From: Acidimicrobiales bacterium
GTDB taxonomy: Bacteria > Actinomycetota > Acidimicrobiia > Acidimicrobiales > JACCXE01
Reading direction: 5' to 3'
Assembly (NCBI GenBank): GCA_035546775.1
Contig: DASZWD010000030.1
Location: 271,526 to 335,525 of the forward strand
Length of the DNA stretch: 64,000 nt
Every line of letters starts with the position of its first letter. The first letter of the stretch is position 1. Below, piece after piece: positions 1 to 64,000 of this stretch. The notes under the pieces are model-generated. The model saw nothing but the letters and a program-made list of their open reading frames with translations, had not been told where the DNA came from and searched no databases. The position numbers and the translations under genes are program-made.

Positions 1-1612
1 TGCGCTCCTGGGCGACGCGCGCCAGTGAACGCTGGATGGCGGCCTCGGTCTCGTTGTCGACCGCGGAGGTCGCCTCGTCGAGCACGAGAATCGCCGGGTT
101 GCGCAGGATGGCGCGGGCGATGGTGAGGCGCTGGCGCTGTCCGCCCGACAGCTTCTGGCCGCGCTCGCCGACGATGGTGTCGTAGCCGTTGGGCAGCGAC
201 TCGATGAACGTGTGGGCTTCGGCGAGGGTGGCGGCGCGCACGACTTCCTCGTCGCTGGCGTCGGGCCGGCCGTAGGTGAGGTTCTCGCGCACGGTGCCCT
301 GAAAGAGGAAGACATCCTGGCTGACGAAGCCCATGGCGCCGCGCAGCGACGGGAAGCTCAACTCGTCGATGGGCACGCCATCGACGAGGAGGTGCCCGCT
401 CGTCGGTTCGTACAGGCGCAGCAACAGCTTGACCACCGTCGACTTGCCCGCGCCGGTGGCCCCGACGATGGCGTGCGTTTCGCCGGCGGGGATGTCGATG
501 GTGAGGTCGTGGATGACGTCGGCGCCCGTGGCGTAGGCGAAGCACACCTTGTCGAAGCGCACCGCACCTTTCACCGGCTGCGGCAGTTCGCGGGCGCCCG
601 ACAGGATCGTCGGCTGCACCTCGAGCAATCCGAAGATGCGCCGGCACGACGCCATGGCGCGTTGGTACAGGTCGAGCGTCTCGCCGAGCCGGGTCAGCGG
701 CCACAGCAACCGCTGGGTCATGTACACGAGCACGGAGAAGGCGCCGATGGCCAGCGTGTGATGGATGGCGGCGCGCCCGCCGATCACGAGCGTCATGGTG
801 AAGCCGGCGAGGATCGCCATACGGATCAGCGGCACGAAGGCGCTCGAGTAGCGAATGGCGTCGGCGTTCGCCGCGCTGTAGGCGAGCGAGTCGGCCGTTA
901 CGCGCTCGACCTCGCGCTCCTCGGCGCTGAACGCCTTGATGGTGGCGATGCCGCCGAGGTTGTTGGTGAGCGTGTCGGCGATGTCGCCGGCGGCGGCGCG
1001 GACCTTGTCGTAGCGCTTCTCCAGCGACTTCTGATAGCGCAGCGAGCCGATGACGATGACCGGGATCGGCAGGAACGCCAGCAGCATCAGTTCGCGGGAG
1101 ATGACGAGGAACACGATGCCGACGAAGATCACGTTGAACGTCGTGATGACGATCTCGTGCGCGCCCATGTCCAAGAAGCGCTCGAGCTGGTTCACGTCGT
1201 CGTTGAGCGTGGCGATGATGCCGCCCGACGCCCGGTCCTCGAAGTAGGCGAGTTCGAGTTCTTGGACGTGGCGGTACGCCTGCATGCGCAGGTCGTGCTC
1301 CACTGACTGCGCCAGGTTCCGCCACAAGATGTGCGCGATGTAGTCGGTGATCGACTCGCCAACCCAGACGACGACGTTGATGACCGCCAGCCACGTCAGC
1401 TGCGTGAGGCGGCTGTCGATGTGGAACATACGCCCGAGGAATGAGCGACCGCTGGTGTGCACCACCACGTCGACGGCGACGCCGATGAGCAACTCCGGCG
1501 CGATGTCGAACATCTTGTTGAGGATCGAAAACATCGTGGCGAGACGGACGCGGCCGCGATGCGGTGCGGCGTGATCCCACAGTTGGCGCAGCGGCGAGCG
1601 GTGTTCGTTCAT
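1..1612 (-). CDS. ABC exporter half-transporter (membrane domain plus ATPase), 3' end cut by window
   Basis: The ATG start is at 1612 and the frame is open to base 1 (537 codons seen), so only the last part of the ATPase domain is missing. The N-terminal half has the hydrophobic segments of a type-1 exporter membrane domain. The ATPase shows Walker A GATGAGKST (about residue 382), signature LSGGQ (about 485) and Walker B ILVLDEATSAVD with an intact catalytic Glu. The start overlaps the stop of the upstream gene (1609-2172) by the 4 bases ATGA, so the two are translationally coupled. The likely role is ATP-driven export of a lipid, peptide or drug as a homo- or heterodimer. The substrate cannot be read from the sequence. 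Confidence 0.9.
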   Translation of the reverse strand, partial: MNEHRSPLRQLWDHAAPHRGRVRLATMFSILNKMFDIAPELLIGVAVDVVVHTSGRSFLGRMFHIDSRLTQLTWLAVINVVVWVGESITDYIAHILWRNLAQSVEHDLRMQAYRHVQELELAYFEDRASGGIIATLNDDVNQLERFLDMGAHEIVITTFNVIFVGIVFLVISRELMLLAFLPIPVIVIGSLRYQKSLEKRYDKVRAAAGDIADTLTNNLGGIATIKAFSAEEREVERVTADSLAYSAANADAIRYSSAFVPLIRMAILAGFTMTLVIGGRAAIHHTLAIGAFSVLVYMTQRLLWPLTRLGETLDLYQRAMASCRRIFGLLEVQPTILSGARELPQPVKGAVRFDKVCFAYATGADVIHDLTIDIPAGETHAIVGATGAGKSTVVKLLLRLYEPTSGHLLVDGVPIDELSFPSLRGAMGFVSQDVFLFQGTVRENLTYGRPDASDEEVVRAATLAEAHTFIESLPNGYDTIVGERGQKLSGGQRQRLTIARAILRNPAILVLDEATSAVDNETEAAIQRSLARVAQER

Positions 1613-2172
1613 GACTGCCACAACGATTCCACGGCGTCGCCGATATTGATGATGCGAGCGGCGCGCGCGGCGGGCGACTCGACGCGCTCGCCGATGAACG
1701 CGACGACCTCGCGGCGGATCTTGCCGTCGACGTCGCCGAGGCGACCCAGCACGCGCCCGACCACCCCCGAGGCACGCACGGCGACGTCGAGGTCGGTCGC
1801 GTCGGGCACGGTGATGTCGATCACGAGGCTGAGCGGTCGCGCCGCGGTGCGCACCGCCAGGCGCAGGTGGACGTGCACGGACGACTCGAAGCGGTGCAGC
1901 GTGCCTGCCACCTTGACCGAGAGGCGCAACTCGACCGGGATCGTGACGATGAAGCCGCGCGACCCGTCCGCCTCGGGCGGCGCCGGCTTCGCCCGCGGCG
2001 CACCAATCGTCCCTTTCGCCACCACGGAGGCGGCGTCGCCGGGACCCACGGGCAGCGGGCCGACCTCGACGCGGTCGCCGGCGACATCGGCCACGGCGCG
2101 CTCGATGCGACCCGGCGTCACCGCCTCGTCGATCAGTGCGGCGCCAAAGTCCTGGTAGGAGACGATTTCCAC
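1609..2172 (-). CDS. Unrecognised 187-residue protein coupled to ABC exporter
   Basis: A 187-residue soluble protein with GTG start at 2172. I do not recognise its family. It has no signal peptide or membrane segment. The middle (about residues 70-130) is rich in alternating valine, arginine and threonine, suggesting beta strands, and the last third looks helical. The stop overlaps the ATG of the ABC exporter (ATGA), so it is probably made together with it. It is divergent from the acyl-ACP desaturase at 2215, and the 42-bp gap holds a perfect 18-bp palindrome, so both directions could answer to one regulator. Confidence 0.7.
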   Translation of the reverse strand: MEIVSYQDFGAALIDEAVTPGRIERAVADVAGDRVEVGPLPVGPGDAASVVAKGTIGAPRAKPAPPEADGSRGFIVTIPVELRLSVKVAGTLHRFESSVHVHLRLAVRTAARPLSLVIDITVPDATDLDVAVRASGVVGRVLGRLGDVDGKIRREVVAFIGERVESPAARAARIINIGDAVESLWQS

Positions 2173-2187
2173 GCGGTTTTCCGTTCC

Positions 2188-2205
2188 CTACCGACCGGTC
2201 GGTAG
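2188..2205. promoter_or_regulatory. Perfect 18-bp palindromic operator, TetR-like
   Basis: CTACCGACCGGTCGGTAG is a perfect 18-bp inverted repeat between the divergent genes starting at 2172 (minus) and 2215 (plus). Its length and GGTCGGT half-sites resemble operators of TetR-family regulators. It runs into the TAGACT hexamer (2203-2208) that sits at -12 to -7 of the desaturase start, so a bound repressor should block that promoter. The one TetR gene in the window (60061) has a different palindrome at its own promoter, so the cognate regulator is probably elsewhere. Confidence 0.75.
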
Positions 2206-2214
2206 ACTGGCGAA

Positions 2215-3141
2215 ATGCCCGTACATCCGGACGATCTTGCCCTCTTGGACGCACTGGTGCCCGAGGCCGAGCGCCTCATGGAACGGCATTTGGCGAAGAC
2301 CCAAGAGTGGTTCCCGCACGAGTACGTGCCCTGGAGCCAGGGCCGCGACTTCGAACCCGGCGAGGAGTGGGTCGCCGACGACGAGAAGATCCCGCCGGCG
2401 GTGCGCAGCGCCCTGGTCGTGAACCTGCTGACCGAAGACAACCTCCCCTATTACTTCCGCGACATCGAGCGCATGTTCGGCCGCGACGACGTATGGGGCG
2501 CGTGGAGCAAGCGCTGGACCGCCGAAGAAGGCCGCCACTCGATCGTGATCCGCGACTACCTGACGGTGACCCGCGCCGTCGACCCCGTCGCCCTCGAGCG
2601 CGACCGCATGGTGCAGGTGTCCAAGGGCATGGTGCCCGAACCGCCGACGGCGGCCGAAGGCATGGCGTACGTGGCGCTGCAGGAACTGGCAACGCGCATC
2701 GCCCACTTCAACACCGGCAAGCTGCTCGACGACGGCTGGGGCTACAAGATCATGAAGCGCGTCGCGGCGGACGAGAACTTCCACTTCCTCTTTTACCGCG
2801 ACATCGTCAGCGCCGCGATCAAGATCGACCCCTCCGCCCTCGTCATCGCCATCGAGAAGCAGGTGCGCGACTTCGAGATGCCCGGCACTGGTATCCCCGG
2901 ATTCAACGAGCACGCCAAGGCGATCGCCAAGGCTGGCATCTACGACATGCAGATCCACCACGACCAGATCCTCGTGCCCGTCGTGTTGCGCGACTGGGGC
3001 GTCGAATCGCTCACGGGCCTCACGCCTGAAGCCGAGCAGGCGCGCGAGGCGCTGCTCGATCGGATCGCCCGCATCGGTCGCGTGGCCGCCAAGATCGGCG
3101 AGCGCGCCGCCCGCAACGACCTCGTCGCCGTCGCCTCCTAA
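2215..3141 (+). CDS. Acyl-ACP desaturase (ferritin-like diiron)
   Basis: This 308-residue protein matches the soluble stearoyl-ACP desaturase family, which puts a double bond in acyl chains using a diiron centre and O2. Visible family features are the LLTEDNLPYYFRD helix (about residue 71), the EEGRH motif (104-108; Glu and His ligands) and a later DENFHFLFYRD helix carrying further ligands. The length is close to actinobacterial DesA proteins. The ATG at 2215 is preceded by TAGACT at -12 to -7, indicating a leaderless transcript, with the 18-bp palindrome over the promoter. The stop overlaps the convergent GH13 stop by 4 nt. Likely role: adjusting membrane lipid unsaturation. Confidence 0.88.
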   Translation: MPVHPDDLALLDALVPEAERLMERHLAKTQEWFPHEYVPWSQGRDFEPGEEWVADDEKIPPAVRSALVVNLLTEDNLPYYFRDIERMFGRDDVWGAWSKRWTAEEGRHSIVIRDYLTVTRAVDPVALERDRMVQVSKGMVPEPPTAAEGMAYVALQELATRIAHFNTGKLLDDGWGYKIMKRVAADENFHFLFYRDIVSAAIKIDPSALVIAIEKQVRDFEMPGTGIPGFNEHAKAIAKAGIYDMQIHHDQILVPVVLRDWGVESLTGLTPEAEQAREALLDRIARIGRVAAKIGERAARNDLVAVAS

Positions 3142-4637
3142 GCCGGGCGCAGGACGACCGCTTGGTCGGGAGCGAGCTGGCCGCCGAAGTCGCCAGCGGT
3201 TGACACTTCGACTCGCCAGTCGCCTTCGGGCAACAGGACGGGTTTGGTTTCGCCGGTGAAGTTGATCGCCACGATGCGGCGGTCGTCGCCCCGCGTGCGT
3301 TCGTAGACGAGCGTGCCGGGCGCGCTGTCGATCCAGGCGAACGCGCCGCTGTGTAGCGCCGGTGACGCTCGGCGCGCCGCTAGCAGCGACTGGTAGAGCG
3401 GCAACATCGCGTTGCCCGCCACCACCTCCCACGGGATCGGAGCGCGGCAGCCGTCGCGCCCGCCCGGATCCTCCTCGTGCTCGACGACGGCGTCCTCGAG
3501 CCCAAGCTCTTCACCGGCGTAGAGGAACGGCGTGCCGCGCATGGTCAGCAGAAGGACCGCCGCGGCGCGGGCGCGCCCTTCGCTGCCGCCGTAGCGGGTG
3601 CGGTGCCTCGGGTTGTCGTGGTTCGACAGCACCCAGGTCGGCCACGACGTGCCGGTGATCTCCTCTTCGACGCGGTCGATGCGCTTGCGGAACGCGTCGG
3701 CGTCCCAGCGGGCGAACAGCGGCGGGAAGTTGAACGCCAGGTGCAACTCGTCGTTGTCGCCGTAGTACTTCGCCACCAACTTGGTCGACAAGAGGAACAC
3801 CTCGCCGACGGCCATACGTTCGCCGGGATACGAGTCGAGCAGCGCTCGGATGTCGTGCAGGATCGGATGCGTGTCGTCGAAGTCGAAGAAGGTCGTCAGC
3901 TGCGCGCCGACGTCGTCGGGCTTGGGCGGCAGGTTTTCGGGCTTGCCCAGCAGGTGGATGACGTCGATGCGGAAGCCGTCGACGCCGCGGTCGAGCCAGA
4001 AGCGCAACGTGTCGTACATGGCGGCGCGCACCTCGGGGTTGCGCCAGTTCAAGTCGGGCTGCTCGGGCAAGAAGTTGTGCAGGTACCACTGCTGACGTTC
4101 AGGCACCCACGTCCACGCCGGCCCGCCGACGAAGGCCGCTTCCCAGTTGTTGGGCGGCGTGGACGGGTCGCCGTCGCGCCACCAGTACCAGTCGGCCTTG
4201 GGGTTGTCGCGCGACGCGCGTGACTCGACGAACCACGGGTGCTGATCCGACGTGTGGTTCGGCACCCAGTCGAGCAGCACGCGCAGGCCGCGCCCGTGGG
4301 CGGCGGCGATCAGCGCGTCCGCCGCGGCGAGGTCGCCGAAGAGCGGGTCGACGTCGCAGTAGTCGGCGACGTCGTAGCCCATGTCCTTCTGCGGCGAGGG
4401 GAAGATCGGCGACAGCCAGATGGCGTCGACCCCGAGTTCGGCGATGTAGTCGAGCTTCGAGCAGATTCCGTCGAGATCGCCCATCCCGTCGCCGTTCGAG
4501 TCGGCCAAAGGTCCAGTCGGATACTTCTTGCCCACGGCTTCAAAGCGACGACGACGGTCGTCCTCAGTCCCACCCATGCAAAAGCTGCGCGGATAGATCT
4601 GATAGATCACGCCGGTTTTCCACCACGGCTCAGCCAT
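3138..4637 (-). CDS. GH13 alpha-glucosidase / oligo-1,6-glucosidase with a 25-residue loop insert
   Basis: A 499-residue GH13 enzyme with all four conserved regions: DWVPNHT (123-129), GFRID with nucleophile Asp225, GEV with acid/base Glu279, and SNHDN with Asp341. It has no signal peptide, so it should hydrolyse imported alpha-glucosides in the cytoplasm. The DSNGDG loop is intact (about 46-51), but 25 residues (20-44, CMGGTEDD onward, Arg-rich) interrupt the usual direct junction of PRSF with DSNGDG. The remnant at 4972-5058 has the uninterrupted junction. TAGGCT lies at -13 to -8 of the ATG, a leaderless promoter. The stop overlaps the desaturase stop (CTAA). Confidence 0.93.
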
Positions 4638-4688
4638 CCGCCGAGCCTACGGGGAGTTACCGCTCTTTATGTTCGGCAAGATGGACGT

Positions 4689-4910
4689 GTGGCCACCACA
4701 GACGGACCGCCTCGTCGGCGATGGTTTCTCGTGTTCGCGGGGCTTTTCTCCGTGTGGTTCGTGACGGGGTTTCTTAGAGGTCTTGTGTTCTTGGAGTGGG
4801 GCGTCCCAGCATCGCTCGGCTGGGGATTGATCATCGGGCTGGCGATGGGAGCGTTCCTGACGGCTGTGGCCTACGTGGCCGAAAAAGCAGCGGGTAACCG
4901 CGTTCGTTGA
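4689..4910 (+). CDS. Small two-helix membrane protein (hypothetical)
   Basis: A 73-residue frame from GTG 4689, divergent from the GH13 gene. It has a basic N-terminus (PPRRR) followed by two clear hydrophobic helices (about residues 12-34 and 42-64) and a short charged tail. I do not recognise the family. No good Shine-Dalgarno sequence or TANNNT box precedes the GTG, which lowers confidence. The frame ends just before the palindromic repeat at 4912-4967. It could be a genuine small membrane protein or a chance frame in GC-rich DNA. The clean two-helix pattern favours the former. Confidence 0.5.
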   Translation: MATTDGPPRRRWFLVFAGLFSVWFVTGFLRGLVFLEWGVPASLGWGLIIGLAMGAFLTAVAYVAEKAAGNRVR

Positions 4911-4911
4911 C

Positions 4912-4967
4912 GACTTATGGCTGCCAAATCCTGTCTTTGACAAGTTTTGGCAGCCACAACTTGGCAA
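4912..4967. repeat. Palindromic repeat, copy 1 (REP/MITE-like)
   Basis: An imperfect hairpin with 16-nt arms and two mismatches: ACTTATGGCTGCCAAA pairs with TTTGGCAGCCACAACT. Over 56 nt this copy aligns to the reverse complement of the hairpin at 21702-21758 with about 42 identical positions by hand count, so the two are one dispersed family rather than chance terminators. It lies between the small membrane ORF and the GH13 remnant, next to the point where the remnant stops matching. Confidence 0.7.
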
Positions 4968-4971
4968 CAGA

Positions 4972-5058
4972 TCAGAAGTATCGAAGTGCGTTCGAGTCGG
5001 CGAACGAGCGCGGGTAGATCTGGTACACGACTCCGGTTTTCCACCACGGCTCGGCCAT
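4972..5058 (-). pseudogene. 5' remnant of a second GH13 alpha-glucosidase gene
   Basis: Read on the minus strand from ATG 5058, the first 18 codons match the N-terminus of the intact GH13 protein at 3138-4637 except for one Ile/Val change ([10 protein letters not shown], then YQIYPRS). The frame continues FADSN, which is the junction normal in the family without the insert found in the intact gene. Homology is then lost and a TGA follows at 4972-4974, giving a 28-codon frame. The codons differ from the intact gene at several third positions, so this is an old or divergent paralogue. It lies 11 nt downstream of the YceI stop, with the palindromic repeat immediately beyond the break. Confidence 0.8.
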
Positions 5059-5069
5059 GGCGCAGGACG

Positions 5070-5744
5070 TTACCGAGTGAAGACGAGGGTGAATTCGAGG
5101 GTGCCGTCGTCGCCGACCCGGGCGGGGCCACCGGACGGGTTGCCGATGCCGTAGTCGGCGAAGTGGATCGGGATCTCGCCGTTGACCTTGATCTGACCGG
5201 TGACGCGCTTGGCGACGACGTCGAAGGTGACCGACTGGGTGACGCCGTGCAGCGTGAGGTCACCGGTCGCCGTGGCCTTGATCTCCTCGTTCATCGCCAC
5301 CGACGACAGCGCGATCGGCCGCGTGAGCTTGAAGGTGGCCGTCGGGAACTGCGCCGTGTTCATGATGCGGCCGCGGAACTGGCCGTCGCGTTGCGTGCGG
5401 TCCGACGACACCGAGTTCATGTCGATGCTGAACGAACCGGAGTTCACCGTCGTGCCGCTTATGGTGATCGAGCCGGTGACCTTCGAGGTGCGACCGGTCG
5501 CCGTCGCCGACGAACCGAACAACGTCTCCTGCACGCGGTAGCCGACGATGCTGTCCGACGACGCCTTCCACGTTCCGTCGCTCGTGCCGTCGTCGGCGGC
5601 CGCGTCGATGGTGGTCGACGAGTGCGACGCCGTGCTGTCGATCGTCAGCTTCTTGTCGGGATGCTCGAGCACCTTCAAGTAGAAGGCGGAGCCGCCGACG
5701 AGCACGACCACGACCGCGAGGACGACTGCGATGAGCCGTCTCAT
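5070..5744 (-). CDS. YceI-family lipid-binding-like protein, membrane-anchored
   Basis: A 224-residue protein with an N-terminal hydrophobic segment (about 4-22) that is a signal anchor or signal peptide, then a low-complexity Ser/Thr/Asp linker and a YceI domain (about 58-224) with the pattern WKASSDSIVGYRV, FSIDMNSV and LTLHGVTQSVTF. YceI proteins form a lipocalin-like barrel that binds isoprenoid or other lipids outside the cytoplasm. The start overlaps the histidine kinase stop by 4 nt (5741-5744), making it the third gene of an operon with the two-component system. This suggests an envelope function under its control. Confidence 0.88.
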   Translation of the reverse strand: MRRLIAVVLAVVVVLVGGSAFYLKVLEHPDKKLTIDSTASHSSTTIDAAADDGTSDGTWKASSDSIVGYRVQETLFGSSATATGRTSKVTGSITISGTTVNSGSFSIDMNSVSSDRTQRDGQFRGRIMNTAQFPTATFKLTRPIALSSVAMNEEIKATATGDLTLHGVTQSVTFDVVAKRVTGQIKVNGEIPIHFADYGIGNPSGGPARVGDDGTLEFTLVFTR

Positions 5745-7123
5745 GTCGACACCGGGAGCTTGACTTCGAACCGGGTGCCTTTGCCCGGCGCCGACGTGAC
5801 GGTGGCCTCGCCGCCGTGCGCCCGCGCGATCGACTCGACGATCGACAACCCCAGCCCGCTGCCGCCGGCGGCGCGGGTGCGCGCCGCATCCGCGCGGTAG
5901 AAGCGTTCGAACGCGTGGGCGGCGACGTCTTCGGGCATGCCGGGACCTTCGTCGCTCACGGCGATCGTGACGAACTTGCCGTTGCGGCTGACCGTCACCG
6001 TCGCCGGAGTCTGCGGTGGTGTGTGGGCGCGCACGTTGCCCAGCAGATTCGACATCACCTGGCGCAGCGCCGGGTCGTTGCCGCGCACGACGATGGGCTC
6101 GCCGCCGGCCACGGCGACCGTGATCGGCCGGTCGGGCTCGACGGCGCGGGCGTCGTTGACGGCGTCGTTGGCGATCTCGCCGAGGTTCACGTTGCTGAAC
6201 TCCATCGGCTGTTCCTGGTCGAGGCGGGCCAGTTGCAACAGCTCCTCGACGAGCGAGCCCATGCGTTCCGCCTCGGCTTCGATGCGGCCCATGGCGTCTT
6301 TGAGGTCGGCGCTCTTCGACAGCGCGCCGGCGCGATACAACTCGGCGTACCCGCGGATCGACGTCAGCGGCGTGCGGAGTTCGTGCGACGCGTCGGCGGC
6401 GAAGCGGCGGACCTTGGCTTCGCTCTCCGCCCGGGCGCGAAACGCCTCCTGGATGCGGTCGAGCATCCGGTTGAACGACGCCCCGAGGCGACCGACCTCG
6501 GTTGCGGGATCGGGATGGTCGACGCGCAAGGACAAGTCGCCCTCGCTGATTTGCTCGGCGGTGTGGGCCATCGCGGCGACGGGCAGCACGCCGAGGCGCA
6601 TCACCCAGAACGACACGAACCCCAGAGCGGCCAGCACGGCGAGACTGCCGAGGATCTGAATCTCGCGCATGTGGACGAGCGTTGCCTGGAGGCCGTCGAG
6701 GCTCAGACCGAGCAGCGTGACGTCACCGTCGCGCGGGTCGACTTGGGCGATCATGCGCCACTTCCCACTGCCCGACACCGCGGTCGTCGTCCACGGCTTC
6801 GGGGCGTCGCCCGGGTTGACGATGTGGTCGTTCAGCGTCTTCGCCGTCAGCTTCGGCGACGGGCGCTGCGCTTCGAAGGGCGACTCGTAGTGCGTGACCT
6901 GTCCGGTGGCGGTGTCGAGCGAGGCGACGTAGTACTCGGTGAGCGTCGAACCGCCGTTGAGATCGGGGCGGCCGCGACCGAGCGAGTCCCCGCTCGTGAC
7001 CAATTGCTGGTCGACGCGGTGCAGCAGGAACGAATGGAACGTCGACGCCAGAGCGACGTTGCTGGCGATCAGAACGAGGGCGACAGCGACGAAGCCGACG
7101 ATGATTCGCCGGCGGAGCGACAC
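5741..7123 (-). CDS. Sensor histidine kinase (HAMP, HisKA, HATPase)
   Basis: 460 residues with GTG start at 7123. Two membrane helices (about 7-29 and 157-176) flank a roughly 125-residue extracellular sensor. A HAMP linker (about 178-232) follows, then HisKA with phospho-acceptor His247 in DASHELRTPLTS and a HATPase domain containing GGSGLGLSIV. It is the architecture of an envelope-stress or PrrB/MprB-type kinase. The gene starts 4 nt after the response regulator stop and overlaps the YceI gene, giving the order regulator, kinase, YceI. The signal sensed is unknown. Confidence 0.95.
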   Translation of the reverse strand: MSLRRRIIVGFVAVALVLIASNVALASTFHSFLLHRVDQQLVTSGDSLGRGRPDLNGGSTLTEYYVASLDTATGQVTHYESPFEAQRPSPKLTAKTLNDHIVNPGDAPKPWTTTAVSGSGKWRMIAQVDPRDGDVTLLGLSLDGLQATLVHMREIQILGSLAVLAALGFVSFWVMRLGVLPVAAMAHTAEQISEGDLSLRVDHPDPATEVGRLGASFNRMLDRIQEAFRARAESEAKVRRFAADASHELRTPLTSIRGYAELYRAGALSKSADLKDAMGRIEAEAERMGSLVEELLQLARLDQEQPMEFSNVNLGEIANDAVNDARAVEPDRPITVAVAGGEPIVVRGNDPALRQVMSNLLGNVRAHTPPQTPATVTVSRNGKFVTIAVSDEGPGMPEDVAAHAFERFYRADAARTRAAGGSGLGLSIVESIARAHGGEATVTSAPGKGTRFEVKLPVST

Positions 7124-7127
7124 GGCC

Positions 7128-7817
7128 TTACGCGGCGAGCCGCAGTGAGTAGCCCACGCCGCGAACCGTCTGGATCAGCGGTGGCCCGAGCTTGTCGAGC
7201 TTCTTGCGCAGGTAGCTGATGTAGGTCTCCACGACGGTGGCGTGGCCGCCGAAGTCGTACTGCCACACGTGGTCCAGGATCTGGCTGCGGCTGAGCACAC
7301 GCCCGGCGTTGACCATGAGGAAGCGCAGCAGGTTGTACTCCGTCGGCGACAGTTCGATGATCTCGCCGGCGCGGCGCACGACGTGGGCCTCGTCGTCCAT
7401 CTCGAGGTCGGCAAAGTTCAGCTTGTTCGAGCCCGCGCCCGCACCCTGGCGGCGCAGAATCACCTGGATGCGGGCGATCACCTCTTCGAGGCTGAACGGC
7501 TTGGTGACGTAGTCGTCGCCGCCGAGGGTGAGGCCGCGCACCTTGTCTTCGGTCGTGTCCTTCGCCGACAGGAACAGCACCGGCACCTTCGAGCCGTCGA
7601 GGCGCAGGCGGCGCACGATCTCGAACCCGTCGAGGTCGGGCAGCATCACGTCGAGGAGGACGACGTCGGGATTGAACCGCTCGACCTGGGCGATGGCGTC
7701 GCGGCCGTTGTTGGCCACCCGCACGTCGTAGCCGAAGTGGCGCAGCGCCGAGTCGAGCAGGAAGGTGATGTTCTCCTCGTCGTCGACCACGAGGACGCGT
7801 GGGAGGCGGTCGTTCAT
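7128..7817 (-). CDS. OmpR-family response regulator
   Basis: 229 residues: a receiver domain (about 7-118) with acidic pocket VDDEE and phospho-acceptor Asp56 in LLDVMLP, and a conserved Lys in VTKPF; then a winged-helix DNA-binding domain (about 130-226) with IQTVRGVGYSL at its end. It is the first gene of the operon with the kinase and the YceI protein. About 30 bp upstream of its ATG, read in its own direction, lie TCACAGG and TCTCAGA separated by 4 bp, a direct repeat like PhoP/OmpR-family boxes. This suggests autoregulation. Confidence 0.96.
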   Translation of the reverse strand: MNDRLPRVLVVDDEENITFLLDSALRHFGYDVRVANNGRDAIAQVERFNPDVVLLDVMLPDLDGFEIVRRLRLDGSKVPVLFLSAKDTTEDKVRGLTLGGDDYVTKPFSLEEVIARIQVILRRQGAGAGSNKLNFADLEMDDEAHVVRRAGEIIELSPTEYNLLRFLMVNAGRVLSRSQILDHVWQYDFGGHATVVETYISYLRKKLDKLGPPLIQTVRGVGYSLRLAA

Positions 7818-7836
7818 GGGTCCTCAGTCTGCACCC

Positions 7837-7860
7837 GGAGTCTGAGACTTTCCTGTGAGG
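7837..7860 (-). promoter_or_regulatory. Candidate response-regulator box upstream of the regulator gene
   Basis: On the minus strand the sequence reads CCTCACAGGAAAGTCTCAGA, two heptamers (TCACAGG, TCTCAGA) in direct repeat with 4 bp between them. This spacing matches dimeric OmpR/PhoP-type binding sites. The 10-mer CCTCACAGGA recurs exactly at 18523-18532 next to the gene for a secreted PepSY-like protein. The site lies upstream of the response regulator start at 7817. It was found by eye with no scoring. Confidence 0.5.
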
Positions 7861-7926
7861 TCGCCGAGAGTTGCCGGGCGAGCCGCGGCCGCGTCGGCCG
7901 GGGCGGCGGCCACGTCCCCCGTTTTC

Positions 7927-8172
7927 CTGCAGTGTCATAGCGACAACCAGGCGGCCTGCCATCGCGTTACACCTGCCGGGCACAAGCTGGGTGCATCCCA
8001 TGGGCCGCAGCATGTACCGGCCGGGCCAGATCCCCGAATCGACGCTCCGCTACATGCGCTCCACGCTCGACACCGCCCGACGCAACGGCGCCGACCCCGC
8101 GTGGGTCAACACGCAACGCCGCAGGGGCCTCCTCCCACCGCCATCCGAGGAGTTGTCGCTATTACACTGCAG
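7927..8172. repeat. 246-bp element bounded by 21-bp inverted repeats (MITE-like)
   Basis: The left end (7927-7947) begins CTGCAGTGTCATAGCGACAA. The right end (8152-8172) is its reverse complement with a single mismatch. The arms enclose 204 bp. No flanking target duplication is obvious. It occupies most of the 445-bp gap between the response regulator and the dienelactone hydrolase. An open frame from ATG 8000 (MGRSMYRPGQIPES onward) begins inside it and runs out past the right arm to 8272. I see no family for that frame and do not call it as a gene. The element could be a small non-autonomous mobile element or a long-range hairpin. Confidence 0.6.
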
Positions 8173-8262
8173 TGAAGCGCGGGAGGTCCTGGGCGCGGCG
8201 GTGGGTGGCGCAGCCGCGGGCAGGCGCGGGCATGCGCGCTCGGCGTCGCGTACGTTGCAGCG

Positions 8263-9087
8263 ATGGAGCTGATCGCAGGCTGGGAATCGATCGAGGGGGC
8301 CGACGGCGACCTCGCCGTGTACGTGGCGCGGCCGGAGGCGGCCACGACTCCGCTTCCGGGCGTGCTCGTGCTGCAAGAGGTGTGGGGCGTCGACGCCCAC
8401 ATCGAGGACGTGACGAACCGCATGGCGGCGGCCGGCTACGTCGCGGTGTCACCCGACGTGTACTCACTCGGGGGCGCGCAGCGACCCGAGGCGATCACAC
8501 CCGCACGCGTGCGCACCCTGATGGACTTCTTCGACACCATCCCGACGGGCTCGTGGCAGGACACCGACGCCCGCAACGCCGAGCTGGCCAAACTCCCGCA
8601 AGCCGAAGCCGACGCACTCAACGACACGATGACGACGCTGTTCGGCCAGTTCGCCAACTTCGAGAAGTTCATCGCCGAGTTGCGCGTCACGACGCAGTGG
8701 CTGGCGGCGCAGGAATACTGCGACGGCAACGTCGGTGCCATCGGGTTCTGCATGGGCGGCGGCATGGCGGCGCGTCTGGCGTGTGACGAGCCGCTGCTGA
8801 AGGGCGCGGTTGGCTTCTACGGCGCGGCGCCGACGCCCGAGCAGATCGCCAACCTGCACTGTCCCGTCCTGTGCCTGCACGGCGAGTTGGACTCGCGGCT
8901 CGTCGGCACGATCCCGGGTTTCCAGAAGGCGGCCGACGAAGCGGGCAAGTCCTACGAAGCCGTGGTGTACCCCGACGCCCCGCACGCGTTCTTCAACGAC
9001 ACGCGTGCGTCGTACCGCCCCGACGCGGCGCGCCAGGCCTTCGCCCGCACCCTGGCGTTCCTCGACGAGCACGTGGCGCGGGGCTGA
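8263..9087 (+). CDS. Dienelactone hydrolase family protein
   Basis: A 274-residue alpha/beta hydrolase. The nucleophile is the Cys of GFCMGGG (about 166-172), typical of dienelactone hydrolases. The Asp of GELDSR and the His of PHAFF complete the triad. The N-terminus (YVARPE, then VLVLQEVWG) is typical of the family. Such enzymes open lactone rings in aromatic-compound breakdown, but many paralogues act on other esters. TACGTT at -12 to -7 of the ATG suggests a leaderless mRNA. The next gene starts 6 nt after the stop, so it probably heads an operon with the SCO6745-like protein and the phosphotransferase. Confidence 0.9.
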   Translation: MELIAGWESIEGADGDLAVYVARPEAATTPLPGVLVLQEVWGVDAHIEDVTNRMAAAGYVAVSPDVYSLGGAQRPEAITPARVRTLMDFFDTIPTGSWQDTDARNAELAKLPQAEADALNDTMTTLFGQFANFEKFIAELRVTTQWLAAQEYCDGNVGAIGFCMGGGMAARLACDEPLLKGAVGFYGAAPTPEQIANLHCPVLCLHGELDSRLVGTIPGFQKAADEAGKSYEAVVYPDAPHAFFNDTRASYRPDAARQAFARTLAFLDEHVARG

Positions 9088-9092
9088 CGGCG

Positions 9093-9914
9093 ATGGAACC
9101 GATCGTCGCCCGCAAGACGCACCGCACGTTGGAGATGATCCACGGCTACATCTACTTCGCCCCCGAGGCCACCGACGCCTACGCCGCGCTCGGCGTGACG
9201 GGCCGCTCCGGTTACTTCGCGTCGCGCTCGGCCGCGATGGGCCCCGCGTCGGCGGAACTCGTCATCGCCACCTTCTTCAACTTCAACAGGGGCCTCGTGC
9301 GCCACGCCATGGACGGCGTCTGGGACGTCACGACGCCGGCCGCGCTCCTCGCGGCGCGGCTCGAGGCCGCCGGCGCGATGTTGCGCCGCACCATCGGCGA
9401 CCTCGCCGTCGGCGCCGATCTCGAAGAAGCCGCCAGCTTGGCGCGACGCGCCGCCGAGGAGGCGTGCGGGCATCTGAGTGGCAAGCCGCTCTTCGCCGGT
9501 CACGCCACGTTGCCGTGGCCCGACGATCCCCTCCTCGTGTTGTGGCACGCCCAGTCGCTGCTGCGCGAGTTCCGCGGCGACATCCACGTCGCGGCCATGA
9601 CCGCCGAGGGCATCGACGGCTGCGAGGCGCTGGTGTGCCACGCCGCGTCGGGCGAGATCGGTCGTGACGTGCTCCAGTCGACGCGGGCGTGGTCCGACGA
9701 CGAGTGGCAGGCCGCAGTCGAGTCGCTGCAGCGCAAGGGTCACCTGAACGCCAATGGGGCGTTCACCGAGACGGGCGCGGCGTCGCGCCAGTGGGTCGAA
9801 GACCAGACCGACGCCAGTGCGCTGCTCGCCTACGAACCGCTCGGTGACGACGGGTGCGAGCGCCTGCGCTTCCTGTGCCGCCCGTGGTCGAAGGCGATCG
9901 CGGCGGCGCGATGA
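9093..9914 (+). CDS. SCO6745-family protein, function unknown
   Basis: 273 residues from ATG 9093. The opening ARKTHRTLEMIHGYIYFAPE and the later LWHAQSLLREFRGDIHVAAM fit the actinobacterial SCO6745-type family, which looks like an all-helical protein with a C-terminal winged-helix-like half. No catalytic motif is evident and there is no signal peptide. It lies 6 nt downstream of the dienelactone hydrolase and overlaps the phosphotransferase start by ATGA, so all three should be co-translated. The role is unknown. Confidence 0.8.
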   Translation: MEPIVARKTHRTLEMIHGYIYFAPEATDAYAALGVTGRSGYFASRSAAMGPASAELVIATFFNFNRGLVRHAMDGVWDVTTPAALLAARLEAAGAMLRRTIGDLAVGADLEEAASLARRAAEEACGHLSGKPLFAGHATLPWPDDPLLVLWHAQSLLREFRGDIHVAAMTAEGIDGCEALVCHAASGEIGRDVLQSTRAWSDDEWQAAVESLQRKGHLNANGAFTETGAASRQWVEDQTDASALLAYEPLGDDGCERLRFLCRPWSKAIAAAR

Positions 9915-10879
9915 ACCTCGACGACCTGCTGGCGCGCGCCACCGACCGGGTCGTCGTCAATCCGTCCGATGGCAAGTCGGGCGCGCGTTTCGAAAAGCTC
10001 ACGGTCGACGGGCAGCGCTACTTCCTGAAGGTGCTGTCCTACGACGCCGACTGGATCATGCGGTGCTCCGGCAACACGGACTTCTGGGAGTACAAGGTGT
10101 GGCACGCCGGCCTGTACGACCGCGTGCCGCCCGAGATCGACCACACCATCGTCGCAATGTCGCTCGAGGCCGGTCGGCTGTCGCTGCTGGCGCGCGACGT
10201 CAGCGAGCATCTGATTCCGGAGGGCGACGACCTCGTCACCGCCGAGCAGGCCGACGCGTTCATGGACCACATGGCGGCGTTCCACGCCGCCTACTGGGGC
10301 TGGCGCGACGACGTCGGTCTGTCCTCGATCGAGCAGCGCATCGGCTTCTTCTCCGATGCGAACGTGGCCCGTGAAATGCAAGCCGCCGACCCGCCGAGCC
10401 CGATCGTCGTCGCCCAGCAGGGATGGTCGATGCTGCGCGACCGCTCGCCGGCGCTCGCGGATCTGGTCGAGCCAATCCGGGCCGACCCGACCCGGCTCGC
10501 CGACGCGTTGCGCGCCCTGCCCGTCACCTTTGTCGCGGGCGACTGGAAGATGGGCAACCTCGGCTACAACGCCACCACGAAGCAGACGATCCTGCTCGAC
10601 TGGGCGTATCCCGGTTCGTGCCCGGGGCTATGGGAACTGATGTGGTATCTCGGCGTCAACCGCGCCCGGCTGCCGCGCTCGAAGGAAGACACGATCGCCT
10701 GCTACCGCGATGCGCTCGAACGTCGTGGCGTCGCGACCGCCGGCTGGTGGGACGACGCCGTGGGTCTGTGCGCCCTGGCGCAGATGTGCATGATGGGCTG
10801 GGAAAAAGCCGTCGGCGACGACGACGAACTCCGCTGGTGGGAAGACTTCGTTTCCAGGACAGGCGGTCGCCCCGCGTAG
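9911..10879 (+). CDS. Phosphotransferase (APH / kinase-like fold)
   Basis: 322 residues. The kinase-like features are a Lys in RYFLKVL of the N-lobe, a catalytic-loop equivalent VAGDWKMGNLGY (Asp and Asn), and a metal-binding Asp in ILLDWAYPG. This is the aminoglycoside/choline kinase superfamily. In actinobacteria such proteins phosphorylate small molecules or CoA-linked substrates, and resistance cannot be assumed. ATGA overlap with the SCO6745-like gene couples the two. The C-terminal region is Trp-rich (WWDDAVG, ELRWWEDFV). Confidence 0.82.
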   Translation: MNLDDLLARATDRVVVNPSDGKSGARFEKLTVDGQRYFLKVLSYDADWIMRCSGNTDFWEYKVWHAGLYDRVPPEIDHTIVAMSLEAGRLSLLARDVSEHLIPEGDDLVTAEQADAFMDHMAAFHAAYWGWRDDVGLSSIEQRIGFFSDANVAREMQAADPPSPIVVAQQGWSMLRDRSPALADLVEPIRADPTRLADALRALPVTFVAGDWKMGNLGYNATTKQTILLDWAYPGSCPGLWELMWYLGVNRARLPRSKEDTIACYRDALERRGVATAGWWDDAVGLCALAQMCMMGWEKAVGDDDELRWWEDFVSRTGGRPA

Positions 10880-10890
10880 CTTGAGCGGCC

Positions 10891-12183
10891 ATGTCGGAGG
10901 AAGTGTTCGATCTCGAGGAAGGCGAAGAGTCCGTCCTCGAGGGCGACGCCCCCTTCCGACGGGGCAGCGCTCGCGCCGCCCTCGCCCACCGCGACTTCGC
11001 CCTCGTGTGGTGGGGTTCGCTGGCGTCGAACGTGGGGACGTGGATGCAGAACGCGGCGCTCGGCGCGCTGGCGTTCAAACTGACGCACTCCTCGGGCTTC
11101 GTCGCGCTGCTGGGCTTCGCCCAGCTCGGCCCTCTGCTCGCGCTGTCGCTGATCGGCGGCATGCTCGCCGATTCGATCGATCGCCGGTGGCTGCTGGTGG
11201 CGACGCAGGTCGAGCAGGGCGCGCTGTCGTTCCTGTTGGCGTTCTTCGCCGCCCAGCACCACCCGTCCCATGCCGCACTGTTCTTCTGCGTGCTCGGCAT
11301 CGGCATCGGCAACGCACTGTTCGCGCCGACCATGTCGGCGGTGCAGCCGCAACTCGTCGGCAAGAAGGACCTGCCGGGCGCGGTGTCGCTGCAATCCGTA
11401 CAGCTCAACCTCTCGCGGGTGATCGGGCCGGTCATCGGCGGCCTCATCATTCCCTTCGTGCACGCGTGGGGCGTCTTCTTTATCAACGCGCTGACCTACC
11501 TGTTCGCCATCGTGACGCTGCTGATGGTGACAATCCCACGGCCATATCCCGATCACAGCGAACAGGGCATCAAGCGCGCCCTCGGGGGTTTCCGCATCGC
11601 CCGCCACGACGGACTCGTCGGCCGATGTCTCATCATGATCACGACGTTCTCCTTCTTCTGCCTGTGCTTTATCGGCCTGTTGCCCGTCATCGCCGGCGAC
11701 AACCTCGGCATGAACGTGACCGGTACCGCCTACGGCATCCTCTTTGCCAGCTTCGGGTCGGGCGCGGCGCTGGGCGCCATCGCCGTCGGGACCGTCTGGG
11801 TCGACACCTCGAAGGCGAAGATCGTGCGCGTCGGCATGCCGATCTTCGGCGTCTTCCTTGGCGTGCTCGCGGCGCTGCGGACACCGGCGCTCGCGTTCCC
11901 CGTCGTCTTCTTTGTCGGCTTCTTCTACTTCGCCACGATCACCTCGCTGTCCACGGTGTTGCAGAACCATTTGAGCGAGCAGGTGCGCGGCCGCGTGATG
12001 GCGCTGTGGATCATGGGCTTTGGCGGCACCGTGCCCTTCGGCCTGCTGGCCGGCGGGTGGCTCGCCGACCACACGTCGGTCAGTACCGTGCTTGTCGTGG
12101 GCGTGGTGTTCGCGTTCTTGTTGACGGCCGCGATCGACTTGCGCGGCCGCGAGTCGCCAATCGGAATGGAAACCGCGCCGTGA
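10891..12183 (+). CDS. MFS transporter (EntS/MFS_3-like)
   Basis: 430 residues with about 10-12 hydrophobic helices after a soluble acidic N-terminus. AALAHRDFALVWWGSLASNVGTW is the usual opening of the MFS_3 group, and LADSIDRRWLL carries the loop 2-3 motif. MFS_3 members export siderophores or drugs. TAGCTT at -14 to -9 of the ATG suggests a separate promoter. The stop overlaps the GTG of the ceramidase-like gene (GTGA), so transporter, hydrolase and NagA form one coupled unit. Confidence 0.9.
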   Translation: MSEEVFDLEEGEESVLEGDAPFRRGSARAALAHRDFALVWWGSLASNVGTWMQNAALGALAFKLTHSSGFVALLGFAQLGPLLALSLIGGMLADSIDRRWLLVATQVEQGALSFLLAFFAAQHHPSHAALFFCVLGIGIGNALFAPTMSAVQPQLVGKKDLPGAVSLQSVQLNLSRVIGPVIGGLIIPFVHAWGVFFINALTYLFAIVTLLMVTIPRPYPDHSEQGIKRALGGFRIARHDGLVGRCLIMITTFSFFCLCFIGLLPVIAGDNLGMNVTGTAYGILFASFGSGAALGAIAVGTVWVDTSKAKIVRVGMPIFGVFLGVLAALRTPALAFPVVFFVGFFYFATITSLSTVLQNHLSEQVRGRVMALWIMGFGGTVPFGLLAGGWLADHTSVSTVLVVGVVFAFLLTAAIDLRGRESPIGMETAP

Positions 12184-13301
12184 CGACTCGGGTCGGCTTC
12201 GGGCGCGCCGTCATCACGCCGCCGCTGCCGGTCATGCTCGCCGGCTTCGGTGACCGCGCCGGACCCGCCACCGAAGTGCGCGACGACCTCGAGGTGCGCG
12301 CCTTCTACGCGTCGAGCGACGGTGTCGGGCTCTGCTTGCTGGTGTGCGACCTGCTCGGCATGTCACCCGGGTTCGCCAACCCGGTACGCGCCGCGGTTCG
12401 CGACCTGCTTGATCTGCCGGCGCCGGCCGTGCTCACCGCCTGCATCCACACCCACGCCGGCCCGTCGACGATGGCCGGCTCGGAACGGCTCGGCTGGCCG
12501 ACGCCTGACGGCTACCTCGACATCCTCGTGCGCGGCTGCCTCGACGCGGCGCGCGAAGCGCGCGCCAACGCCGAATCCGCAACCTTTCACTACCGCCGCG
12601 AAGCACTGCCCGACGGGTTGTCGGTCAACCGGCGCGGCCACCCGTACGCTCCGCATTTCGCCGCCCTCGACGTGCGCGCCGCCAGTGGCGCCCGCATCGG
12701 TGCCATCGCCAACGTGTCGATCCATCCCGTCGCCCTCGGCCCGGCGTGCCTGGCGGTGTCGAGCGACTGGGTCGGCTCGTTCCGCAACGAACTCGAACGC
12801 ACCCACGACGGGCGGGCGGTGCTGCTTTCCGGCGCGCTGGGCGACGTCAACCCGCCGCTGCACGCCCACGCCACCGGCTTCTACGACAACGACAACTTCG
12901 AGGACGCCGACGAACTCGGCGTGCGGGTCGCCGGCGTCGTCGGCCCGGCGCTCGACGCTGCCCGACCCGTCGGCCACGGCGCAGTCGGCGTGCGTCGTCA
13001 CCGCTGGGTCGAAGTCGAGGCGACGGGCGCGCTGGCTGCGGTGGCCGGCGTGGCGGGACACGTCCCCGTCGAACTCGTGGAGTGGTGGCTGGGCGACGTC
13101 GAACTCGTCACCGTGCCCGGCGAGGCCTTCCACGCGCTGGGCAACAAGATCGAAGCCGCGGTTGGCGGGCCGATGCTGCTCGCCGGCCTGTCCCCGGTGT
13201 GGCAGGGCTACCTCCCCGACCCCTGGGGCGACGGCTACGAGGAAGGCGTGAGCTATGGCGAGGACTTCGTCGCCGGCGTGCGCGCCGCGTTGCTGTCATG
13301 A
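12180..13301 (+). CDS. Neutral/alkaline ceramidase N-terminal-domain protein
   Basis: 373 residues with GTG start. VGFGRAVITPPLPVMLAGFG, THTHAGPST-like ACIHTHAGPS, and SIHPVALGP followed by SSDW are the metal-site and nucleophile-type signatures of the neutral ceramidase family (PF04734). The protein is about half the length of full ceramidases and has no signal peptide, so it is a short cytoplasmic member common in bacteria. The true substrate may be another amide. It overlaps the MFS gene upstream (GTGA) and nagA downstream (ATGA), hinting that the three share an amino-sugar or amide substrate. Confidence 0.8.
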   Translation: MTTRVGFGRAVITPPLPVMLAGFGDRAGPATEVRDDLEVRAFYASSDGVGLCLLVCDLLGMSPGFANPVRAAVRDLLDLPAPAVLTACIHTHAGPSTMAGSERLGWPTPDGYLDILVRGCLDAAREARANAESATFHYRREALPDGLSVNRRGHPYAPHFAALDVRAASGARIGAIANVSIHPVALGPACLAVSSDWVGSFRNELERTHDGRAVLLSGALGDVNPPLHAHATGFYDNDNFEDADELGVRVAGVVGPALDAARPVGHGAVGVRRHRWVEVEATGALAAVAGVAGHVPVELVEWWLGDVELVTVPGEAFHALGNKIEAAVGGPMLLAGLSPVWQGYLPDPWGDGYEEGVSYGEDFVAGVRAALLS

Positions 13302-14371
13302 CCACGCTCGCCGCATCCGTGGTCATCACCCCCGACGGGCTGCTCGCGCCGGGTGAGGTGTCGATCGACGAAGGCGTGATCGTCGACGTACGCCCGCACA
13401 CCGGTGTCGCGCCCGCGCGCGTGCTGGCGCCGGGTTTCATCGACGTGCAGGTGAACGGTCACGTCGACGTCGACGTCGCCACCGCCGCGGGCGACGACTG
13501 GGATCGCCTCGACCATCTGCTGGCGTCGCAGGGCGTCACCGCGTGGTGCCCGACGATCGTGACCGCGCCGCTGGCGGTCTACCCCGAACGCCTCGAGCGC
13601 ATCGCCGGCGCGGCGCGGCGGCCACCGGCGCACGCTCGCCCCACCATCATCGGCGCCCACCTCGAAGGGCCGTTCTTGGGCGACGCCTACGGCGCCCACG
13701 TGCCCGAGTGGGTCGCCCCGATCGACCTCGACTGGCTCGCCGCCCTCCCGCCAATCGTGCGGGTGATGACCCTCGGCCCCGAGCAGCCGTTGGCCGCCGA
13801 GGCCATCGGCCTCCTGTGCAACCGCGGCGTGCTGGTGAGCATGGGCCACTCGAAGGCGACCTACGAGACGGCGATCGCGGGCGCCGACGCCGGCGCGCGG
13901 CTCGTCACCCACCTGTTCAACGGAATGGCGCCGCTGCACCACCGGGCGCCGGGCATCCTGGGCGCCGCTCTCTCGGACGACCGCCTCGTGCCGTCGCTCA
14001 TCGCCGACGGCGTGCACGTGCACCCCGCAGCGTTGCGCGCCGCGGCGCGGGCCAAGGGGCGCGGCGGGTGGATTTTGGTGACCGACGCCGTCGGCTGGCA
14101 GACGCACGACCGCGTCGAGATCGTCGACGGCGCCCCGCGCCTGCCCGACGGCACCATCGCCGGCAGCTGCGCCCGCATGGACGAGTGCGTGGCACGCATG
14201 GTGCAGGCAGCGCGCATCGACATCGTCGACGTGGTGCACGCGGCCGCCACCACGCCGGCGCGCCTGCTCGGCCTCGACGGTGAGCGCGGCGCCATCGCCG
14301 TCGACCTGCGCGCCGACCTCGTCGCCCTCGATCCCGACACTCTGCGCGCCACCGAGGTCTGGATCGCGTAA
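13298..14371 (+). CDS. nagA: N-acetylglucosamine-6-phosphate deacetylase
   Basis: 357 residues of the amidohydrolase fold. Signatures are PGFIDVQVNGH, HLEGPFLG (metal-binding Glu), MGHSKATY, THLFNGMAPLHHR, DGVHVH and TDAVGW (catalytic Asp). NagA removes acetate from GlcNAc-6-phosphate to give GlcN-6-phosphate in amino-sugar recycling. No nagB or GlcNAc kinase is adjacent, although a SIS-domain protein and a PfkB kinase occur at 28 kb. ATGA overlap couples it to the ceramidase-like gene. Confidence 0.92.
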   Translation: MTTLAASVVITPDGLLAPGEVSIDEGVIVDVRPHTGVAPARVLAPGFIDVQVNGHVDVDVATAAGDDWDRLDHLLASQGVTAWCPTIVTAPLAVYPERLERIAGAARRPPAHARPTIIGAHLEGPFLGDAYGAHVPEWVAPIDLDWLAALPPIVRVMTLGPEQPLAAEAIGLLCNRGVLVSMGHSKATYETAIAGADAGARLVTHLFNGMAPLHHRAPGILGAALSDDRLVPSLIADGVHVHPAALRAAARAKGRGGWILVTDAVGWQTHDRVEIVDGAPRLPDGTIAGSCARMDECVARMVQAARIDIVDVVHAAATTPARLLGLDGERGAIAVDLRADLVALDPDTLRATEVWIA

Positions 14372-14381
14372 GAGTTAGGCA

Positions 14382-15626
14382 GTGGTAATACTGCGCCCGT
14401 TGCGAGAAGCCCCGCTGGCGTTCCGCCGGCTGGTGGCGGTGCAGGCGCTGCACGCGGCGGGCGACGCCATGGTCGCCGTCGCCCTTGCCAACACCCTGTT
14501 CTTCAACGTGCCGGTAGGCGAGGCGCGCGACAAGGTCGGCTTGTACCTGCTGTTGACGATGACGCCCTTCGCCGTCCTGTCACCGCTGGTGGGCCCGGCG
14601 CTCGATCGCCGCCGCGGCGCCTACCGCCTCGGCTTGCTCGCCAGCGCTGGGGGGCGCGCCGTGCTGGCGCTGTTGCTGTCGACGCGCACCGACCGGTTGT
14701 GGCTGTATCCCCTCGCCTTCGGCTTGCTCGTGTTGTCCCGCGCCCACGGCATCAGCCGCGCCGCCATCGTGCCGACCACCATCGACGAGCACCACCGGTT
14801 GATGTGGGCCAACGCCTGGCTGGCAGTGACGTCGGTCGCCGGCGCGGCGGTCGGCGCGGCGGTCGGCGGCGGCGTGCAGCACTTCATCTCGACCAAGGCG
14901 ACGCTGTGGCTGGCGACGATCCTGTTCATCGTCGTAGTCCCACCGGCGTTCGCGTTGCCGAAACCCGAAGGCGACACCGCGCACGACCACGTCGCCGGTG
15001 ACTACCGCGCCCTGCTCAGCTCGCGCCTGATCGGCGGTGGCGTGGTCATGGGCGCGTGCCGGGCCAGCGTCGGCTTCCTCACGTTTCTCCTCGCGTTCCT
15101 GCTGCGGGCGCACGGCCACGGCACGAAGGGCTTCGCGCTGACGATCGGCGCGGCTGGTCTCGGCGGCTTCGCCGGTTCGGCCGTCGCCCCGGCGCTGCGC
15201 AAGGTGCTGCGCGAACCGCTGCTGCTGCTGAGCGCGCTCCTGCTGATGGGCGGCGCCGCGCTGTACGTGTCGCACGCGTTCACGCTGCGCAACGCCGGAC
15301 TCGTCGCCGCCGTCGTCGGCTTCGGCAGCACCGCCGGGCGCCTGGCGTTCGACTCGCTGGTGCAGCGCGACGCGCCCGAGGCGATCCGCGGCCGCACCTT
15401 CGCCCGCTACGAGACGATCTTTCAGTTGTGCTGGGTCGCAGGCGCCGGCATGGCCACGCTGATCCCGTTCCATTCCCGCGGCGGCATGCGCGTGCTGGCG
15501 CTGATCTGCTTCGGAGGCGTCGCTTTGTCGATCTACGGCCTGATCGTGCGCGGCCGGTTAGTTCACCGCCCGCTCCCGGCCCTCCCAGAAGGGGGCACGG
15601 AGCTCCCGACGAAGGATCTTTCCTGA
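14382..15626 (+). CDS. MFS transporter
   Basis: 414 residues with about 12 hydrophobic helices (start GTG 14382, 10 nt after nagA). LVGPALDRRRGAYR is the cytoplasmic loop motif, and QRDAPEAIRGRTFARYETIFQ marks the second half. The substrate is unknown. The last 69 nt overlap, tail to tail, the acyl-CoA ligase gene on the other strand (15558-15626), so the final 22 codons or so (HRPLPALPEGG onward) may be a dispensable extension created by loss of an earlier stop. Confidence 0.88.
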   Translation: MVILRPLREAPLAFRRLVAVQALHAAGDAMVAVALANTLFFNVPVGEARDKVGLYLLLTMTPFAVLSPLVGPALDRRRGAYRLGLLASAGGRAVLALLLSTRTDRLWLYPLAFGLLVLSRAHGISRAAIVPTTIDEHHRLMWANAWLAVTSVAGAAVGAAVGGGVQHFISTKATLWLATILFIVVVPPAFALPKPEGDTAHDHVAGDYRALLSSRLIGGGVVMGACRASVGFLTFLLAFLLRAHGHGTKGFALTIGAAGLGGFAGSAVAPALRKVLREPLLLLSALLLMGGAALYVSHAFTLRNAGLVAAVVGFGSTAGRLAFDSLVQRDAPEAIRGRTFARYETIFQLCWVAGAGMATLIPFHSRGGMRVLALICFGGVALSIYGLIVRGRLVHRPLPALPEGGTELPTKDLS

Positions 15627-17120
15627 CGGGTTGCGCGGCAGGGCGTCGATGAAGCCGACGCCCGTCGGGCACTTGAAGTGGGCGAGGCGTTCGCGGGCGA
15701 AGGCGATGATCTCCTCGGGCGTCGGGTCCTGTCCCGCCGCCTTGACGACGAGGGCGTGCACCGTCTCGCCCCACTTCTCCGACGGGATTCCGAACGCCGC
15801 GACGTCGGCCACACCGGGATGCGACATCAGGCAGTTCTCGATTTCGGCGGGATAGATGTTCTCACCGCCCGAGATGATCATGTCCTTCACGCGGTCGTGG
15901 ATATAGAGATATCCGTCCGCGTCCAGGTAGCCGGCGTCGCCCGTCTTCAACCAACCCTCTGCGTCGACCGTGTTGGCGGTCTCGTCCGGCTTGTGCCAGT
16001 AGCCGAGCATGTTCTGGCCGCTGCGCGTCCAGATCTCGCCCACCTCGCCGACCGCGGCGTCGTCGTTGGTGTCGGGGTCGACAATGCGCAACTCGACGCC
16101 GGGCAGCGGCTTGCCGGCGGCGCGCAGGAGGTGGGGCTTGTTCACCGGGTCGTGGTCCTCGGGCGCGAGGCACACGATGGCGCCCGTCGTCTCGGTCATC
16201 CCGTAGGCCTGGATGAACTTGGCGCCGAACAGTTCCATTGCACCGGCGAGCACCTCGACCGAGATGGGCGACGCGCCGTAGACGACCGTCTCGAGCGACG
16301 AGAAGTCCATGTCCTTGGCGCCCGGCACCATGAGCATGAACTGGAGGACGGCGGGCACGGCGAACATGTTGGTGATGCGCTTATCCGGGATCATCGCCAG
16401 CATGGCGGCGGGGTCGACCTCGCGCATGAGCACGGTGTGGCAGCCGACGAAGAAACCGACGGTGGCGTAGCCACTGCCACCGATGTGGAACAGCGGCATG
16501 GCCACGAGGTTCACGCAGTCCTCGCGGAAGCCCCAGTCGGGTACGGCGATCGGCAGGAGCGCGAACAGGTTGTCGTTGGTCAGCATCACGCCCTTGGGCA
16601 GGCCGGTGGTGCCCGACGTGTAGAGCTGGAAGCCGACGTCGTTCGGACCCGATTCGATACCCGTGTCGGTCGCGGGCTGCGCCGCCACCCAGTCTTCGTA
16701 GGACGTGTATCCCGCCTTGCCCCCGACGACGACGATCTTCTTCGCGGCGGTGAGGTCGGCGGCGATGGCGTCGAGCACGGGCGCGAACTCCTGGCCGACC
16801 ACGATCACCTTGGCCTCGGAGTCGTTGAGGATCTGCGAGATCTCGGGCGGAGCAAGGCGCCAGTTGACCGCCACGTTGGCGGCGTTGACCTTGCCGCCAC
16901 CGAAGAGCAACTCGAAGTACTCGATCGAGTTCTTGTCGAGGATGGCGATGCGGTCCGCGACGCCGACGCCCTCGGTCAGCAGCGCGTTGGCCACTTGGTT
17001 CGAACGCTCGTCGAGCTCGCGGAAGGTCAGCGTGCGGTCGCCGAAGGTCAGTGCCGGATTGTCGGGGCGCTCCCGGCCGTGCACGCGAACGAGGTCGGCG
17101 ATGGTCTTGATGTCTGCCAC
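15558..17120 (-). CDS. Long-chain fatty-acid-CoA ligase family protein
   Basis: 520 residues from GTG 17120 (VADIKTIADLVRVHG). I chose this start because the open frame further upstream runs into the divergent gene at 17139. ANL-superfamily motifs are all present: the P-loop YTSGTTGLPKGVM, YGMTETTG, KTGDAGYLDADGYL, the hinge DRVKDMIISGGENIYP and the catalytic Lys in NPSGKILRREL. It activates a fatty or aryl acid as acyl-AMP and then acyl-CoA. It is consistent with the acyl-CoA dehydrogenase and SDR at 19.5-21.7 kb, which are not adjacent. The tail overlaps the MFS gene by 69 nt. Confidence 0.93.
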   Translation of the reverse strand: MADIKTIADLVRVHGRERPDNPALTFGDRTLTFRELDERSNQVANALLTEGVGVADRIAILDKNSIEYFELLFGGGKVNAANVAVNWRLAPPEISQILNDSEAKVIVVGQEFAPVLDAIAADLTAAKKIVVVGGKAGYTSYEDWVAAQPATDTGIESGPNDVGFQLYTSGTTGLPKGVMLTNDNLFALLPIAVPDWGFREDCVNLVAMPLFHIGGSGYATVGFFVGCHTVLMREVDPAAMLAMIPDKRITNMFAVPAVLQFMLMVPGAKDMDFSSLETVVYGASPISVEVLAGAMELFGAKFIQAYGMTETTGAIVCLAPEDHDPVNKPHLLRAAGKPLPGVELRIVDPDTNDDAAVGEVGEIWTRSGQNMLGYWHKPDETANTVDAEGWLKTGDAGYLDADGYLYIHDRVKDMIISGGENIYPAEIENCLMSHPGVADVAAFGIPSEKWGETVHALVVKAAGQDPTPEEIIAFARERLAHFKCPTGVGFIDALPRNPSGKILRRELRAPFWEGRERAVN

Positions 17121-17138
17121 GCGTCGTAGTTTGCACCC

Positions 17139-17894
17139 GTGAACGAGATCCTTGCCGCGCTCTCCGACCAGCAGGCCGAGCTCGACGCGCTGCTCACGCC
17201 CGTGGACGACGCCGCGTGGGGCAAGCCGACGCGTTGCGTTGGGTGGAGCGTGAGCGACGTCGTGCTGCACCTCGCGCAGACCAACGCGATGGCCGAAGCC
17301 TCGCTCGACCATCGCATGGACGCGTTCCTCGACGACATGCTGCGCGGGCTGCCTCCCACGGCCAACGTCGACGACGCCGCCGGAGCGATGGTCGACAAGG
17401 AGCGCGGCACACCGCCGGCCGACGTCTACGCCCGCTGGCGCACCGGCGTCGACGCCTTGTTGGGCAAGTACCGCGCCGCGAATCCGAGCGAGCGTGTGCA
17501 GTGGGTCGCCGGCACGCTGTCGGTGCAAACGCTGGCCACGACGCGCCTCGCCGAGACGTGGATCCACACCGGCGACGTGGCGTCGGGGCTCGGCGTCGCC
17601 CTGCCCTCGACCGATCGACTCAGGTTCATCGCCCGCCTGGCGTGGCGCACGCTCCCCTACGCGTTCGTGCGCGCCGGCCGGGAGATGCAGGGCAAGGTCG
17701 CGTTCGAACTCACGGCGCCGAACGGCACGGACACGTGGGTGTTCGCCGACGGTGCCGCCGAGACGATCGTGCGCGGCCCCGCGCGCGATCTGTGCGAGGT
17801 GGCGGCGCAGCGCGCCGACGCGGCCGAGACGTCGTTGACAGCGCAGGGCCCCGACGCCGACGGCGTCCTGGCCTTAGTCCGGACGTTCGCCTGA
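17139..17894 (+). CDS. Mycothiol-isomerase-like DinB-fold protein (TIGR03084-type)
   Basis: 251 residues from GTG 17139, with TAGTTT at -12 to -7, so probably leaderless. The N-terminal four-helix DinB-like domain has the metal-ligand pattern VVLHLAQTNAMA and TRLAETWIHTGDVA (His residues on helices), and a C-terminal domain is rich in beta strands. The family includes mycothiol-dependent maleylpyruvate isomerases and related actinobacterial proteins of unknown substrate. It is divergent from the acyl-CoA ligase with 18 bp between starts. Confidence 0.8.
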   Translation: MNEILAALSDQQAELDALLTPVDDAAWGKPTRCVGWSVSDVVLHLAQTNAMAEASLDHRMDAFLDDMLRGLPPTANVDDAAGAMVDKERGTPPADVYARWRTGVDALLGKYRAANPSERVQWVAGTLSVQTLATTRLAETWIHTGDVASGLGVALPSTDRLRFIARLAWRTLPYAFVRAGREMQGKVAFELTAPNGTDTWVFADGAAETIVRGPARDLCEVAAQRADAAETSLTAQGPDADGVLALVRTFA

Positions 17895-17897
17895 GCG

Positions 17898-18521
17898 CTA
17901 GGTCGCCGAGGTGGTGGTCGGCGTCGTGCCGCGGTAACGGCCGGGACCGTCGCCGTCGCGGTCGCCGCGGTGGTGGCCGCCGGGACCGCCGGGTCCGTGC
18001 TGGGGTGCGGGGTCATCCACCTTCGTGACGGCGAAGTTGGCGTCTTCGTGCACGAGCACGTGGGTGCCGTCGGCCTTCTCCATCATGGCGACGTAACCGC
18101 TCGGGTTCGAGCGGTCGTGATCGGCGTGCTCGAAGGTGGACTTGGGCACAGCCTTCTCGGCCGCCGCCTGCACCTTGGCGCTCGTAGCGGCGTCGAGCGA
18201 TTGGTGGTCGCCGTCGTGATCGCAGCCGGGACGGTTTCCCGTCGCCGGGTCCGTGGCGGACGGAGTGGTCGTGGTGGTCGTGCCGCCGTTGCTGTCGGGG
18301 GCGGCCGTCGTGGTCGTCGTGTCAGCAGCAGCGTTGGTGACACCGTCGAGCAGCGACGTGACCGTGCTCTGCACGTTGTCGGTCGCCGCCGTGGGCGTGA
18401 AGTTGACCGCGGGGGCGGCACCGCCCAGCGCGTTCATCAAGGCAAAGGCACCGACGCCGCCGACGGCGGCAAAACCGGCAGCGCTAGCGGCGAAGGCGCG
18501 GCGAGAGCGAGGAATTCCCAT
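17898..18521 (-). CDS. Secreted PepSY-like protein with Thr-rich linker
   Basis: 207 residues. A twin-Arg-like, hydrophobic N-terminus (PRSRRAFAASAAGFAAVGGVGAFAL) is a likely signal or anchor. A Thr/Ala/Ser linker (about 60-95) is followed by a domain resembling PepSY (about 105-165: VQAAAEKAVPKSTFEH, then KADGTHVLVHEDANFAVTKV) and a Gly/His/Asp tail. PepSY-like domains are thought to modulate proteases or envelope processes. The upstream region (18522-18580) holds several CTGTGA/TCACAG boxes that match the promoter of the response regulator at 7817, so it may belong to that regulon. Confidence 0.72.
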   Translation of the reverse strand: MGIPRSRRAFAASAAGFAAVGGVGAFALMNALGGAAPAVNFTPTAATDNVQSTVTSLLDGVTNAAADTTTTTAAPDSNGGTTTTTTPSATDPATGNRPGCDHDGDHQSLDAATSAKVQAAAEKAVPKSTFEHADHDRSNPSGYVAMMEKADGTHVLVHEDANFAVTKVDDPAPQHGPGGPGGHHRGDRDGDGPGRYRGTTPTTTSAT

Positions 18522-18522
18522 G

Positions 18523-18575
18523 CCTCACAGGATGCGCCGCGTTTCTGTGAATTCACCCACGTTCTTCCTGTGAAT
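18523..18575. promoter_or_regulatory. Cluster of CTGTGA / TCACAG boxes
   Basis: Within 53 bp are CCTCACAGGA (18523-18532), CTGTGAATTCAC (from 18545) and CTGTGAATCTG (from 18568). The first is identical over 10 bases to the box upstream of the response regulator gene at 7851-7860 (opposite orientation on the plus strand). The other two are direct repeats 23 bp apart. The region separates the divergent PepSY-like and secreted protease genes and could control both. Confidence 0.5.
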
Positions 18576-18652
18576 CTGTGCGTGCGGCGCGGCGTTACGC
18601 GCCATTCGCCTGAATCGGTTTCTTTCTCCTGACGGAGGGGTACGGGCGCGGG

Positions 18653-19480
18653 GTGATTCGCGCCCTTCTCACCGCCCTCCTCAGCGTGCTCGGCCTCGCG
18701 CCCGCCCTCGCCCCACCGACGCGCGCGTCAGCCTGGGCGCCGGCGGCGAGCGCAGCCATTCACCCCGGAGTGCAGACGTTCACCAACGGCGCTCAGTGCA
18801 CGGCCAACTTCGTCTTCGAGGCGGCGGGCGTCGTCTACATCGGCCAGGCGGCGCACTGCGCCAGCACCGGCAGCAACACGGACACCAACGGCTGCACCAC
18901 GAAGTCGTTGCCGCTCGGCACCGCCGTCGCCGTGACCGGCGCGTCGCATGCGGGCGTGCTCGCCTACAGCTCGTGGATCACGATGCAGGCGCTCGGCGAC
19001 AAGAACCCCGACGAGTGCGCGTACAACGACCTCGCCCTCGTGCAACTCGACCCCGGCGACGTTGCCCGCGTCAACCCGTCGGTCCCGCACTGGGGCGGTC
19101 CGAGCGGCCTCAACACGTCCGGCGCGCCGCTGCTGTCGCGGGTGTACTCCTACGGCAACTCGGAGCTGCGCGGCGGGCTCGAGCTGCTGTCGCCCAAGCT
19201 CGGCGTGAGCATGGGCGACGCCGGCAACGGCTGGGAGCACTACGTCAACACCGCCACGCCGGGCATCCCCGGCGACTCGGGCTCGGCGTTCCTCGACGGC
19301 TCGGGCCGCGCCCTTGGCATCCTGTCGACGCTCGGCATCGCGCTGCCGCAGGCGGGCACGAACGGCGTCGGTGACGTCGGCCGCGAGCTGATGTACATGC
19401 ACGCCCACGGCGGGCCCGACGCCACCCTCGTCAACGGCACCGAGCCGTTCAACGGGACGCAGCTTCCGCTCGGCATCTGA
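18653..19480 (+). CDS. Secreted chymotrypsin-fold serine protease
   Basis: 275 residues from GTG 18653. Residues 1-26 form a signal peptide (two hydrophobic Leu/Ala stretches ending TRASA). The trypsin-like triad is visible as AAHC (His), NDLALVQL (Asp) and PGDSGSAFL (Ser). The arrangement is that of compact extracellular S1 proteases. The enzyme would act outside the cell on protein substrates. There is no propeptide motif I can define. It is divergent from the PepSY-like gene and may share its regulatory region. Confidence 0.82.
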   Translation: MIRALLTALLSVLGLAPALAPPTRASAWAPAASAAIHPGVQTFTNGAQCTANFVFEAAGVVYIGQAAHCASTGSNTDTNGCTTKSLPLGTAVAVTGASHAGVLAYSSWITMQALGDKNPDECAYNDLALVQLDPGDVARVNPSVPHWGGPSGLNTSGAPLLSRVYSYGNSELRGGLELLSPKLGVSMGDAGNGWEHYVNTATPGIPGDSGSAFLDGSGRALGILSTLGIALPQAGTNGVGDVGRELMYMHAHGGPDATLVNGTEPFNGTQLPLGI

Positions 19481-19508
19481 CCGCGCTCTTGCGCGAGGAT
19501 CACGCTCC

Positions 19509-20741
19509 ATGACAATGGAGCTGGACCTGGGGCCGAACGCGAAGAAATTTCGCGACGAGGTGCGCGGCTTTCTCGAAGCGCACCAACCGGAGGGCCTTGA
19601 GGGTCTCGACGACGAACAGGCGGCGTTCTCCAACACGCCGGCCGCCAGGGCGTGGGCCGACAAACTCGCCGAGCACGGCTTCATGTGCGTGTCGTGGCCC
19701 AAGGAGTTCGGCGGGCGCGGCTTGAGCGGCATCGAGGTCGCCGTCCTGAACGAAGAGTTCTCGCGCATGAAGGTGCCCCGCGTGACGCGCGGCATGGGCG
19801 AATGGCTGGTGGGCCCCTCGATCATCGTCTGGGGCACCGACGAGCAGAAGGCCAAGTTCCTGCCGCGCATCATCGACGGTAGCGACCGCTACTGCCAGGG
19901 CTTCTCCGAGCCCGACGCCGGCTCTGACCTCGCCAGCCTGAAGACCCGCGGCGTGATCGACGGCGACGAGATCGTCATCACCGGTCAGAAGGTGTGGACC
20001 TCCGGCGCGCAGGCGGCGAACATGATGTTTTGCCTGTGCCGCACCAACCCTGACGTCCCGAAGCATCAGGGCATCTCCTACGTGCTGCTGCCGATGTTCC
20101 GCGACGACGGTTCGTCCAACGGCATCGAGCTGCGTCCGATCAAGCAGATCACCGGTGGGTCAGGCTTCACCGAGACGTTCCTCACCGAAGCCCGCGCCCC
20201 GGTCGCCAACGCCATCGGCGGCTTGCACAACGGGTGGAAGGTCACGATGACCACGCTCGGCAACGAGCGCGGCGGGAACGCGACGACCCAGCACGTCCGG
20301 TTCACCAAGGAGTTCTGGGACCTCGTCACCGAGGCGCAGAAGCGCGGCCGCGCCGACGACCCGGCGCTGCGCCAGGACCTGGCGAAGGCGTTCACCAACG
20401 TGGAGATCATGCGGTACAACGGCCTGCGCGCGCTCAGCGAAGTCGTGGCCAAGAAGGAGCCGGGCCCGGCGTCGGCGCTCAACAAAATGTTCTGGTCAGA
20501 ACACCAACGTCGGCTCGGCGAAGTCGCGCTCGACGTCATGGGCATGGACGCCACGGTGTTCGAGTCGTCGCAAGCCGACGGCTATCACCCCGATCGCTGG
20601 CAGAACCTGTTTCTGCAGAGCCGGTCGGGGACCATCTGGGGCGGTACCGCACAAGTGCAACGAAACATCGTCGGCGAGAAAGTTCTCGGATTACCGAAGG
20701 AGCCGAGCGTCAGCGAGGCGACCAAAGTGATCGCTAAGTAG
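19509..20741 (+). CDS. Acyl-CoA dehydrogenase
   Basis: 410 residues with the usual three-part fold. Signatures are WPKEFGGRG, QGFSEPDAGSDLAS (FAD contact), GQKVWTSGAQ, TLGNERGG and the C-terminal GGTAQVQRNIVGEKVLGLP. The long form with the GxSxPxAGSDLAS motif resembles actinobacterial FadE proteins of sterol and fatty-acid breakdown. It introduces a double bond into acyl-CoA with FAD. The SDR gene follows 23 nt downstream with its own Shine-Dalgarno sequence, suggesting a two-gene beta-oxidation unit. Confidence 0.94.
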   Translation: MTMELDLGPNAKKFRDEVRGFLEAHQPEGLEGLDDEQAAFSNTPAARAWADKLAEHGFMCVSWPKEFGGRGLSGIEVAVLNEEFSRMKVPRVTRGMGEWLVGPSIIVWGTDEQKAKFLPRIIDGSDRYCQGFSEPDAGSDLASLKTRGVIDGDEIVITGQKVWTSGAQAANMMFCLCRTNPDVPKHQGISYVLLPMFRDDGSSNGIELRPIKQITGGSGFTETFLTEARAPVANAIGGLHNGWKVTMTTLGNERGGNATTQHVRFTKEFWDLVTEAQKRGRADDPALRQDLAKAFTNVEIMRYNGLRALSEVVAKKEPGPASALNKMFWSEHQRRLGEVALDVMGMDATVFESSQADGYHPDRWQNLFLQSRSGTIWGGTAQVQRNIVGEKVLGLPKEPSVSEATKVIAK

Positions 20742-20764
20742 GTAAGGACACAAGGGAGACGTTT

Positions 20765-21679
20765 GTGAGCAGGCTGAATGAGGGGCGCGTCGTTGTCATC
20801 ACCGGCGCGGGCAATGGCATCGGACGCGAGCACGCGCTGCTGTTCGCGCAGACGGGCGCCAAGGTCGTCGTCAACGACCTCGGTGGTGCCCGCGACGGGA
20901 CGGGTTCGGACCAGTCGGCCGCCAACCAGGTGGTCGAAGAGATCAAAGCCATGGGCGGCGAGGCCGTACCGAACTACGACGACGTGTCGGACTACGACGC
21001 CGCGGGTCGCATGATCCAGCAGGCGATCGACACCTTCGGCGGGCTCGACGTGCTGGTGAACAACGCCGGCATTCTGCGCGACCGCATGCTGGTCAACATG
21101 AGCGTCGACGAGTGGGACGCCGTGATCAAGGTGCACCTGCGCGGCACGTTCTGCCCGACGCGTCACGCGGCGGAGTACTGGCGCAATCGCAACAAGGCGG
21201 GCGAGGACAACGACGCCCGCATCATCAACACCACGTCGAGCTCGGGCATCTACGGCAACCCGGGTCAGACGAACTACGGCGCCGCCAAGGCCGGCATCGC
21301 CGCGTTCACGATCATCGCCGGCATGGAACTCGAGCGTTACGGGATCACCGTCAACGCCATCGCGCCGGGCGCGCTGACCCGCATGACCGAGGACCTCAAC
21401 CCGAACCGTCCCCAGCCCAAGGAAGGCGAGTGGAACGCGTTCGGTCCCGAGAACATCGCGCCGCTCGTGGTGTGGCTCGGCTCGCCCGAGTCACGCGACA
21501 TCAACGCTCGCGTCTTCAACGTGGCGGGCGGCCGCATCTCGGTGGCCGAAGGTTGGACCTACGGCCCCGGTGAGGACCACGGCGCCAAGTGGGATCCCGA
21601 AGAACTCGGCAAGGTCATCCCCGGTCTGGTGGAAAAAGCGGCGCCCAACGTCGCCCAAGCCCGCCGCGCCGCCCGCTAA
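20765..21679 (+). CDS. SDR, 3-hydroxyacyl-CoA dehydrogenase-like (HSD17B4 type)
   Basis: 304 residues from GTG 20765, with a strong ribosome site AGGGAG (20753-20758) 6 nt upstream. It has the Rossmann motif TGAGNGIG, the VVNDLGG stretch typical of the multifunctional-enzyme-2 dehydrogenase group, NNAGILRD, catalytic Ser (NTTSSSG), and Tyr/Lys in NYGAAKAG. It would oxidise 3-hydroxyacyl-CoA with NAD+. Co-directional with the acyl-CoA dehydrogenase, this fits a fatty-acid or steroid side-chain degradation step. Confidence 0.92.
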   Translation: MSRLNEGRVVVITGAGNGIGREHALLFAQTGAKVVVNDLGGARDGTGSDQSAANQVVEEIKAMGGEAVPNYDDVSDYDAAGRMIQQAIDTFGGLDVLVNNAGILRDRMLVNMSVDEWDAVIKVHLRGTFCPTRHAAEYWRNRNKAGEDNDARIINTTSSSGIYGNPGQTNYGAAKAGIAAFTIIAGMELERYGITVNAIAPGALTRMTEDLNPNRPQPKEGEWNAFGPENIAPLVVWLGSPESRDINARVFNVAGGRISVAEGWTYGPGEDHGAKWDPEELGKVIPGLVEKAAPNVAQARRAAR

Positions 21680-21701
21680 TTGACGGAAACACAACTTTGA
21701 C

Positions 21702-21758
21702 GACGAGTTTTGGCCGCCATATCGCGTCTATGACGGGAAATGGCGGCCATAACTCGTC
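21702..21758. repeat. Palindromic repeat, copy 2 (REP/MITE-like)
   Basis: A hairpin with 19-bp arms and one mismatch: GACGAGTTTTGGCCGCCAT (21702-21720) and its complement (21740-21758), with a 19-nt loop. Its reverse complement aligns with the copy at 4912-4967 at about 75% over 56 nt, including loop positions that are not constrained by pairing. It lies in the 100-bp gap between the SDR and the GH78 gene, which run in the same direction, so a pure terminator role is possible but does not explain the loop similarity. Confidence 0.7.
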
Positions 21759-21779
21759 ACAGAAGAACGGCGGGCGCGC

Positions 21780-24248
21780 GTGAGGGTCGTTGATCTCCGC
21801 TATGAACGACTCGTCGACCCGATCGGTCTCGACACGCCCCACCCGCGACTGACGTGGCGCATCGAGGCCGACGGCGACGAGCGCGACGTCGTTCAGACGG
21901 CGTACGAAGTCGAAGTCGACGACTGGAGTACCGGCCGCGTCGAGTCGTGGCGCCAGCAAGTCACCTACGACGGACCGGTGCTCCGCTCAGCGTGGAACGG
22001 AGGGTGGCGAGTACGTGTGTGGACGAGCGCGGGTCCCTCCCGGTGGTCCGACTGGGCGCAATTCCAGACCGGGATCCTCGACCCCAGCGAGTGGGTGGCA
22101 CGCATGATCGTCGCCGATCACCCGACTACCCCCGTGGTGCGGTTCACGCGCACGATCGACGTACCCGACGACATCGACTCCGCTCTCCTCCGGCTGAGCG
22201 CGCACGGCATTGTCGACGCAACCGTCAACGGCCAACCGGTCAGCAGCGAAGTGCTCGCTCCCGGGTGGACGAGCTACGACCAGCGTCTCGTGGTGCGAAC
22301 CCACGACCTCAAGGCAGTGCTCAATCCGGGCCAAGTCGAGCTGGCGCTCACCGTCGCGCCCGGTTGGTACAGCGGACGCATCGGTTTCCGTGACGCAGGG
22401 CCGCTGTATGGCACACACGTCGGCGTCTTCGGGCAGCTCGAGATCGTGCGCGCGCACGCCGATCGGATAGTCATCGGTACCGACGAGACGTGGACAGCGA
22501 CCACAACCGAGTACTCGCTCGCCGAGATCTACGACGGCGAGGACATCGACGAAGCGCGCGCCGGTCAGCCGGTGCCAGTCCAGATTCTGGACTCGTTCGA
22601 TCCCGCGGTGCTGTGCGCGCCGGCGGTGCCGCCGGTGCGGCGTACCGAAGTGCTGCAGCCCGTATCCGTCAACGGGTCGATCCTCGACTTCGGGCAGAAC
22701 CTCGTCGGGTGGTTGCGCGTGCGCGGCGTCCCCGACGGCAGGACGGTCACGCTGCGTCACGCCGAGATCCTCGACAACGACGGGCAGCTCTTCACCGCGC
22801 CGCTGCGCACCGCCCGCGCCACCGACGTGTTCACGGGCGGCGACTACGAGCCGCGCTTCACGTTCCACGGTTTCCGCTACGCCGAGGTCACCGGCGTGTC
22901 GCCCGACGATGTGGAAGTCGAAGCCGTTGTGATCCACAGCGACCTCGAGCGCATCGGCACGTTCGAGTGCTCCGACCCCCTGCTCAACCGTCTCCACGAA
23001 AACGCGGTGTGGGGCTGGCGGGGCAACTCCGTCGCCGTGCCGACGGACTGCCCGCAGCGCGACGAGCGCCTCGGCTGGACCGGCGACGCTCAGGTCTTCT
23101 CCCCCACCGCGTCGTTCCTCTACGACGCGGAGACGTTCTGGCAGAACTGGCTGGCCGACGTCGCCGCTGACCAGCGCGCCGACGGGGCTGTCCCGAGCGT
23201 CGTGCCCGACATTGGCCTCGAGATCCGCGGCGCGTGCGGGTGGGGCGACGCCGCGGTCGTGGTTCCGTGGACGACCTATGTCGCCTACGGCGACGACACG
23301 GTGCTGCGCGAGGCGCTGCCGTCGATGCGGGCGTCGGTCGACTACGTGTACTCACGCCTCGACGCCGACCACCGCTGGACCCAGGACTTCCAGTACGGCG
23401 ACTGGCTCGACCCCGACGCGCCGACTGAGCAGCCGTGGCGGGCCAAGGCGAGGTTCGACCTCGTCGCCACCGCGTACGCCGCGCACGTGGCGGACTTGCT
23501 GGCGCGCACCGCAACCGTGCTCGGCGAAGACGCGCTGGCGGCACATTCACGGGCGCGCTTCGAGACGGTGCGCGCCGCGTGGTGGGAGCACTACGGCGAC
23601 ACGGCGGCGACAACGCAGACGGGTGCGGCCCTGGCCATCGCCTTCGCCCTCGTGCCCGACGACGAAGCGCGCTTCAAGATGGGCGAGGCGCTGGCGCTGC
23701 GCGTGCACGACGCCGGCGACCATCTCGCGACCGGCTTCCTCGGCACGCCGTTACTGCTGCCGTCGCTGGCGGCGACGGGTCACCTCGACGTGGCCTACGA
23801 CGTGTTGCTGCAACGCAGCGCGCCGTCGTGGCTCTACACCGTCCTCGCCGGTGCCACGACAATCTGGGAGCGGTGGGACGCGTTGCGCGAGGACGGGTCG
23901 GTCCCGCTCGGGTCGCTCGACATCGGTTCGGGCAGTTCGATGGTGTCGTACAACCACTACGCCTACGGCGCCGTCGCCGAGTGGCTGCACACCGCTGTCG
24001 CCGGTCTGCGCCCTGATCCCGACGACCCCGGCTATCACCATTTCTTCGTCGAGCCCCGCCCGGGTGGAGGCCTCACCCGCGCGTCGGCGGCGCGGCAGAC
24101 TCGTTACGGCACCGCATCGGTCGCATGGCGCCTCGAGGGCGATCAGCTACACGTCGACGTCGAAGTCCCGCCAAACACCTCGGCGACCGTCATGCTGCCC
24201 GACGGCTCCACGCAGCGCGTCGGCTCAGGCGTCCACGCCTTCGGTTAG
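21780..24248 (+). CDS. Alpha-L-rhamnosidase (GH78)
   Basis: 822 residues from GTG 21780. The start LRYERLVDPIGLDTPHPRLTW is the typical N-terminal beta domain of GH78. The (alpha/alpha)6 catalytic domain holds DCPQRDERLGWTGDAQ (about 420-436; catalytic acid region), GDWLDP and WERWD. There is no signal peptide, so it acts on imported rhamnosides. The length is near the family norm (about 900). The stop overlaps the convergent protease stop by TTAG. No rhamnose catabolic genes are adjacent, though GH3 and GH172 enzymes occur nearby. Confidence 0.92.
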   Translation: MRVVDLRYERLVDPIGLDTPHPRLTWRIEADGDERDVVQTAYEVEVDDWSTGRVESWRQQVTYDGPVLRSAWNGGWRVRVWTSAGPSRWSDWAQFQTGILDPSEWVARMIVADHPTTPVVRFTRTIDVPDDIDSALLRLSAHGIVDATVNGQPVSSEVLAPGWTSYDQRLVVRTHDLKAVLNPGQVELALTVAPGWYSGRIGFRDAGPLYGTHVGVFGQLEIVRAHADRIVIGTDETWTATTTEYSLAEIYDGEDIDEARAGQPVPVQILDSFDPAVLCAPAVPPVRRTEVLQPVSVNGSILDFGQNLVGWLRVRGVPDGRTVTLRHAEILDNDGQLFTAPLRTARATDVFTGGDYEPRFTFHGFRYAEVTGVSPDDVEVEAVVIHSDLERIGTFECSDPLLNRLHENAVWGWRGNSVAVPTDCPQRDERLGWTGDAQVFSPTASFLYDAETFWQNWLADVAADQRADGAVPSVVPDIGLEIRGACGWGDAAVVVPWTTYVAYGDDTVLREALPSMRASVDYVYSRLDADHRWTQDFQYGDWLDPDAPTEQPWRAKARFDLVATAYAAHVADLLARTATVLGEDALAAHSRARFETVRAAWWEHYGDTAATTQTGAALAIAFALVPDDEARFKMGEALALRVHDAGDHLATGFLGTPLLLPSLAATGHLDVAYDVLLQRSAPSWLYTVLAGATTIWERWDALREDGSVPLGSLDIGSGSSMVSYNHYAYGAVAEWLHTAVAGLRPDPDDPGYHHFFVEPRPGGGLTRASAARQTRYGTASVAWRLEGDQLHVDVEVPPNTSATVMLPDGSTQRVGSGVHAFG

Positions 24249-25042
24249 ACGCCGGGGACGTAGCTGTCGATGAAGTCGCGCATCTGGGGGTTGTTGACCT
24301 CGCCGTAGCTGCCCGGGAACTCGGGGATGGCGCACAGGAAGCCGTGGCTGACGACGCCGATTTGGATGCGCTGGCCGAGCGGGCCCTTCCAGAACAGCGG
24401 ACCGCCCGAGTCGCCCTGGCAGCTGTCCTTCAGCAGGGCGGCGGCGCACACCTGGGTGTCGGCCTCGACGCCGCTGAGCCCGCAGTTGGCGTCGCTCACG
24501 ACCTTGAGTTGCACGTCGCGCATCTGCGGCAGCGCCAGCAGTCCCATGGTGACGGGGTTCCAGTCGCCCCACCCGGCGACGGTCACCGCGGTGCCGTCGG
24601 CCTCGTGCGTGTCGTCGCCCAGCGGCGCCAGCGTGATCTTGGCGACCGTCAGCGGCACCGCCGAGGCCAAGTGCAGCAGCGCCACGTCGTAGTTGGTGCC
24701 GTCGTACGCCGGGTCGACGTGGAAGGCGTCGACGGGGATGACGACACCCCCGGCGGAGTTGTCGTTGCTGCCGACCCGCACCGTCAGCCCGTTGGTCGAC
24801 TCACCCGTCATGCAGTGGGCGGCGGTGAGCACCCACTGGTTGGCGATGACCGAGCCGCCGCAGAAGTGGGCGCCGCCCGACTGCACCGACGCCATGAACG
24901 TGTAGGCGCCGCCGGGCGTGGTGGAACCACCGACGATGGCGTCGGCGCCCGGCGCCGCGAGAACGGTCGCGCCGAGCGCGAACACGACGACGAGAATGCC
25001 CCAGGCTTTCCGCATGCTGGGACAACGGACGAACCGGCGCAT
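24245..25042 (-). CDS. Secreted trypsin-like serine protease (S1A)
   Basis: 265 residues if read from ATG 25042; a second ATG at 25015 (MRKAWGILVVV) is equally plausible. A signal peptide ends near PGADA and is followed directly by IVGGS, the classic mature N-terminus of trypsins. TAAHC, DVALLHL and DSCQGDSGGPL supply the catalytic His, Asp and Ser. The protein therefore seems to be secreted and to need little activation beyond signal cleavage. It is unrelated in sequence to the shorter protease at 18653. It is divergent from ahpE with 22 bp between starts. Confidence 0.93.
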   Translation of the reverse strand: MRRFVRCPSMRKAWGILVVVFALGATVLAAPGADAIVGGSTTPGGAYTFMASVQSGGAHFCGGSVIANQWVLTAAHCMTGESTNGLTVRVGSNDNSAGGVVIPVDAFHVDPAYDGTNYDVALLHLASAVPLTVAKITLAPLGDDTHEADGTAVTVAGWGDWNPVTMGLLALPQMRDVQLKVVSDANCGLSGVEADTQVCAAALLKDSCQGDSGGPLFWKGPLGQRIQIGVVSHGFLCAIPEFPGSYGEVNNPQMRDFIDSYVPGV

Positions 25043-25064
25043 TTCTTGCGGTTAGGTTCTGGCC

Positions 25065-25529
25065 ATGCCCGTCGACATTGGTCAGGAAGCCCCCGATTTC
25101 GAGCTGCGCGCCAGCACCGGTGACACGGTGAAGCTGTCGCAGTACCGCGGCGACAAAGCCGTCGCCCTCGTCTTCTATCCCTTCACCTTCACCGGCGTGT
25201 GCCAGGGAGAACTATGCGCCCTGCGTGACGACATGAGCCGCTACGAGAACGCCGGCGTGCAGGTGCTCGCCGTCTCGTGTGACACCGCGCCGGCGCAAAA
25301 GAAGTGGGCCGAGGAGCAGGGCTACAACTTCCCGGTGCTCGCCGACTTCTGGCCCCACGGCAAGGTGGCGCAGGACTACGGCGTGTTCAACGACAAGCTC
25401 GGCTGCGCCATGCGCCACACCTTCCTCATCGACAAGAACGGCACGGTCGTCGACCACTTCGACACCGACGCCATCGGCACGCCCCGCGAGCAGGCGCGCT
25501 ACGAGGAAGCCCTCGCGAAGCTGGTTTAG
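25065..25529 (+). CDS. ahpE: AhpE-type peroxiredoxin
   Basis: 154 residues. YPFTFTGVCQGELC contains the peroxidatic Cys in the P-x3-T-x2-C motif, and ADFWPHGKVAQDYGVFND is highly characteristic of mycobacterial AhpE. It reduces hydroperoxides and is recycled by mycothiol or mycoredoxin-type systems. Two further Cys residues (GELC and LGCAM) could serve as resolving residues. TAGGTT at -12 to -7 of the ATG indicates a leaderless mRNA. It ends in a 4-nt TTAG overlap with the convergent GNAT gene. Confidence 0.92.
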   Translation: MPVDIGQEAPDFELRASTGDTVKLSQYRGDKAVALVFYPFTFTGVCQGELCALRDDMSRYENAGVQVLAVSCDTAPAQKKWAEEQGYNFPVLADFWPHGKVAQDYGVFNDKLGCAMRHTFLIDKNGTVVDHFDTDAIGTPREQARYEEALAKLV

Positions 25530-25975
25530 CTCTTCGGCAGGCGTTTGACGAGGTACGCGGCGGGTTCACCGTCGTCGATCACGTCGCCCCAGTACTCGTA
25601 CCCGAGGCGCTCGTAGAGCCTTCGCGCCGCGGTGTTCGTCACGAGCACGCCGATGCCGATCATCTCGTCGCCGCGCCCGTGCGCGAGTTTCTCGCACTCC
25701 GCGATGATCCGCGTCCCGACGCCCGTGCCCGTGGGCCAGGCATCGAGGGCGTTGATCTCGGCGAACTCCCCCAGCGCGTCCAGTACTTCGACGTACTTCG
25801 AGAAGAAGCGGAAGCGGACGCGCCCGCGCAACTCGTCGCCCTCCCATGCGATGAGCAGCAGCGCCTCACCACGCTGCTGGGCTTCGTAGCGCTTCCGCTC
25901 GAACTGTTCGTTCGCGGGGTCGCGGGCGATGAGTCGCAGCAGGTCCTCTTCCGTGGCGGGTCGCACGTCGATCAC
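25526..25975 (-). CDS. GNAT-family N-acetyltransferase
   Basis: 149 residues. The GNAT fold shows the acetyl-CoA P-loop region GTGVGTRIIAECEKLA (motif Q/RxxGxG/A in relaxed form) and NTAARRLYERLGYEYWGD, the standard end of the domain. The substrate is unknown (a small amine or a protein N-terminus). The stop overlaps that of ahpE by TTAG. The cation exporter gene ends 23 nt upstream of the start position, and the two could be co-transcribed in the order exporter, then GNAT. Confidence 0.85.
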   Translation of the reverse strand: MIDVRPATEEDLLRLIARDPANEQFERKRYEAQQRGEALLLIAWEGDELRGRVRFRFFSKYVEVLDALGEFAEINALDAWPTGTGVGTRIIAECEKLAHGRGDEMIGIGVLVTNTAARRLYERLGYEYWGDVIDDGEPAAYLVKRLPKS

Positions 25976-25998
25976 AGTGCGCAGACGCTACGCGGCCG

Positions 25999-26904
25999 TC
26001 ACCTCGCGGTGTGTGAGTCGGGCGCGTCACAGGCGTGACACTCGAGTTCGAGCGTGGCGTGCTCGATCCCGAACCGCTCGTCGAGCATCGCCTTCAGTTG
26101 CTCGCCCCGTTGTTGCGCCTCGTGCAGCGTCACCTCGCCGCGCAGCACGACGTGCGCCGACAGCGCCGGCACGTCCGACGCCAGGTTCCACAGGTGTAAG
26201 TGGTGCACCGTCTCCACGTTGTCGTCGCCGGCGAGCGCCGCTGCGACCTCGCCGGCGCTCATGCCCCGTGGCGCACCCTCGAGCAAGACCTGGGTGGTGT
26301 CGCGCAAGAGTCCCCACGCGGACCACAACACCAACACCGCGAGCGCGATGGACACCGCGGGGTCAACCCAGTTGGCGCGCCACAGCACCACGGCGACACC
26401 CGCAGCGATCGCCCCGATCGAACCAACGGCGTCAAGGGTCATGTGCACGAGCGCGCCGCGCATGTTCAGGCTTTCACCGCCGGCGCGGGCGAGCAGCCCG
26501 GCGCTGACGACGTTGACCACGAGGCCCAGACTGGCAACCACCAGCAACCCGCCACCGACGACGTCGACGGGTGAACCGATGCGACGAACGGCTTCGAACA
26601 CGATCCATCCTGCGACGACGAGCAGCGTGAGACCGTTGGCCTGGGCGCCGAGGACCTCGGCGCGCTGGAGGCCGTACGTGTGCCGGGCCGTGGCCCGGCG
26701 ATCGACGAGTTGCTGCGCAATCAGCGCGATGGTCAGGCCGGCGACGTCGGAGACCATGTGGGCGGCATCCGCGAGCAACGCCAGCGAGTGGAAGGCCCAT
26801 CCACCCACCGCTTCGGCCACCAGGAACACGCCGTTGGCGGCGAGCGCGATCCACAGGGCGCGGCGTTGCTCGCCCCGGCTGCCGTGGTGATGGCCGTGGA
26901 CCAC
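25999..26904 (-). CDS. Cation diffusion facilitator (CzcD/ZnT-like)
   Basis: 301 residues with six membrane helices and a C-terminal cytoplasmic domain. A His-rich N-terminus (HGHHHG), LLADAAHMVSDV (helix II, metal-binding His and Asp) and HMTLDAVGSIGA (helix V, His and Asp) form the Zn site of CDF transporters. The tail has VHHLHLWNL and a Cys-rich end (LECHACDAPDSH) that may bind metal. It exports Zn2+ or a similar cation in exchange for protons. It is divergent from the serine hydrolase gene at 26937. Confidence 0.93.
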   Translation of the reverse strand: MVHGHHHGSRGEQRRALWIALAANGVFLVAEAVGGWAFHSLALLADAAHMVSDVAGLTIALIAQQLVDRRATARHTYGLQRAEVLGAQANGLTLLVVAGWIVFEAVRRIGSPVDVVGGGLLVVASLGLVVNVVSAGLLARAGGESLNMRGALVHMTLDAVGSIGAIAAGVAVVLWRANWVDPAVSIALAVLVLWSAWGLLRDTTQVLLEGAPRGMSAGEVAAALAGDDNVETVHHLHLWNLASDVPALSAHVVLRGEVTLHEAQQRGEQLKAMLDERFGIEHATLELECHACDAPDSHTAR

Positions 26905-26936
26905 ATCGTTGAAGGTACAGCCGTTAGGTTGCGCAC

Positions 26937-28073
26937 ATGGTTGACATTCAGGGGACGTGCGACGAGCGCTACACCAAGGTGCGCGACGTGCTGGCCAGCA
27001 ATCTCGAGTCGGGCGCCGACGCGGGCGCGTCGGTCGCGGTACTGAAAGACGGCGAGCTCGTCGTCGACATCTGGGGCGGCACCGTGGACCTCGTCGACGG
27101 CCCAGCGGACACGCCGTGGCAGCGCGACACGCTCGTCAACGTGTATTCGTCGACGAAGACGATGTGCAACCTCAGCGCGCTCGTGTGCGCCGACCGGGGC
27201 CTCATCGACCTCGACGCTCCCGTCGCCACCTACTGGCCCGAGTTTGCCGAAGGCGGTAAGGACAGCGTGCGCATTCGCCACCTGTTGTCGCACACCGCCG
27301 GCTTGGCCGGCTTCGAAGAACCGATGGAGCCTGACGACCTTTACGACTGGGAAAAGTGCTGCGCCCGCCTGGCGGCCCAGACACCCTGGTGGGAGCCCGG
27401 CACGGCGTCGGGCTATCACGCCGTCACGCAGGGCTACCTCGTAGGCGAAGTCGTTCGGCGCGTCACCGGCAAGAGTCTCGGCACGTTCTTCCGCGAGGAA
27501 CTCGCCGAGCCGCTCGGCGCCGACTTCCACATCGGCACCGGGCCCGAGTACGACCCGCGCGTCGGCAAGCTCATTCCGCCCGCCGATCCGATCGTGCCGA
27601 CCAACGCCGACGAGACGGGCCTCGTCTACAGGACCTTCACCAACCCGATGGTGAAGGCCGAGGCCTCGTGGACACCCGAATGGCGGCGCGCCGAGATCCC
27701 GGCGGCGAACGGGCACGGCAATGCAAGGTCGATCGCGCAGGTGCAGTCGATCGTGTCGCACGGCGGCTCCCGCGACGGAAACCAGTTCGTCTCGCCCGCG
27801 ACGCTCGACCGCATCTTCGACGTGCAGTACGAAGGCACCGACCTCATCCTCGGCGTTCCGATGGTGTTCGGCATCGGCTACGGGCTGCTCAAGCTGCCGG
27901 GCATGGAGCGCACGTGCTTCTGGGGCGGGTGGGGTGGCTCGGTCGTGTTCAACGATCTCGCCCGGCGCATGACCGTGGTGTATGTGATGAACAAGATGGG
28001 CGCGGGCACGACGGGCGATTCGCGCGGCATCGGCGTCGTGTTCGCTGCCTTCGAAGCCGCCGGAGCCGAATGA
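26937..28073 (+). CDS. Serine hydrolase of the beta-lactamase / EstB family
   Basis: 378 residues. The SxxK motif is SSTK (71-74) in NVYSSTKTM; the Tyr motif is in SGYHAVTQG; the final HGGSRDG region is compatible with the third motif. There is no signal peptide, so it is likely an intracellular esterase or amidase rather than a resistance beta-lactamase. TAGGTT at -12 to -7 of the ATG marks a leaderless start. It overlaps the SIS gene (ATGA) and heads a four-gene coupled set with SIS, PfkB and SGNH genes. Confidence 0.88.
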   Translation: MVDIQGTCDERYTKVRDVLASNLESGADAGASVAVLKDGELVVDIWGGTVDLVDGPADTPWQRDTLVNVYSSTKTMCNLSALVCADRGLIDLDAPVATYWPEFAEGGKDSVRIRHLLSHTAGLAGFEEPMEPDDLYDWEKCCARLAAQTPWWEPGTASGYHAVTQGYLVGEVVRRVTGKSLGTFFREELAEPLGADFHIGTGPEYDPRVGKLIPPADPIVPTNADETGLVYRTFTNPMVKAEASWTPEWRRAEIPAANGHGNARSIAQVQSIVSHGGSRDGNQFVSPATLDRIFDVQYEGTDLILGVPMVFGIGYGLLKLPGMERTCFWGGWGGSVVFNDLARRMTVVYVMNKMGAGTTGDSRGIGVVFAAFEAAGAE

Positions 28074-28678
28074 CCTCGTCGGTCGACGACGGCCTCGCGG
28101 CGGGACTCGACTCGCTGCAGCGCACCGCCGCGGCCATCGCCGCGCTCCCGGCGCGTAGCGCCGGCGCGTTGCGCGCCGCCGCCCAGCTGGTGCTCGACCG
28201 CCACGGCGCCCTCGTCGTCACCGGCCTCGGCAAGTCGGGACTCGTGGGCGCCAAGCTGGCGGCGACGTTCGCCAGCACCGGCACGGTCTCGTACTTCGTG
28301 CACGCCGCCGATGCGCTCCACGGCGACTCCGGCATGGTGCGCCCCGACGACGTGCTGCTGGCACTGTCGTACCGCGGCGAGACCGCGGAGGTCGTCGCCT
28401 TCGCTCGCATGGCGGCGGCGCGCGGCGTGCCGGTGATCTCGGTCACCGGTTGCGGGGGTTCGTCAAGCCTCGCCGCGCTCGCGGCGGTCACCCTCGACGG
28501 CTGCATCGAACGCGAGGGCGACCCGCACGACCTGGCGCCGACCGTGTCCACGAGCGTGGCCCTCGCACTGGGCGACGCGCTCGCCGTCACGTTGATGGTG
28601 GCCCGCGGGTTCGGGCCCGACGACTTCAAGACGTTCCACCCCGGTGGCTCGCTCGGGAGGATGCTCGATGGCCAGTAA
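28070..28678 (+). CDS. SIS-domain sugar isomerase (KpsF/GutQ-like, no CBS domains)
   Basis: 202 residues. Sugar-isomerase features include VVTGLGKSGLVGAKLAATF, ALHGDSGM, LSYRGETAEVV and the C-terminal TFHPGGSLGRML. These are typical of arabinose-5-phosphate isomerases, which interconvert ketose and aldose phosphates. The paired CBS domains of KpsF are missing, as in short GutQ-like forms. It overlaps the upstream hydrolase (ATGA) and the downstream PfkB gene by 11 nt. In the context of a kinase and an esterase it probably handles an unusual sugar. Confidence 0.88.
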   Translation: MTSSVDDGLAAGLDSLQRTAAAIAALPARSAGALRAAAQLVLDRHGALVVTGLGKSGLVGAKLAATFASTGTVSYFVHAADALHGDSGMVRPDDVLLALSYRGETAEVVAFARMAAARGVPVISVTGCGGSSSLAALAAVTLDGCIEREGDPHDLAPTVSTSVALALGDALAVTLMVARGFGPDDFKTFHPGGSLGRMLDGQ

Positions 28679-29588
28679 GACGGTGTGCGTCGTCGGCTCG
28701 TTCATGATGGACGTGGTCGTGCGCACGGCGACGCGGCCGGCGGTCGGCGAGACGGTGATCGGCCGCTCCGTCGACTTCTTCCTCGGCGGCAAGGGGTTCA
28801 ACCAAGCGGTTGCCAGCGCCCGCTACGGCGCGCCGACGGCGATGGTCGGCCGCGTCGGCACCGACGCCTTCGGCGACGAGTTCATCGACGCGCTGGCGCG
28901 CCTGGGCATCCACGCCGAATTCGTGAGCCGCGACCGCACGGTGGGCACGGGTGTCGGCGTGCCGATCGTCGACGACACCGGCGCCAACTCGATCATCGTC
29001 GTACCCCAAGCCAACCTCGAGTGCAGCCCCCGACATATCGAGGACGCCGCCGAAGTCATCCGCAACGCCGCGGTCGTCCTGGCGCAGCTCGAGCTGCCCT
29101 ACGACTCGGTCGCCGAGGCGCTGCGCATCGCCCGCGACGCCGGCGTGCGGACCGTCCTCGATCCCGCCCCGATGGGCGCCGAATCGCTGGCGCGTTTCCG
29201 CGGCCTCGTCGATCTCGTCACGCCCAACGAGTCCGAAGCCGCCACCATCGCGCCCGACGCCGGCGACGACCCCGCGACGATCGCCGCGGCCGTCGCCGCT
29301 GCCCTCGACGCGCCGGCGGTGCTCCTCACGCTCGGCGAGCGCGGCGCGCTGCTGTGGCACGACGGCCACGTGGTCAAGTTCGAGCGCCACGTCGTGAAGG
29401 TCGTCGACACCGTCGGCGCCGGCGACGCCACCAGCGGCGCGCTGGCTGCGGCGTGGGCCGGTGGCGCATCCCTCGGCGACGCGGCGCGGGTCGGCAACGC
29501 CGCCGGCGCGCTGGCGTGCACGATCGCCGGCGCCGAACCGTCCATGCCGCACCGGGTGGCGATCGATCAGCTGCTGGGGGGCTCATGA
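28668..29588 (+). CDS. PfkB-family carbohydrate kinase (ribokinase-like)
   Basis: 306 residues from ATG 28668. The choice of start is supported by GGGAGG at 28655-28660, inside the SIS gene, with proper spacing. FFLGGKGFNQAVASARYG is the N-terminal PfkB signature and DTVGAGDATSGAL the C-terminal one with the catalytic Asp. Ribokinase-like length and NxxE-like TPNESEA are present. It would phosphorylate a sugar with ATP. It overlaps the SIS gene by 11 nt and the SGNH gene by ATGA. Confidence 0.92.
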   Translation: MASKTVCVVGSFMMDVVVRTATRPAVGETVIGRSVDFFLGGKGFNQAVASARYGAPTAMVGRVGTDAFGDEFIDALARLGIHAEFVSRDRTVGTGVGVPIVDDTGANSIIVVPQANLECSPRHIEDAAEVIRNAAVVLAQLELPYDSVAEALRIARDAGVRTVLDPAPMGAESLARFRGLVDLVTPNESEAATIAPDAGDDPATIAAAVAAALDAPAVLLTLGERGALLWHDGHVVKFERHVVKVVDTVGAGDATSGALAAAWAGGASLGDAARVGNAAGALACTIAGAEPSMPHRVAIDQLLGGS

Positions 29589-30721
29589 CACAACGCATCC
29601 AACTGCCCGACGATCGCATCGAAGTCGCCGGCGCCATCGCCGCGGACGTCACCGACTCGGGCGTGACGCCGCGCCGCATCGACAACGCCTACCGCCACCA
29701 GTTCCCGCCGGAGGTCGAGTTTCTGGCGTCGTCACCGAGCGGGGTGCGGTTGCGCTTCGCCACCGACGCGCGCACCGTCGGCCTCGAACTGCTCGCTACC
29801 CATCTCGCCGTCGGCGACGTGGTCTACGCCGCTGCCGTAGACCTGCTGGCCGACGGCCAACTCGTCAACTCGACGCCGTTCAGCGACGGCAACGTCCTGC
29901 GCGTCATCGTCGAGACGCAGGGATTCAACTTCGAACCCGGCGGTGCCGTCACGTTGTCCTTTGACGTGCCGCCGGGCGCCCAGGTCCTCGAATTCTGGTT
30001 GCCCAATACGTCGATCGTGGAGGCGCGGGCCGTCACCATCGACGACGGCGCCACGCTCAGCCCCGCGCCGCCCGACAACCGCCGCAGGTGGGTGCACCAC
30101 GGCTCGTCGATCAGCCACTGCATGGAGGCCTACAGTGGCTCGCGTACCTGGCCGGCGACCGCCGCCCGGCTGGCGGACGTGAACCTCGTCAACCTCGGCT
30201 TGGCCGGTCAGTGCCACCTCGACCAGTTCACGGCCCGCACGATGCGCGACACGTCCGCTGACCTCATCAGCCTCAAGTGCGGCATCAACCCGGTGAACGG
30301 CGACACGCTGCGGCTGCGCACGTTCGGCCCGGCGTTGCATGGCTTCCTCGACACCGTGCGTGACGGTCACCCCGACACGCCCCTGCTCGTGGTGTCGCCC
30401 ATCCTGTGCCCCGCGCACGAGCACGCGCCCGGCCCGACAGATTCGACCGACGGCAAGGCGCGCTCGGCCGCGTCACCGGTCGCCGCCGAGCAGGGAGCGC
30501 TCACCCTCACACAGATCCGCAAAATCATCGCTTCGGTCGTAAAGGCGCGCCGCGACGCCGGCGACACGAACCTCCACTACCTCGACGGCCGCGCGCTGTT
30601 CGACGAGGCGGACCTCGACGACCTCCCCGACGGGCTGCATCCCAACGGCGACGGCTACATCCGCATGGGCGAGCGCTTCGCCAAACTCGCCTTCGGCGAC
30701 GGCGGCGCCTTCGCCGGCTAA
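29585..30721 (+). CDS. SGNH/GDSL-type esterase with N-terminal beta domain
   Basis: 378 residues. An N-terminal jelly-roll-like half (about 1-160) is followed by an SGNH hydrolase domain: HHGSSISHC (nucleophile Ser), NLGLAGQCHLDQ (Gly), LKCGINPVNG (Asn) and DGLHPNGDGY (Asp and His). This resembles bacterial acetyl-xylan-type or CE2-like carbohydrate esterases. It has no signal peptide. It is the last gene of the serine hydrolase-SIS-kinase set, so it may deacylate a sugar before isomerisation and phosphorylation. The stop overlaps the convergent permease stop by CTAA. Confidence 0.85.
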   Translation: MTQRIQLPDDRIEVAGAIAADVTDSGVTPRRIDNAYRHQFPPEVEFLASSPSGVRLRFATDARTVGLELLATHLAVGDVVYAAAVDLLADGQLVNSTPFSDGNVLRVIVETQGFNFEPGGAVTLSFDVPPGAQVLEFWLPNTSIVEARAVTIDDGATLSPAPPDNRRRWVHHGSSISHCMEAYSGSRTWPATAARLADVNLVNLGLAGQCHLDQFTARTMRDTSADLISLKCGINPVNGDTLRLRTFGPALHGFLDTVRDGHPDTPLLVVSPILCPAHEHAPGPTDSTDGKARSAASPVAAEQGALTLTQIRKIIASVVKARRDAGDTNLHYLDGRALFDEADLDDLPDGLHPNGDGYIRMGERFAKLAFGDGGAFAG

Positions 30722-32315
30722 CCGGGCTGGACGTCGCGGCGCTGGAGAGCCGCCGCGCCGCCGGCGGCGCACACCACGGCGACGGCAACCATCGCGGTCG
30801 TCGTCGCCCAGCGCGGATCGGCCGCCGGTGCCGCCGCCAAGTGGTGGATGATCGACGTATCGAGGATGAAGTGGTTGAGCTTCACGAGCGCGCCGATCAT
30901 TTCGACGAGGAACGACCACGCCACGACTCCGTAGGCGACCGCTGACCCGGGCCGCCCGGCAACGCCGTAGACCAGCGTGCCCACGCCGAGGACGAGCAGC
31001 CCGGGCCCGACGACGTTGATACCGGCGAGCATCATGTCGCCGAAGGAAATGTCGCCGCCCGACGCCGCCACGCCGATCCAGCCCCCGAACCCGACGATGC
31101 ACGCCATGACGACGAGCGCGCCGGCGGCGATGGCGGTGCGCGTCGCCAGCCACGCCCGGCGCGTCAGCGGTCCCGCGGTCAGGTACTCGAGTCGACCGTC
31201 GGCTTCCTCGGCGCGACTGGCGGAGATGAAGGTGGCCGCGGTGAGACCGAGGAGCGCCGAGATCATGACGAAGGTCACGCCGATGTAGCCCTTGGCCGAC
31301 AGTTCCGCGCCCATGCGCTTGAAGATGTCGGACGCGGCGTTGTTGTCGCCGAACGCATCGCTGACGGCGGTGCTCACCGTCCCGAACATGGCGGCAAACA
31401 GACCGACGCCGATCGTCCATGCGATCGACGTGCCGCGCAGCAACCGCAGCGCGAGTCCCGCGGGCGATTGCAGCAGCGCGGTCCTCGCCACCGCCGTGTC
31501 GCGGCTGGGCCACACTCCCTGACCGAGGTCGCGCCGCGACGAGACCGCGATGGCGAGGGCCACCGCGGCGACCACGCCGATCAGGACGAGCAGCAACGGA
31601 GCCGGGTTGGTTCCGGTCAACGCGTGCGTCTTGTCCATCCATCCGAGCGGGCTGCTCCAAGCCAACCACGCCGCGCCGGCGACCGACCCGGCGATGGCGC
31701 GCGCGACGAATGCCGCGCCGAGCACTGCGCCCGCAATCGACGCCGCGGCGCGGCGCGTCGAGGCGAACTGGGCGGCGACCGCGCCCACGGCGAGGAACAG
31801 CGCGGCGAGGGCGCACGCCACCAGTGAGAAGAACACCGCGGCGGTCCACGACCAGTAGTGACCGAAGACGCCGACGCAGATGAACCACGACACGACGGTG
31901 GCGAACAGCAGGAGCCACGTTACGGCCAGCCCCGCGAGTTGATACGCGAACCCGAGGCGCCGGCTGACCGGACCGGCAAAGTAGAGATCGGTGCGGCCCG
32001 CCTCCTCGTCGCCCCGCAAGATCTTCGTGGCCAGCAGCAGGGCCCACACAGCCCCGATGACGCCGAACAGGGTGCCGCAGCGCCACGCCGTGAACCCGTT
32101 CACCGTGTCGAGGGCTCGTGCCGGGCCGAAGAGCGAACGGATGCCGCTGTTGCTCCCCAGGGTGGCGACGATGTCGCGGCGGTCCTTCGCCGTCGGGTAG
32201 GCCGCCGCGTAGCCGTACGCCGACACCCACACGAACAGCCCGAAGACGCTGCCCCAGATGACCGCACCGCGTCGCTGCTGGCGATAGATCAGCTCCACGA
32301 TCGCCCGGCCGCCCC

Positions 32316-32319
<4 letters not shown>
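30718..32319 (-). CDS. ABC-2 type permease, duplicated
   Basis: 533 residues from GTG 32319 (RGGRAIVELIYRQ). The start overlaps the ATPase stop (GTGA), so I rejected the longer frame upstream. About 12 hydrophobic helices fall in two halves with a similar start (ERxxEADGRLEYLTAGPL and EEAGRTDLYFAGPVSRR), as in polyketide-antibiotic exporter permeases of actinobacteria. With the ATPase at 32316 it forms a two-gene efflux system. The substrate is unknown. Confidence 0.88.
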
Positions 32320-33209
<890 letters not shown>

Positions 33210-33252
33210 ACCGGGGGAACATATCGCTCCGAAGTTCGGTTAGAACGGAACC

Positions 33253-34857
33253 ATGCGTCCGATCACGACCGACCGCGACCTCGCGTATCGCCGGCGCTGG
33301 CTCACCCTCGCCGTCTTGTGCGTCAGCCTGCTGGTCATCGTGCTGGACAACACGATTCTCAACGTCGCCATCCCGACGATGGCGAAGCCGAAGGCCGCGG
33401 GTGGCCTGGCGGCGAGCGCCAGCCAACTCCAGTGGATCGTCGACTCCTACACGGTCGTCTTCGCCGGCTTGCTGCTCACCGCCGGCAGCCTCGGTGACCG
33501 ATTCGGGCGGTATCGCGCTCTTGCCATCGGTCTTGTCATCTTCGGCGGCGGATCGTTGCTGAGTTCGCTGGCGACCTCCGCGTCGATGCTGATCGCCACC
33601 CGCTCGCTCATGGGCATCGGCGGCGCGTTCATCATGCCTTCGACCTTGTCGTTGCTGACCAACGTGTTCCTCGACCCGATCGAGCGGCGCAAGGCGATCG
33701 GCGTGTGGGCCGGCGTCGCCGGACTCGGATCGCTCGGCCCCATCACCGGTGGCTTCCTACTGGCGCACTTCTGGTGGGGTTCGGTATTCCTCGTCAACGT
33801 ACCGATCGTGATCATCGGGCTCGTCGCCGGCTACTTCCTCATTCCCGATTCGCGGGACCCCTCCGCGCCGAAGCTCGACCCGCTCGGGGCGTTGCTGTCG
33901 ATCGCGGGACTCGGCACGATCCTGTGGGCCGTTATCGAAGCGCCCAACAACGGTTGGGGCGCGTCGTCCACGCTCGCCGCCTTCGCCGTCGGAGGCGTCA
34001 TCCTCGCCGCCTTCATCTGGTGGGAGCTGAAGACGCCGAGCCCGATGCTCAATATGCACTTCTTCCGCAACCCGCGCTTTTCGGGTGCGAGCAGCGCCAT
34101 CATGCTGACGTTCTTCACCCTGTTCGGCCTGCTGTTCGTGCTGACGCAGTTCCTCCAGGTCGTGCTCGGGTTCTCCGCACTCAAGGCCGGACTCGTCCTC
34201 GGGCCCCAGGCGCTCACGATGCTGGTGTTCGCCCCGCTGTCACCGCGCTGGGTCGGCAAGTGGGGCAACAAGTTCGTCGTCGCCGGCGGCCTCGTCATCA
34301 TCGCCGCCAGCCTCGGTGCGATGGCGCGGCTCGACCAGACGACCGCCGTGTGGGAGGTCATCGGCGCCACGATGATCATGGGTCTGGGCATGGCCAACGT
34401 GATGGCGCCGGCCACCGACTCGATCATGGGATCGCTGCCGCGGGCCAAGGCGGGCGTCGGGTCAGCCGTGAACGACACGACGCGGCAAGCGGGCGGCGCC
34501 TTCGGTGTGGCGGTGCTCGGTTCGCTGCTGTCGTCGCGCTACGCCAGCGAAGTCACCCACATCCTCGGCAAGGGGGCGCCCGTCCTCGCCGCCGTCAAGA
34601 ACAACGTCGGCGCCGCGCACGGCTTCGCCCTGACCAAGCTGAACGACGCCCCGGCGTTGCAGCGCCACATCATCGACGTGTCGAACCGGGCCTTCATCAG
34701 CGGCTTCCACTACGCGGCGGTCGTCGGCGTGGGTGTGCTGCTCGTAACCGCGTTGGCCGTGTTGCGCTTCCTGCCGTCGCGGGGCGACGACGAGCCGATC
34801 CCCGAGGCGCTAGGCCTCCCAGACGACGCGCACGTTCCGGCGGATATCACCGGCTGA
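33253..34857 (+). CDS. DHA2-family MFS drug exporter (EmrB/QacA-like)
   Basis: 534 residues with 14 predicted helices. VIVLDNTILNVAIPTM is the helix-1 signature of the 14-helix DHA2 group, SLGDRFGRYRAL the loop 2-3 motif, and GVWAGVAGLGSLGPITGG the antiporter motif C. It exports drugs or other amphipaths in exchange for protons. TAGAAC lies at -12 to -7 of the ATG. The last 48 nt overlap the convergent GH3 gene. Confidence 0.94.
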   Translation: MRPITTDRDLAYRRRWLTLAVLCVSLLVIVLDNTILNVAIPTMAKPKAAGGLAASASQLQWIVDSYTVVFAGLLLTAGSLGDRFGRYRALAIGLVIFGGGSLLSSLATSASMLIATRSLMGIGGAFIMPSTLSLLTNVFLDPIERRKAIGVWAGVAGLGSLGPITGGFLLAHFWWGSVFLVNVPIVIIGLVAGYFLIPDSRDPSAPKLDPLGALLSIAGLGTILWAVIEAPNNGWGASSTLAAFAVGGVILAAFIWWELKTPSPMLNMHFFRNPRFSGASSAIMLTFFTLFGLLFVLTQFLQVVLGFSALKAGLVLGPQALTMLVFAPLSPRWVGKWGNKFVVAGGLVIIAASLGAMARLDQTTAVWEVIGATMIMGLGMANVMAPATDSIMGSLPRAKAGVGSAVNDTTRQAGGAFGVAVLGSLLSSRYASEVTHILGKGAPVLAAVKNNVGAAHGFALTKLNDAPALQRHIIDVSNRAFISGFHYAAVVGVGVLLVTALAVLRFLPSRGDDEPIPEALGLPDDAHVPADITG

Positions 34858-37230
34858 CGCGCCGAGGAGGAGTTCGAACTCGCCCGCCTCAGCGCGCCAC
34901 GCGTGTGCCGCCGGGTCCCAGAACTGGAACGCACGGTCGTCGAGCGCGATGTCGACGCTGCCCGTCGCCCCGGCGTCGAGCGCGATGCGGGCGAAGCCTT
35001 TGAGCTCCTTCTCGGGCCGCACGAGTGACGACTCGACATCCCGCACGTAGAGCTGCACCACGCACTCTCCGGCCCGCGCCCCCGTGTTGGTGACCGGCAC
35101 CGACACGGTGAGGCCGCGGCCCGGTCCGGTCGTAGGCGCCGACGTCGTTGGCTCACCGAAGGCGAAGGTCGTGTAGGACAGGCCGAAGCCGAACGGGAAC
35201 AGCGGCTCGACCTTCGTCTGGTCGAAGGCGCGGTAGCCGACGAACAATCCTTCGCCGTAGAGCACCTCGCCGTTCTCGCCGGGGTAGTTGAGCATCGCCG
35301 GGATGTCCGCGAGGCGGTGAGCGAACGTCGTCGGCAGGCGGCCGGCCGCGTCCACGGCGCCCGTGAGCACGTCGGCTAGCGCGTTGCCCGCTTCCTGGCC
35401 GAGGTACCACAGCTGCACGATCGCCGCGACCTCGTCGCGCCACGGCATGGCCACGGGCGCACCGGCGTTCACGACCACGACGGTGTTGGGATTCACGGTC
35501 GCCACCGCGCGGATCAGTTCGTCTTGACCGGGCGGCAAGTCGATGCTCTTGCGGTCGAAACCCTCGGACTCCCACGTCGAGTCCATGCCGACGACGACGA
35601 TCGCGACCTCCGCATTGCGGGCGGCGTCGACTGCGGCCGCCTGCAAGTCGTCGGGAATGGGCTCGAGCACCCGGATGTCGAGCAGCGAGCCGAACATGTG
35701 CGCCTCGAAGATCGACGCGTAGTCGAGGCGCACGGTGACGGACTCGCCCGCGGCGAGTTGCACCGTGCCCGCGATCGTGCGGCGCTCGCCCGCGGAGTCC
35801 CACTCGTCGACGAACACGGCGTCGCTGACCCACAAGCGGCAGCGGTCGAGCGTCCGGGCGCTGAAGGTGTGCAGTCCGTCGAACTCGGCGGTGAACGTGC
35901 CCTCGACGTGGCACGACCACGGCTCGCCGACGCCCGCCGGTTCGAACTGCGCATCCCAGCGGAACGCGGAGCGCGGCGTCGTCTCTTGCAGCACCGCCTC
36001 GCCGGCGACGTCGAGGCCGGCGAAGTAGCTGACCCGCAGGCCACCGTCCCACTGGTTGGGGTCGATCTGCGCCGCGCCGCGACCGAGGGTGGCCCCGCGC
36101 GCGGTGGTGATCGAGACGCCGTCGCCCAGCGCGTCGCGCAGGCCCTGCAGCGGCGACACCTCGTAGGGCGGCAACACGCCGGCGCTGCCACCGCCCTGCG
36201 TCGACGCGGTGGCTGCCAGCGGGCCGACGAGTGCGACCGTGTTCAAGGCGCTCGCGTGCAACGGCAGCACGTCGTTCTCGTTGCGCAGCAGCACGATGGC
36301 GCGCCGCGCCACGCGCCGGAGGAGATCGTTCGTCGCCGCGTTGTCGTCGTATCTTTCCCCCGCCGGCCCGCTGCCGTCGAGGACGCCGGTGCGCTCCATG
36401 AGCTGCAGCACCCGCCGCGCCCGTTCGGTGACGATGTCCTCGTCGAGATCGCCCGCGGTGACAGCCTTGGTCAGGAGATCACCGCGATAGGCAGAGGGCC
36501 CCGGCATCTCTAGGTCGAGACCGGCTTCGGCGGCGTCGACGGTGCTGTGCGTGCCGAACCAGTCGGACATGAACAGCCCGTCGTAGCCCCACTCCTCCCG
36601 CGCGATCGTCTCCATGATGAAGCCGTTCTCGCCGCACCAGGTGCCGTACACCTTGTTGTACGCCGTCATCATGGCGTGCGTGCCCGCGGCGACCGCCGAC
36701 TCGAACGGCACGAGGTACAGCTCGCGCAGGGCGCGCTCGGGCACCTCGGAGCTGATCGTCATGCGCTCGAACTCGGAGTCGTTGGCGACGAAGTGCTTGA
36801 CGGTGGTCGCCATGCCCTGGCTCTGCACGCCGTCGATGTAGGCGGCGGACAGACGGGCGGTGAGGAACGGGTCCTCGCTGAAGCACTCGAAGTTGCGCCC
36901 GGCCAGCGGCGTGCGGTGCAGGTTCACCGTCGGCGCCAGGATGACCGTCGCCCCCTTGGACCGCAGCTCGCCCGCGAGAGCAACGCCGACTTCACGCAGC
37001 AAGCCGGTGTCCCACGTGGCACCGAGCGCGGTGCCGCACGGGAACGACGCGCTCGCCGGGCCACCACTGACGTGGGCGCCGCGCACGCCGGCGGGCCCGT
37101 CGCTGACCTTGAGCTGCGGCACGCCGAGGCGGTCGATGGCCGGCGTGTGCCACCAGTCCTCGCCCGCGAGAAGCGAGACCTTCTCCTCGAGGGTCATTTC
37201 GGCCAGCAGCTTCTCGATGCGGTCGCTCAT
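34810..37230 (-). CDS. GH3 beta-glucosidase with PA14 insert
   Basis: 806 residues. The GH3 N-domain has SDGPAGVRG, KHFVAND (145-151) and the nucleophile Asp223 in FMSDWFGTHS. The C-domain is interrupted at about residues 400-540 by a PA14-like carbohydrate-binding module (WSCHVEGTFTAEFDGLHTF, then LWVSDAVFVDEW). An FnIII-like C-terminal domain closes the protein (VSVPVTNTGARAGECVVQLYV). It has no signal peptide, so it acts on imported beta-glucosides. The ATG overlaps the methyltransferase stop (ATGA). Confidence 0.95.
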   Translation of the reverse strand: MSDRIEKLLAEMTLEEKVSLLAGEDWWHTPAIDRLGVPQLKVSDGPAGVRGAHVSGGPASASFPCGTALGATWDTGLLREVGVALAGELRSKGATVILAPTVNLHRTPLAGRNFECFSEDPFLTARLSAAYIDGVQSQGMATTVKHFVANDSEFERMTISSEVPERALRELYLVPFESAVAAGTHAMMTAYNKVYGTWCGENGFIMETIAREEWGYDGLFMSDWFGTHSTVDAAEAGLDLEMPGPSAYRGDLLTKAVTAGDLDEDIVTERARRVLQLMERTGVLDGSGPAGERYDDNAATNDLLRRVARRAIVLLRNENDVLPLHASALNTVALVGPLAATASTQGGGSAGVLPPYEVSPLQGLRDALGDGVSITTARGATLGRGAAQIDPNQWDGGLRVSYFAGLDVAGEAVLQETTPRSAFRWDAQFEPAGVGEPWSCHVEGTFTAEFDGLHTFSARTLDRCRLWVSDAVFVDEWDSAGERRTIAGTVQLAAGESVTVRLDYASIFEAHMFGSLLDIRVLEPIPDDLQAAAVDAARNAEVAIVVVGMDSTWESEGFDRKSIDLPPGQDELIRAVATVNPNTVVVVNAGAPVAMPWRDEVAAIVQLWYLGQEAGNALADVLTGAVDAAGRLPTTFAHRLADIPAMLNYPGENGEVLYGEGLFVGYRAFDQTKVEPLFPFGFGLSYTTFAFGEPTTSAPTTGPGRGLTVSVPVTNTGARAGECVVQLYVRDVESSLVRPEKELKGFARIALDAGATGSVDIALDDRAFQFWDPAAHAWRAEAGEFELLLGASAGDIRRNVRVVWEA

Positions 37231-37784
37231 GCGGGTGATTGTTGCCGATGCACCGACACGGCATAGGTGCCGTCACCCGGAAACGGGTCGCCGTCCCAGG
37301 TGGCGTAACGCTCAGCCAGGGTCAGGCCCGCGGCGACGCAGTAGCTGTCGTAGTCGGTCAGTTCGACCTCGCGACCGAGGGAGAAGCCCGAGACGAGCAC
37401 GCCGCCGGGTGCTACGTGGCGCGCGCAACCGGCGACGAGCGCGGCGCGGTTTTCCGCCGGCGTGAACAGCGGCACGTTGCCCGCCATGACGACGACGTCG
37501 AACAGGCGGCCGAGGTCAAGGGCGGCGAGGTCGGACCGGACCCATGTCAGATCCGGCGCGCGCCGCTGCGCCTCGTCCAGCATCGACGCGTTGACGTCGG
37601 CGCCGACCACCTGGACCCCGCGGCGCGCCAGCTCGATGGCGACGCGGCCACTGCCGCAACCGGCGTCGAGCACCGTCGCCGGATGAAAGCGCATCACGAA
37701 GTCGACCTCGCCGTGCACGTCGGCGCCCGACGCCGCCAGCTTGTCGAAGCGCGCTTGGTATTCGGCCCCGTCCCAGTCCGTCAT
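37227..37784 (-). CDS. Class I SAM-dependent methyltransferase
   Basis: 185 residues from ATG 37784, chosen because TACGTT lies at -13 to -8 of it, while a longer frame to 37826 lacks such a box. Methyltransferase motif I is VLDAGCGSGRVAIELA, followed by VVGADVNASMLDEA (motif II acidic) and APGGVLVSGFSLG. The substrate is unknown. ATGA overlap with the GH3 glucosidase couples two functionally unrelated-looking genes, so methylated glucosides are a possible but unproven link. Confidence 0.85.
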   Translation of the reverse strand: MTDWDGAEYQARFDKLAASGADVHGEVDFVMRFHPATVLDAGCGSGRVAIELARRGVQVVGADVNASMLDEAQRRAPDLTWVRSDLAALDLGRLFDVVVMAGNVPLFTPAENRAALVAGCARHVAPGGVLVSGFSLGREVELTDYDSYCVAAGLTLAERYATWDGDPFPGDGTYAVSVHRQQSPA

Positions 37785-37856
37785 GCGCTGAAACGTAGAT
37801 TGAGGCCGCCCACCCACCCCGATCACTCTTGGTCGGCTCGCCTACGCTCGCCTCCC

Positions 37857-38765
37857 GTGCACGAAGGCGGCGTCAAAGCGATCATCGCCGCGTTCCTCGC
37901 CAACCTCGGGATCGCGGCGGCGAAACTGGTCGGCTTCGTGTTCACCGGTTCGGCCTCGATGCTGGCCGAGGCCATCCACTCCGCCGCCGACACCACCAAT
38001 CAGGGCTTGCTCATGCTGGGGCGGCGCAAGGCGCAGCAGCCGGCCACGGCTGACCACCCGTTCGGCTACGGCCGCGAGCGGTTCTTCTGGTCCTTCATCG
38101 TTGCGCTGGTCATCTTCTCGTTCGGTGCCGTGTTCGCCCTTTTCGAGGGCGTCGACAAGCTCCGCCACCCGCACCACCTCGACTCAGCCGGCTGGGCGGT
38201 GGGAATCCTGCTGTTCGCCGTCGTGATGGAGGGCTACTCGTTCCGCACCGCCATCAACGAGAGCCGCGCTCTCAAGGGCACCGGTTCGTGGTGGGCCTTC
38301 ATCCGCCGCTCACGCGTCCCGGAATTACCGGTCCTGCTGCTCGAGGACTTCGGAGCACTCGTCGGCCTGACGTTCGCGCTGGCGGGCGTCGCCCTCGCCG
38401 AAGCGACGGGCAACACGCGCTTCGACGCCTTGGGCAGCGTCGCCATCGGCGTGCTGTTGCTGTTCATCGCCGCCACTCTGGTGGTGGAGATGAAGAGCCT
38501 GCTGATCGGCGAGTCGGCGACGCGATCACAGCGCGAACTCATTCAACACGCGATCGTCGAGCATCCGAAGACGGCGAAGCTCATCTACATGCGTACCGAG
38601 CACCTCGGTCCCGAAGAACTGCTCGTGGGCGCCAAGATCGAGTTCGTCGACTGCATGGACGCGCGGGCGCTCGCAGCGGCCATCGACGACGTCGAAGTCG
38701 CTATTCGCGTCGCGGTGCCCGCCGCCCGGATCATCTACATCGAGCCCGACATCTTCCGCCCCTGA
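37857..38765 (+). CDS. Cation diffusion facilitator family transporter (second copy)
   Basis: 302 residues from GTG 37857, with TACGCT at -14 to -9. The six-helix CDF membrane domain includes MLAEAIHSAADTTNQGLL (helix II site) and LLEDFGALVGLTFAL (helix V site with Glu-Asp in place of His-Asp), then a C-terminal domain. The replaced His suggests specificity for Mn or Fe rather than Zn, as inferred for other CDF groups. It is divergent from the methyltransferase-GH3 pair. It differs from the CzcD-like protein at 25999, which keeps His and Asp at both sites. Confidence 0.88.
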   Translation: MHEGGVKAIIAAFLANLGIAAAKLVGFVFTGSASMLAEAIHSAADTTNQGLLMLGRRKAQQPATADHPFGYGRERFFWSFIVALVIFSFGAVFALFEGVDKLRHPHHLDSAGWAVGILLFAVVMEGYSFRTAINESRALKGTGSWWAFIRRSRVPELPVLLLEDFGALVGLTFALAGVALAEATGNTRFDALGSVAIGVLLLFIAATLVVEMKSLLIGESATRSQRELIQHAIVEHPKTAKLIYMRTEHLGPEELLVGAKIEFVDCMDARALAAAIDDVEVAIRVAVPAARIIYIEPDIFRP

Positions 38766-38795
38766 CACAATCGGTACGATTGGGGTGTGGCCGGG

Positions 38796-39599
38796 TCAGG
38801 GACCTGGGAACGCCTTCGTGAACGCGGCGGCGAGTTCGACGTCGCCGGCATACACCGCCTCGGTTTCGAGCGGCCGACCCAGCAGCAGCGCCAGCAGGTC
38901 GCGGCGGGTCGCGGTGATGGTGGCGTCGCTGCGCGTGTCGTAGTCGGCGTAGCGCACTTCGGCCCGCCGCGGTTCGAGGGTGACAGTCCACGCGTCGCCC
39001 TCGGTCGTGCGCAGCAGCCACGTTCCTTCGTAGCTGCGGTCGATGGGCGGCTGATTGGCGAGGCGGTTGGCGAGCCGCTCGAAGCGCAGCGGTAACCCGG
39101 CGGCGACGAGGGTGTCGCTCCACGTGTCGAGGCCGAGTAACAGGTCGCCGCCGTGCACTTCGACCTCCGTCAAGCGCAGGGTGAGCAACTGCTCGACGGT
39201 CTGCGTGCCGATGTCGAAGGTGCCGACCGGCTCGTGGATCTCGACGCGAAAGTCGTCCTCGCGCAGCGTCGCCAGCGTGGCGTCGAGCCGCGCCCCACCT
39301 TCGACGAAGGACGCCAGCACGTCCGCGGGCGACTCCCCTGGCTGCGGGTGCAGCGTGCCCGGTCGCTGCTCGAGACGGCCTTCGGGGTAGTAGAGCGTCG
39401 GCGCACCGGCCAGGCCGGCGCGCACCATGCGCTCGATCGCCTCGCCGCCGTAGCGGAGATGGCACAGCACGGTGAGTCGGTCCCAGCCAGGCAGCAACGT
39501 CGGCGCATGCCAACCGGCGTCGTCGAGATGTTGTGCCACCGCCGCGATGGCGTCCTGCGCGACGGCGATGGCCCGCGCAATCGCCGGGCCGTCGCCCAT
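38796..39599 (-). CDS. Mycothiol-isomerase-like DinB-fold protein (TIGR03083-type)
   Basis: 267 residues. The N-terminal DinB-type four-helix domain has LLPGWDRLTVLCHLRYGGEAIERM, and a later TLRLTEVEVHGGDLLLG with His ligands; a C-terminal beta-rich sterol-carrier-like half follows. It shares the architecture of maleylpyruvate isomerase and MDMPI family members that use mycothiol. The gene begins at the base next to the SDR stop (39600), so the two should be co-translated. The reaction is unknown. Confidence 0.8.
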   Translation of the reverse strand: MGDGPAIARAIAVAQDAIAAVAQHLDDAGWHAPTLLPGWDRLTVLCHLRYGGEAIERMVRAGLAGAPTLYYPEGRLEQRPGTLHPQPGESPADVLASFVEGGARLDATLATLREDDFRVEIHEPVGTFDIGTQTVEQLLTLRLTEVEVHGGDLLLGLDTWSDTLVAAGLPLRFERLANRLANQPPIDRSYEGTWLLRTTEGDAWTVTLEPRRAEVRYADYDTRSDATITATRRDLLALLLGRPLETEAVYAGDVELAAAFTKAFPGP

Positions 39600-40535
39600 C
39601 TACTGGTTGCCGATGAGGCTGAACATGGGCATGCCTTCGTCGTAGGCGTGCTCCGGATCGGCGCGCACCGCGGCGTCGAGCTTCTCGGCGTCTTCGCCCA
39701 CGAGGATCCGCCACTTCCCGGCGCGCACGCCGTCGAGGATGATCGTTGCCGCCTGCGCGGCTGTCGTGGGCGCGCTGGACTTGAATCCCTCGGCCATCAT
39801 CGTGCGGATGTTCGCGACGTCGTCGTCGCTCATACCGGAGCTGTCGAAACCGCGCTTGGCCATCTGCTCGCGGATTGTCGCGATGTCCTGCTCGCCGCCG
39901 AGGATGTCGGGCGTGTTCTTCAGGATGTCGGTGCCGATGTGGCCCGGCATCACCACGGCGACCTTCACGTGCGGGGCGTTCGTGCGGAAGTCCTCGATCA
40001 GCGCTTCGCTGAATCCCTTCACGGCGAACTTCGCCGCGCTGTACGCGGTGTGCGGCACGCCGGCGCCGACCGAGGCGTAGAAGCCGTTGACGCTCGACGT
40101 GTTGACGAGATAGCCGTCGTCGCTGGCCACCAGTAGCGGCACGAAGGCGCGGGCGCAGAGATAGACACCGCCCCAGCAGATGTTGAACGTGCGCTCCCAC
40201 CCCGCACGGTCGCCGTCGACGAAGCTGAAGGCGCCGCCGACGCCGGCGTTGTTGAACAGCAGGTTGATGTAGTCGGTGTCGTGCTGCTGGACGACCTCGT
40301 CGCGGAACATCAGCACCTGGGTCTCGTCCGACACGTCGGCGATGTGAGTGGTGATCGCGTTGTCGCTCGACGGTGATGCTTCGCGCGCCAGTTTCTGGGT
40401 CTCGGCGAGCGTGTCGGGGTTGACGTCGCAGGTGGCGACCGACGCCCCTTCCGCCGCCAACTGGATGACGAGCTCGCGCCCCATGCCCGTGCCACCACCG
40501 GTGACCACCGCCAACTTGTCCGCGAAAGATTCCAT
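39600..40535 (-). CDS. Short-chain dehydrogenase/reductase
   Basis: 311 residues. Rossmann motif TGGGTGMG, NNAGVGG, catalytic Ser in NTSSVNG and YSAAK (Tyr and Lys) are all present, with a C-terminal extension of about 60 residues. Substrate unknown; NAD(P)-dependent oxidation of an alcohol is expected. TAAGTT lies at -14 to -9 of the ATG. It is divergent from the dienelactone hydrolase at 40555 with 19 bp between starts and followed directly by the mycothiol-isomerase-like gene. Confidence 0.92.
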   Translation of the reverse strand: MESFADKLAVVTGGGTGMGRELVIQLAAEGASVATCDVNPDTLAETQKLAREASPSSDNAITTHIADVSDETQVLMFRDEVVQQHDTDYINLLFNNAGVGGAFSFVDGDRAGWERTFNICWGGVYLCARAFVPLLVASDDGYLVNTSSVNGFYASVGAGVPHTAYSAAKFAVKGFSEALIEDFRTNAPHVKVAVVMPGHIGTDILKNTPDILGGEQDIATIREQMAKRGFDSSGMSDDDVANIRTMMAEGFKSSAPTTAAQAATIILDGVRAGKWRILVGEDAEKLDAAVRADPEHAYDEGMPMFSLIGNQ

Positions 40536-40554
40536 GGGTATCTAACTTAAGCGG

Positions 40555-41382
40555 ATGGCGGACGACTCGCTCGCGGACTTCGAGCGCACCACATTCACCC
40601 ACGACGGCAAGACGCGCACGGTGTTCCGGAAAGGAACAGGACCGGCGGTCATCGTGATGGCCGAGATGCCCGGCATCACGCCGAAGGTCGCCGACTTCGC
40701 CCGCAAGGTCGCCGACATCGGCTGCACGGCGGTGATGCCGCACCTCTTCGGCCGTCCGGGCTACGACCCGACGGGCCACGGCAACGCGGCCACGGCGCGC
40801 TACATGCTCGAGACGATCGCCCCGATCTGCGTCAGCCGCGAGTTCACGGTGATGGCGACGGGCAAGTCGTCGCCGGTGATCGACTGGCTGCGGGCGCTCG
40901 CCGCGTCCGAGCACGAACGCTGCGGCGGGCCGGGCGTCGGCGCCATCGGCATGTGCTTCACCGGCGGGTTCGCGTTGGCGATGGCGACCCATCCGAGCCT
41001 GCTCGCCCCGGTGCTGAGTCAGCCGTCGCTGCCCTTCGCCCCGCCGTGGAAGAAGCAGAACGCCCACAACATCGACATCTCTTCCGCCGAGCTCGACGTG
41101 GTCAAGCGACGCTGCGCCGCCGAGGGCTTGACCGTGCTCGGTCTGCGGTTCAAGGGCGACTCGTTCGTGCCTGCCGCCCGGTTCGACTTCCTGCGTGAGC
41201 AGCTCGGCGACGCCTTTGTCGCCGTCGAGTTCGACGACGAACACGCCAACCCCGAGGCGAAGATGAAGAACCCGCACTCGGTGGTCACCGAACACCTCGT
41301 CGACCAGGAAGGCACGCCGACGCGGGCCGCCCTCGACCAGGTTCTGGACCTCTTCCGCCAGCGGTTGCTCTCCGTACCGTGA
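40555..41382 (+). CDS. Dienelactone hydrolase family protein (second copy)
   Basis: 275 residues. The nucleophile is Cys in IGMCFTGGFALAM (about 134-146), with GDSFVPAARF carrying the acidic residue; the final His is in DDEHANPE. It is distinct from the copy at 8263. TAACTT at -12 to -7 of the ATG indicates leaderless expression. The monooxygenase gene begins 15 nt downstream with its own TACGGT box, so they may also be transcribed separately. A Baeyer-Villiger oxidase plus ester hydrolase is a common ketone-degradation pair. Confidence 0.88.
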   Translation: MADDSLADFERTTFTHDGKTRTVFRKGTGPAVIVMAEMPGITPKVADFARKVADIGCTAVMPHLFGRPGYDPTGHGNAATARYMLETIAPICVSREFTVMATGKSSPVIDWLRALAASEHERCGGPGVGAIGMCFTGGFALAMATHPSLLAPVLSQPSLPFAPPWKKQNAHNIDISSAELDVVKRRCAAEGLTVLGLRFKGDSFVPAARFDFLREQLGDAFVAVEFDDEHANPEAKMKNPHSVVTEHLVDQEGTPTRAALDQVLDLFRQRLLSVP

Positions 41383-41397
41383 AGTACGGTGACCGGC

Positions 41398-42996
41398 ATG
41401 GCTGATGTCGACGTCGTCGTAGTCGGGGCCGGTTTCGCCGGGCTCTACATGCTCCACAAGCTGCGCCAGCTCGGGTTCAGCGCCCGCGTGTTCGAGGTCG
41501 GCGACGGCGTCGGCGGCACCTGGTACTGGAACCGCTACCCGGGCGCCCGCTGCGACACCGAGTCGATGGAGTACTCCTACGGCTTCGACGACGACCTCCA
41601 GCAGGAGTGGCACTGGACCGAGCGCTACGCCACGCAGCCCGAGATCGAGCGCTACGCCAACCACGTGGCCGACCGCTACGGCCTGCGCGACGGAATCACG
41701 TTCAACACCCGGGTGACGGCGGCCACCTTCGACGAGGCCGACCATACGTGGCGCGTCCAGACCGACACTGGTGAAGACGTCACCGCTACCTACGTCGTGT
41801 TCGCCACCGGCTGTTTGTCGTCGGCGAACATGCCCGACATCGAAGGCATCGACACCTTCGAAGGCCTCGAGGTACACACGGGTCGCTACCCCAAGGAAGG
41901 CGTCGACTACAGCGGCAAGCGCGTGGCGGTCATCGGCACCGGATCCTCGGCCATCCAGTCGATCCCGATCATCGCCGAGCAGTGCGCCGATCTGACGGTG
42001 TTCCAGCGCACCGCCAACTACGCGGTGCCGGCGTGGAACCAACCGCTGGCGCCCGACGACGTCGCCGACATCAAGGAGCACTACGGCGAGTTCCGCGCCG
42101 CCAACCGCACGATGGCGGCGGGCTTCGGGTCGCGGTTGCCCGAAGGGACAGGCAAGGCCGTCGCCGAGTGCACGCCCGACGAGATCCGCGCGGAGCTCGA
42201 CAAGCGCTGGGCCTACGGCGGGCTCGGGTTCCTCGGTGGGTTCATCGACGTGCTGCTCACGCCGTCGGCCAACGAAGTCGTCGCCGACTACGTACGCCAG
42301 AAGATCCGCGAGACGGTGAAGGACCCGAAGGTCGCCGAATTGTTGTCGCCCGAGCAGGTGATCGGGTGTAAGCGGCTGTGCGTCGACACCGGCTACTACG
42401 CGACCTTCAACAACGAGCACGTGCACCTCGTCGACATCAAGGAGACGCCGATCGAGCGCATCACCCCCGCCGGCGTGCTCACGAGCGAGCGCGAGTACGC
42501 CGTCGACATCATCGTGTTCGCCACCGGCTTCGACGCCATGACCGGTGCGCTGCTGTCGATCGACATCAAGGGCCGCGACGGCGTGTCGTTGCAGGACGCG
42601 TGGCACGCCGGGCCGCGCACGTATCTCGGCCTCGGCGTGAAGGGCTTCCCGAACATGTTCACCATCACCGGCCCGGGTTCGCCCTCGGTGCTGACCAACA
42701 TGATGGTGTCGATCCAGCAGCACGTCGACTGGATCGGCGACTGTCTCACGTACCTGCGCGACCACCACGTCACCACCATCGAGGCCGAGCAGGAGGCGCA
42801 GGACGCCTGGGTCGACTACGTCAACACCATCGCGGCGTTCACCCTCTTCCCCACGTGCAACTCGTGGTACCTCGGCGCCAACGTCCCCGGCAAGACCCGC
42901 GTCTTCATGCCGCTGCTCGGCTACCCGCCGTACGAAGAGAAGTGCAACGACGTGGCCGCCAAGAACTACGAAGGCTTCGCCCTCACCCCCGCCTGA
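41398..42996 (+). CDS. Flavin-containing (Baeyer-Villiger-type) monooxygenase
   Basis: 532 residues from ATG 41398 (TACGGT at -13 to -8), rather than GTG 41389. Two Rossmann motifs GAGFAG (10-15) and GTGSSA bind FAD and NADPH. The fingerprint FEGLEVHTGRYP matches FxGxxxHxxxW(P/D) except that Trp is Tyr, a substitution seen in BVMO-like proteins. GGTWYWNRYPGARCD is the second typical motif. It probably turns ketones into esters or lactones, which the adjacent hydrolase could open. It ends next to the hairpin at 42998. Confidence 0.92.
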   Translation: MADVDVVVVGAGFAGLYMLHKLRQLGFSARVFEVGDGVGGTWYWNRYPGARCDTESMEYSYGFDDDLQQEWHWTERYATQPEIERYANHVADRYGLRDGITFNTRVTAATFDEADHTWRVQTDTGEDVTATYVVFATGCLSSANMPDIEGIDTFEGLEVHTGRYPKEGVDYSGKRVAVIGTGSSAIQSIPIIAEQCADLTVFQRTANYAVPAWNQPLAPDDVADIKEHYGEFRAANRTMAAGFGSRLPEGTGKAVAECTPDEIRAELDKRWAYGGLGFLGGFIDVLLTPSANEVVADYVRQKIRETVKDPKVAELLSPEQVIGCKRLCVDTGYYATFNNEHVHLVDIKETPIERITPAGVLTSEREYAVDIIVFATGFDAMTGALLSIDIKGRDGVSLQDAWHAGPRTYLGLGVKGFPNMFTITGPGSPSVLTNMMVSIQQHVDWIGDCLTYLRDHHVTTIEAEQEAQDAWVDYVNTIAAFTLFPTCNSWYLGANVPGKTRVFMPLLGYPPYEEKCNDVAAKNYEGFALTPA

Positions 42997-42997
42997 C

Positions 42998-43044
42998 CCG
43001 TGTGCATCTCCAGGCCGGCAGAGCCGGCCTAGGGATGCACACGG
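42998..43044. terminator. Bidirectional hairpin between convergent genes
   Basis: Arms of 22 nt (CCGTGTGCATCTCC onward, 42998-43019, and 43023-43044) pair with two mismatches around a 3-nt loop AGA. The element fills the gap exactly: it starts 1 nt after the monooxygenase stop and abuts the amidohydrolase stop at 43045. No T-tract follows. It may act as a two-way transcription end or mRNA stabiliser, or be a repeat of the same class as the hairpins at 48921 and 59167. Confidence 0.65.
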
Positions 43045-44190
43045 TTACGCAGTCGGCGGTGCGGGGACGCTCGGGAACAGTTCCTGGAACGCGCCGATGC
43101 GGATGCGGTGCGACGTCTCGGCGTCGACGCCGTCGAACAACTCGTGCAGGGTCTCCTGGGTGTGGCCGAACGTGCCCTCGAAGTGCGGGTAGTCGCTTCC
43201 CCACAACACGTTGCGCCACCCCATCGCCGAGCACGCCTTGACGGCCGACGAGTCGTGCTGGAACGAGGCGTACACCTGCTCGTAGAGATACTGCGACGGC
43301 GGCTTGGACAGCTTGGGCTGGACCGCCGCGCCGTGTTGGCGGTAGCCCTCGTCCATGCGGTCGGCGAGGAACGGCCCCCATGTGGCCCCGCCTTCGGACA
43401 CCAGCACCTTGAGCTCGGGGTGACGGTCGAGGGCGCCGCAGGCGATCAACTGCGTGACGGCGCGCTGACCGCCATAGGTCGTCTCGACGTAGTTGAGCAC
43501 CGCGCCACCGGGGCCGCGGTAGTAGCGGCCCTGGCGCTCGTTGGGGGCGAACGGTTCGGTCCCGATGTGAAAGCCGATGCGCATGCCGGACTCTGCGAAC
43601 GCGGCCCACAGCGGCGCCCACTCGTCGTCGTGCCACTCCGGACGACCGTTGGGCGGCTTCACCGGCAAGAAGGCGATGAGAAACCCTTCGTCGCGGCAGC
43701 GCTTCAGTTCGGCGACGGCGTCGGCCACGTCCGCGAGCGGCAGCGACGCGCAGCACACGAACCGCGGCGACTTCGACTGGAAGTGGCCGACGAACTCGTT
43801 GAGCAGGCGCGCTCCGGCACGCGCCACCTCGGGGGTGCGGATGTTGAACTGCCAGATGCCCAACCCCGGGTAGATGACCTCGCCCCAGACGCCTTCGTTG
43901 TCGAGGTCCTTGATGCGGTGCTCGGCGTCGTTGCCGTTGATGACGCGCTCGATGAAGTCGTTGTCGGTTGTGCCGATCGGCCGCGCGTTGATCCCGCCGA
44001 ATCCTTTCTTCTTCGGCCCCTGCGGCAGCTCACGGCGGAACTCCTGGCCGTCGACGTAGATGGTCTCGAACTCGCCGCCGAGGTCCTTCACGCTGCGCGG
44101 CATGCGCTCGCGCAGGTGGTCAGGCAGTTGGTCGAAGAGATTGATCGGCTCGATGATGTGCGAGTCGCCCGAGTTCGCCCACAACTTCAC
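43045..44190 (-). CDS. Amidohydrolase family 2 protein (metal-dependent)
   Basis: 381 residues. The TIM-barrel amidohydrolase-2 family (PF04909) shows GDSHIIEPINLF at the N-terminus (HxxE-like metal motif), a central FHIGTEP segment, and WGSDYPHFEGTFG near the C-terminus (metal Asp). Such enzymes act as decarboxylases or hydrolases of aromatic acids. The gene begins 9 nt after the GH172 stop and is probably transcribed with it. Confidence 0.9.
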   Translation of the reverse strand: MKLWANSGDSHIIEPINLFDQLPDHLRERMPRSVKDLGGEFETIYVDGQEFRRELPQGPKKKGFGGINARPIGTTDNDFIERVINGNDAEHRIKDLDNEGVWGEVIYPGLGIWQFNIRTPEVARAGARLLNEFVGHFQSKSPRFVCCASLPLADVADAVAELKRCRDEGFLIAFLPVKPPNGRPEWHDDEWAPLWAAFAESGMRIGFHIGTEPFAPNERQGRYYRGPGGAVLNYVETTYGGQRAVTQLIACGALDRHPELKVLVSEGGATWGPFLADRMDEGYRQHGAAVQPKLSKPPSQYLYEQVYASFQHDSSAVKACSAMGWRNVLWGSDYPHFEGTFGHTQETLHELFDGVDAETSHRIRIGAFQELFPSVPAPPTA

Positions 44191-44199
44191 GGCTATGGC

Positions 44200-45273
44200 T
44201 TAGACGATCTCGCGGTCGAGCGCTGACGGATACGGCGGGAAGGGGGCGACGGGCAGGGTCTGGTACCAGAAGGCCGTGGTGGCGATGTCGTCCTGGAGTT
44301 GGTTGTACTTCCAGCCCGACCGCCACCCGAGCGCCTGCATCTCGATGCGCAGGTCGGACTGGAACCGGATCGGGTCGGTGATGTGCCAGCGGTACAGCGA
44401 GAAGCGCTGCTGCGATCGGTAGGTGCCGTCGGGCCGCAGCACGAGCGGCATGCCGGCATACGGCGTGACGAACTCGGTGTACTGCCCGTCGCGATCGAAG
44501 TTGTACGACCCGCAGAAATAGTCCTCGGTGCCGGTGCCGCAGATCGTGGGCCACTCGCCGTCGCCGTCGATGAAGAACTTGAGCTCGCCCTCGCCCCACC
44601 AGCCCGAGTTGTTGACGCCCCAGCAGCAGTGCAGGCCCACGAACTGCCCGGCGCCGACGACGCCGTCGAGCACCTTGACGACCTCGCCCTTGGGCAGCGG
44701 GTTGACGCGGCGGAACTGCGCGCAGAAGTACGCCGCGTCTTCGGGCACCTCACACTCCGAGTAGTCGATTTGGTAGTAGAGCGTGCGCTCCTTGTGGCTC
44801 TCGTTGGTGAGCGTGATGCGGGCGCCGGTACGAAACGGCATCTCCCAGTAACAGTTGAAGGCGCTCCCCGGGTTGACGCATACGGCGAGCGACGAGATAG
44901 GCGCGTACTCACCCCAGCCCGACGCGAAGAAGTCGCCGAGCGGGCACTCCACCGACGGGTTCTCCTGGCCGTCCCAGTAGATGCGGATGGTCTGGTTGCG
45001 CCACGTGCCCGTCGGCGTCAGCCAGATGTGCTGGATGGCGCCCGAGCCCTTGATGTCGCACAGCGTGAACGTCTCGCCGGGGGCGATCTTCACCGACGGC
45101 GACACCTTCCAGCCCTGGCCCAGGTCCGACGACGGCCACGACCCCGTGCCCTCGGTCGCCATGCCGCCTTTGCCCTTCTCACCGGTGAAGTTCTCCGGGC
45201 TGATCGAGCGTGTCTGCGCGTCGGCGAGCCGCCACAGGTTCGCCAGGCCGACACCGAGTCCGTTCCACCCCAT
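44200..45273 (-). CDS. GH172 (DUF2961) glycoside hydrolase
   Basis: 357 residues from ATG 45273. I preferred this start to the longer frame at 45342 because the family begins at the Leu-rich LGVGLANLWRLADAQTRSIS block. Core features are CDIKGSGAIQHIWLTPTG, RIYWDGQENPSVECPLGDFF, and GTGTEDYFCGSYNF, typical of DUF2961/GH172 alpha-fructofuranosidases and arabinofuranosidases. There is no signal peptide, so it works inside the cell. The upstream AT-rich region with two palindromes at 45289-45328 suggests sugar-responsive control. The amidohydrolase gene follows. Confidence 0.88.
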   Translation of the reverse strand: MGWNGLGVGLANLWRLADAQTRSISPENFTGEKGKGGMATEGTGSWPSSDLGQGWKVSPSVKIAPGETFTLCDIKGSGAIQHIWLTPTGTWRNQTIRIYWDGQENPSVECPLGDFFASGWGEYAPISSLAVCVNPGSAFNCYWEMPFRTGARITLTNESHKERTLYYQIDYSECEVPEDAAYFCAQFRRVNPLPKGEVVKVLDGVVGAGQFVGLHCCWGVNNSGWWGEGELKFFIDGDGEWPTICGTGTEDYFCGSYNFDRDGQYTEFVTPYAGMPLVLRPDGTYRSQQRFSLYRWHITDPIRFQSDLRIEMQALGWRSGWKYNQLQDDIATTAFWYQTLPVAPFPPYPSALDREIV

Positions 45274-45288
45274 ACCCGGAGTATTGCA

Positions 45289-45328
45289 AAACCACTGGTT
45301 TGCTTTTGATTTCCCAACAATGTGGGAA
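45289..45328. promoter_or_regulatory. Operator/promoter region of the GH172 gene with two inverted repeats
   Basis: AAACCACTGGTTT (45289-45301) is a perfect 13-bp palindrome about a central C, resembling half-sites of LacI-family sugar repressors. TTCCCA and TGGGAA (45311-45328) form a second inverted repeat with a 6-bp spacer. The stretch is AT-rich against the GC-rich background. On the minus strand AATACT sits at -12 to -7 of the GH172 ATG. No LacI-type gene is visible in the window, so the regulator is elsewhere. Confidence 0.5.
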
Positions 45329-45380
45329 AGATTCCTCCACAACGCTCAGAACCCCGGCCGCAGCAACCGATGGAGGCGGC

Positions 45381-45611
45381 ATGACGACGACAACGTGGCA
45401 CTACGGCGACCTCGAGGTCACGCTGGCGCCGCGGCGCCGAGACCTCGGCTTCATGTCGATGCTCCTCGGCCTGCTCGGCTTCGTCGTCACTCCTCTCGCG
45501 GTGACGGGTTGGGTGCTGGTGCACTTCTTCCCGCTGTCGGTTCCCGTCGCGTTCACGATTGCCGTGCTGTTCGGCATCGGCATGTTCGCCACCGCCGTCG
45601 ACGAGGAGTAA
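45381..45611 (+). CDS. Small two-helix membrane protein (hypothetical)
   Basis: 76 residues from ATG 45381, with a good ribosome site GGAGG 5 nt upstream (45372-45376). A short polar start (about 1-22) is followed by two hydrophobic helices (about 25-45 and 50-70) and an acidic C-terminus (VDEE). I do not know the family. It is 11 nt upstream of the ferredoxin gene and could be its co-transcribed partner. It is divergent from GH172, with the palindrome region between. Confidence 0.65.
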   Translation: MTTTTWHYGDLEVTLAPRRRDLGFMSMLLGLLGFVVTPLAVTGWVLVHFFPLSVPVAFTIAVLFGIGMFATAVDEE

Positions 45612-45622
45612 GAACGCACCCC

Positions 45623-45817
45623 ATGAGGGTGTGGGTCGATCCCGAACGCTGCCAGGGCCACTGCCGCTGCGTCGCCGTGGCCGAAGATCTCTTCGCAGCC
45701 GACGACCTCGGCTACGCCCACGCCATCGGGGACGGCTCGGTCGCGCCCGAACAGGCCGCGCGCGCCCAGCTGGCGGTCAACAACTGCCCCGAGTACGCGG
45801 TGATTTTGGAGCCGTAA
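45623..45817 (+). CDS. Ferredoxin, 3Fe-4S type with CxxHxxC motif
   Basis: 64 residues. The cluster ligands are in RCQGHCRC (Cys9, His12, Cys15 in CxxHxxC spacing) and NNCPEYA, the arrangement of P450-associated FdxE-type ferredoxins in actinobacteria. It would pass electrons from a reductase to a cytochrome P450. A P450 gene lies 650 bp downstream on the same strand. No ferredoxin reductase is in the window. The start is ATG 45623. Confidence 0.9.
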   Translation: MRVWVDPERCQGHCRCVAVAEDLFAADDLGYAHAIGDGSVAPEQAARAQLAVNNCPEYAVILEP

Positions 45818-45842
45818 CGGGTACGCCCATGGCGTGCGTGAA

Positions 45843-46457
45843 ATGGACTTCCAACCTCAGCGGCGCCACGAGTTGCTCGCCGTGTATCCCGACCAGGAAA
45901 CCGCCGACCACGTCATCGAAGAGCTGAAGCGCCGCTTCTACGAGCGCGACGTGCACGCCGGCACCGACCAGGACCGGCGCGATTCGCTCAACGCCGAGAT
46001 GAGCGACGAGATGCGCGCCAGCTTCGCCGCCCCACAGGTCGGCGTGATCTACCCGAAGGAAGCGATGAAGACCGCGGCGTGGATGATGCCGCTGTTCATC
46101 GTGGCCGGCATGGTGATCATGTTGCCGATCGCGCTGGTAGTGCACGGCTCGCACCTGGCGACGGGCACCCGCGTCGTCGCCGGGCTGCTCATCGGCGCCG
46201 CCCTCGGCGCCACGATGGCGCTGATCCTCATGGGGCTCGGCGAGAAGAACCCCGACGAAGCGATGGCGGCTGAGCGCGGCGTGGTCGTGCGGGTGGGCGA
46301 GGACCGCGACGATCTCCGCTCGTTCATGCTCGAATCGCATCCGATCCGCCTCGACGTCGTGGACGACCGCGGCCGGCCGATCCAGACGATCGCCACCGAG
46401 CCCGATATGTCGCTCGACCCGCGGACGCAGGGCAAGCGGGAGACGCACTGGCCATAG
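45843..46457 (+). CDS. Membrane protein of unknown function (general-stress-like)
   Basis: 204 residues from ATG 45843. The N-terminal soluble part (LLAVYPDQETADHVIEELKRR) resembles the general-stress-protein 17M type. Two membrane helices lie at about 75-98 and 107-128, with a charged cytoplasmic tail. It is between the ferredoxin and the P450 and starts 25 nt after the ferredoxin stop. Its role beside the P450 is unknown. Confidence 0.72.
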   Translation: MDFQPQRRHELLAVYPDQETADHVIEELKRRFYERDVHAGTDQDRRDSLNAEMSDEMRASFAAPQVGVIYPKEAMKTAAWMMPLFIVAGMVIMLPIALVVHGSHLATGTRVVAGLLIGAALGATMALILMGLGEKNPDEAMAAERGVVVRVGEDRDDLRSFMLESHPIRLDVVDDRGRPIQTIATEPDMSLDPRTQGKRETHWP

Positions 46458-46467
46458 CATTGCCCGC

Positions 46468-47652
46468 GTGACTGATTGGGCGACCGAGTTCAACCACTAC
46501 ACCGACGAGTACGCGGGCAACGCGTTCGCGGTGTGGGACGAGTTGCGGGAGCGCTGCCCCGTCGCCCACTCCGACGCATTCCGCGGCATGTGGGTGCCGA
46601 CGCGCCATGACGACATCGTGGCGATCGCCCAGGACACCGACACGTTCAGCTCGCGCAGCCCGCTCGTGGCGCAGTACGGGTCGATGGCCGACTTCGGCAT
46701 CGTCGTCCCGCCCATTTCGAGCGACCCGCCCTACCACACCGAGATCCGCCGCATGCTGCTGCCGTTCTTCGCCCCCGGCCGCATCGAGCAGCTGCGCCCG
46801 GCGGTCGAAGCGCACTGCGACGAGCTGATCGACGCCTTCGTCGACGGCGACGGCTGCGACGCGGCGGCCGACTACGCGCAGTACATCCCGGTGCGGGTGA
46901 TCGCCACGATGCTCGGCATCCCGCCCGAGGACGGCGCCCAGTTCCGCACGTGGGTCGTCCAGTTGCTGGAGTCGGCGCCGACGAACATCGAGATCGCCGG
47001 CGCCAATCTGTTCCAGCTGTTCCAGTACTTCGGCGAGCACATGGAGCAGATGAAGGCCAGCCCGGGTGACGACCTGATCTCGTTCCTGGTGGCCGAAGCC
47101 CAAGGTGTCATCGGCCGCGAACTGCAGCAGGACGAGTTGTTTGGCATGTGCCTGCTGTTACTCCTCGCCGGCATCGACACGACGTGGTCGGCCATCGGGG
47201 CGTCGATCTGGCACCTTGCCGACCATCCGAATGATCAGGATCGGCTGCGCGCCGAGCCGCAACTGTGGCCCGTTGCCCTCGAAGAACTGCTGCGGGCCTA
47301 CGCCCCGGTGACGATGGCGCGCGAGGTCACCCACGACACCGAGTTCCGCGGGTGCCCGATGCGCAAGGGTGACCCGCTGCTGCTGCCGTTTCCGTCGGCC
47401 AACCGCGACCCCGCCGCCTTCGACCGCGCCGACGAGGTCATCATCGACCGCGCCGAGAACCGCCACCTCGCCTTCGGCGTCGGCATCCACCGCTGCCTCG
47501 GTTCGAACCTCGCCCGGCTCGAAGTGCAAGTGGCGGTGCAGCACTTCGTCGAGCGCGTCGGTCCGTTCCGGCTCGCCGATCCCGACGCCGTGCGCTGGGC
47601 CAAGGGTCAGGTGCGCGGGCCCCGCGCGCTGCCCGTCGCCTTCGTGAAGTAG
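46468..47652 (+). CDS. Cytochrome P450
   Basis: 394 residues from GTG 46468, with TAGCAT at -13 to -8. The I-helix is LLLLAGIDTTWSAIG (oxygen-activating acid-alcohol pair), the K-helix ExxR is EELLR, and the heme loop is FGVGIHRCLGSNLAR with heme Cys at about residue 343. The length and heme motif are those of bacterial class I P450s fed by a ferredoxin, and the ferredoxin gene lies upstream. Substrate unknown. The convergent methyltransferase ends 8 nt away. Confidence 0.96.
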   Translation: MTDWATEFNHYTDEYAGNAFAVWDELRERCPVAHSDAFRGMWVPTRHDDIVAIAQDTDTFSSRSPLVAQYGSMADFGIVVPPISSDPPYHTEIRRMLLPFFAPGRIEQLRPAVEAHCDELIDAFVDGDGCDAAADYAQYIPVRVIATMLGIPPEDGAQFRTWVVQLLESAPTNIEIAGANLFQLFQYFGEHMEQMKASPGDDLISFLVAEAQGVIGRELQQDELFGMCLLLLLAGIDTTWSAIGASIWHLADHPNDQDRLRAEPQLWPVALEELLRAYAPVTMAREVTHDTEFRGCPMRKGDPLLLPFPSANRDPAAFDRADEVIIDRAENRHLAFGVGIHRCLGSNLARLEVQVAVQHFVERVGPFRLADPDAVRWAKGQVRGPRALPVAFVK

Positions 47653-47660
47653 GCCCGGAC

Positions 47661-48269
47661 TCAGGACCGCACGGCCACGACGGCGATGCGCGGCCGCCTA
47701 TCCGCGACGCGCCGTTCGGTGCGCACGTCGGCAAAGCCGTGGGACCGGCACGCGGTGACGAAGCCCTCCGCCTGATCGTCGGTCCACCCGTGTGCGCCGT
47801 GGCCCGAGGCGCCGTTGGTCGTGTTGGCCTCGATGGCCACGAAGCGACCGCCGGGCACGAGGACGCGCCGCACCTCGTCGAGGCCGGCGTCGAGGTCCTG
47901 CCAGTGGTGCACCGTCGACAGCGACCACGCCACGTCGACGCTGCCGTCGTCGAGCGGTAGGTGCTCCGCGCTGCCGTGGCGGAACTTCGCGCCACCGAAC
48001 GGCGTCAGGACGCGGCCGAGGCGCAGCATCACCGCCGCCGGGTCGACGCCGACGACGCTGGCCGCGCCGCGTCGGCGCGCCAGGCGCGCCGCCACTCCGG
48101 GGCCGCACCCGATGTCGACGACGCGATCACCGGAGTGCAGACCGGCGACGTCGGCGGCGAACTCACCGACCTGGTCGCGGCCGAACACGAACGACACGCC
48201 GATGAGAAAGCCCGACAGCCCGGAGAAGGGGCGGTGGTGGGCGTGGTGATTGGGCACGGAGGTTTCCAT
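47661..48269 (-). CDS. SAM-dependent methyltransferase, probable MerR target
   Basis: 202 residues from ATG 48269. Motif I is VVDIGCGPGVAARLA; motif II VVGVDPAAVMLRLG; later LPLDDGSVDVAWSLSTVHHW and LVPGGRFVAIEA are typical of class I small-molecule methyltransferases. The promoter has a TTGACT, a 19-bp spacer and CAAGGT, with an inverted repeat in the spacer, which is the layout of a MerR-activated promoter. The MerR gene is divergent. Substrate unknown. Confidence 0.87.
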   Translation of the reverse strand: METSVPNHHAHHRPFSGLSGFLIGVSFVFGRDQVGEFAADVAGLHSGDRVVDIGCGPGVAARLARRRGAASVVGVDPAAVMLRLGRVLTPFGGAKFRHGSAEHLPLDDGSVDVAWSLSTVHHWQDLDAGLDEVRRVLVPGGRFVAIEANTTNGASGHGAHGWTDDQAEGFVTACRSHGFADVRTERRVADRRPRIAVVAVRS

Positions 48270-48276
48270 AGCAGGG

Positions 48277-48307
48277 ACCTTGACAATTGAACCCAGGTTC
48301 AAGTCAA
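48277..48307 (-). promoter_or_regulatory. MerR-type promoter/operator with 19-bp spacer
   Basis: On the minus strand TTGACT (48302-48307) and CAAGGT (48277-48282) are separated by 19 bp, and TTGAACCTGGGTTCAA (48287-48302), a 16-bp inverted repeat with 7-bp arms, fills the spacer. MerR-family activators bind such repeats and untwist over-long spacers. The downstream gene is the methyltransferase. The MerR gene itself reads away from the other side. Confidence 0.6.
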
Positions 48308-48319
48308 GTACCTCGTGTG

Positions 48320-48709
48320 ATGGCAATCGGAGATCTGGCGGCGCGGGCCGGCGTGCCCACCTCGACGGTCCGCTACTACGAGCGCCGTGGGCTCCTGGCG
48401 CCCGACGGCCGGTCGTCGGGGCAGCGCCGCTACACCGACGAATCGCTGCGCCGCTTGGTGTTCATCGGGATGATGCAAGACGCCGGGCTGTCGCTCGACG
48501 ACATCATCGGCGTCCTGGCGGCGCGCGACGTGCGCGAGTGGAAGGCGATCGGCCTCGCTCGCCTCGAGACCCTCGAGGACGAGATCCGCAAGCTCGAAAA
48601 CGCCCGCAACTACCTGCGCGGCACGTTGCTGTGCCACTTCGCCCACCCGGCGACGGACTGCAAGGTCATGGGTGCCGAGATCGACCGTCGCCTAGCTTCG
48701 AGCGCGTGA
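48320..48709 (+). CDS. MerR-family transcriptional regulator
   Basis: 129 residues from ATG 48320, preferred to an in-frame ATG at 48287 that lies inside the operator. IGDLAARAGVPTSTVRYYERRGLL is the MerR winged helix. QDAGLSLDDIIGVL leads to a long dimer helix. The C-terminus has two Cys and two His residues (LLCHFAHPATDCKV), a possible metal or redox site. It is divergent from the methyltransferase. Its stop overlaps the GTG of the biotin-carboxyltransferase gene (GTGA), an unexpected coupling. Confidence 0.9.
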   Translation: MAIGDLAARAGVPTSTVRYYERRGLLAPDGRSSGQRRYTDESLRRLVFIGMMQDAGLSLDDIIGVLAARDVREWKAIGLARLETLEDEIRKLENARNYLRGTLLCHFAHPATDCKVMGAEIDRRLASSA

Positions 48710-50517
48710 TCGACGTCGCCTCGCCCCTGACCGGCATTGTCGCGTCCGTCGCCGTGAGCGTCGGCGACCACGTGCACGCCGGCCAGACCGTCGCCGTCGT
48801 CGAGTCGATGAAGATGGAACACGTCGTCGAAGCCGGCAGCGACGGCGTCGTCGCCACGATCAGCGTCAAGCCGGGCGACAACGTCACCCCCGGCACGGCC
48901 CTTCTCACGTTGACCCCCCAGGTTTTTGTGTCCCCAGATCCGAAAGACCCGAACCTGGGGACACAAAAACCGGCGGGCGACCCTCGGGCGGACCTCGCCG
49001 AGGTCGTGGCGCGGCATGAAGTCGGGCTCGACGCGCACCGACCCGAGGCGGTGGCGCGGCGGCGCAAGACCGGGCAGCGCACGGCGCGCGAGAACGTCGC
49101 CGACCTGATCGACCCGGGCACGCTGGTCGAGTACGGACCGATCGTCGTGGCCGCGCAACGGCGTCGCCGTTCGATCGACGACCTGATCACGCAGACGCCG
49201 GCCGACGGCATGATCGGCGGGATCGCGAAAGTCGACGGCCGCCCGACGGTCGTGGTGTCGTACGACTACACCGTGCTCGCCGGGACGCAAGGCGCGCAGA
49301 ATCACCGCAAGAAGGACCGCCTCTTCGAACTGGCGGCGACGCTGCGAGCCCCGGTGGTGTTCTTCACCGAAGGCGGCGGTGGGCGCCCCGGCGACACCGA
49401 CGGCATCGGCGGCTCGGGCCTCGACGTGCTGGCGTTCCGGCTCTTCGGCGAGCTGTCGGGCCTCGTGCCGCTCGTCGGCATCAACAGCGGTCGCTGCTTC
49501 GCCGGCAACGCCGCCATCCTCGGGTGTTGCGACGTCGTGATCGCAACGCAGAACTCCAACATCGGGATGGGCGGTCCGGCGATGGTCGAAGGCGGCGGCC
49601 TCGGTGTCTTCAAGCCCGAGGAAATCGGCCCGATGAGCGTGCAGGTGCCCAACGGCGTGGTCGACATCGCAGTGGCCGACGAAGCCGAAGCCGTCGCCGT
49701 TGCCAAGCTTTACCTGTCGTACTTCGGCGGGCGGCGTGACGACTGGACCTATCGCGATCCGACACGCTGCCGCGACGTCGTGCCCGAGAACCGCCTGCGC
49801 GTCTACGACACGCGCGCCGCCGTCGCGGCCATCGCCGATGACGAGTCCGTCCTCGAGATCCGTCCACACTTCGGCCTCGGCATGGTCACGGCCTTCATCC
49901 GCGTCGAAGGGCGGCCGATAGGTGTAATTGCGAACAATCCCACCCACCTCGCGGGCGCGATCGACGCCGATGGCGCCGACAAGGCGGCGCGCTTCATGCA
50001 GTTGTGCGACGCGTTCGACATCCCATTGCTGATGCTGTGCGACACGCCGGGGATCATGGTCGGACCCGAAGTCGAGAAGACGGCGCTGGTGCGCCACGTG
50101 AGTCGCATGTTCGTCGTGGGCGCCAACGTGACGGTGCCGACGATGACCATCGTGTTGCGCAAGGGCTACGGCCTCGGCGCCATGACGATGGCGGCCGGGT
50201 GTTTCAAGTCGCCGCTGTTCACCGTCGCCTGGCCCACGGGCGAGTTCGGCGGCATGGGCCTCGAGGGCGCGGTGCGCCTGGGCTATCGGCGCGAACTCGA
50301 GGCGATCGAGGACGACGCCGAACGCGAGCGCGTGTTCGAAGAGATGGTGGCCCGGATGTACGAACACGGCAAAGCGATCAACTCTGCCAGCTACTTCGAG
50401 ATCGACGACGTGATCGACCCGGCCGACTCCCGCCGCTGGATCACGTCCGCCCTCGACGCCGTGCCGCCGGCTCCGGTGCGCGAGGGAAAGAAGCGACCCA
50501 ACGTTGACACCTGGTGA
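48706..50517 (+). CDS. Biotin-carrier / acyl-CoA carboxyltransferase fusion
   Basis: 603 residues from GTG 48706. Residues 1-70 form a biotinyl domain with ESMKM and biotin Lys36. After a linker (about 71-95), residues 100-603 are a propionyl/acetyl-CoA carboxyltransferase of the PccB/AccD5 type (VLAGTQGAQNHRKK, GGIGGSGLDV-like GDTDGIGGSGLDVLAF, NSGRCFAGNAA, TPGIMVGPE, and GAMTMAAG). Biotin carboxylase is not in the window, so the enzyme needs a partner encoded elsewhere. The linker is encoded by a 51-bp inverted repeat (see 48921-48971). It is coupled to MerR (GTGA). Confidence 0.9.
   Translation: MIDVASPLTGIVASVAVSVGDHVHAGQTVAVVESMKMEHVVEAGSDGVVATISVKPGDNVTPGTALLTLTPQVFVSPDPKDPNLGTQKPAGDPRADLAEVVARHEVGLDAHRPEAVARRRKTGQRTARENVADLIDPGTLVEYGPIVVAAQRRRRSIDDLITQTPADGMIGGIAKVDGRPTVVVSYDYTVLAGTQGAQNHRKKDRLFELAATLRAPVVFFTEGGGGRPGDTDGIGGSGLDVLAFRLFGELSGLVPLVGINSGRCFAGNAAILGCCDVVIATQNSNIGMGGPAMVEGGGLGVFKPEEIGPMSVQVPNGVVDIAVADEAEAVAVAKLYLSYFGGRRDDWTYRDPTRCRDVVPENRLRVYDTRAAVAAIADDESVLEIRPHFGLGMVTAFIRVEGRPIGVIANNPTHLAGAIDADGADKAARFMQLCDAFDIPLLMLCDTPGIMVGPEVEKTALVRHVSRMFVVGANVTVPTMTIVLRKGYGLGAMTMAAGCFKSPLFTVAWPTGEFGGMGLEGAVRLGYRRELEAIEDDAERERVFEEMVARMYEHGKAINSASYFEIDDVIDPADSRRWITSALDAVPPAPVREGKKRPNVDTW
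48921..48971. repeat. In-frame palindromic element inside the biotin-carboxyltransferase gene
   Basis: GGTTTTTGTGTCCCCAG (48921-48937) and its exact complement (48955-48971) flank a 17-nt centre. The 51-bp unit is a multiple of 3 and encodes VFVSPDPKDPNLGTQK in the linker of the fusion protein (residues 73-88). If removed, the flanking codons join in frame as TPQAGDPR. Its shape recalls Rickettsia-type palindromic elements that insert in genes without frameshift. It shares the TTGTGTYC and CCGAAA core with the hairpin at 59167-59219. Confidence 0.75.
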
Positions 50518-50562
50518 GCGACCATATGCTTCTGACAACCGTCTGACCTGGAGGTTTTCTTG
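50504..50562 (+). promoter_or_regulatory. Candidate promoter and ribosome site of the hydrogenase operon
   Basis: TTGACA (50504-50509), overlapping the last codons of the carboxyltransferase gene, is followed after 15 bp by TATGCT (50525-50530). A ribosome site GGAGG (50550-50554) lies 5 nt before the TTG start at 50560. This is one of few genes in the window with a leader and Shine-Dalgarno sequence instead of a TANNNT box at -12. The 15-bp spacing is short, so the promoter call is tentative. The ribosome site is clear. Confidence 0.45.
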
Positions 50563-51591
50563 ACCGACACGCGGCAACTGCAGCAGGGGGTACCCGTCCT
50601 GTGGTTGACCGCTGGCCTCGGTTGCGACGGCGACAGCATCGCCATGACGGCGGCGACGCAACCGAGCATCGAGGACCTCGTCGACGGGGTCTTCCCCGGC
50701 GTGCCCGCCGTCGAGTTGCACCACCCGATCCTCGGCTACGAGGTCGGCGACGAATTCCTGGCGACGTTCCACCGCGCGGCGCGCGGCGAGATGGACCCGT
50801 ACATCCTCGTCGTCGAAGGTTCGGTGCCCGACGAGTCGCGCAGCGGGGAGGGGTACTTCGCCGCCATGGGCAACGACCCGGAAACCGGTGAGCCGATCAC
50901 GACCGTCGAATGGATCGATCGGCTCACAGCCCACGCGTGGGCGGTCGTGGCCGTCGGCACCTGCGCGGCCTACGGCGGCATCCACGCCATGCCAGGTAAC
51001 CCGACCGGCGCGATGGGTCTCACGGACTACCTCGGTTGGGACTGGACGGCGCCGTCCGGACTCCCGGTCGTCAACATCAGCGGCTGTCCTGTTCGTCCCG
51101 ACAACGTCACGTCGACGCTTCTCGAGCTGCTGCGCTTCCGCGTCGGCGACCAGCCGCCGCTCGCCCTCGACGCCGAACGCCGCCCGGCCGCCCTCTTCGA
51201 CCACACCGTGCACGAGGGCTGCGACCGCGGCGGCTACTACGAACAGGGCGACTTCGCCGGTGCCTACGGCTCGAGCCGCTGCATCGTGAAGCTCGGCTGC
51301 TGGGGGCCCGTCGCCGACTGCAACGTCGCCAAGCAGGGCTGGATCAACGGCGTCGGCGGGTGCGCCAACGTCGGCGGTGCCTGCAACGGCTGCACGATGC
51401 CCGGCTGGCCCGACAAATTCGAACCGTTCATGGACGAGCCGGCCGGCGCCAAGATGTCGACGTCCGCCGTCTTGCTCTACGGCCGCACCGTGCGCGCCCT
51501 GCGCGACATCACGCGCCGATCGATGAACCTCGAACCCGAGTGGCGCCGCGTTCGCATCACCCCGCGACCCGAGGCCCAACGCGATGAGTGA
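50560..51591 (+). CDS. hhyS: [NiFe] hydrogenase small subunit, group 1h-like (high-affinity)
   Basis: 343 residues with a TTG start backed by GGAGG. It carries three FeS clusters between the active site and an acceptor. The proximal motif reads GLGCDGDS (Cys22, Asp25), where Asp replaces the second Cys of the usual CxxC. Group 1h (actinobacterial) hydrogenases have an Asp-ligated proximal cluster, which is tied to O2 tolerance. Other Cys motifs are VGTCAAYGG, NISGCPVRP, HEGCDRGGYY, CIVKLGCWGP and GGCANVGGACNGC. There is no Tat signal, as in this group. It overlaps the large subunit by 8 nt. Confidence 0.95.
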   Translation: MTDTRQLQQGVPVLWLTAGLGCDGDSIAMTAATQPSIEDLVDGVFPGVPAVELHHPILGYEVGDEFLATFHRAARGEMDPYILVVEGSVPDESRSGEGYFAAMGNDPETGEPITTVEWIDRLTAHAWAVVAVGTCAAYGGIHAMPGNPTGAMGLTDYLGWDWTAPSGLPVVNISGCPVRPDNVTSTLLELLRFRVGDQPPLALDAERRPAALFDHTVHEGCDRGGYYEQGDFAGAYGSSRCIVKLGCWGPVADCNVAKQGWINGVGGCANVGGACNGCTMPGWPDKFEPFMDEPAGAKMSTSAVLLYGRTVRALRDITRRSMNLEPEWRRVRITPRPEAQRDE

Positions 51592-53344
51592 CACGCGCGA
51601 CTCCGTCGTCGAGATGTCGTGGGATCCGATCACCCGCATCGTCGGGTCGCTCGGAGTGCACACCAAGATCGACTTCGACCAGCGGGTCGTCGTCGACTGC
51701 CAGTCGACGTCGTCGATCTTTCGCGGCTACAGCGTGTTCATGCGCGGCAAAGACCCGCGCGACGTTCACCAGATCACGAGCCGCATCTGCGGCATCTGCG
51801 GCGACAACCACGCCACGTGCGCGCTGTACACGCAGCACATGGCCTTCGGCATCCATCCGCCAGCGCTCGCCGAGTGGGTGATCAACCTCGGCGAAGCCGC
51901 CGAGTACATGTTCGACCACAACCTGTTCCAGGAGAACCTCGTCGGAGTCGACTTCTGCGAGCGCATGGTCGCCGAGACGAACCCGGGCGTGCTCGAGCGG
52001 GCCCGCACCACACCGGCGCCCCACTTCGAGCAGCACGGCTACCGCACCATCGGCGACATCATGCGCGCCTTCAACCCCTTCGAGGGCGAGCTGTATCGCG
52101 AGGCGCTGCACATGAGCCGCGTCACCCGCGAGATGTTTTGCTTGATGGAGGGGCGCCACGTGCACCCGTCCACGCTGTACCCCGGCGGCGTCGGCACCGT
52201 CGTCACGTCGCAACTGCTCGACGACTACCTCGTGCGCCTCCTGCGCTACACGGAGTTCCTCAAGCGCATGGTCCCGCTCCACGACGACCTGTTCGACTTC
52301 TTCTACGAAGCGCTGCCGGGCTACGAAGAGGTAGGCCGCCGCCGCATCCTGCTGGCATCGCTCGGCACGTTCCAGAACCCCGGCCACTGCGACTTCCGCT
52401 ACGAGACGATGACGGACTGGGGCCGGCAGATGTTCGTGACGCCGGGCATCGTCGTCGACGGCGAACTCGTCACCACTGACCTGGTCGAGATCAACCTCGG
52501 CATGCGCATCCTGCTCGGCAGCTCGTACTACGACGACTGGGCCGGCGGTGAGATGTTCGTGACGCACGACCCGCTGGGCAACCCCGTCGACCCGCGGCAT
52601 CCCTGGAACCAGACGACGTTGCCGCATCCGGCCAAGCGCGACCTCAACGACAAGTACACGTGGGTGATGTCGCCGCGCTGGTACGACGCCCGCAGCGGCG
52701 ACCACCTCCCGCTCGACACCGGTGGCGGGCCGCTCGCACGCCTGTGGGTGACGGCCCTGGCCGGGCTCGTCGAAACGCCTTTCGTCCGCGCGACGGGAAA
52801 CAGCGTGGAGATCACGCTGCCGCGTACGGCGAACGTCGGCGAGGTGCAGCTGGAGTGGACGATCCCGCAGTGGTCGAACGCCCTCGAACGCGACCGCGCC
52901 CGCTCGTACTTCCAGGCCTACGCCGCCGCCAAGGCGTTCTACTTCCTCGACCAGGCGCGTGCCGAGCTGGCCGCCGGCCGCGTCGAAACCTGGACGCCGT
53001 TCGACGTCCCCGAAGAAGCGGTCGCCTGCGGCTTCCACGAGGCCGTACGCGGGCTGCTGTCGCATCACATGGTGATCCGCGACGGCCGGGTTGCGAACTA
53101 TCACCCGTACCCACCGACGTCGTGGAACGCCAGCCCGCGCGACAGCTTCGGCACCGCCGGGCCGTATGAAGACGCCATCATCGGCACACCCATCTTCGAA
53201 GAGAACGACCGCGACAACTTCAAGGGCATCGACATCATGCGCGTCGTCCGCAGCTTCGACCCGTGCCTGCCGTGTGGTGTTCACATGACACTCGGCGGCG
53301 GCAAGGTGCTCCAGACGGTGCACCCTCCGAGGTACAGCCCGTGA
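51584..53344 (+). CDS. hhyL: [NiFe] hydrogenase large subunit, group 1h-like
   Basis: 586 residues. Both Ni-binding motifs are present: RICGICGDNH (L1, Cys69 and Cys72) and DPCLPCGVH (L2, Cys561 and Cys564). A 19-residue tail after His567 (MTLGGGKVLQTVHPP onward) should be cut off by the maturation protease encoded downstream. SRICGICGDNHATCALYTQHMAFG and the long C-terminus match the high-affinity type that oxidises atmospheric H2 in actinobacteria. It follows the small subunit with an 8-nt overlap and precedes a sensor kinase gene by GTGA. Confidence 0.95.
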   Translation: MSDTRDSVVEMSWDPITRIVGSLGVHTKIDFDQRVVVDCQSTSSIFRGYSVFMRGKDPRDVHQITSRICGICGDNHATCALYTQHMAFGIHPPALAEWVINLGEAAEYMFDHNLFQENLVGVDFCERMVAETNPGVLERARTTPAPHFEQHGYRTIGDIMRAFNPFEGELYREALHMSRVTREMFCLMEGRHVHPSTLYPGGVGTVVTSQLLDDYLVRLLRYTEFLKRMVPLHDDLFDFFYEALPGYEEVGRRRILLASLGTFQNPGHCDFRYETMTDWGRQMFVTPGIVVDGELVTTDLVEINLGMRILLGSSYYDDWAGGEMFVTHDPLGNPVDPRHPWNQTTLPHPAKRDLNDKYTWVMSPRWYDARSGDHLPLDTGGGPLARLWVTALAGLVETPFVRATGNSVEITLPRTANVGEVQLEWTIPQWSNALERDRARSYFQAYAAAKAFYFLDQARAELAAGRVETWTPFDVPEEAVACGFHEAVRGLLSHHMVIRDGRVANYHPYPPTSWNASPRDSFGTAGPYEDAIIGTPIFEENDRDNFKGIDIMRVVRSFDPCLPCGVHMTLGGGKVLQTVHPPRYSP

Positions 53345-55203
53345 CACGCCGCGGCGCCGGCGAGTTCGACAGCGACGAGGCCGCCCAGGCGCTGCTCGAG
53401 CAGCAACTCGCCGACCTCGCCATGATCGACGGCAGTGCGCTCGACGTGTTGCTGCGCCTCGGTCAAGCGGTGTTCCCCGACGCGTCGCAACTCGGCGACC
53501 GCTCGCTGCTGATCTGGCCGGAGCAGGACCGCAACCACGCCAACCACAACGGCAACCACGAAGACCCCCGCGAGCTGGCGGCGCGCGTCGAGCGCACCGA
53601 AGCGCGCTTCAAGTCGCTGATCTCGCAGATCCCCGCCGTCGTCTTCTACGCCGCGCTGGGCGAAGGTGAGAACGAGGTCTTCGTCAGCCCACAGATCGAA
53701 GAGCTGCTCGGCTTCACCGCCGAGGAATGGCTCGGCGACCCGCTCCTCTGGTACCGCCAGCTGCATCCGGCCGACCACGATCGGCTCGTCGCCGCGTTCA
53801 CACGCGGCGTGCAGACGGGCGAGCCCTTCCGCGCCGAAGTCCGCTTCTTCGCCCGCGACGGCCACGAGGTGTGGATCCTCGGCGAAGCCCGACTGATCAA
53901 AGACGAACTCGGCCGGCCCGACTTCTTCCAGGGCGTCGCCTTCGACATCACTGCAACGAAGCAGGCGCAGGAACGGGTCACCGCCATCGAACGGCTGCGC
54001 GTCGAGGAACTCACGCGCATCAACGCCGAGCTCACCGTCGCGAAGGACGCGGCCGAAGAGGCGGCGACGGCCCGCCAAATCTTCTTGGCGACGATGACGC
54101 ACGAACTGCGCACGCCGCTCAACTCCGTGATCGTGCTCTCGGAGTTGTTGAGCGAGTCGCCCCTGTCGAGCGAACAGGCCGAGATGGTCCGCACGATGCA
54201 GACCTCGGCCAAGTTCCTGTTGAAGCTGATCGCCGACATCCTCGACTTCAGCCGCCTGCGGGCCTCCAGCCTCGACCTCGACCTCCAACCAATGGCGGTG
54301 CGCGCCTGGCTCGCGCGCACCATGGAGATCGCCGCCCCGTCGATCCGGGAGAAGGGCCTCGCCCTCGACGTCGAGGTCGACGACACGACACCGCCCGTCG
54401 TCCTGGGCGACGAGAGCCGGCTGCGCCAGATCCTGCTCAACTTGCTCACGAACGCCACCAAGTTCACCAACGAAGGCGCCGTCGAGGTGTACCTGTCGGC
54501 ACTGCCCTTCGACGACGAGTGGGAGTTCATCTGCTCGGTCGACGACTCGGGCGAAGGCGTCCCCGTCGACCTGGCCGACGCGCTGTTCGACGAGTTCCGC
54601 CAAGCCGACGCCGGCGTGGCGCGCCGTCATGGCGGGGCGGGACTCGGCCTCGCCATCTGCCGGCAGCTATGCACGCTCATGGGCGGCAACATCTGGATCG
54701 AAGAAAGCTCGCTCGGCGGTGCTCGCTTCGTCTTCACGTGGCGAGCGAAGGCACTTGACGCCAGCGCGCTGCCCGAGGCAGCCGCTCCCCCCGAACGGGT
54801 CAACGGCGTCACCGCCCCGAGCCAGCTGCGCATCTTGGTTGCCGAGGACAACGCGGTGAACACGTTCGTGCTGCGGCGCGTGCTCGAGACGCTCGGCTAC
54901 AGCGCCGAGTTCGTCACCGACGGCTTCGAGGCGGTCAGCGCCGTCGAGGACGCCGACTTCGACGTGGTGCTGATGGACATCTCCATGCCGCGCATGGACG
55001 GGTTGGCGGCGTCGCGCCACATCCGGGCGCTCGGGTCGGCGGTACGCCAACCGGTGATCGTCGGACTCACCGCCCACGCCATGCCCGGCGACCGCACCGA
55101 AGGCATCGCGGCCGGCATGGACGACTACCTCACGAAGCCGATCGACAAAGCCGAGCTGGCGCGGGCACTGTCGGAGGCGGCCGAGCACGGCCGCTCGGCG
55201 TGA
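53341..55203 (+). CDS. PAS-histidine kinase-receiver hybrid within the hydrogenase operon
   Basis: 620 residues from GTG 53341. Residues 1-75 are unique, acidic and His/Asn-rich (NHANHNGNHED). A PAS_3-type domain (about 87-205) is followed by a coiled coil (205-245), HisKA with His254 in TMTHELRTPLNS, a HATPase domain (NLLTNATKF, DDSGEGVP, GGAGLGLAI), and a receiver (494-620) with Asp546 in LMDISMP and KP. No transmembrane segment or HPt domain is seen, so it is a cytosolic hybrid kinase needing a phosphotransfer partner. It overlaps the large subunit (GTGA) and the next gene (GTGA), so it is part of the operon. Confidence 0.93.
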   Translation: MTRRGAGEFDSDEAAQALLEQQLADLAMIDGSALDVLLRLGQAVFPDASQLGDRSLLIWPEQDRNHANHNGNHEDPRELAARVERTEARFKSLISQIPAVVFYAALGEGENEVFVSPQIEELLGFTAEEWLGDPLLWYRQLHPADHDRLVAAFTRGVQTGEPFRAEVRFFARDGHEVWILGEARLIKDELGRPDFFQGVAFDITATKQAQERVTAIERLRVEELTRINAELTVAKDAAEEAATARQIFLATMTHELRTPLNSVIVLSELLSESPLSSEQAEMVRTMQTSAKFLLKLIADILDFSRLRASSLDLDLQPMAVRAWLARTMEIAAPSIREKGLALDVEVDDTTPPVVLGDESRLRQILLNLLTNATKFTNEGAVEVYLSALPFDDEWEFICSVDDSGEGVPVDLADALFDEFRQADAGVARRHGGAGLGLAICRQLCTLMGGNIWIEESSLGGARFVFTWRAKALDASALPEAAAPPERVNGVTAPSQLRILVAEDNAVNTFVLRRVLETLGYSAEFVTDGFEAVSAVEDADFDVVLMDISMPRMDGLAASRHIRALGSAVRQPVIVGLTAHAMPGDRTEGIAAGMDDYLTKPIDKAELARALSEAAEHGRSA

Positions 55204-56360
55204 GCACGGATCCCTTCGCCCCCGCGCAGGCCATCGCCGATGCCGTGCTGTGGGAGGGCTACGTGCTGTATCCCTACCGCGCCGGTGTCACCAAGAATCG
55301 GATGCGGTGGCAGTTCGGCGTGCTGGTGCCGCCGCGCTACGCGCACGCCGACGGCTTCGAGCACGCCGCGCTGGCGACCGAGTGCATCGCCGAGGCCGGC
55401 CCGGGGTTCCGCGTGACGGCACGGGTGCGGTTCTTGCAGTGTCAGCGCCGGCAAGTCGAGGTGGCCGGCGCGGATGGCTTCACCCGCGTCGACGAGGTCG
55501 AGCACGAGGGGCACCGCGTCACGTCGTGGGACGAAGGCGTACCGCAGTCCTTCGACATCGGCGTGGGCGTCACGCCCTTCGCTCTCCCCGCCGATCACAC
55601 CGTCGAGTATCTCGACCCGTCAACCCGCGTCGTGCGCACTCGCGCGGCGGTCTCCGGCATCCTGCATCTCGAGACGGCGCCGGTCGACGGCTACGTGCGC
55701 GTGCGTCTGTCCGTCGAGAACACCACCGACTGGGGACCCGCCGGCGCGTCACGCGACGAGGCGATCGCGTATTCGGCGCTGGCGGCGCACGCGCTCCTGC
55801 ACGTCGATCACGGCCGGTTCGTTTCTTCGCTCGACCCGCCGCCCGACGCCCGCACCGCCGTCGAGGGGTGCGCCAACGACGGCGCCTTTCCCGTCTTGGC
55901 TGGCGACGACCTGATGCTGGCGTCGCCGATCATCCTCTACGACCACCCGGAAGTCGCACCCCGCAGTCCGGGGGCGATGTTCGACGGCACCGAGATCGAC
56001 GAGATCCTGTCGTTGCGGGTGATGACGCTGACGGCCGACGAGAAGGAGTGGGCGCGCGACACCGATCCGCTGGCGCGCGCTTTGGTCGACCGCGTCGAGA
56101 CGCTCACCCCTGATGCGCTGGCCGCACTGCACGCCGACATGCTCACGCCCCAGTTGCGCGTCGGCAGCCGCGTGCGGTTGCAGCCGAGCAAGCACCGGCG
56201 CACTGACGCGCAGGACATGCTCGTCGCGGGGATGTCGGCGACCGTGAAGGGATTGTTCGAGGACCTCGAGGGAGCGCAGTACGTCGCCGTGGTGGTCGAC
56301 GGCGACGACGATTTTGGCCGCTACCGCTACTTCTACCCCGACGAGATCGAACTCGTATGA
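55200..56360 (+). CDS. Unrecognised protein in the hydrogenase operon
   Basis: 386 residues from GTG 55200. There is no signal peptide and no membrane segment. It is rich in beta-strand patterns and Trp/Tyr/Asp. WEGYVLYPYRAGVTKNRMRWQFGVLVPPRYA opens the protein, and a C-terminal module (about 325-386: VGSRVRLQPSKHRRTDAQDM, then RYRYFYPDEIE) looks like a small barrel. Its position among hydrogenase maturation genes and 4-nt overlaps with both neighbours argue for a role in hydrogenase assembly or function. I cannot assign one. Relatives would be expected in other group 1h loci. Confidence 0.8.
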   Translation: MSTDPFAPAQAIADAVLWEGYVLYPYRAGVTKNRMRWQFGVLVPPRYAHADGFEHAALATECIAEAGPGFRVTARVRFLQCQRRQVEVAGADGFTRVDEVEHEGHRVTSWDEGVPQSFDIGVGVTPFALPADHTVEYLDPSTRVVRTRAAVSGILHLETAPVDGYVRVRLSVENTTDWGPAGASRDEAIAYSALAAHALLHVDHGRFVSSLDPPPDARTAVEGCANDGAFPVLAGDDLMLASPIILYDHPEVAPRSPGAMFDGTEIDEILSLRVMTLTADEKEWARDTDPLARALVDRVETLTPDALAALHADMLTPQLRVGSRVRLQPSKHRRTDAQDMLVAGMSATVKGLFEDLEGAQYVAVVVDGDDDFGRYRYFYPDEIELV

Positions 56361-56824
56361 AGACGATGGTCGCCGGCGTCGGCAACATCTTCCTCGGCGA
56401 CGACGGCTTCGGCTGCGAGGTGATCGCCCGTTTGCGTGACCGCGCCTTGCCCGCGCACGTCCGCGTCGAGGACTACGGCGTGCGCGGGACGCACCTCGCG
56501 CTCGACCTGCTCGACGGGTACGAGACGTTGATCCTCGTGGACACGCTCGCCGGCGACGAGGCCCCCGGCACGGTCCGCCTGGTCGAGCTCGCGACCGTGG
56601 ACGCCGCGGTCGCCGCCGGCGCGGCCACCGACGCGCACGCCATGACGCCCGAGTCCGTGCTGCGGATGGTGGCGAACATGGGTGGGCGCCTCGAGCGCGT
56701 GCTGGTGGTGGGCTGCCAGCCCGCGTCGGTGGCCGAGGGGATCGGACTGTCGGCGCCGGTGCACGCGGCCGTCGACGCCGCAGTGCGTATCGTCGAGTCC
56801 TTGGCGGACGAACCATGTGCCTAG
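56357..56824 (+). CDS. hupD: [NiFe] hydrogenase maturation endopeptidase (HupD/HyaD family)
   Basis: 155 residues. GNIFLGDDGFG is the N-terminal motif, with the Ni-sensing acidic residues in GCEVIARL and LVDTLAGDEAPG, and His in TDAHAMTPESVL. The enzyme cuts the C-terminal tail of the large subunit after Ni insertion. Its substrate, with the required tail, is encoded upstream. The ATG overlaps the unknown gene (ATGA), and the 3' end overlaps hypC by 10 nt. Confidence 0.93.
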   Translation: MKTMVAGVGNIFLGDDGFGCEVIARLRDRALPAHVRVEDYGVRGTHLALDLLDGYETLILVDTLAGDEAPGTVRLVELATVDAAVAAGAATDAHAMTPESVLRMVANMGGRLERVLVVGCQPASVAEGIGLSAPVHAAVDAAVRIVESLADEPCA

Positions 56825-57042
56825 CGATCCCCGGCCAGATCGTCGAGATACTCGACAACGACCAGCTGGCGCGGGTCGACGTGAGCGGCGTGCGCCGCGT
56901 CATCAACGTCGGCCTGCTGGAGGACGACCCGGCAGCGCTGGGCGACTGGGTGCTGATCCACGTCGGCTTCGCCATGGCCAAGATCGACGAGGCCGAAGCC
57001 GTCGCCGCGCTCGCGGCGCTCGAAGACGGAGAACTCACGTGA
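56815..57042 (+). CDS. hypC: Hydrogenase assembly chaperone HypC/HybG
   Basis: 75 residues. The MCLAIPGQI N-terminus with Cys2 is diagnostic, and the rest is the small OB-like barrel (GDWVLIHVGFAMAKIDEAEA). HypC binds HypD and carries the Fe(CN)2CO unit to the large-subunit precursor. It overlaps hupD by 10 nt and hypD by GTGA. Confidence 0.96.
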   Translation: MCLAIPGQIVEILDNDQLARVDVSGVRRVINVGLLEDDPAALGDWVLIHVGFAMAKIDEAEAVAALAALEDGELT

Positions 57043-58157
57043 AGTTCGTCGACGAGTACCGCGATCCGGTTGCGGCGCGCCGCGTCATCGAACGCATCGG
57101 CGCACTCGTCGACCCCGACCGCCACTACAAGTTCATGGAGGTCTGCGGCGGCCACACCCACGCCATCTACCGCCACGGCATCGAGCACGTCCTGCCGAGC
57201 AACATCGAGCTGGTCCACGGACCCGGTTGTCCCGTATGTGTGATCCCGATGGGTCGCATCGACGATGCCATCGCCATCGCGTCGACGCCCAACGTGATCT
57301 TCACCAGTTTCGGCGACCTGATGCGCGTGCCGGGCGGCGGCCGCGGCAACAGCCTGCTGGCGGCCAAGGCGCGCGGCGCCGACGTGCGCGTCGTGTACTC
57401 GCCGCTCGACGCGCTGCAACTGGCCGTCGATAACCCCGAGCGCGAGGTCGTGTTCTTCGCCGTCGGCTTCGAGACGACGGCGCCGTCGACGGCGCTCACA
57501 TTGCAACGCGCTCGCGACGACGCCGTCGTCAACTTCAGCGTGTTCTGCAACCACGTGACGATCGTGCCGCCGATCAAGGCGATCCTCGACTCGCCCGACA
57601 TGCGCCTCGACGGCTTCATCGGGCCCGGCCACGTGTCGACCGTCGTGGGCAACCGCCCGTACCGGTTCGTGCCGCGCGACTACCACCTGCCGCTGGTGAC
57701 CGCCGGGTTCGAACCTCTCGACATCCTCCAGGCCATCGAGATGCTGCTGCTGCAGTTGCGCGACGGTCGCTGCGAAGTCGAGAACCAGTACACCCGCGTC
57801 GTGCGCGACGAAGGCAACGCCACCGCGCTCGCCGCGCTCGCCGAGGTGTTCGAGCTGCGCCCGCACTTCGAGTGGCGCGGCCTCGGCTTCATCGCCCAGA
57901 GCGCGCTCAAGCTGCGCGCCGAGTTCGCCAAGTGGGACGCCGAGGTGCGCTTCGAAATCCCCAACGTGCGCGTGGCCGACCCCAAGGCGTGCCAGTGCGG
58001 CGAGGTGTTGAAGGGCGCGCTCAAGCCGTGGCAGTGCAAGGTCTTCGGCACCGCCTGCACGCCCGAAACGCCGATCGGCACGTGCATGGTGTCGTCGGAA
58101 GGCGCGTGCGCCGCGTATTACAACTACGGCCGCATCATCCGGCGCCGCGATGCATGA
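57039..58157 (+). CDS. hypD: Hydrogenase maturation protein HypD
   Basis: 372 residues from GTG 57039. CGGHTHAI (about 29-36) and GPGCPVCV (about 61-68) carry the conserved redox Cys residues. The C-terminal 4Fe-4S ligands are in ACQCGEVLKG, WQCKVF, TACTPE and GTCMVSSEGACAAYY. HypD assembles the Fe(CN)2CO group with HypC, using cyanide from HypE/HypF. It overlaps hypC (GTGA) and hypA (8 nt). Confidence 0.96.
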   Translation: MKFVDEYRDPVAARRVIERIGALVDPDRHYKFMEVCGGHTHAIYRHGIEHVLPSNIELVHGPGCPVCVIPMGRIDDAIAIASTPNVIFTSFGDLMRVPGGGRGNSLLAAKARGADVRVVYSPLDALQLAVDNPEREVVFFAVGFETTAPSTALTLQRARDDAVVNFSVFCNHVTIVPPIKAILDSPDMRLDGFIGPGHVSTVVGNRPYRFVPRDYHLPLVTAGFEPLDILQAIEMLLLQLRDGRCEVENQYTRVVRDEGNATALAALAEVFELRPHFEWRGLGFIAQSALKLRAEFAKWDAEVRFEIPNVRVADPKACQCGEVLKGALKPWQCKVFGTACTPETPIGTCMVSSEGACAAYYNYGRIIRRRDA

Positions 58158-58488
58158 GATGGCGATCGCCGAGTCGATCTTCGACACCGTGACGGCGCGC
58201 CGCGGCGGTCGCCGCGTCGAGCGCGTCGACGTGCGCATCGGTTACCTGCGCCAAGTCGTGCCCGACGCGTTGGAGTTCGCGTGGCAGGTCCGCACCCAGG
58301 ACACCGACCTCGCCGGCTGCATACTCGCCATAGACCACGTGCCCGCCGTCGTGGTGTGCGAGGAGTGCGGCGCCACGACGACCCTCGACCTGCCGATTCC
58401 GCAGTGCGACGAGTGCGAAGGGTTCGAGGTCACGGTGGTCAGCGGCGAGGAGTTCGACCTGTTGTCCTTCGACGAGGAGCGTGTCTAG
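58150..58488 (+). CDS. hypA: Hydrogenase nickel-insertion protein HypA
   Basis: 112 residues. MHEM with His2 (Ni ligand) opens the protein, and the Zn ribbon is VVCEECG and QCDEC. HypA hands nickel to the large subunit with HypB. It overlaps hypD by 8 nt and shares 1 nt with hypB. The order hypC-hypD-hypA-hypB is compact and without spacing. Confidence 0.95.
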   Translation: MHEMAIAESIFDTVTARRGGRRVERVDVRIGYLRQVVPDALEFAWQVRTQDTDLAGCILAIDHVPAVVVCEECGATTTLDLPIPQCDECEGFEVTVVSGEEFDLLSFDEERV

Positions 58489-59156
58489 TGGGACTCGTGC
58501 ACCGGACCGACGTGATGGAGTCGTTGCTGGCCGAGAACGATCACCTCGCCGACCACAACCGCGAAGACCTGGCGACCCACGGCGTGTGGTCGCTCAACCT
58601 CATGTCGTCGCCGGGAGCCGGCAAGACCACGCTGCTGCAGCGGACCCTCGACGCACTGCGCGACCGGTTGCGCATCGGCGTCGTCGAAGGCGACGTCGAG
58701 ACGAGCCTCGACGCCGACAAGTTGTCGCCGCTCGCCGCTGCCGTCTCGCTCGTGAACACGGGCAAGGGCTTCGCCGGCGAGTGCCACCTCGACGCCCGCA
58801 TGGTGCGCGCCGGCCTCGCCGGGCTGCCGCTGGCGGAACTCGACGTGGTCATCGTCGAGAACGTGGGCAACCTGGTGTGTCCCGCCGAGTTCGACGTCGG
58901 CGAGCACGCCAAGGCGATGGTGTTCGCCGTCACCGAGGGTGAGGAGAAGCCGCTCAAGTACCCGGTGATGTTCCGCGCCGTCGACGTCGTCGTGATGAAC
59001 AAGGTCGACCTGCTCCCCCACCTCGATTTCGACGTCGACGCGTTCGTCGCCAATGTGCGCGCCGTCAACCCGTCGGCGATCGTGCTGCCGGTCAGCGCCA
59101 CGACGGGCGAGGGCCTCGACGCCTGGCTCGCCTGGCTCCTGGCGGCGATGTCCTAA
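58488..59156 (+). CDS. hypB: Hydrogenase nickel-incorporation GTPase HypB
   Basis: 222 residues from GTG 58488 (VGLVHRTDV). The SIMIBI GTPase motifs are MSSPGAGKTTLL (P-loop), EGDVETSLDADK, ENVGNLVCPAEFDVGEH (Ni/Zn site), and VMNKVDLL. The N-terminal CxxCGC Ni motif and His-rich stretch of other HypB proteins are absent, so Ni storage is not expected. It is the last gene of the operon. The hairpin at 59167 follows 10 nt later. Confidence 0.95.
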   Translation: MGLVHRTDVMESLLAENDHLADHNREDLATHGVWSLNLMSSPGAGKTTLLQRTLDALRDRLRIGVVEGDVETSLDADKLSPLAAAVSLVNTGKGFAGECHLDARMVRAGLAGLPLAELDVVIVENVGNLVCPAEFDVGEHAKAMVFAVTEGEEKPLKYPVMFRAVDVVVMNKVDLLPHLDFDVDAFVANVRAVNPSAIVLPVSATTGEGLDAWLAWLLAAMS

Positions 59157-59166
59157 TAGCCCAACC

Positions 59167-59219
59167 ACAAACTTGTGTTCTGTCGCACCCGAAACGGGTG
59201 CGACAGAACACAAGTTTGT
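59167..59219. terminator. Perfect 25-bp-arm hairpin between hypB and a convergent hydrolase gene
   Basis: The left arm begins ACAAACTTGTGTTC (59167-59191), the loop is AAA (59192-59194), and the right arm (59195-59219) is an exact complement over 25 bp. It overlaps the last base position of the convergent hydrolase stop codon. It suits a terminator for both genes, but the length and perfection are unusual, and its TTGTGTYC outer arms plus CCGAAA centre recur in the in-gene element at 48921-48971. Confidence 0.75.
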
Positions 59220-60043
59220 CAGGAGACGCCGCGGGCATGGGTGGTGATGCGCTCGACGATCGTGTCCCACAGCTGCGGCGGGTAGTCGTGGCCCATGCCC
59301 TCGACGACCGAGAAGGTCGAGCCGGGGATGCACTCGTGGGTCAGGCGGCCGGCGTCGATCGGGACGAGGCGATCGGCGTCGCCGTGGAGGACGAGTGTGG
59401 GCACGGCAAGCGAACGCAGCGCCTCCTGGCGTGAACCCGAGCGGGCAATGGCGGCCACCTGGCGGGCGCGGCCCTTGGGGTCGAAGCAGCGGTCATACGC
59501 CGCCTCGGCATCCGCGGTGAGGCGTTCGACCTCGCGGAACGCTGGGCTGCCCCACACGTTGATCCCGGCGATGTACTGCGCCACCGCCTCGTCGCGTGTC
59601 TTGGGCGCCTTGGCTCCGAAGACCGCCGCCACGTCGGGATCGGCGGCCAGCGCGACACCGCCGGGCGACGACATCACCGTCGTCATCGACAGCACACGCT
59701 GCGGATGCGCCAGCGCCATCGTCTGCACGATCATGCCGCCCATCGACCAGCCGGCGATGTGCGCCTGCTGCGCGCCGACGGCGTCAAGCACGGCGAAGCC
59801 GTCGTCGGCCATGTCGGCGAGCGTGTACTCGGGCCCGTCGGGCAAGTGGGACGAAAGGCCCACGTCGCGGTTGTCGAAGCGCACGACCTGGAACCCATTC
59901 GCCGCGAACTTCTCGCAGAACGCCTCTTTGAAGTTGATGCACTGGCTGCCGAGGCCGTTGACCAGCAGCAGCGTCGGGTCCGCCGGGTTCCCGAACGTCT
60001 CGTAGTACAGCTCGACGGTCCCGTTTTGTGAGTGAGTGCGCAC
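59219..60043 (-). CDS. Alpha/beta hydrolase
   Basis: 274 residues from GTG 60043. The alpha/beta-hydrolase motifs are LLLVNGLGSQ, RFDNRDVGLS, nucleophile GWSMGGM, LHGDADRLVP (Asp) and GMGHDYPP (His). It resembles haloperoxidase-like or lactone esterases. Its GTG lies inside the 18-bp palindrome at 60031-60048, so the regulator encoded divergently at 60061 should repress it at the promoter and start codon. The stop meets the hairpin at 59167-59219. Confidence 0.88.
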   Translation of the reverse strand: MRTHSQNGTVELYYETFGNPADPTLLLVNGLGSQCINFKEAFCEKFAANGFQVVRFDNRDVGLSSHLPDGPEYTLADMADDGFAVLDAVGAQQAHIAGWSMGGMIVQTMALAHPQRVLSMTTVMSSPGGVALAADPDVAAVFGAKAPKTRDEAVAQYIAGINVWGSPAFREVERLTADAEAAYDRCFDPKGRARQVAAIARSGSRQEALRSLAVPTLVLHGDADRLVPIDAGRLTHECIPGSTFSVVEGMGHDYPPQLWDTIVERITTHARGVS

Positions 60044-60048
60044 TCACT
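60031..60048. promoter_or_regulatory. Perfect 18-bp palindromic operator between hydrolase and TetR gene
   Basis: AGTGAGTGCGCACTCACT is an exact inverted repeat that covers the GTG start of the hydrolase (60041-60043). TATAGT (60049-60054), immediately beyond, sits at -12 to -7 of the TetR start at 60061. A single dimer here could block both genes. This is the classic arrangement of an autoregulated TetR operator. Confidence 0.8.
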
Positions 60049-60060
60049 TATAGTAGCGCT

Positions 60061-60663
60061 GTGACTCAGGCTCTTTCGTCGCGGCCCAAGCGGGCCAGCG
60101 CCCTTCCCCCCGAAGAGCGGCGGGCGATGATCGTCGAGGCGACCCTCCCGCTCCTGCTCGAGTACGGCGAGGCGGTGACGACGCGCCAGATCGCCGACGC
60201 GGCGGGCATCGCCGAAGGCACGATCTTCCGTGCCTTCACCGACAAGGACGAAGTGATCGCGGCCGTCCTCGAGAAGGCACTCGACACCACCGCCCTCGAA
60301 GAAGCGCTGTCGAGGATCAAGCTCGACCGGCCCTTCGAGAAGTGCCTCGATGAAGCCGTCGCCGCCATCCAGCGTCGCGTCGTCGACATCTGGCAGCTCA
60401 TGTCGGCCGTGGGACCACGCTTTCATCCGCAGAAGAAATCCGAGCCGACGCCGATCAGCCCGGCGCTCACGCGGCTCTTCGAGGCGCACAAGGACCGCCT
60501 CGGCGTGAAGCCGGCCGAGGCCGCCAAGTTCCTACGGGCGCTGACGATGTCGGTGACCCACCCCATGCTCAACGACAACCCCATGTCGTCGCGCGACGTC
60601 GTGAAGTTGTTCCTCTACGGCGTCCATGCCAGGCCCGACGGAAGGAAGCCCGGCGCATGCTGA
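60061..60663 (+). CDS. TetR-family transcriptional regulator
   Basis: 200 residues from GTG 60061, with TATAGT at -12 to -7, so leaderless. The helix-turn-helix is VTTRQIADAAGIAEGTIFRAF (about 38-58), followed by the typical FTDKDEVIAAVLEKAL. The ligand-binding domain is not recognisable. It overlaps the ABC exporter gene by 7 nt and controls the hydrolase and probably itself, plus the exporter pair by read-through. Confidence 0.92.
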   Translation: MTQALSSRPKRASALPPEERRAMIVEATLPLLLEYGEAVTTRQIADAAGIAEGTIFRAFTDKDEVIAAVLEKALDTTALEEALSRIKLDRPFEKCLDEAVAAIQRRVVDIWQLMSAVGPRFHPQKKSEPTPISPALTRLFEAHKDRLGVKPAEAAKFLRALTMSVTHPMLNDNPMSSRDVVKLFLYGVHARPDGRKPGAC

Positions 60664-62393
60664 TCAAAGTCCTCCGCACCCACCTGCGGCCCTACAAGAA
60701 GACGCTGCTGGTCATGGTCGCGCTGCAGGCGGTGCAGACCAGCGCGGCGCTGACGCTGCCCACACTCAACGCCCGCATCATCGACAAGGGCATCCTGCAG
60801 AAGAACACGCACTACATCTGGCACGAAGGCTTCATCATGCTCGGCTTCTCGCTCGTGCAGATCGTGTTCTCGGTGTGGGCCGTGTACCTCGGCGGCAAGG
60901 TCGCCATGAGCTTCGGCCGCGACATCCGCAACAACCTGTTCCACAAGGTGACGGGCTTCTCGGCGCGCGAGGTGGGCACTTTTGGTGCGCCGTCGCTGAT
61001 CACGCGCATCACCAACGACGTGCAGCAGATCCAGATGCTCGTCGTGATGGTGTGCACGATGGCGATCTCGGCACCCATCACCATGGTCGTGGGCGTGATC
61101 ATGGCGCTGCGCCAGGACGTCGGCCTGTCCGCCATCCTGCTCGTGTCGATGCCCGCCGCGGCAATCGTCCTCGGCCTCATCGTCGGCGGCATGGTGCCGT
61201 CGTTCCGGGTCATGCAGGAACGCATCGACGAGATCAACCGCATCCTGCGCGAGCAGATCACCGGCATTCGCGTCGTGCGCGCCTTCGTGCGCGAGAAGGA
61301 AGAGGACCGCCGTTTCACCAAGGCCAACACGGAGTTGACGGCGGTGTCGTTGCGCGCCGGGCGCCTCCAGTCCTCGATGTTCCCGACCGTGAACATTCTC
61401 GTGAACCTGTCGTCGGTGGGCGTGGTCGCCCTCGGCGCCCACCGGGTCGCCGAAGGCCACATCCAGGTCGGCACGATCGTCGCCTACCTCAGCTACCTCG
61501 TGCAGATCCTCATGTCGATCGTCATGGCGACCTTCATGGTGTCGGTGATTCCCCGCGCCGCCGTGTCGTCGGGCCGCGTCCAGGAGGTGCTCGACACCGA
61601 CTCGTCGGTCGTCCCGCCCGAAGTTGGCGCCACCCCCCGCACCCGTGGCCAGGTCGAGTTCCGCAACGCCGGCTTCCACTACCCCGGCGCTGAGCACTCG
61701 GTGCTCAACGACATCTCGTTCCTGACCGAGCGCGGCCAGACCACGGCGATCGTGGGATCGAGCGGTGCGGGCAAGACGACGCTGGTGGGCCTAGTCGCCC
61801 GGCTGTTCGACGCCACGTCGGGTCAGATTCTGATCGACGGCGTCGACGTGCGCGACCTCGCGCCCCACGACGTCACCGACCGCATCGGGTTCGTGCCGCA
61901 GCGCCCGTTCCTGTTCGCCGGCACCGTGGCGTCGAATCTCCGCTACGGCAAGGCCGACGCCACCGACGAAGAGATGTGGGAGGCCCTGCGGGTGGCGCAG
62001 GCCGAGGACTTCGTGCGCGAGATGCCCGGCGGCCTCGAGGCGCGCATCGAACAGGGCGGCACCAACGTGTCGGGCGGCCAGCGCCAGCGCCTCTCGATCG
62101 CCCGTGCCCTCATCCGCCGGCCCGAGGTCTTCGTCTTCGACGACTCGTTCTCCGCCCTCGACCTCACCACCGACGCCAAACTGCGCGCCGCCCTGCCGGC
62201 GTTTACGTCGGAGTCCGCGGTACTGATCGTGGCCCAGCGCGTCTCGACCATCTCGACGGCGGACCAGATCATCGTGCTCGAAGACGGCGAGATCGTCGGC
62301 AAGGGCACCCACGACGAGTTGCTGGCGACCTGCGAGACGTATGCCGAGATCGTGCAGTCGCAGATCGGCGAGAAGGAAGAGGCGGCGGCGTGA
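60657..62393 (+). CDS. ABC exporter half-transporter with degenerate ATPase site
   Basis: 578 residues with six membrane helices (1-310) and an ATPase domain: Walker A GSSGAGKTT, signature VSGGQ, and Walker B VFVFDDSFSALD. The catalytic Glu is replaced by Asp (FDDSFSALD), which is typical of the degenerate site in heterodimeric exporters such as TM287/288 and BmrC/D. The partner is the next gene, whose start overlaps by GTGA. It follows TetR with a 7-nt overlap, so drug-like ligand control is likely. Confidence 0.94.
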   Translation: MLIKVLRTHLRPYKKTLLVMVALQAVQTSAALTLPTLNARIIDKGILQKNTHYIWHEGFIMLGFSLVQIVFSVWAVYLGGKVAMSFGRDIRNNLFHKVTGFSAREVGTFGAPSLITRITNDVQQIQMLVVMVCTMAISAPITMVVGVIMALRQDVGLSAILLVSMPAAAIVLGLIVGGMVPSFRVMQERIDEINRILREQITGIRVVRAFVREKEEDRRFTKANTELTAVSLRAGRLQSSMFPTVNILVNLSSVGVVALGAHRVAEGHIQVGTIVAYLSYLVQILMSIVMATFMVSVIPRAAVSSGRVQEVLDTDSSVVPPEVGATPRTRGQVEFRNAGFHYPGAEHSVLNDISFLTERGQTTAIVGSSGAGKTTLVGLVARLFDATSGQILIDGVDVRDLAPHDVTDRIGFVPQRPFLFAGTVASNLRYGKADATDEEMWEALRVAQAEDFVREMPGGLEARIEQGGTNVSGGQRQRLSIARALIRRPEVFVFDDSFSALDLTTDAKLRAALPAFTSESAVLIVAQRVSTISTADQIIVLEDGEIVGKGTHDELLATCETYAEIVQSQIGEKEEAAA

Positions 62394-64000
62394 GTGCTCC
62401 GATGAACGGCAACGGACACGGCAACGGCGCGAAGGCCAACGGCAAGGCGAAGGACGCGCCCGACAAGCCCAAGGCGCTACCGCCCGGCGCGCTGCAGTCG
62501 GGCCCGGGCGGCCGGTGGGGCGCCATGGGCATGCCGCTCGAGAAGTCGCAGAACTTCGGGACCTCCGTCCGGCGGCTAGCGCGCATGCTCGGTCGGCGCT
62601 GGTACACGATCGGGCTGGTGCTGTTCTGCTCGATCACGAGCACCGTGCTCAACGTGTACGGCCCGCGCGTCCTCGGCCACGCCACCGACGTGGTGTTCAA
62701 GGGTGCGGCGCCGGTGCTCTTCGGCGGCAAGAGCCTGGGCATCAACTTCGCCCAGCTGCACCACTACCTCTTCCAGGCAGTGGCGCTCTACAGCACGTCG
62801 TGGGTACTGCTCATCTGCTCCGCGTACATGATCGCCGGCCTGGTGCAGGGAATGATGTTCGACCTGCGCGAAGAGGCCGAGGACAAGATCAACTCGCTGC
62901 CGCTGAGCTACATCGACCGCCAAGCGCGCGGCGACCTGCTCAGCCGCGTCACCAACGACCTCGACAACGTCGCCCAGACGCTCCAGCAGACGATGAGCCA
63001 GACGATCACGTCGGTGTTCATGCTCGCCGGCACGATGATCATGATGTTCTCGATTTCGTGGATGCTGGCCCTCGTCGCCCTCACCACGGTGCCGACGTCG
63101 ATCTTCGTCATGCAGCGCATCGCCCGCAGCGCCCGCCCGCGCTTCATCAGCCAGTGGATGAACACCGGCTCGCTCAACGCCCAGGTGGAAGAGACCTTCA
63201 CCGGCCACGCCGTCGTCAAGGCGTTCGGCCAGCAGGAGGCCACCGAGGAGCGCTTCCGCGAGACGAACGACGAGCTGTACGAAGCTGCGTTCGGCGCGCA
63301 GTTCCGCTCGAGCCTCATGCAGCCCGCGACGATGTTCATGGGCAACCTGCAGTACGTGCTCGTGGCGGTCGTGGGCGGCCTGCGGGTCGCCGCGGGCGCC
63401 ATCACCGTGGGCGACGTGCAGGCGTTCATTCAGTACTCGCGGCAGTTCTCGATGCCGCTCACGCAGCTGGCATCGAGCGCCAACATCTTCCAGTCCGGCA
63501 TCGCGTCGCTCGAGCGCGTCTTCGAGTTCCTCGACGCCGAGGACATGAGCGCCGAGCAGCCCTACGGCGTCATCACCGAACCGACGCGGGGCCGGGTCGA
63601 GTTCGACCACGTGTCGTTCTCCTACAACCCCGACGTGCCGCTGATCGAGGACCTGTCGCTGGTCGCCGAACCCGGTGAGACGATCGCCATCGTCGGCCCG
63701 ACGGGTGCCGGCAAGACCACGCTGGTCAACCTCATCATGCGGTTCTACGAGCTGAACAGCGGCCAGATCACCCTCGACGGGCGCAACATCGCCGAGATGT
63801 CGCGCCAGGAGCTGCGCAGCCAGATCGGCATGGTGCTCCAGGACACGTGGCTTTTCGGTGGCACGATCCACGACAACATCGCCTACGCCAAGCCCGACGC
63901 CACCGACGAGGAAGTGCTGGCCGCCGCCAAGGCCACCTACGTCGACCGCTTCGTGCACAACCTGCCCGACGGGTACAACTCGCTGATCAACGAAGAGGGC
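62390..64000 (+). CDS. ABC exporter half-transporter, partner subunit, 3' end cut by window
   Basis: 537 codons are seen from GTG 62390, and the frame is open at the end of the window. The first 50 residues or so are a low-complexity Gly/Asn/Lys/Pro stretch (NGNGHGNGAKANGKAKD), then a membrane domain follows (about 60-350). The ATPase has Walker A GPTGAGKTT and an intact Q-loop (GMVLQDTWLFGGT). The signature and Walker B lie beyond the window. It pairs with the upstream half-transporter. The tail could act as a flexible regulator. Confidence 0.93.
   Translation, partial: MSAPMNGNGHGNGAKANGKAKDAPDKPKALPPGALQSGPGGRWGAMGMPLEKSQNFGTSVRRLARMLGRRWYTIGLVLFCSITSTVLNVYGPRVLGHATDVVFKGAAPVLFGGKSLGINFAQLHHYLFQAVALYSTSWVLLICSAYMIAGLVQGMMFDLREEAEDKINSLPLSYIDRQARGDLLSRVTNDLDNVAQTLQQTMSQTITSVFMLAGTMIMMFSISWMLALVALTTVPTSIFVMQRIARSARPRFISQWMNTGSLNAQVEETFTGHAVVKAFGQQEATEERFRETNDELYEAAFGAQFRSSLMQPATMFMGNLQYVLVAVVGGLRVAAGAITVGDVQAFIQYSRQFSMPLTQLASSANIFQSGIASLERVFEFLDAEDMSAEQPYGVITEPTRGRVEFDHVSFSYNPDVPLIEDLSLVAEPGETIAIVGPTGAGKTTLVNLIMRFYELNSGQITLDGRNIAEMSRQELRSQIGMVLQDTWLFGGTIHDNIAYAKPDATDEEVLAAAKATYVDRFVHNLPDGYNSLINEEG

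Follow-up and report, generated by a model that had tools for sequence, protein, structure and literature searches.

Two hairpins that lie about 17 kb apart in unrelated intergenic gaps of an Acidimicrobiales genome raise the question of whether they are related by more than chance, and if so, what disperses them. An earlier note, made from the 64,000-nucleotide stretch analyzed here (the window), had placed the hairpins at 4912-4967 and 21702-21758 and read them as a dispersed, non-autonomous palindromic repeat family, with a RAYT or IS200/605-type transposase as the suspected partner. We found that the hairpins are real and belong to a larger family than the note had reported. Its interpretation was partly supported: the family is dispersed, lineage-specific and non-autonomous in appearance, but the suspected partner and the argument for common descent did not hold. 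Instead, the same family brackets a gene for a predicted nuclease, and this arrangement recurs with different palindromes across the phylum, which points to a little-studied kind of selfish mobile DNA.

A family of 69-bp palindromes

Both palindromes are present in the window. The best ungapped match of 4912-4967 to the reverse complement of the second copy is 39 of 56 positions, compared with about 42 counted in the earlier note, and over the full elements it is 49/69 in inverted and 46/69 in direct orientation. A pattern built from the shared arms, TGGCNGCCA-N(10-35)-TGGCNGCCA, occurs exactly twice in the window, with 0 expected from 100 dinucleotide shuffles. In the whole 3.75-Mb genome it occurs at 14 places, all with a spacer of exactly 21 bp, whereas the reversed control pattern gave 0 hits. 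A covariance model built from these copies added three more, giving a total of 17 copies (E <= 4e-6), which we refer to as family A. Furthermore, a symmetric weight matrix scored 16 copies at 74-92 bits, while the next best site in ~0.8 Mb reached 17.7 bits and came from a different palindrome family, with no decaying copies between 18 and 74 bits.

Column information from the 17 copies drops to background beyond ±34 bp of the center, so each element is 69 bp, a little longer than the note had marked. Copy 1 spans 4903-4971 (center 4937; core 4918-4956, TGGCTGCCAAATCCTGTCTTTGACAAGTTTTGGCAGCCA; model score 71.3 bits). Its left end overlaps the stop of a small membrane-protein-like ORF on the + strand ending at 4910, and it lies before the 3' end of a − strand gene (5070-5744). 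Copy 2 spans 21696-21764 (core 21711-21749, TGGCCGCCATATCGCGTCTATGACGGGAAATGGCGGCCA; 77.3 bits) and sits 16 bp after the stop of the gene at 20765-21679 and 15 bp before the start of the gene at 21780-24248. Both copies fold better than shuffled sequences (z −3.6 to −10.5). The consensus of one half is TTTnnYGCCRnnTTnTGGCSGCCAWWTCGCGWC, followed by three nearly free bases and the mirror half. Conservation is strongest at ±2-4 and ±11-19, motif blocks repeat about every 12 bp, and TGGCSGCCA is itself a dyad. Although 14 of the copies were picked by an exact core, positions outside that pattern (the GNC blocks at ±2-4 and ±26-28) are equally conserved.

The earlier note had argued that a shared loop means common descent rather than convergent terminators. 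This argument does not hold, as the three center bases are nearly free in the family. At the 41 variable positions, the mean best pairwise identity is 21.05, compared with 20.96±0.15 when columns are drawn independently, and pairing at variable offsets is 162 of 320 compared with 151.7±7.2 expected. The copies thus look like independent draws from one dyad-symmetric weight matrix, and hairpin pairing as such is not what is kept. No Rfam match was found at the copies, and covariation was at or near chance.

With a simple coding-score gene caller, 9 of the 17 copies lie between convergent genes, 6 between tandem genes (one behind a tRNA-Ser-like sequence), and 2 between divergent genes; copy 1 is probably convergent too, because of the small ORF ending at 4910. 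Among 745 gene junctions in ~0.8 Mb, 16% are convergent (p 5e-4 for 9/17). The neighboring genes share no function. A search for the family-A pattern in 396 other genomes of the order, in a collection of genome contigs and in viral contigs returned only chance coding hits or none, and early weak hits in two genomes (G003 and G010) proved to be other hairpins, so the exact family appears confined to this lineage. Empty sites, which the note had suggested looking for, do exist: at five family-A junctions that were compared with the relatives G001 or G002, the element is absent there, and clearer cases come from another genus (g34). The replication gene dnaA is on contig C2, but no conclusion on location relative to the origin could be drawn from a 75-contig draft.

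The bracketed nuclease genes

A search of the genome for Y1/RAYT/IS200-type transposases (PF01797) gave 0 hits, while 6 of 14 control genomes returned hits. Instead, two family-A elements, 956 bp apart center to center, bracket one gene on another contig (C11:44740-45591) that encodes an AbiEi_4-DUF559-type protein with paralogs elsewhere in the genome. Pfam places AbiEi_4 at the N terminus and DUF559 or the MTES_1575 REase at the C terminus, partly below curated cut-offs; the C11 protein itself has no Pfam hit and is placed by homology to its paralogs. AbiEi domains are annotated as DNA-binding antitoxin regulators, and DUF559 has been described as a domain often found in Vsr-like PD-(D/E)XK nucleases (PMC12907096). 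In 22 aligned proteins, the nuclease motif D..E-x-D-G-x-x-H..D-x-x-R..GW, with the catalytic residues of a Vsr/EDxHD-type PD-(D/E)XK domain, is kept or nearly kept. The profile matches PDB 3hrl, an endonuclease-like protein, at 2e-10 and PDB 3r3p, annotated as a mobile intron protein, at 7e-4. The latter structure is that of I-Bth0305I, a Vsr-like homing endonuclease.

A palindrome scan of contigs C30, C57 and C72 revealed several other interspersed palindrome families, and the flanks of the paralogs carried exactly these. More specifically, four further paralogs each lie between a palindrome pair of a different family or stem variant: C37:26991 with family B (CTTCTGTGAAGG), C4:84689 with family E (CCGTGTGC), and C2:75275 and C37:11991 with two stem variants that have the GAAAGACCC loop. 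These palindromes mostly also occur as solo copies, whereas one-sided or no palindromes were seen at other paralogs. Two such solo copies lie in the window. The palindrome at 42998-43044 (arms 42998-43019 and 43023-43044; CCGTGTGCATCTCCAGG...) belongs to family E, of the same superfamily, and has the same arm sequence as the palindrome flanking the paralog at C4:84689. The palindrome at 48915-48977 (C-like, stem GGTTTTTGTGTCCCCAG) shares the GAAAGACCC loop with the palindromes at the paralogs at C37:11991, C2:75275 and C72:25192; as its stem differs, membership in this superfamily is likely but not proven.

To assess whether this arrangement is general, we searched 118 genomes of the order with one paralog, which gave loci in many genera. 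Many of these have a matched palindrome pair just outside the gene, with a sequence peculiar to that genome. Scored as left/right flank similarity of 20 or more, 19 of 41 nuclease loci have matched flanks, compared with 1 of 184 control genes (Fisher p 2e-15). The controls come from the window's genome only, and some gene ends of paralogs were called short, which lowers the count. In a phylum-wide sample, 102 of 296 genomes have the protein, and 11 of 22 testable loci have matched flanks. About half of the DUF559 genes therefore lack them, and the flanking pair occurs in both direct and inverted orientation. The nuclease was not found in plasmid or phage collections with one query.

Mobility and its possible mechanism

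Genus g34 provided the best test of mobility. Four of its species have 7-8 copies of a 41-bp palindrome (TCTGCGCG-25-CGCGCAGA) and two have none, so that copy number goes with the lineage. One orthologous locus with alignable flanks shows three states, without a polarized direction of gain or loss: a solo palindrome in the genome G394, palindrome-nuclease-palindrome in G034 (the difference being the gene plus one palindrome, 1028 bp), and palindrome-DUF4268-palindrome-nuclease-palindrome in G117, where the right flank is cut by the contig end. The DUF4268 gene (at the locus C47:1-2163 of G117) matches PDC-S11, a candidate defense system of PADLOC, and is possible cargo. Furthermore, at ~91% identity within the genus, solo palindromes are shared at some orthologous junctions (G034/G117 and G242/G394) and missing at others (sites B, E, F and H). 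Site H has the element only in G034, site B has it in G034 and G117 but not in G199, and site F retains only a decayed half in G394. These empty sites are only roughly clean and show no clear target duplication. In the g34 family, too, the halves do not covary: pairing at variable stem positions is 196 compared with 217.9±6.3 expected, fewer than chance, offset 8 is kept mismatched (A in one half, G in the other), and the loop bases avoid pairing (2/30 at offsets 1 and 2).

In the window's own genus, G001 has an orthologous nuclease at the C11 locus without family-A palindromes. Gene and palindrome can therefore part, and we rejected the reading that the C11 gene is a recent arrival together with its palindromes. 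At two further family-A loci (L003 and L031), a neighboring accessory gene, a PEP mutase and a HEAT-repeat gene, respectively, is absent together with the element in G001. This is suggestive of units of gene plus palindrome, but gene loss in G001 is as likely, and we did not use it as proof.

Taken together, we consider it more likely than not that the hairpins are solo copies of a palindromic mobile repeat (P) whose cognate enzyme is an AbiEi_4-DUF559 protein, in a REP/RAYT-like system driven by a homing-type nuclease. Mobility and association are well supported. The sequences themselves establish that P copies are dispersed between genes, that cognate nuclease genes are bracketed by two P, that each nuclease lineage has its own P family, and that units of gene plus P, as well as solo P, differ between species. 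In contrast, it is inferred that the nuclease binds and cuts P as a dyad, that repair against a P-gene-P copy moves the gene into a solo P (homing, with the repeats as homology arms), and that recombination between the two P leaves a solo P behind, like a solo LTR. P may first land at a new site by insertion of P-gene-P followed by loss of the gene, or by direct transposition. In this view, copies survive mostly at the 3' ends of genes, where they presumably do least harm and may act as terminators. The occurrence of both orientations of the flanking pair is not explained by plain homing alone, and the copies show no pairwise descent signal.

The main rival, between which and homing the data do not decide but which we regard as doubtful, is a REP/RAYT-like or IS-like transposition of P itself. 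Here, P would be the end of a transposon, recognized as a hairpin or as a terminal repeat, P-nuclease-P the autonomous element, and solo P miniature, MITE-like elements moved in trans by the nuclease. The organization is that of REP/RAYT (PMC2817692), solo P appears at sites that close relatives lack, and the loop bases of the g34 family avoid pairing. However, no Y1 transposase was found, variable stem positions do not covary in family A or in the g34 family, conservation is highest inside rather than at the ends as in a MITE of a DDE or IS transposon, no clear target duplication was seen, and a Vsr-like nuclease is not known to have strand-transfer activity. It is less likely still that P is an immobile operator or chromosome-organizing site, bound by the AbiEi/DUF559 protein or another factor and kept by selection. 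The independent draws from one weight matrix, the dyad and the AbiEi annotation fit such a site, but the copies sit behind genes rather than in promoters, vary strongly in presence between species, and mark a site at which units of gene plus P differ. Ordinary bidirectional terminators copied between loci are the least probable reading. The strong hairpins just behind stop codons, often between convergent genes, would suit them, yet there is no T-run, and terminators need no conserved sequence, while the TGGCSGCCA, GNC and GCC positions are nearly invariant and free stem positions do not covary. Neither do terminators explain the pairs around DUF559 genes.

Compared with REP elements and their RAYTs (REP-associated tyrosine transposases), the system shares short, species-specific intergenic palindromes, a gene flanked by two of them, a separate palindrome family for each gene lineage, and dispersed solo copies. 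It is not a member, because the partner is an AbiEi_4-DUF559 Vsr-like nuclease and not a Y1/HUH transposase; moreover, its palindromes are 45-70 bp long in about 8-17 copies, and the flanking pair may be direct as well as inverted. Free-standing homing endonuclease genes of the Vsr-like EDxHD type, such as I-Bth0305I, share the nuclease superfamily by profile, the presence or absence of the gene at its recognition-like site in relatives, and independence from a transposase, but here the site is a dispersed multi-copy palindrome that remains whole on both sides of the gene, and an N-terminal AbiEi_4 domain is fused. The array in G117, with imperfect palindromes in direct orientation and a defense-type cargo gene, resembles integron cassettes with attC sites. 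No integrase was seen in the arrays read, and P is conserved in sequence inside, whereas attC is conserved only at its boxes. The AbiEi_4 domain is shared with type IV toxin-antitoxin AbiEi antitoxins; units of about 1 kb hold this single gene between palindromes, with a fused nuclease domain and no toxin gene apparent in the unit.

A broader reading remains possible, although we hold it only tentatively: a phylum-wide class of mobile element in which the nuclease and its own dispersed palindromes form a closed selfish system that also carries cargo such as defense genes as units of gene plus palindrome, mechanistically distinct from RAYT/REP, integrons and DDE transposons. Literature searches found no description of DUF559 proteins with palindromic repeats in the open-access papers covered, which left out most subscription papers and preprints, and only 14 open-access papers name DUF559 at all. 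If these common actinobacterial proteins without an assigned role are the enzymes of palindromic mobile repeats, this would explain both the orphan genes and several families of intergenic hairpins at once, and would represent a second, enzymatically unrelated solution to the REP/RAYT design. As each nuclease comes with its own natural site family, site specificity could be read off genomes.

Further repeats and candidates

One other gene between two C-type palindromes, at C30:22878-23704, proved to be an ordinary enoyl-CoA-hydratase-like gene flanked by two different palindrome subfamilies. Another repeat family of ~80 bp (TTTGTGGGGGTGAAAC...TTCGCCCCCAGAAAG) was found at C34:32517, C72:164183 and C44:22257 and around position 12296 of a C2 locus (L139), with three closely similar copies, and a related sequence follows the DUF559 paralog at C2:81414. 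Within the window, a perfect 25-bp inverted repeat with a loop of 3 (ACAAACTTGTGTTCTGTCGCACCCG) at 59167-59219 is single in the ~0.8 Mb scanned and may be a further palindrome family or a terminator. Finally, positions 2527-2594 (− strand) match the Rfam family ASdes (RF01781, 66.5 bits), an sRNA family described from M. tuberculosis, although this match may only reflect conservation of a coding sequence.
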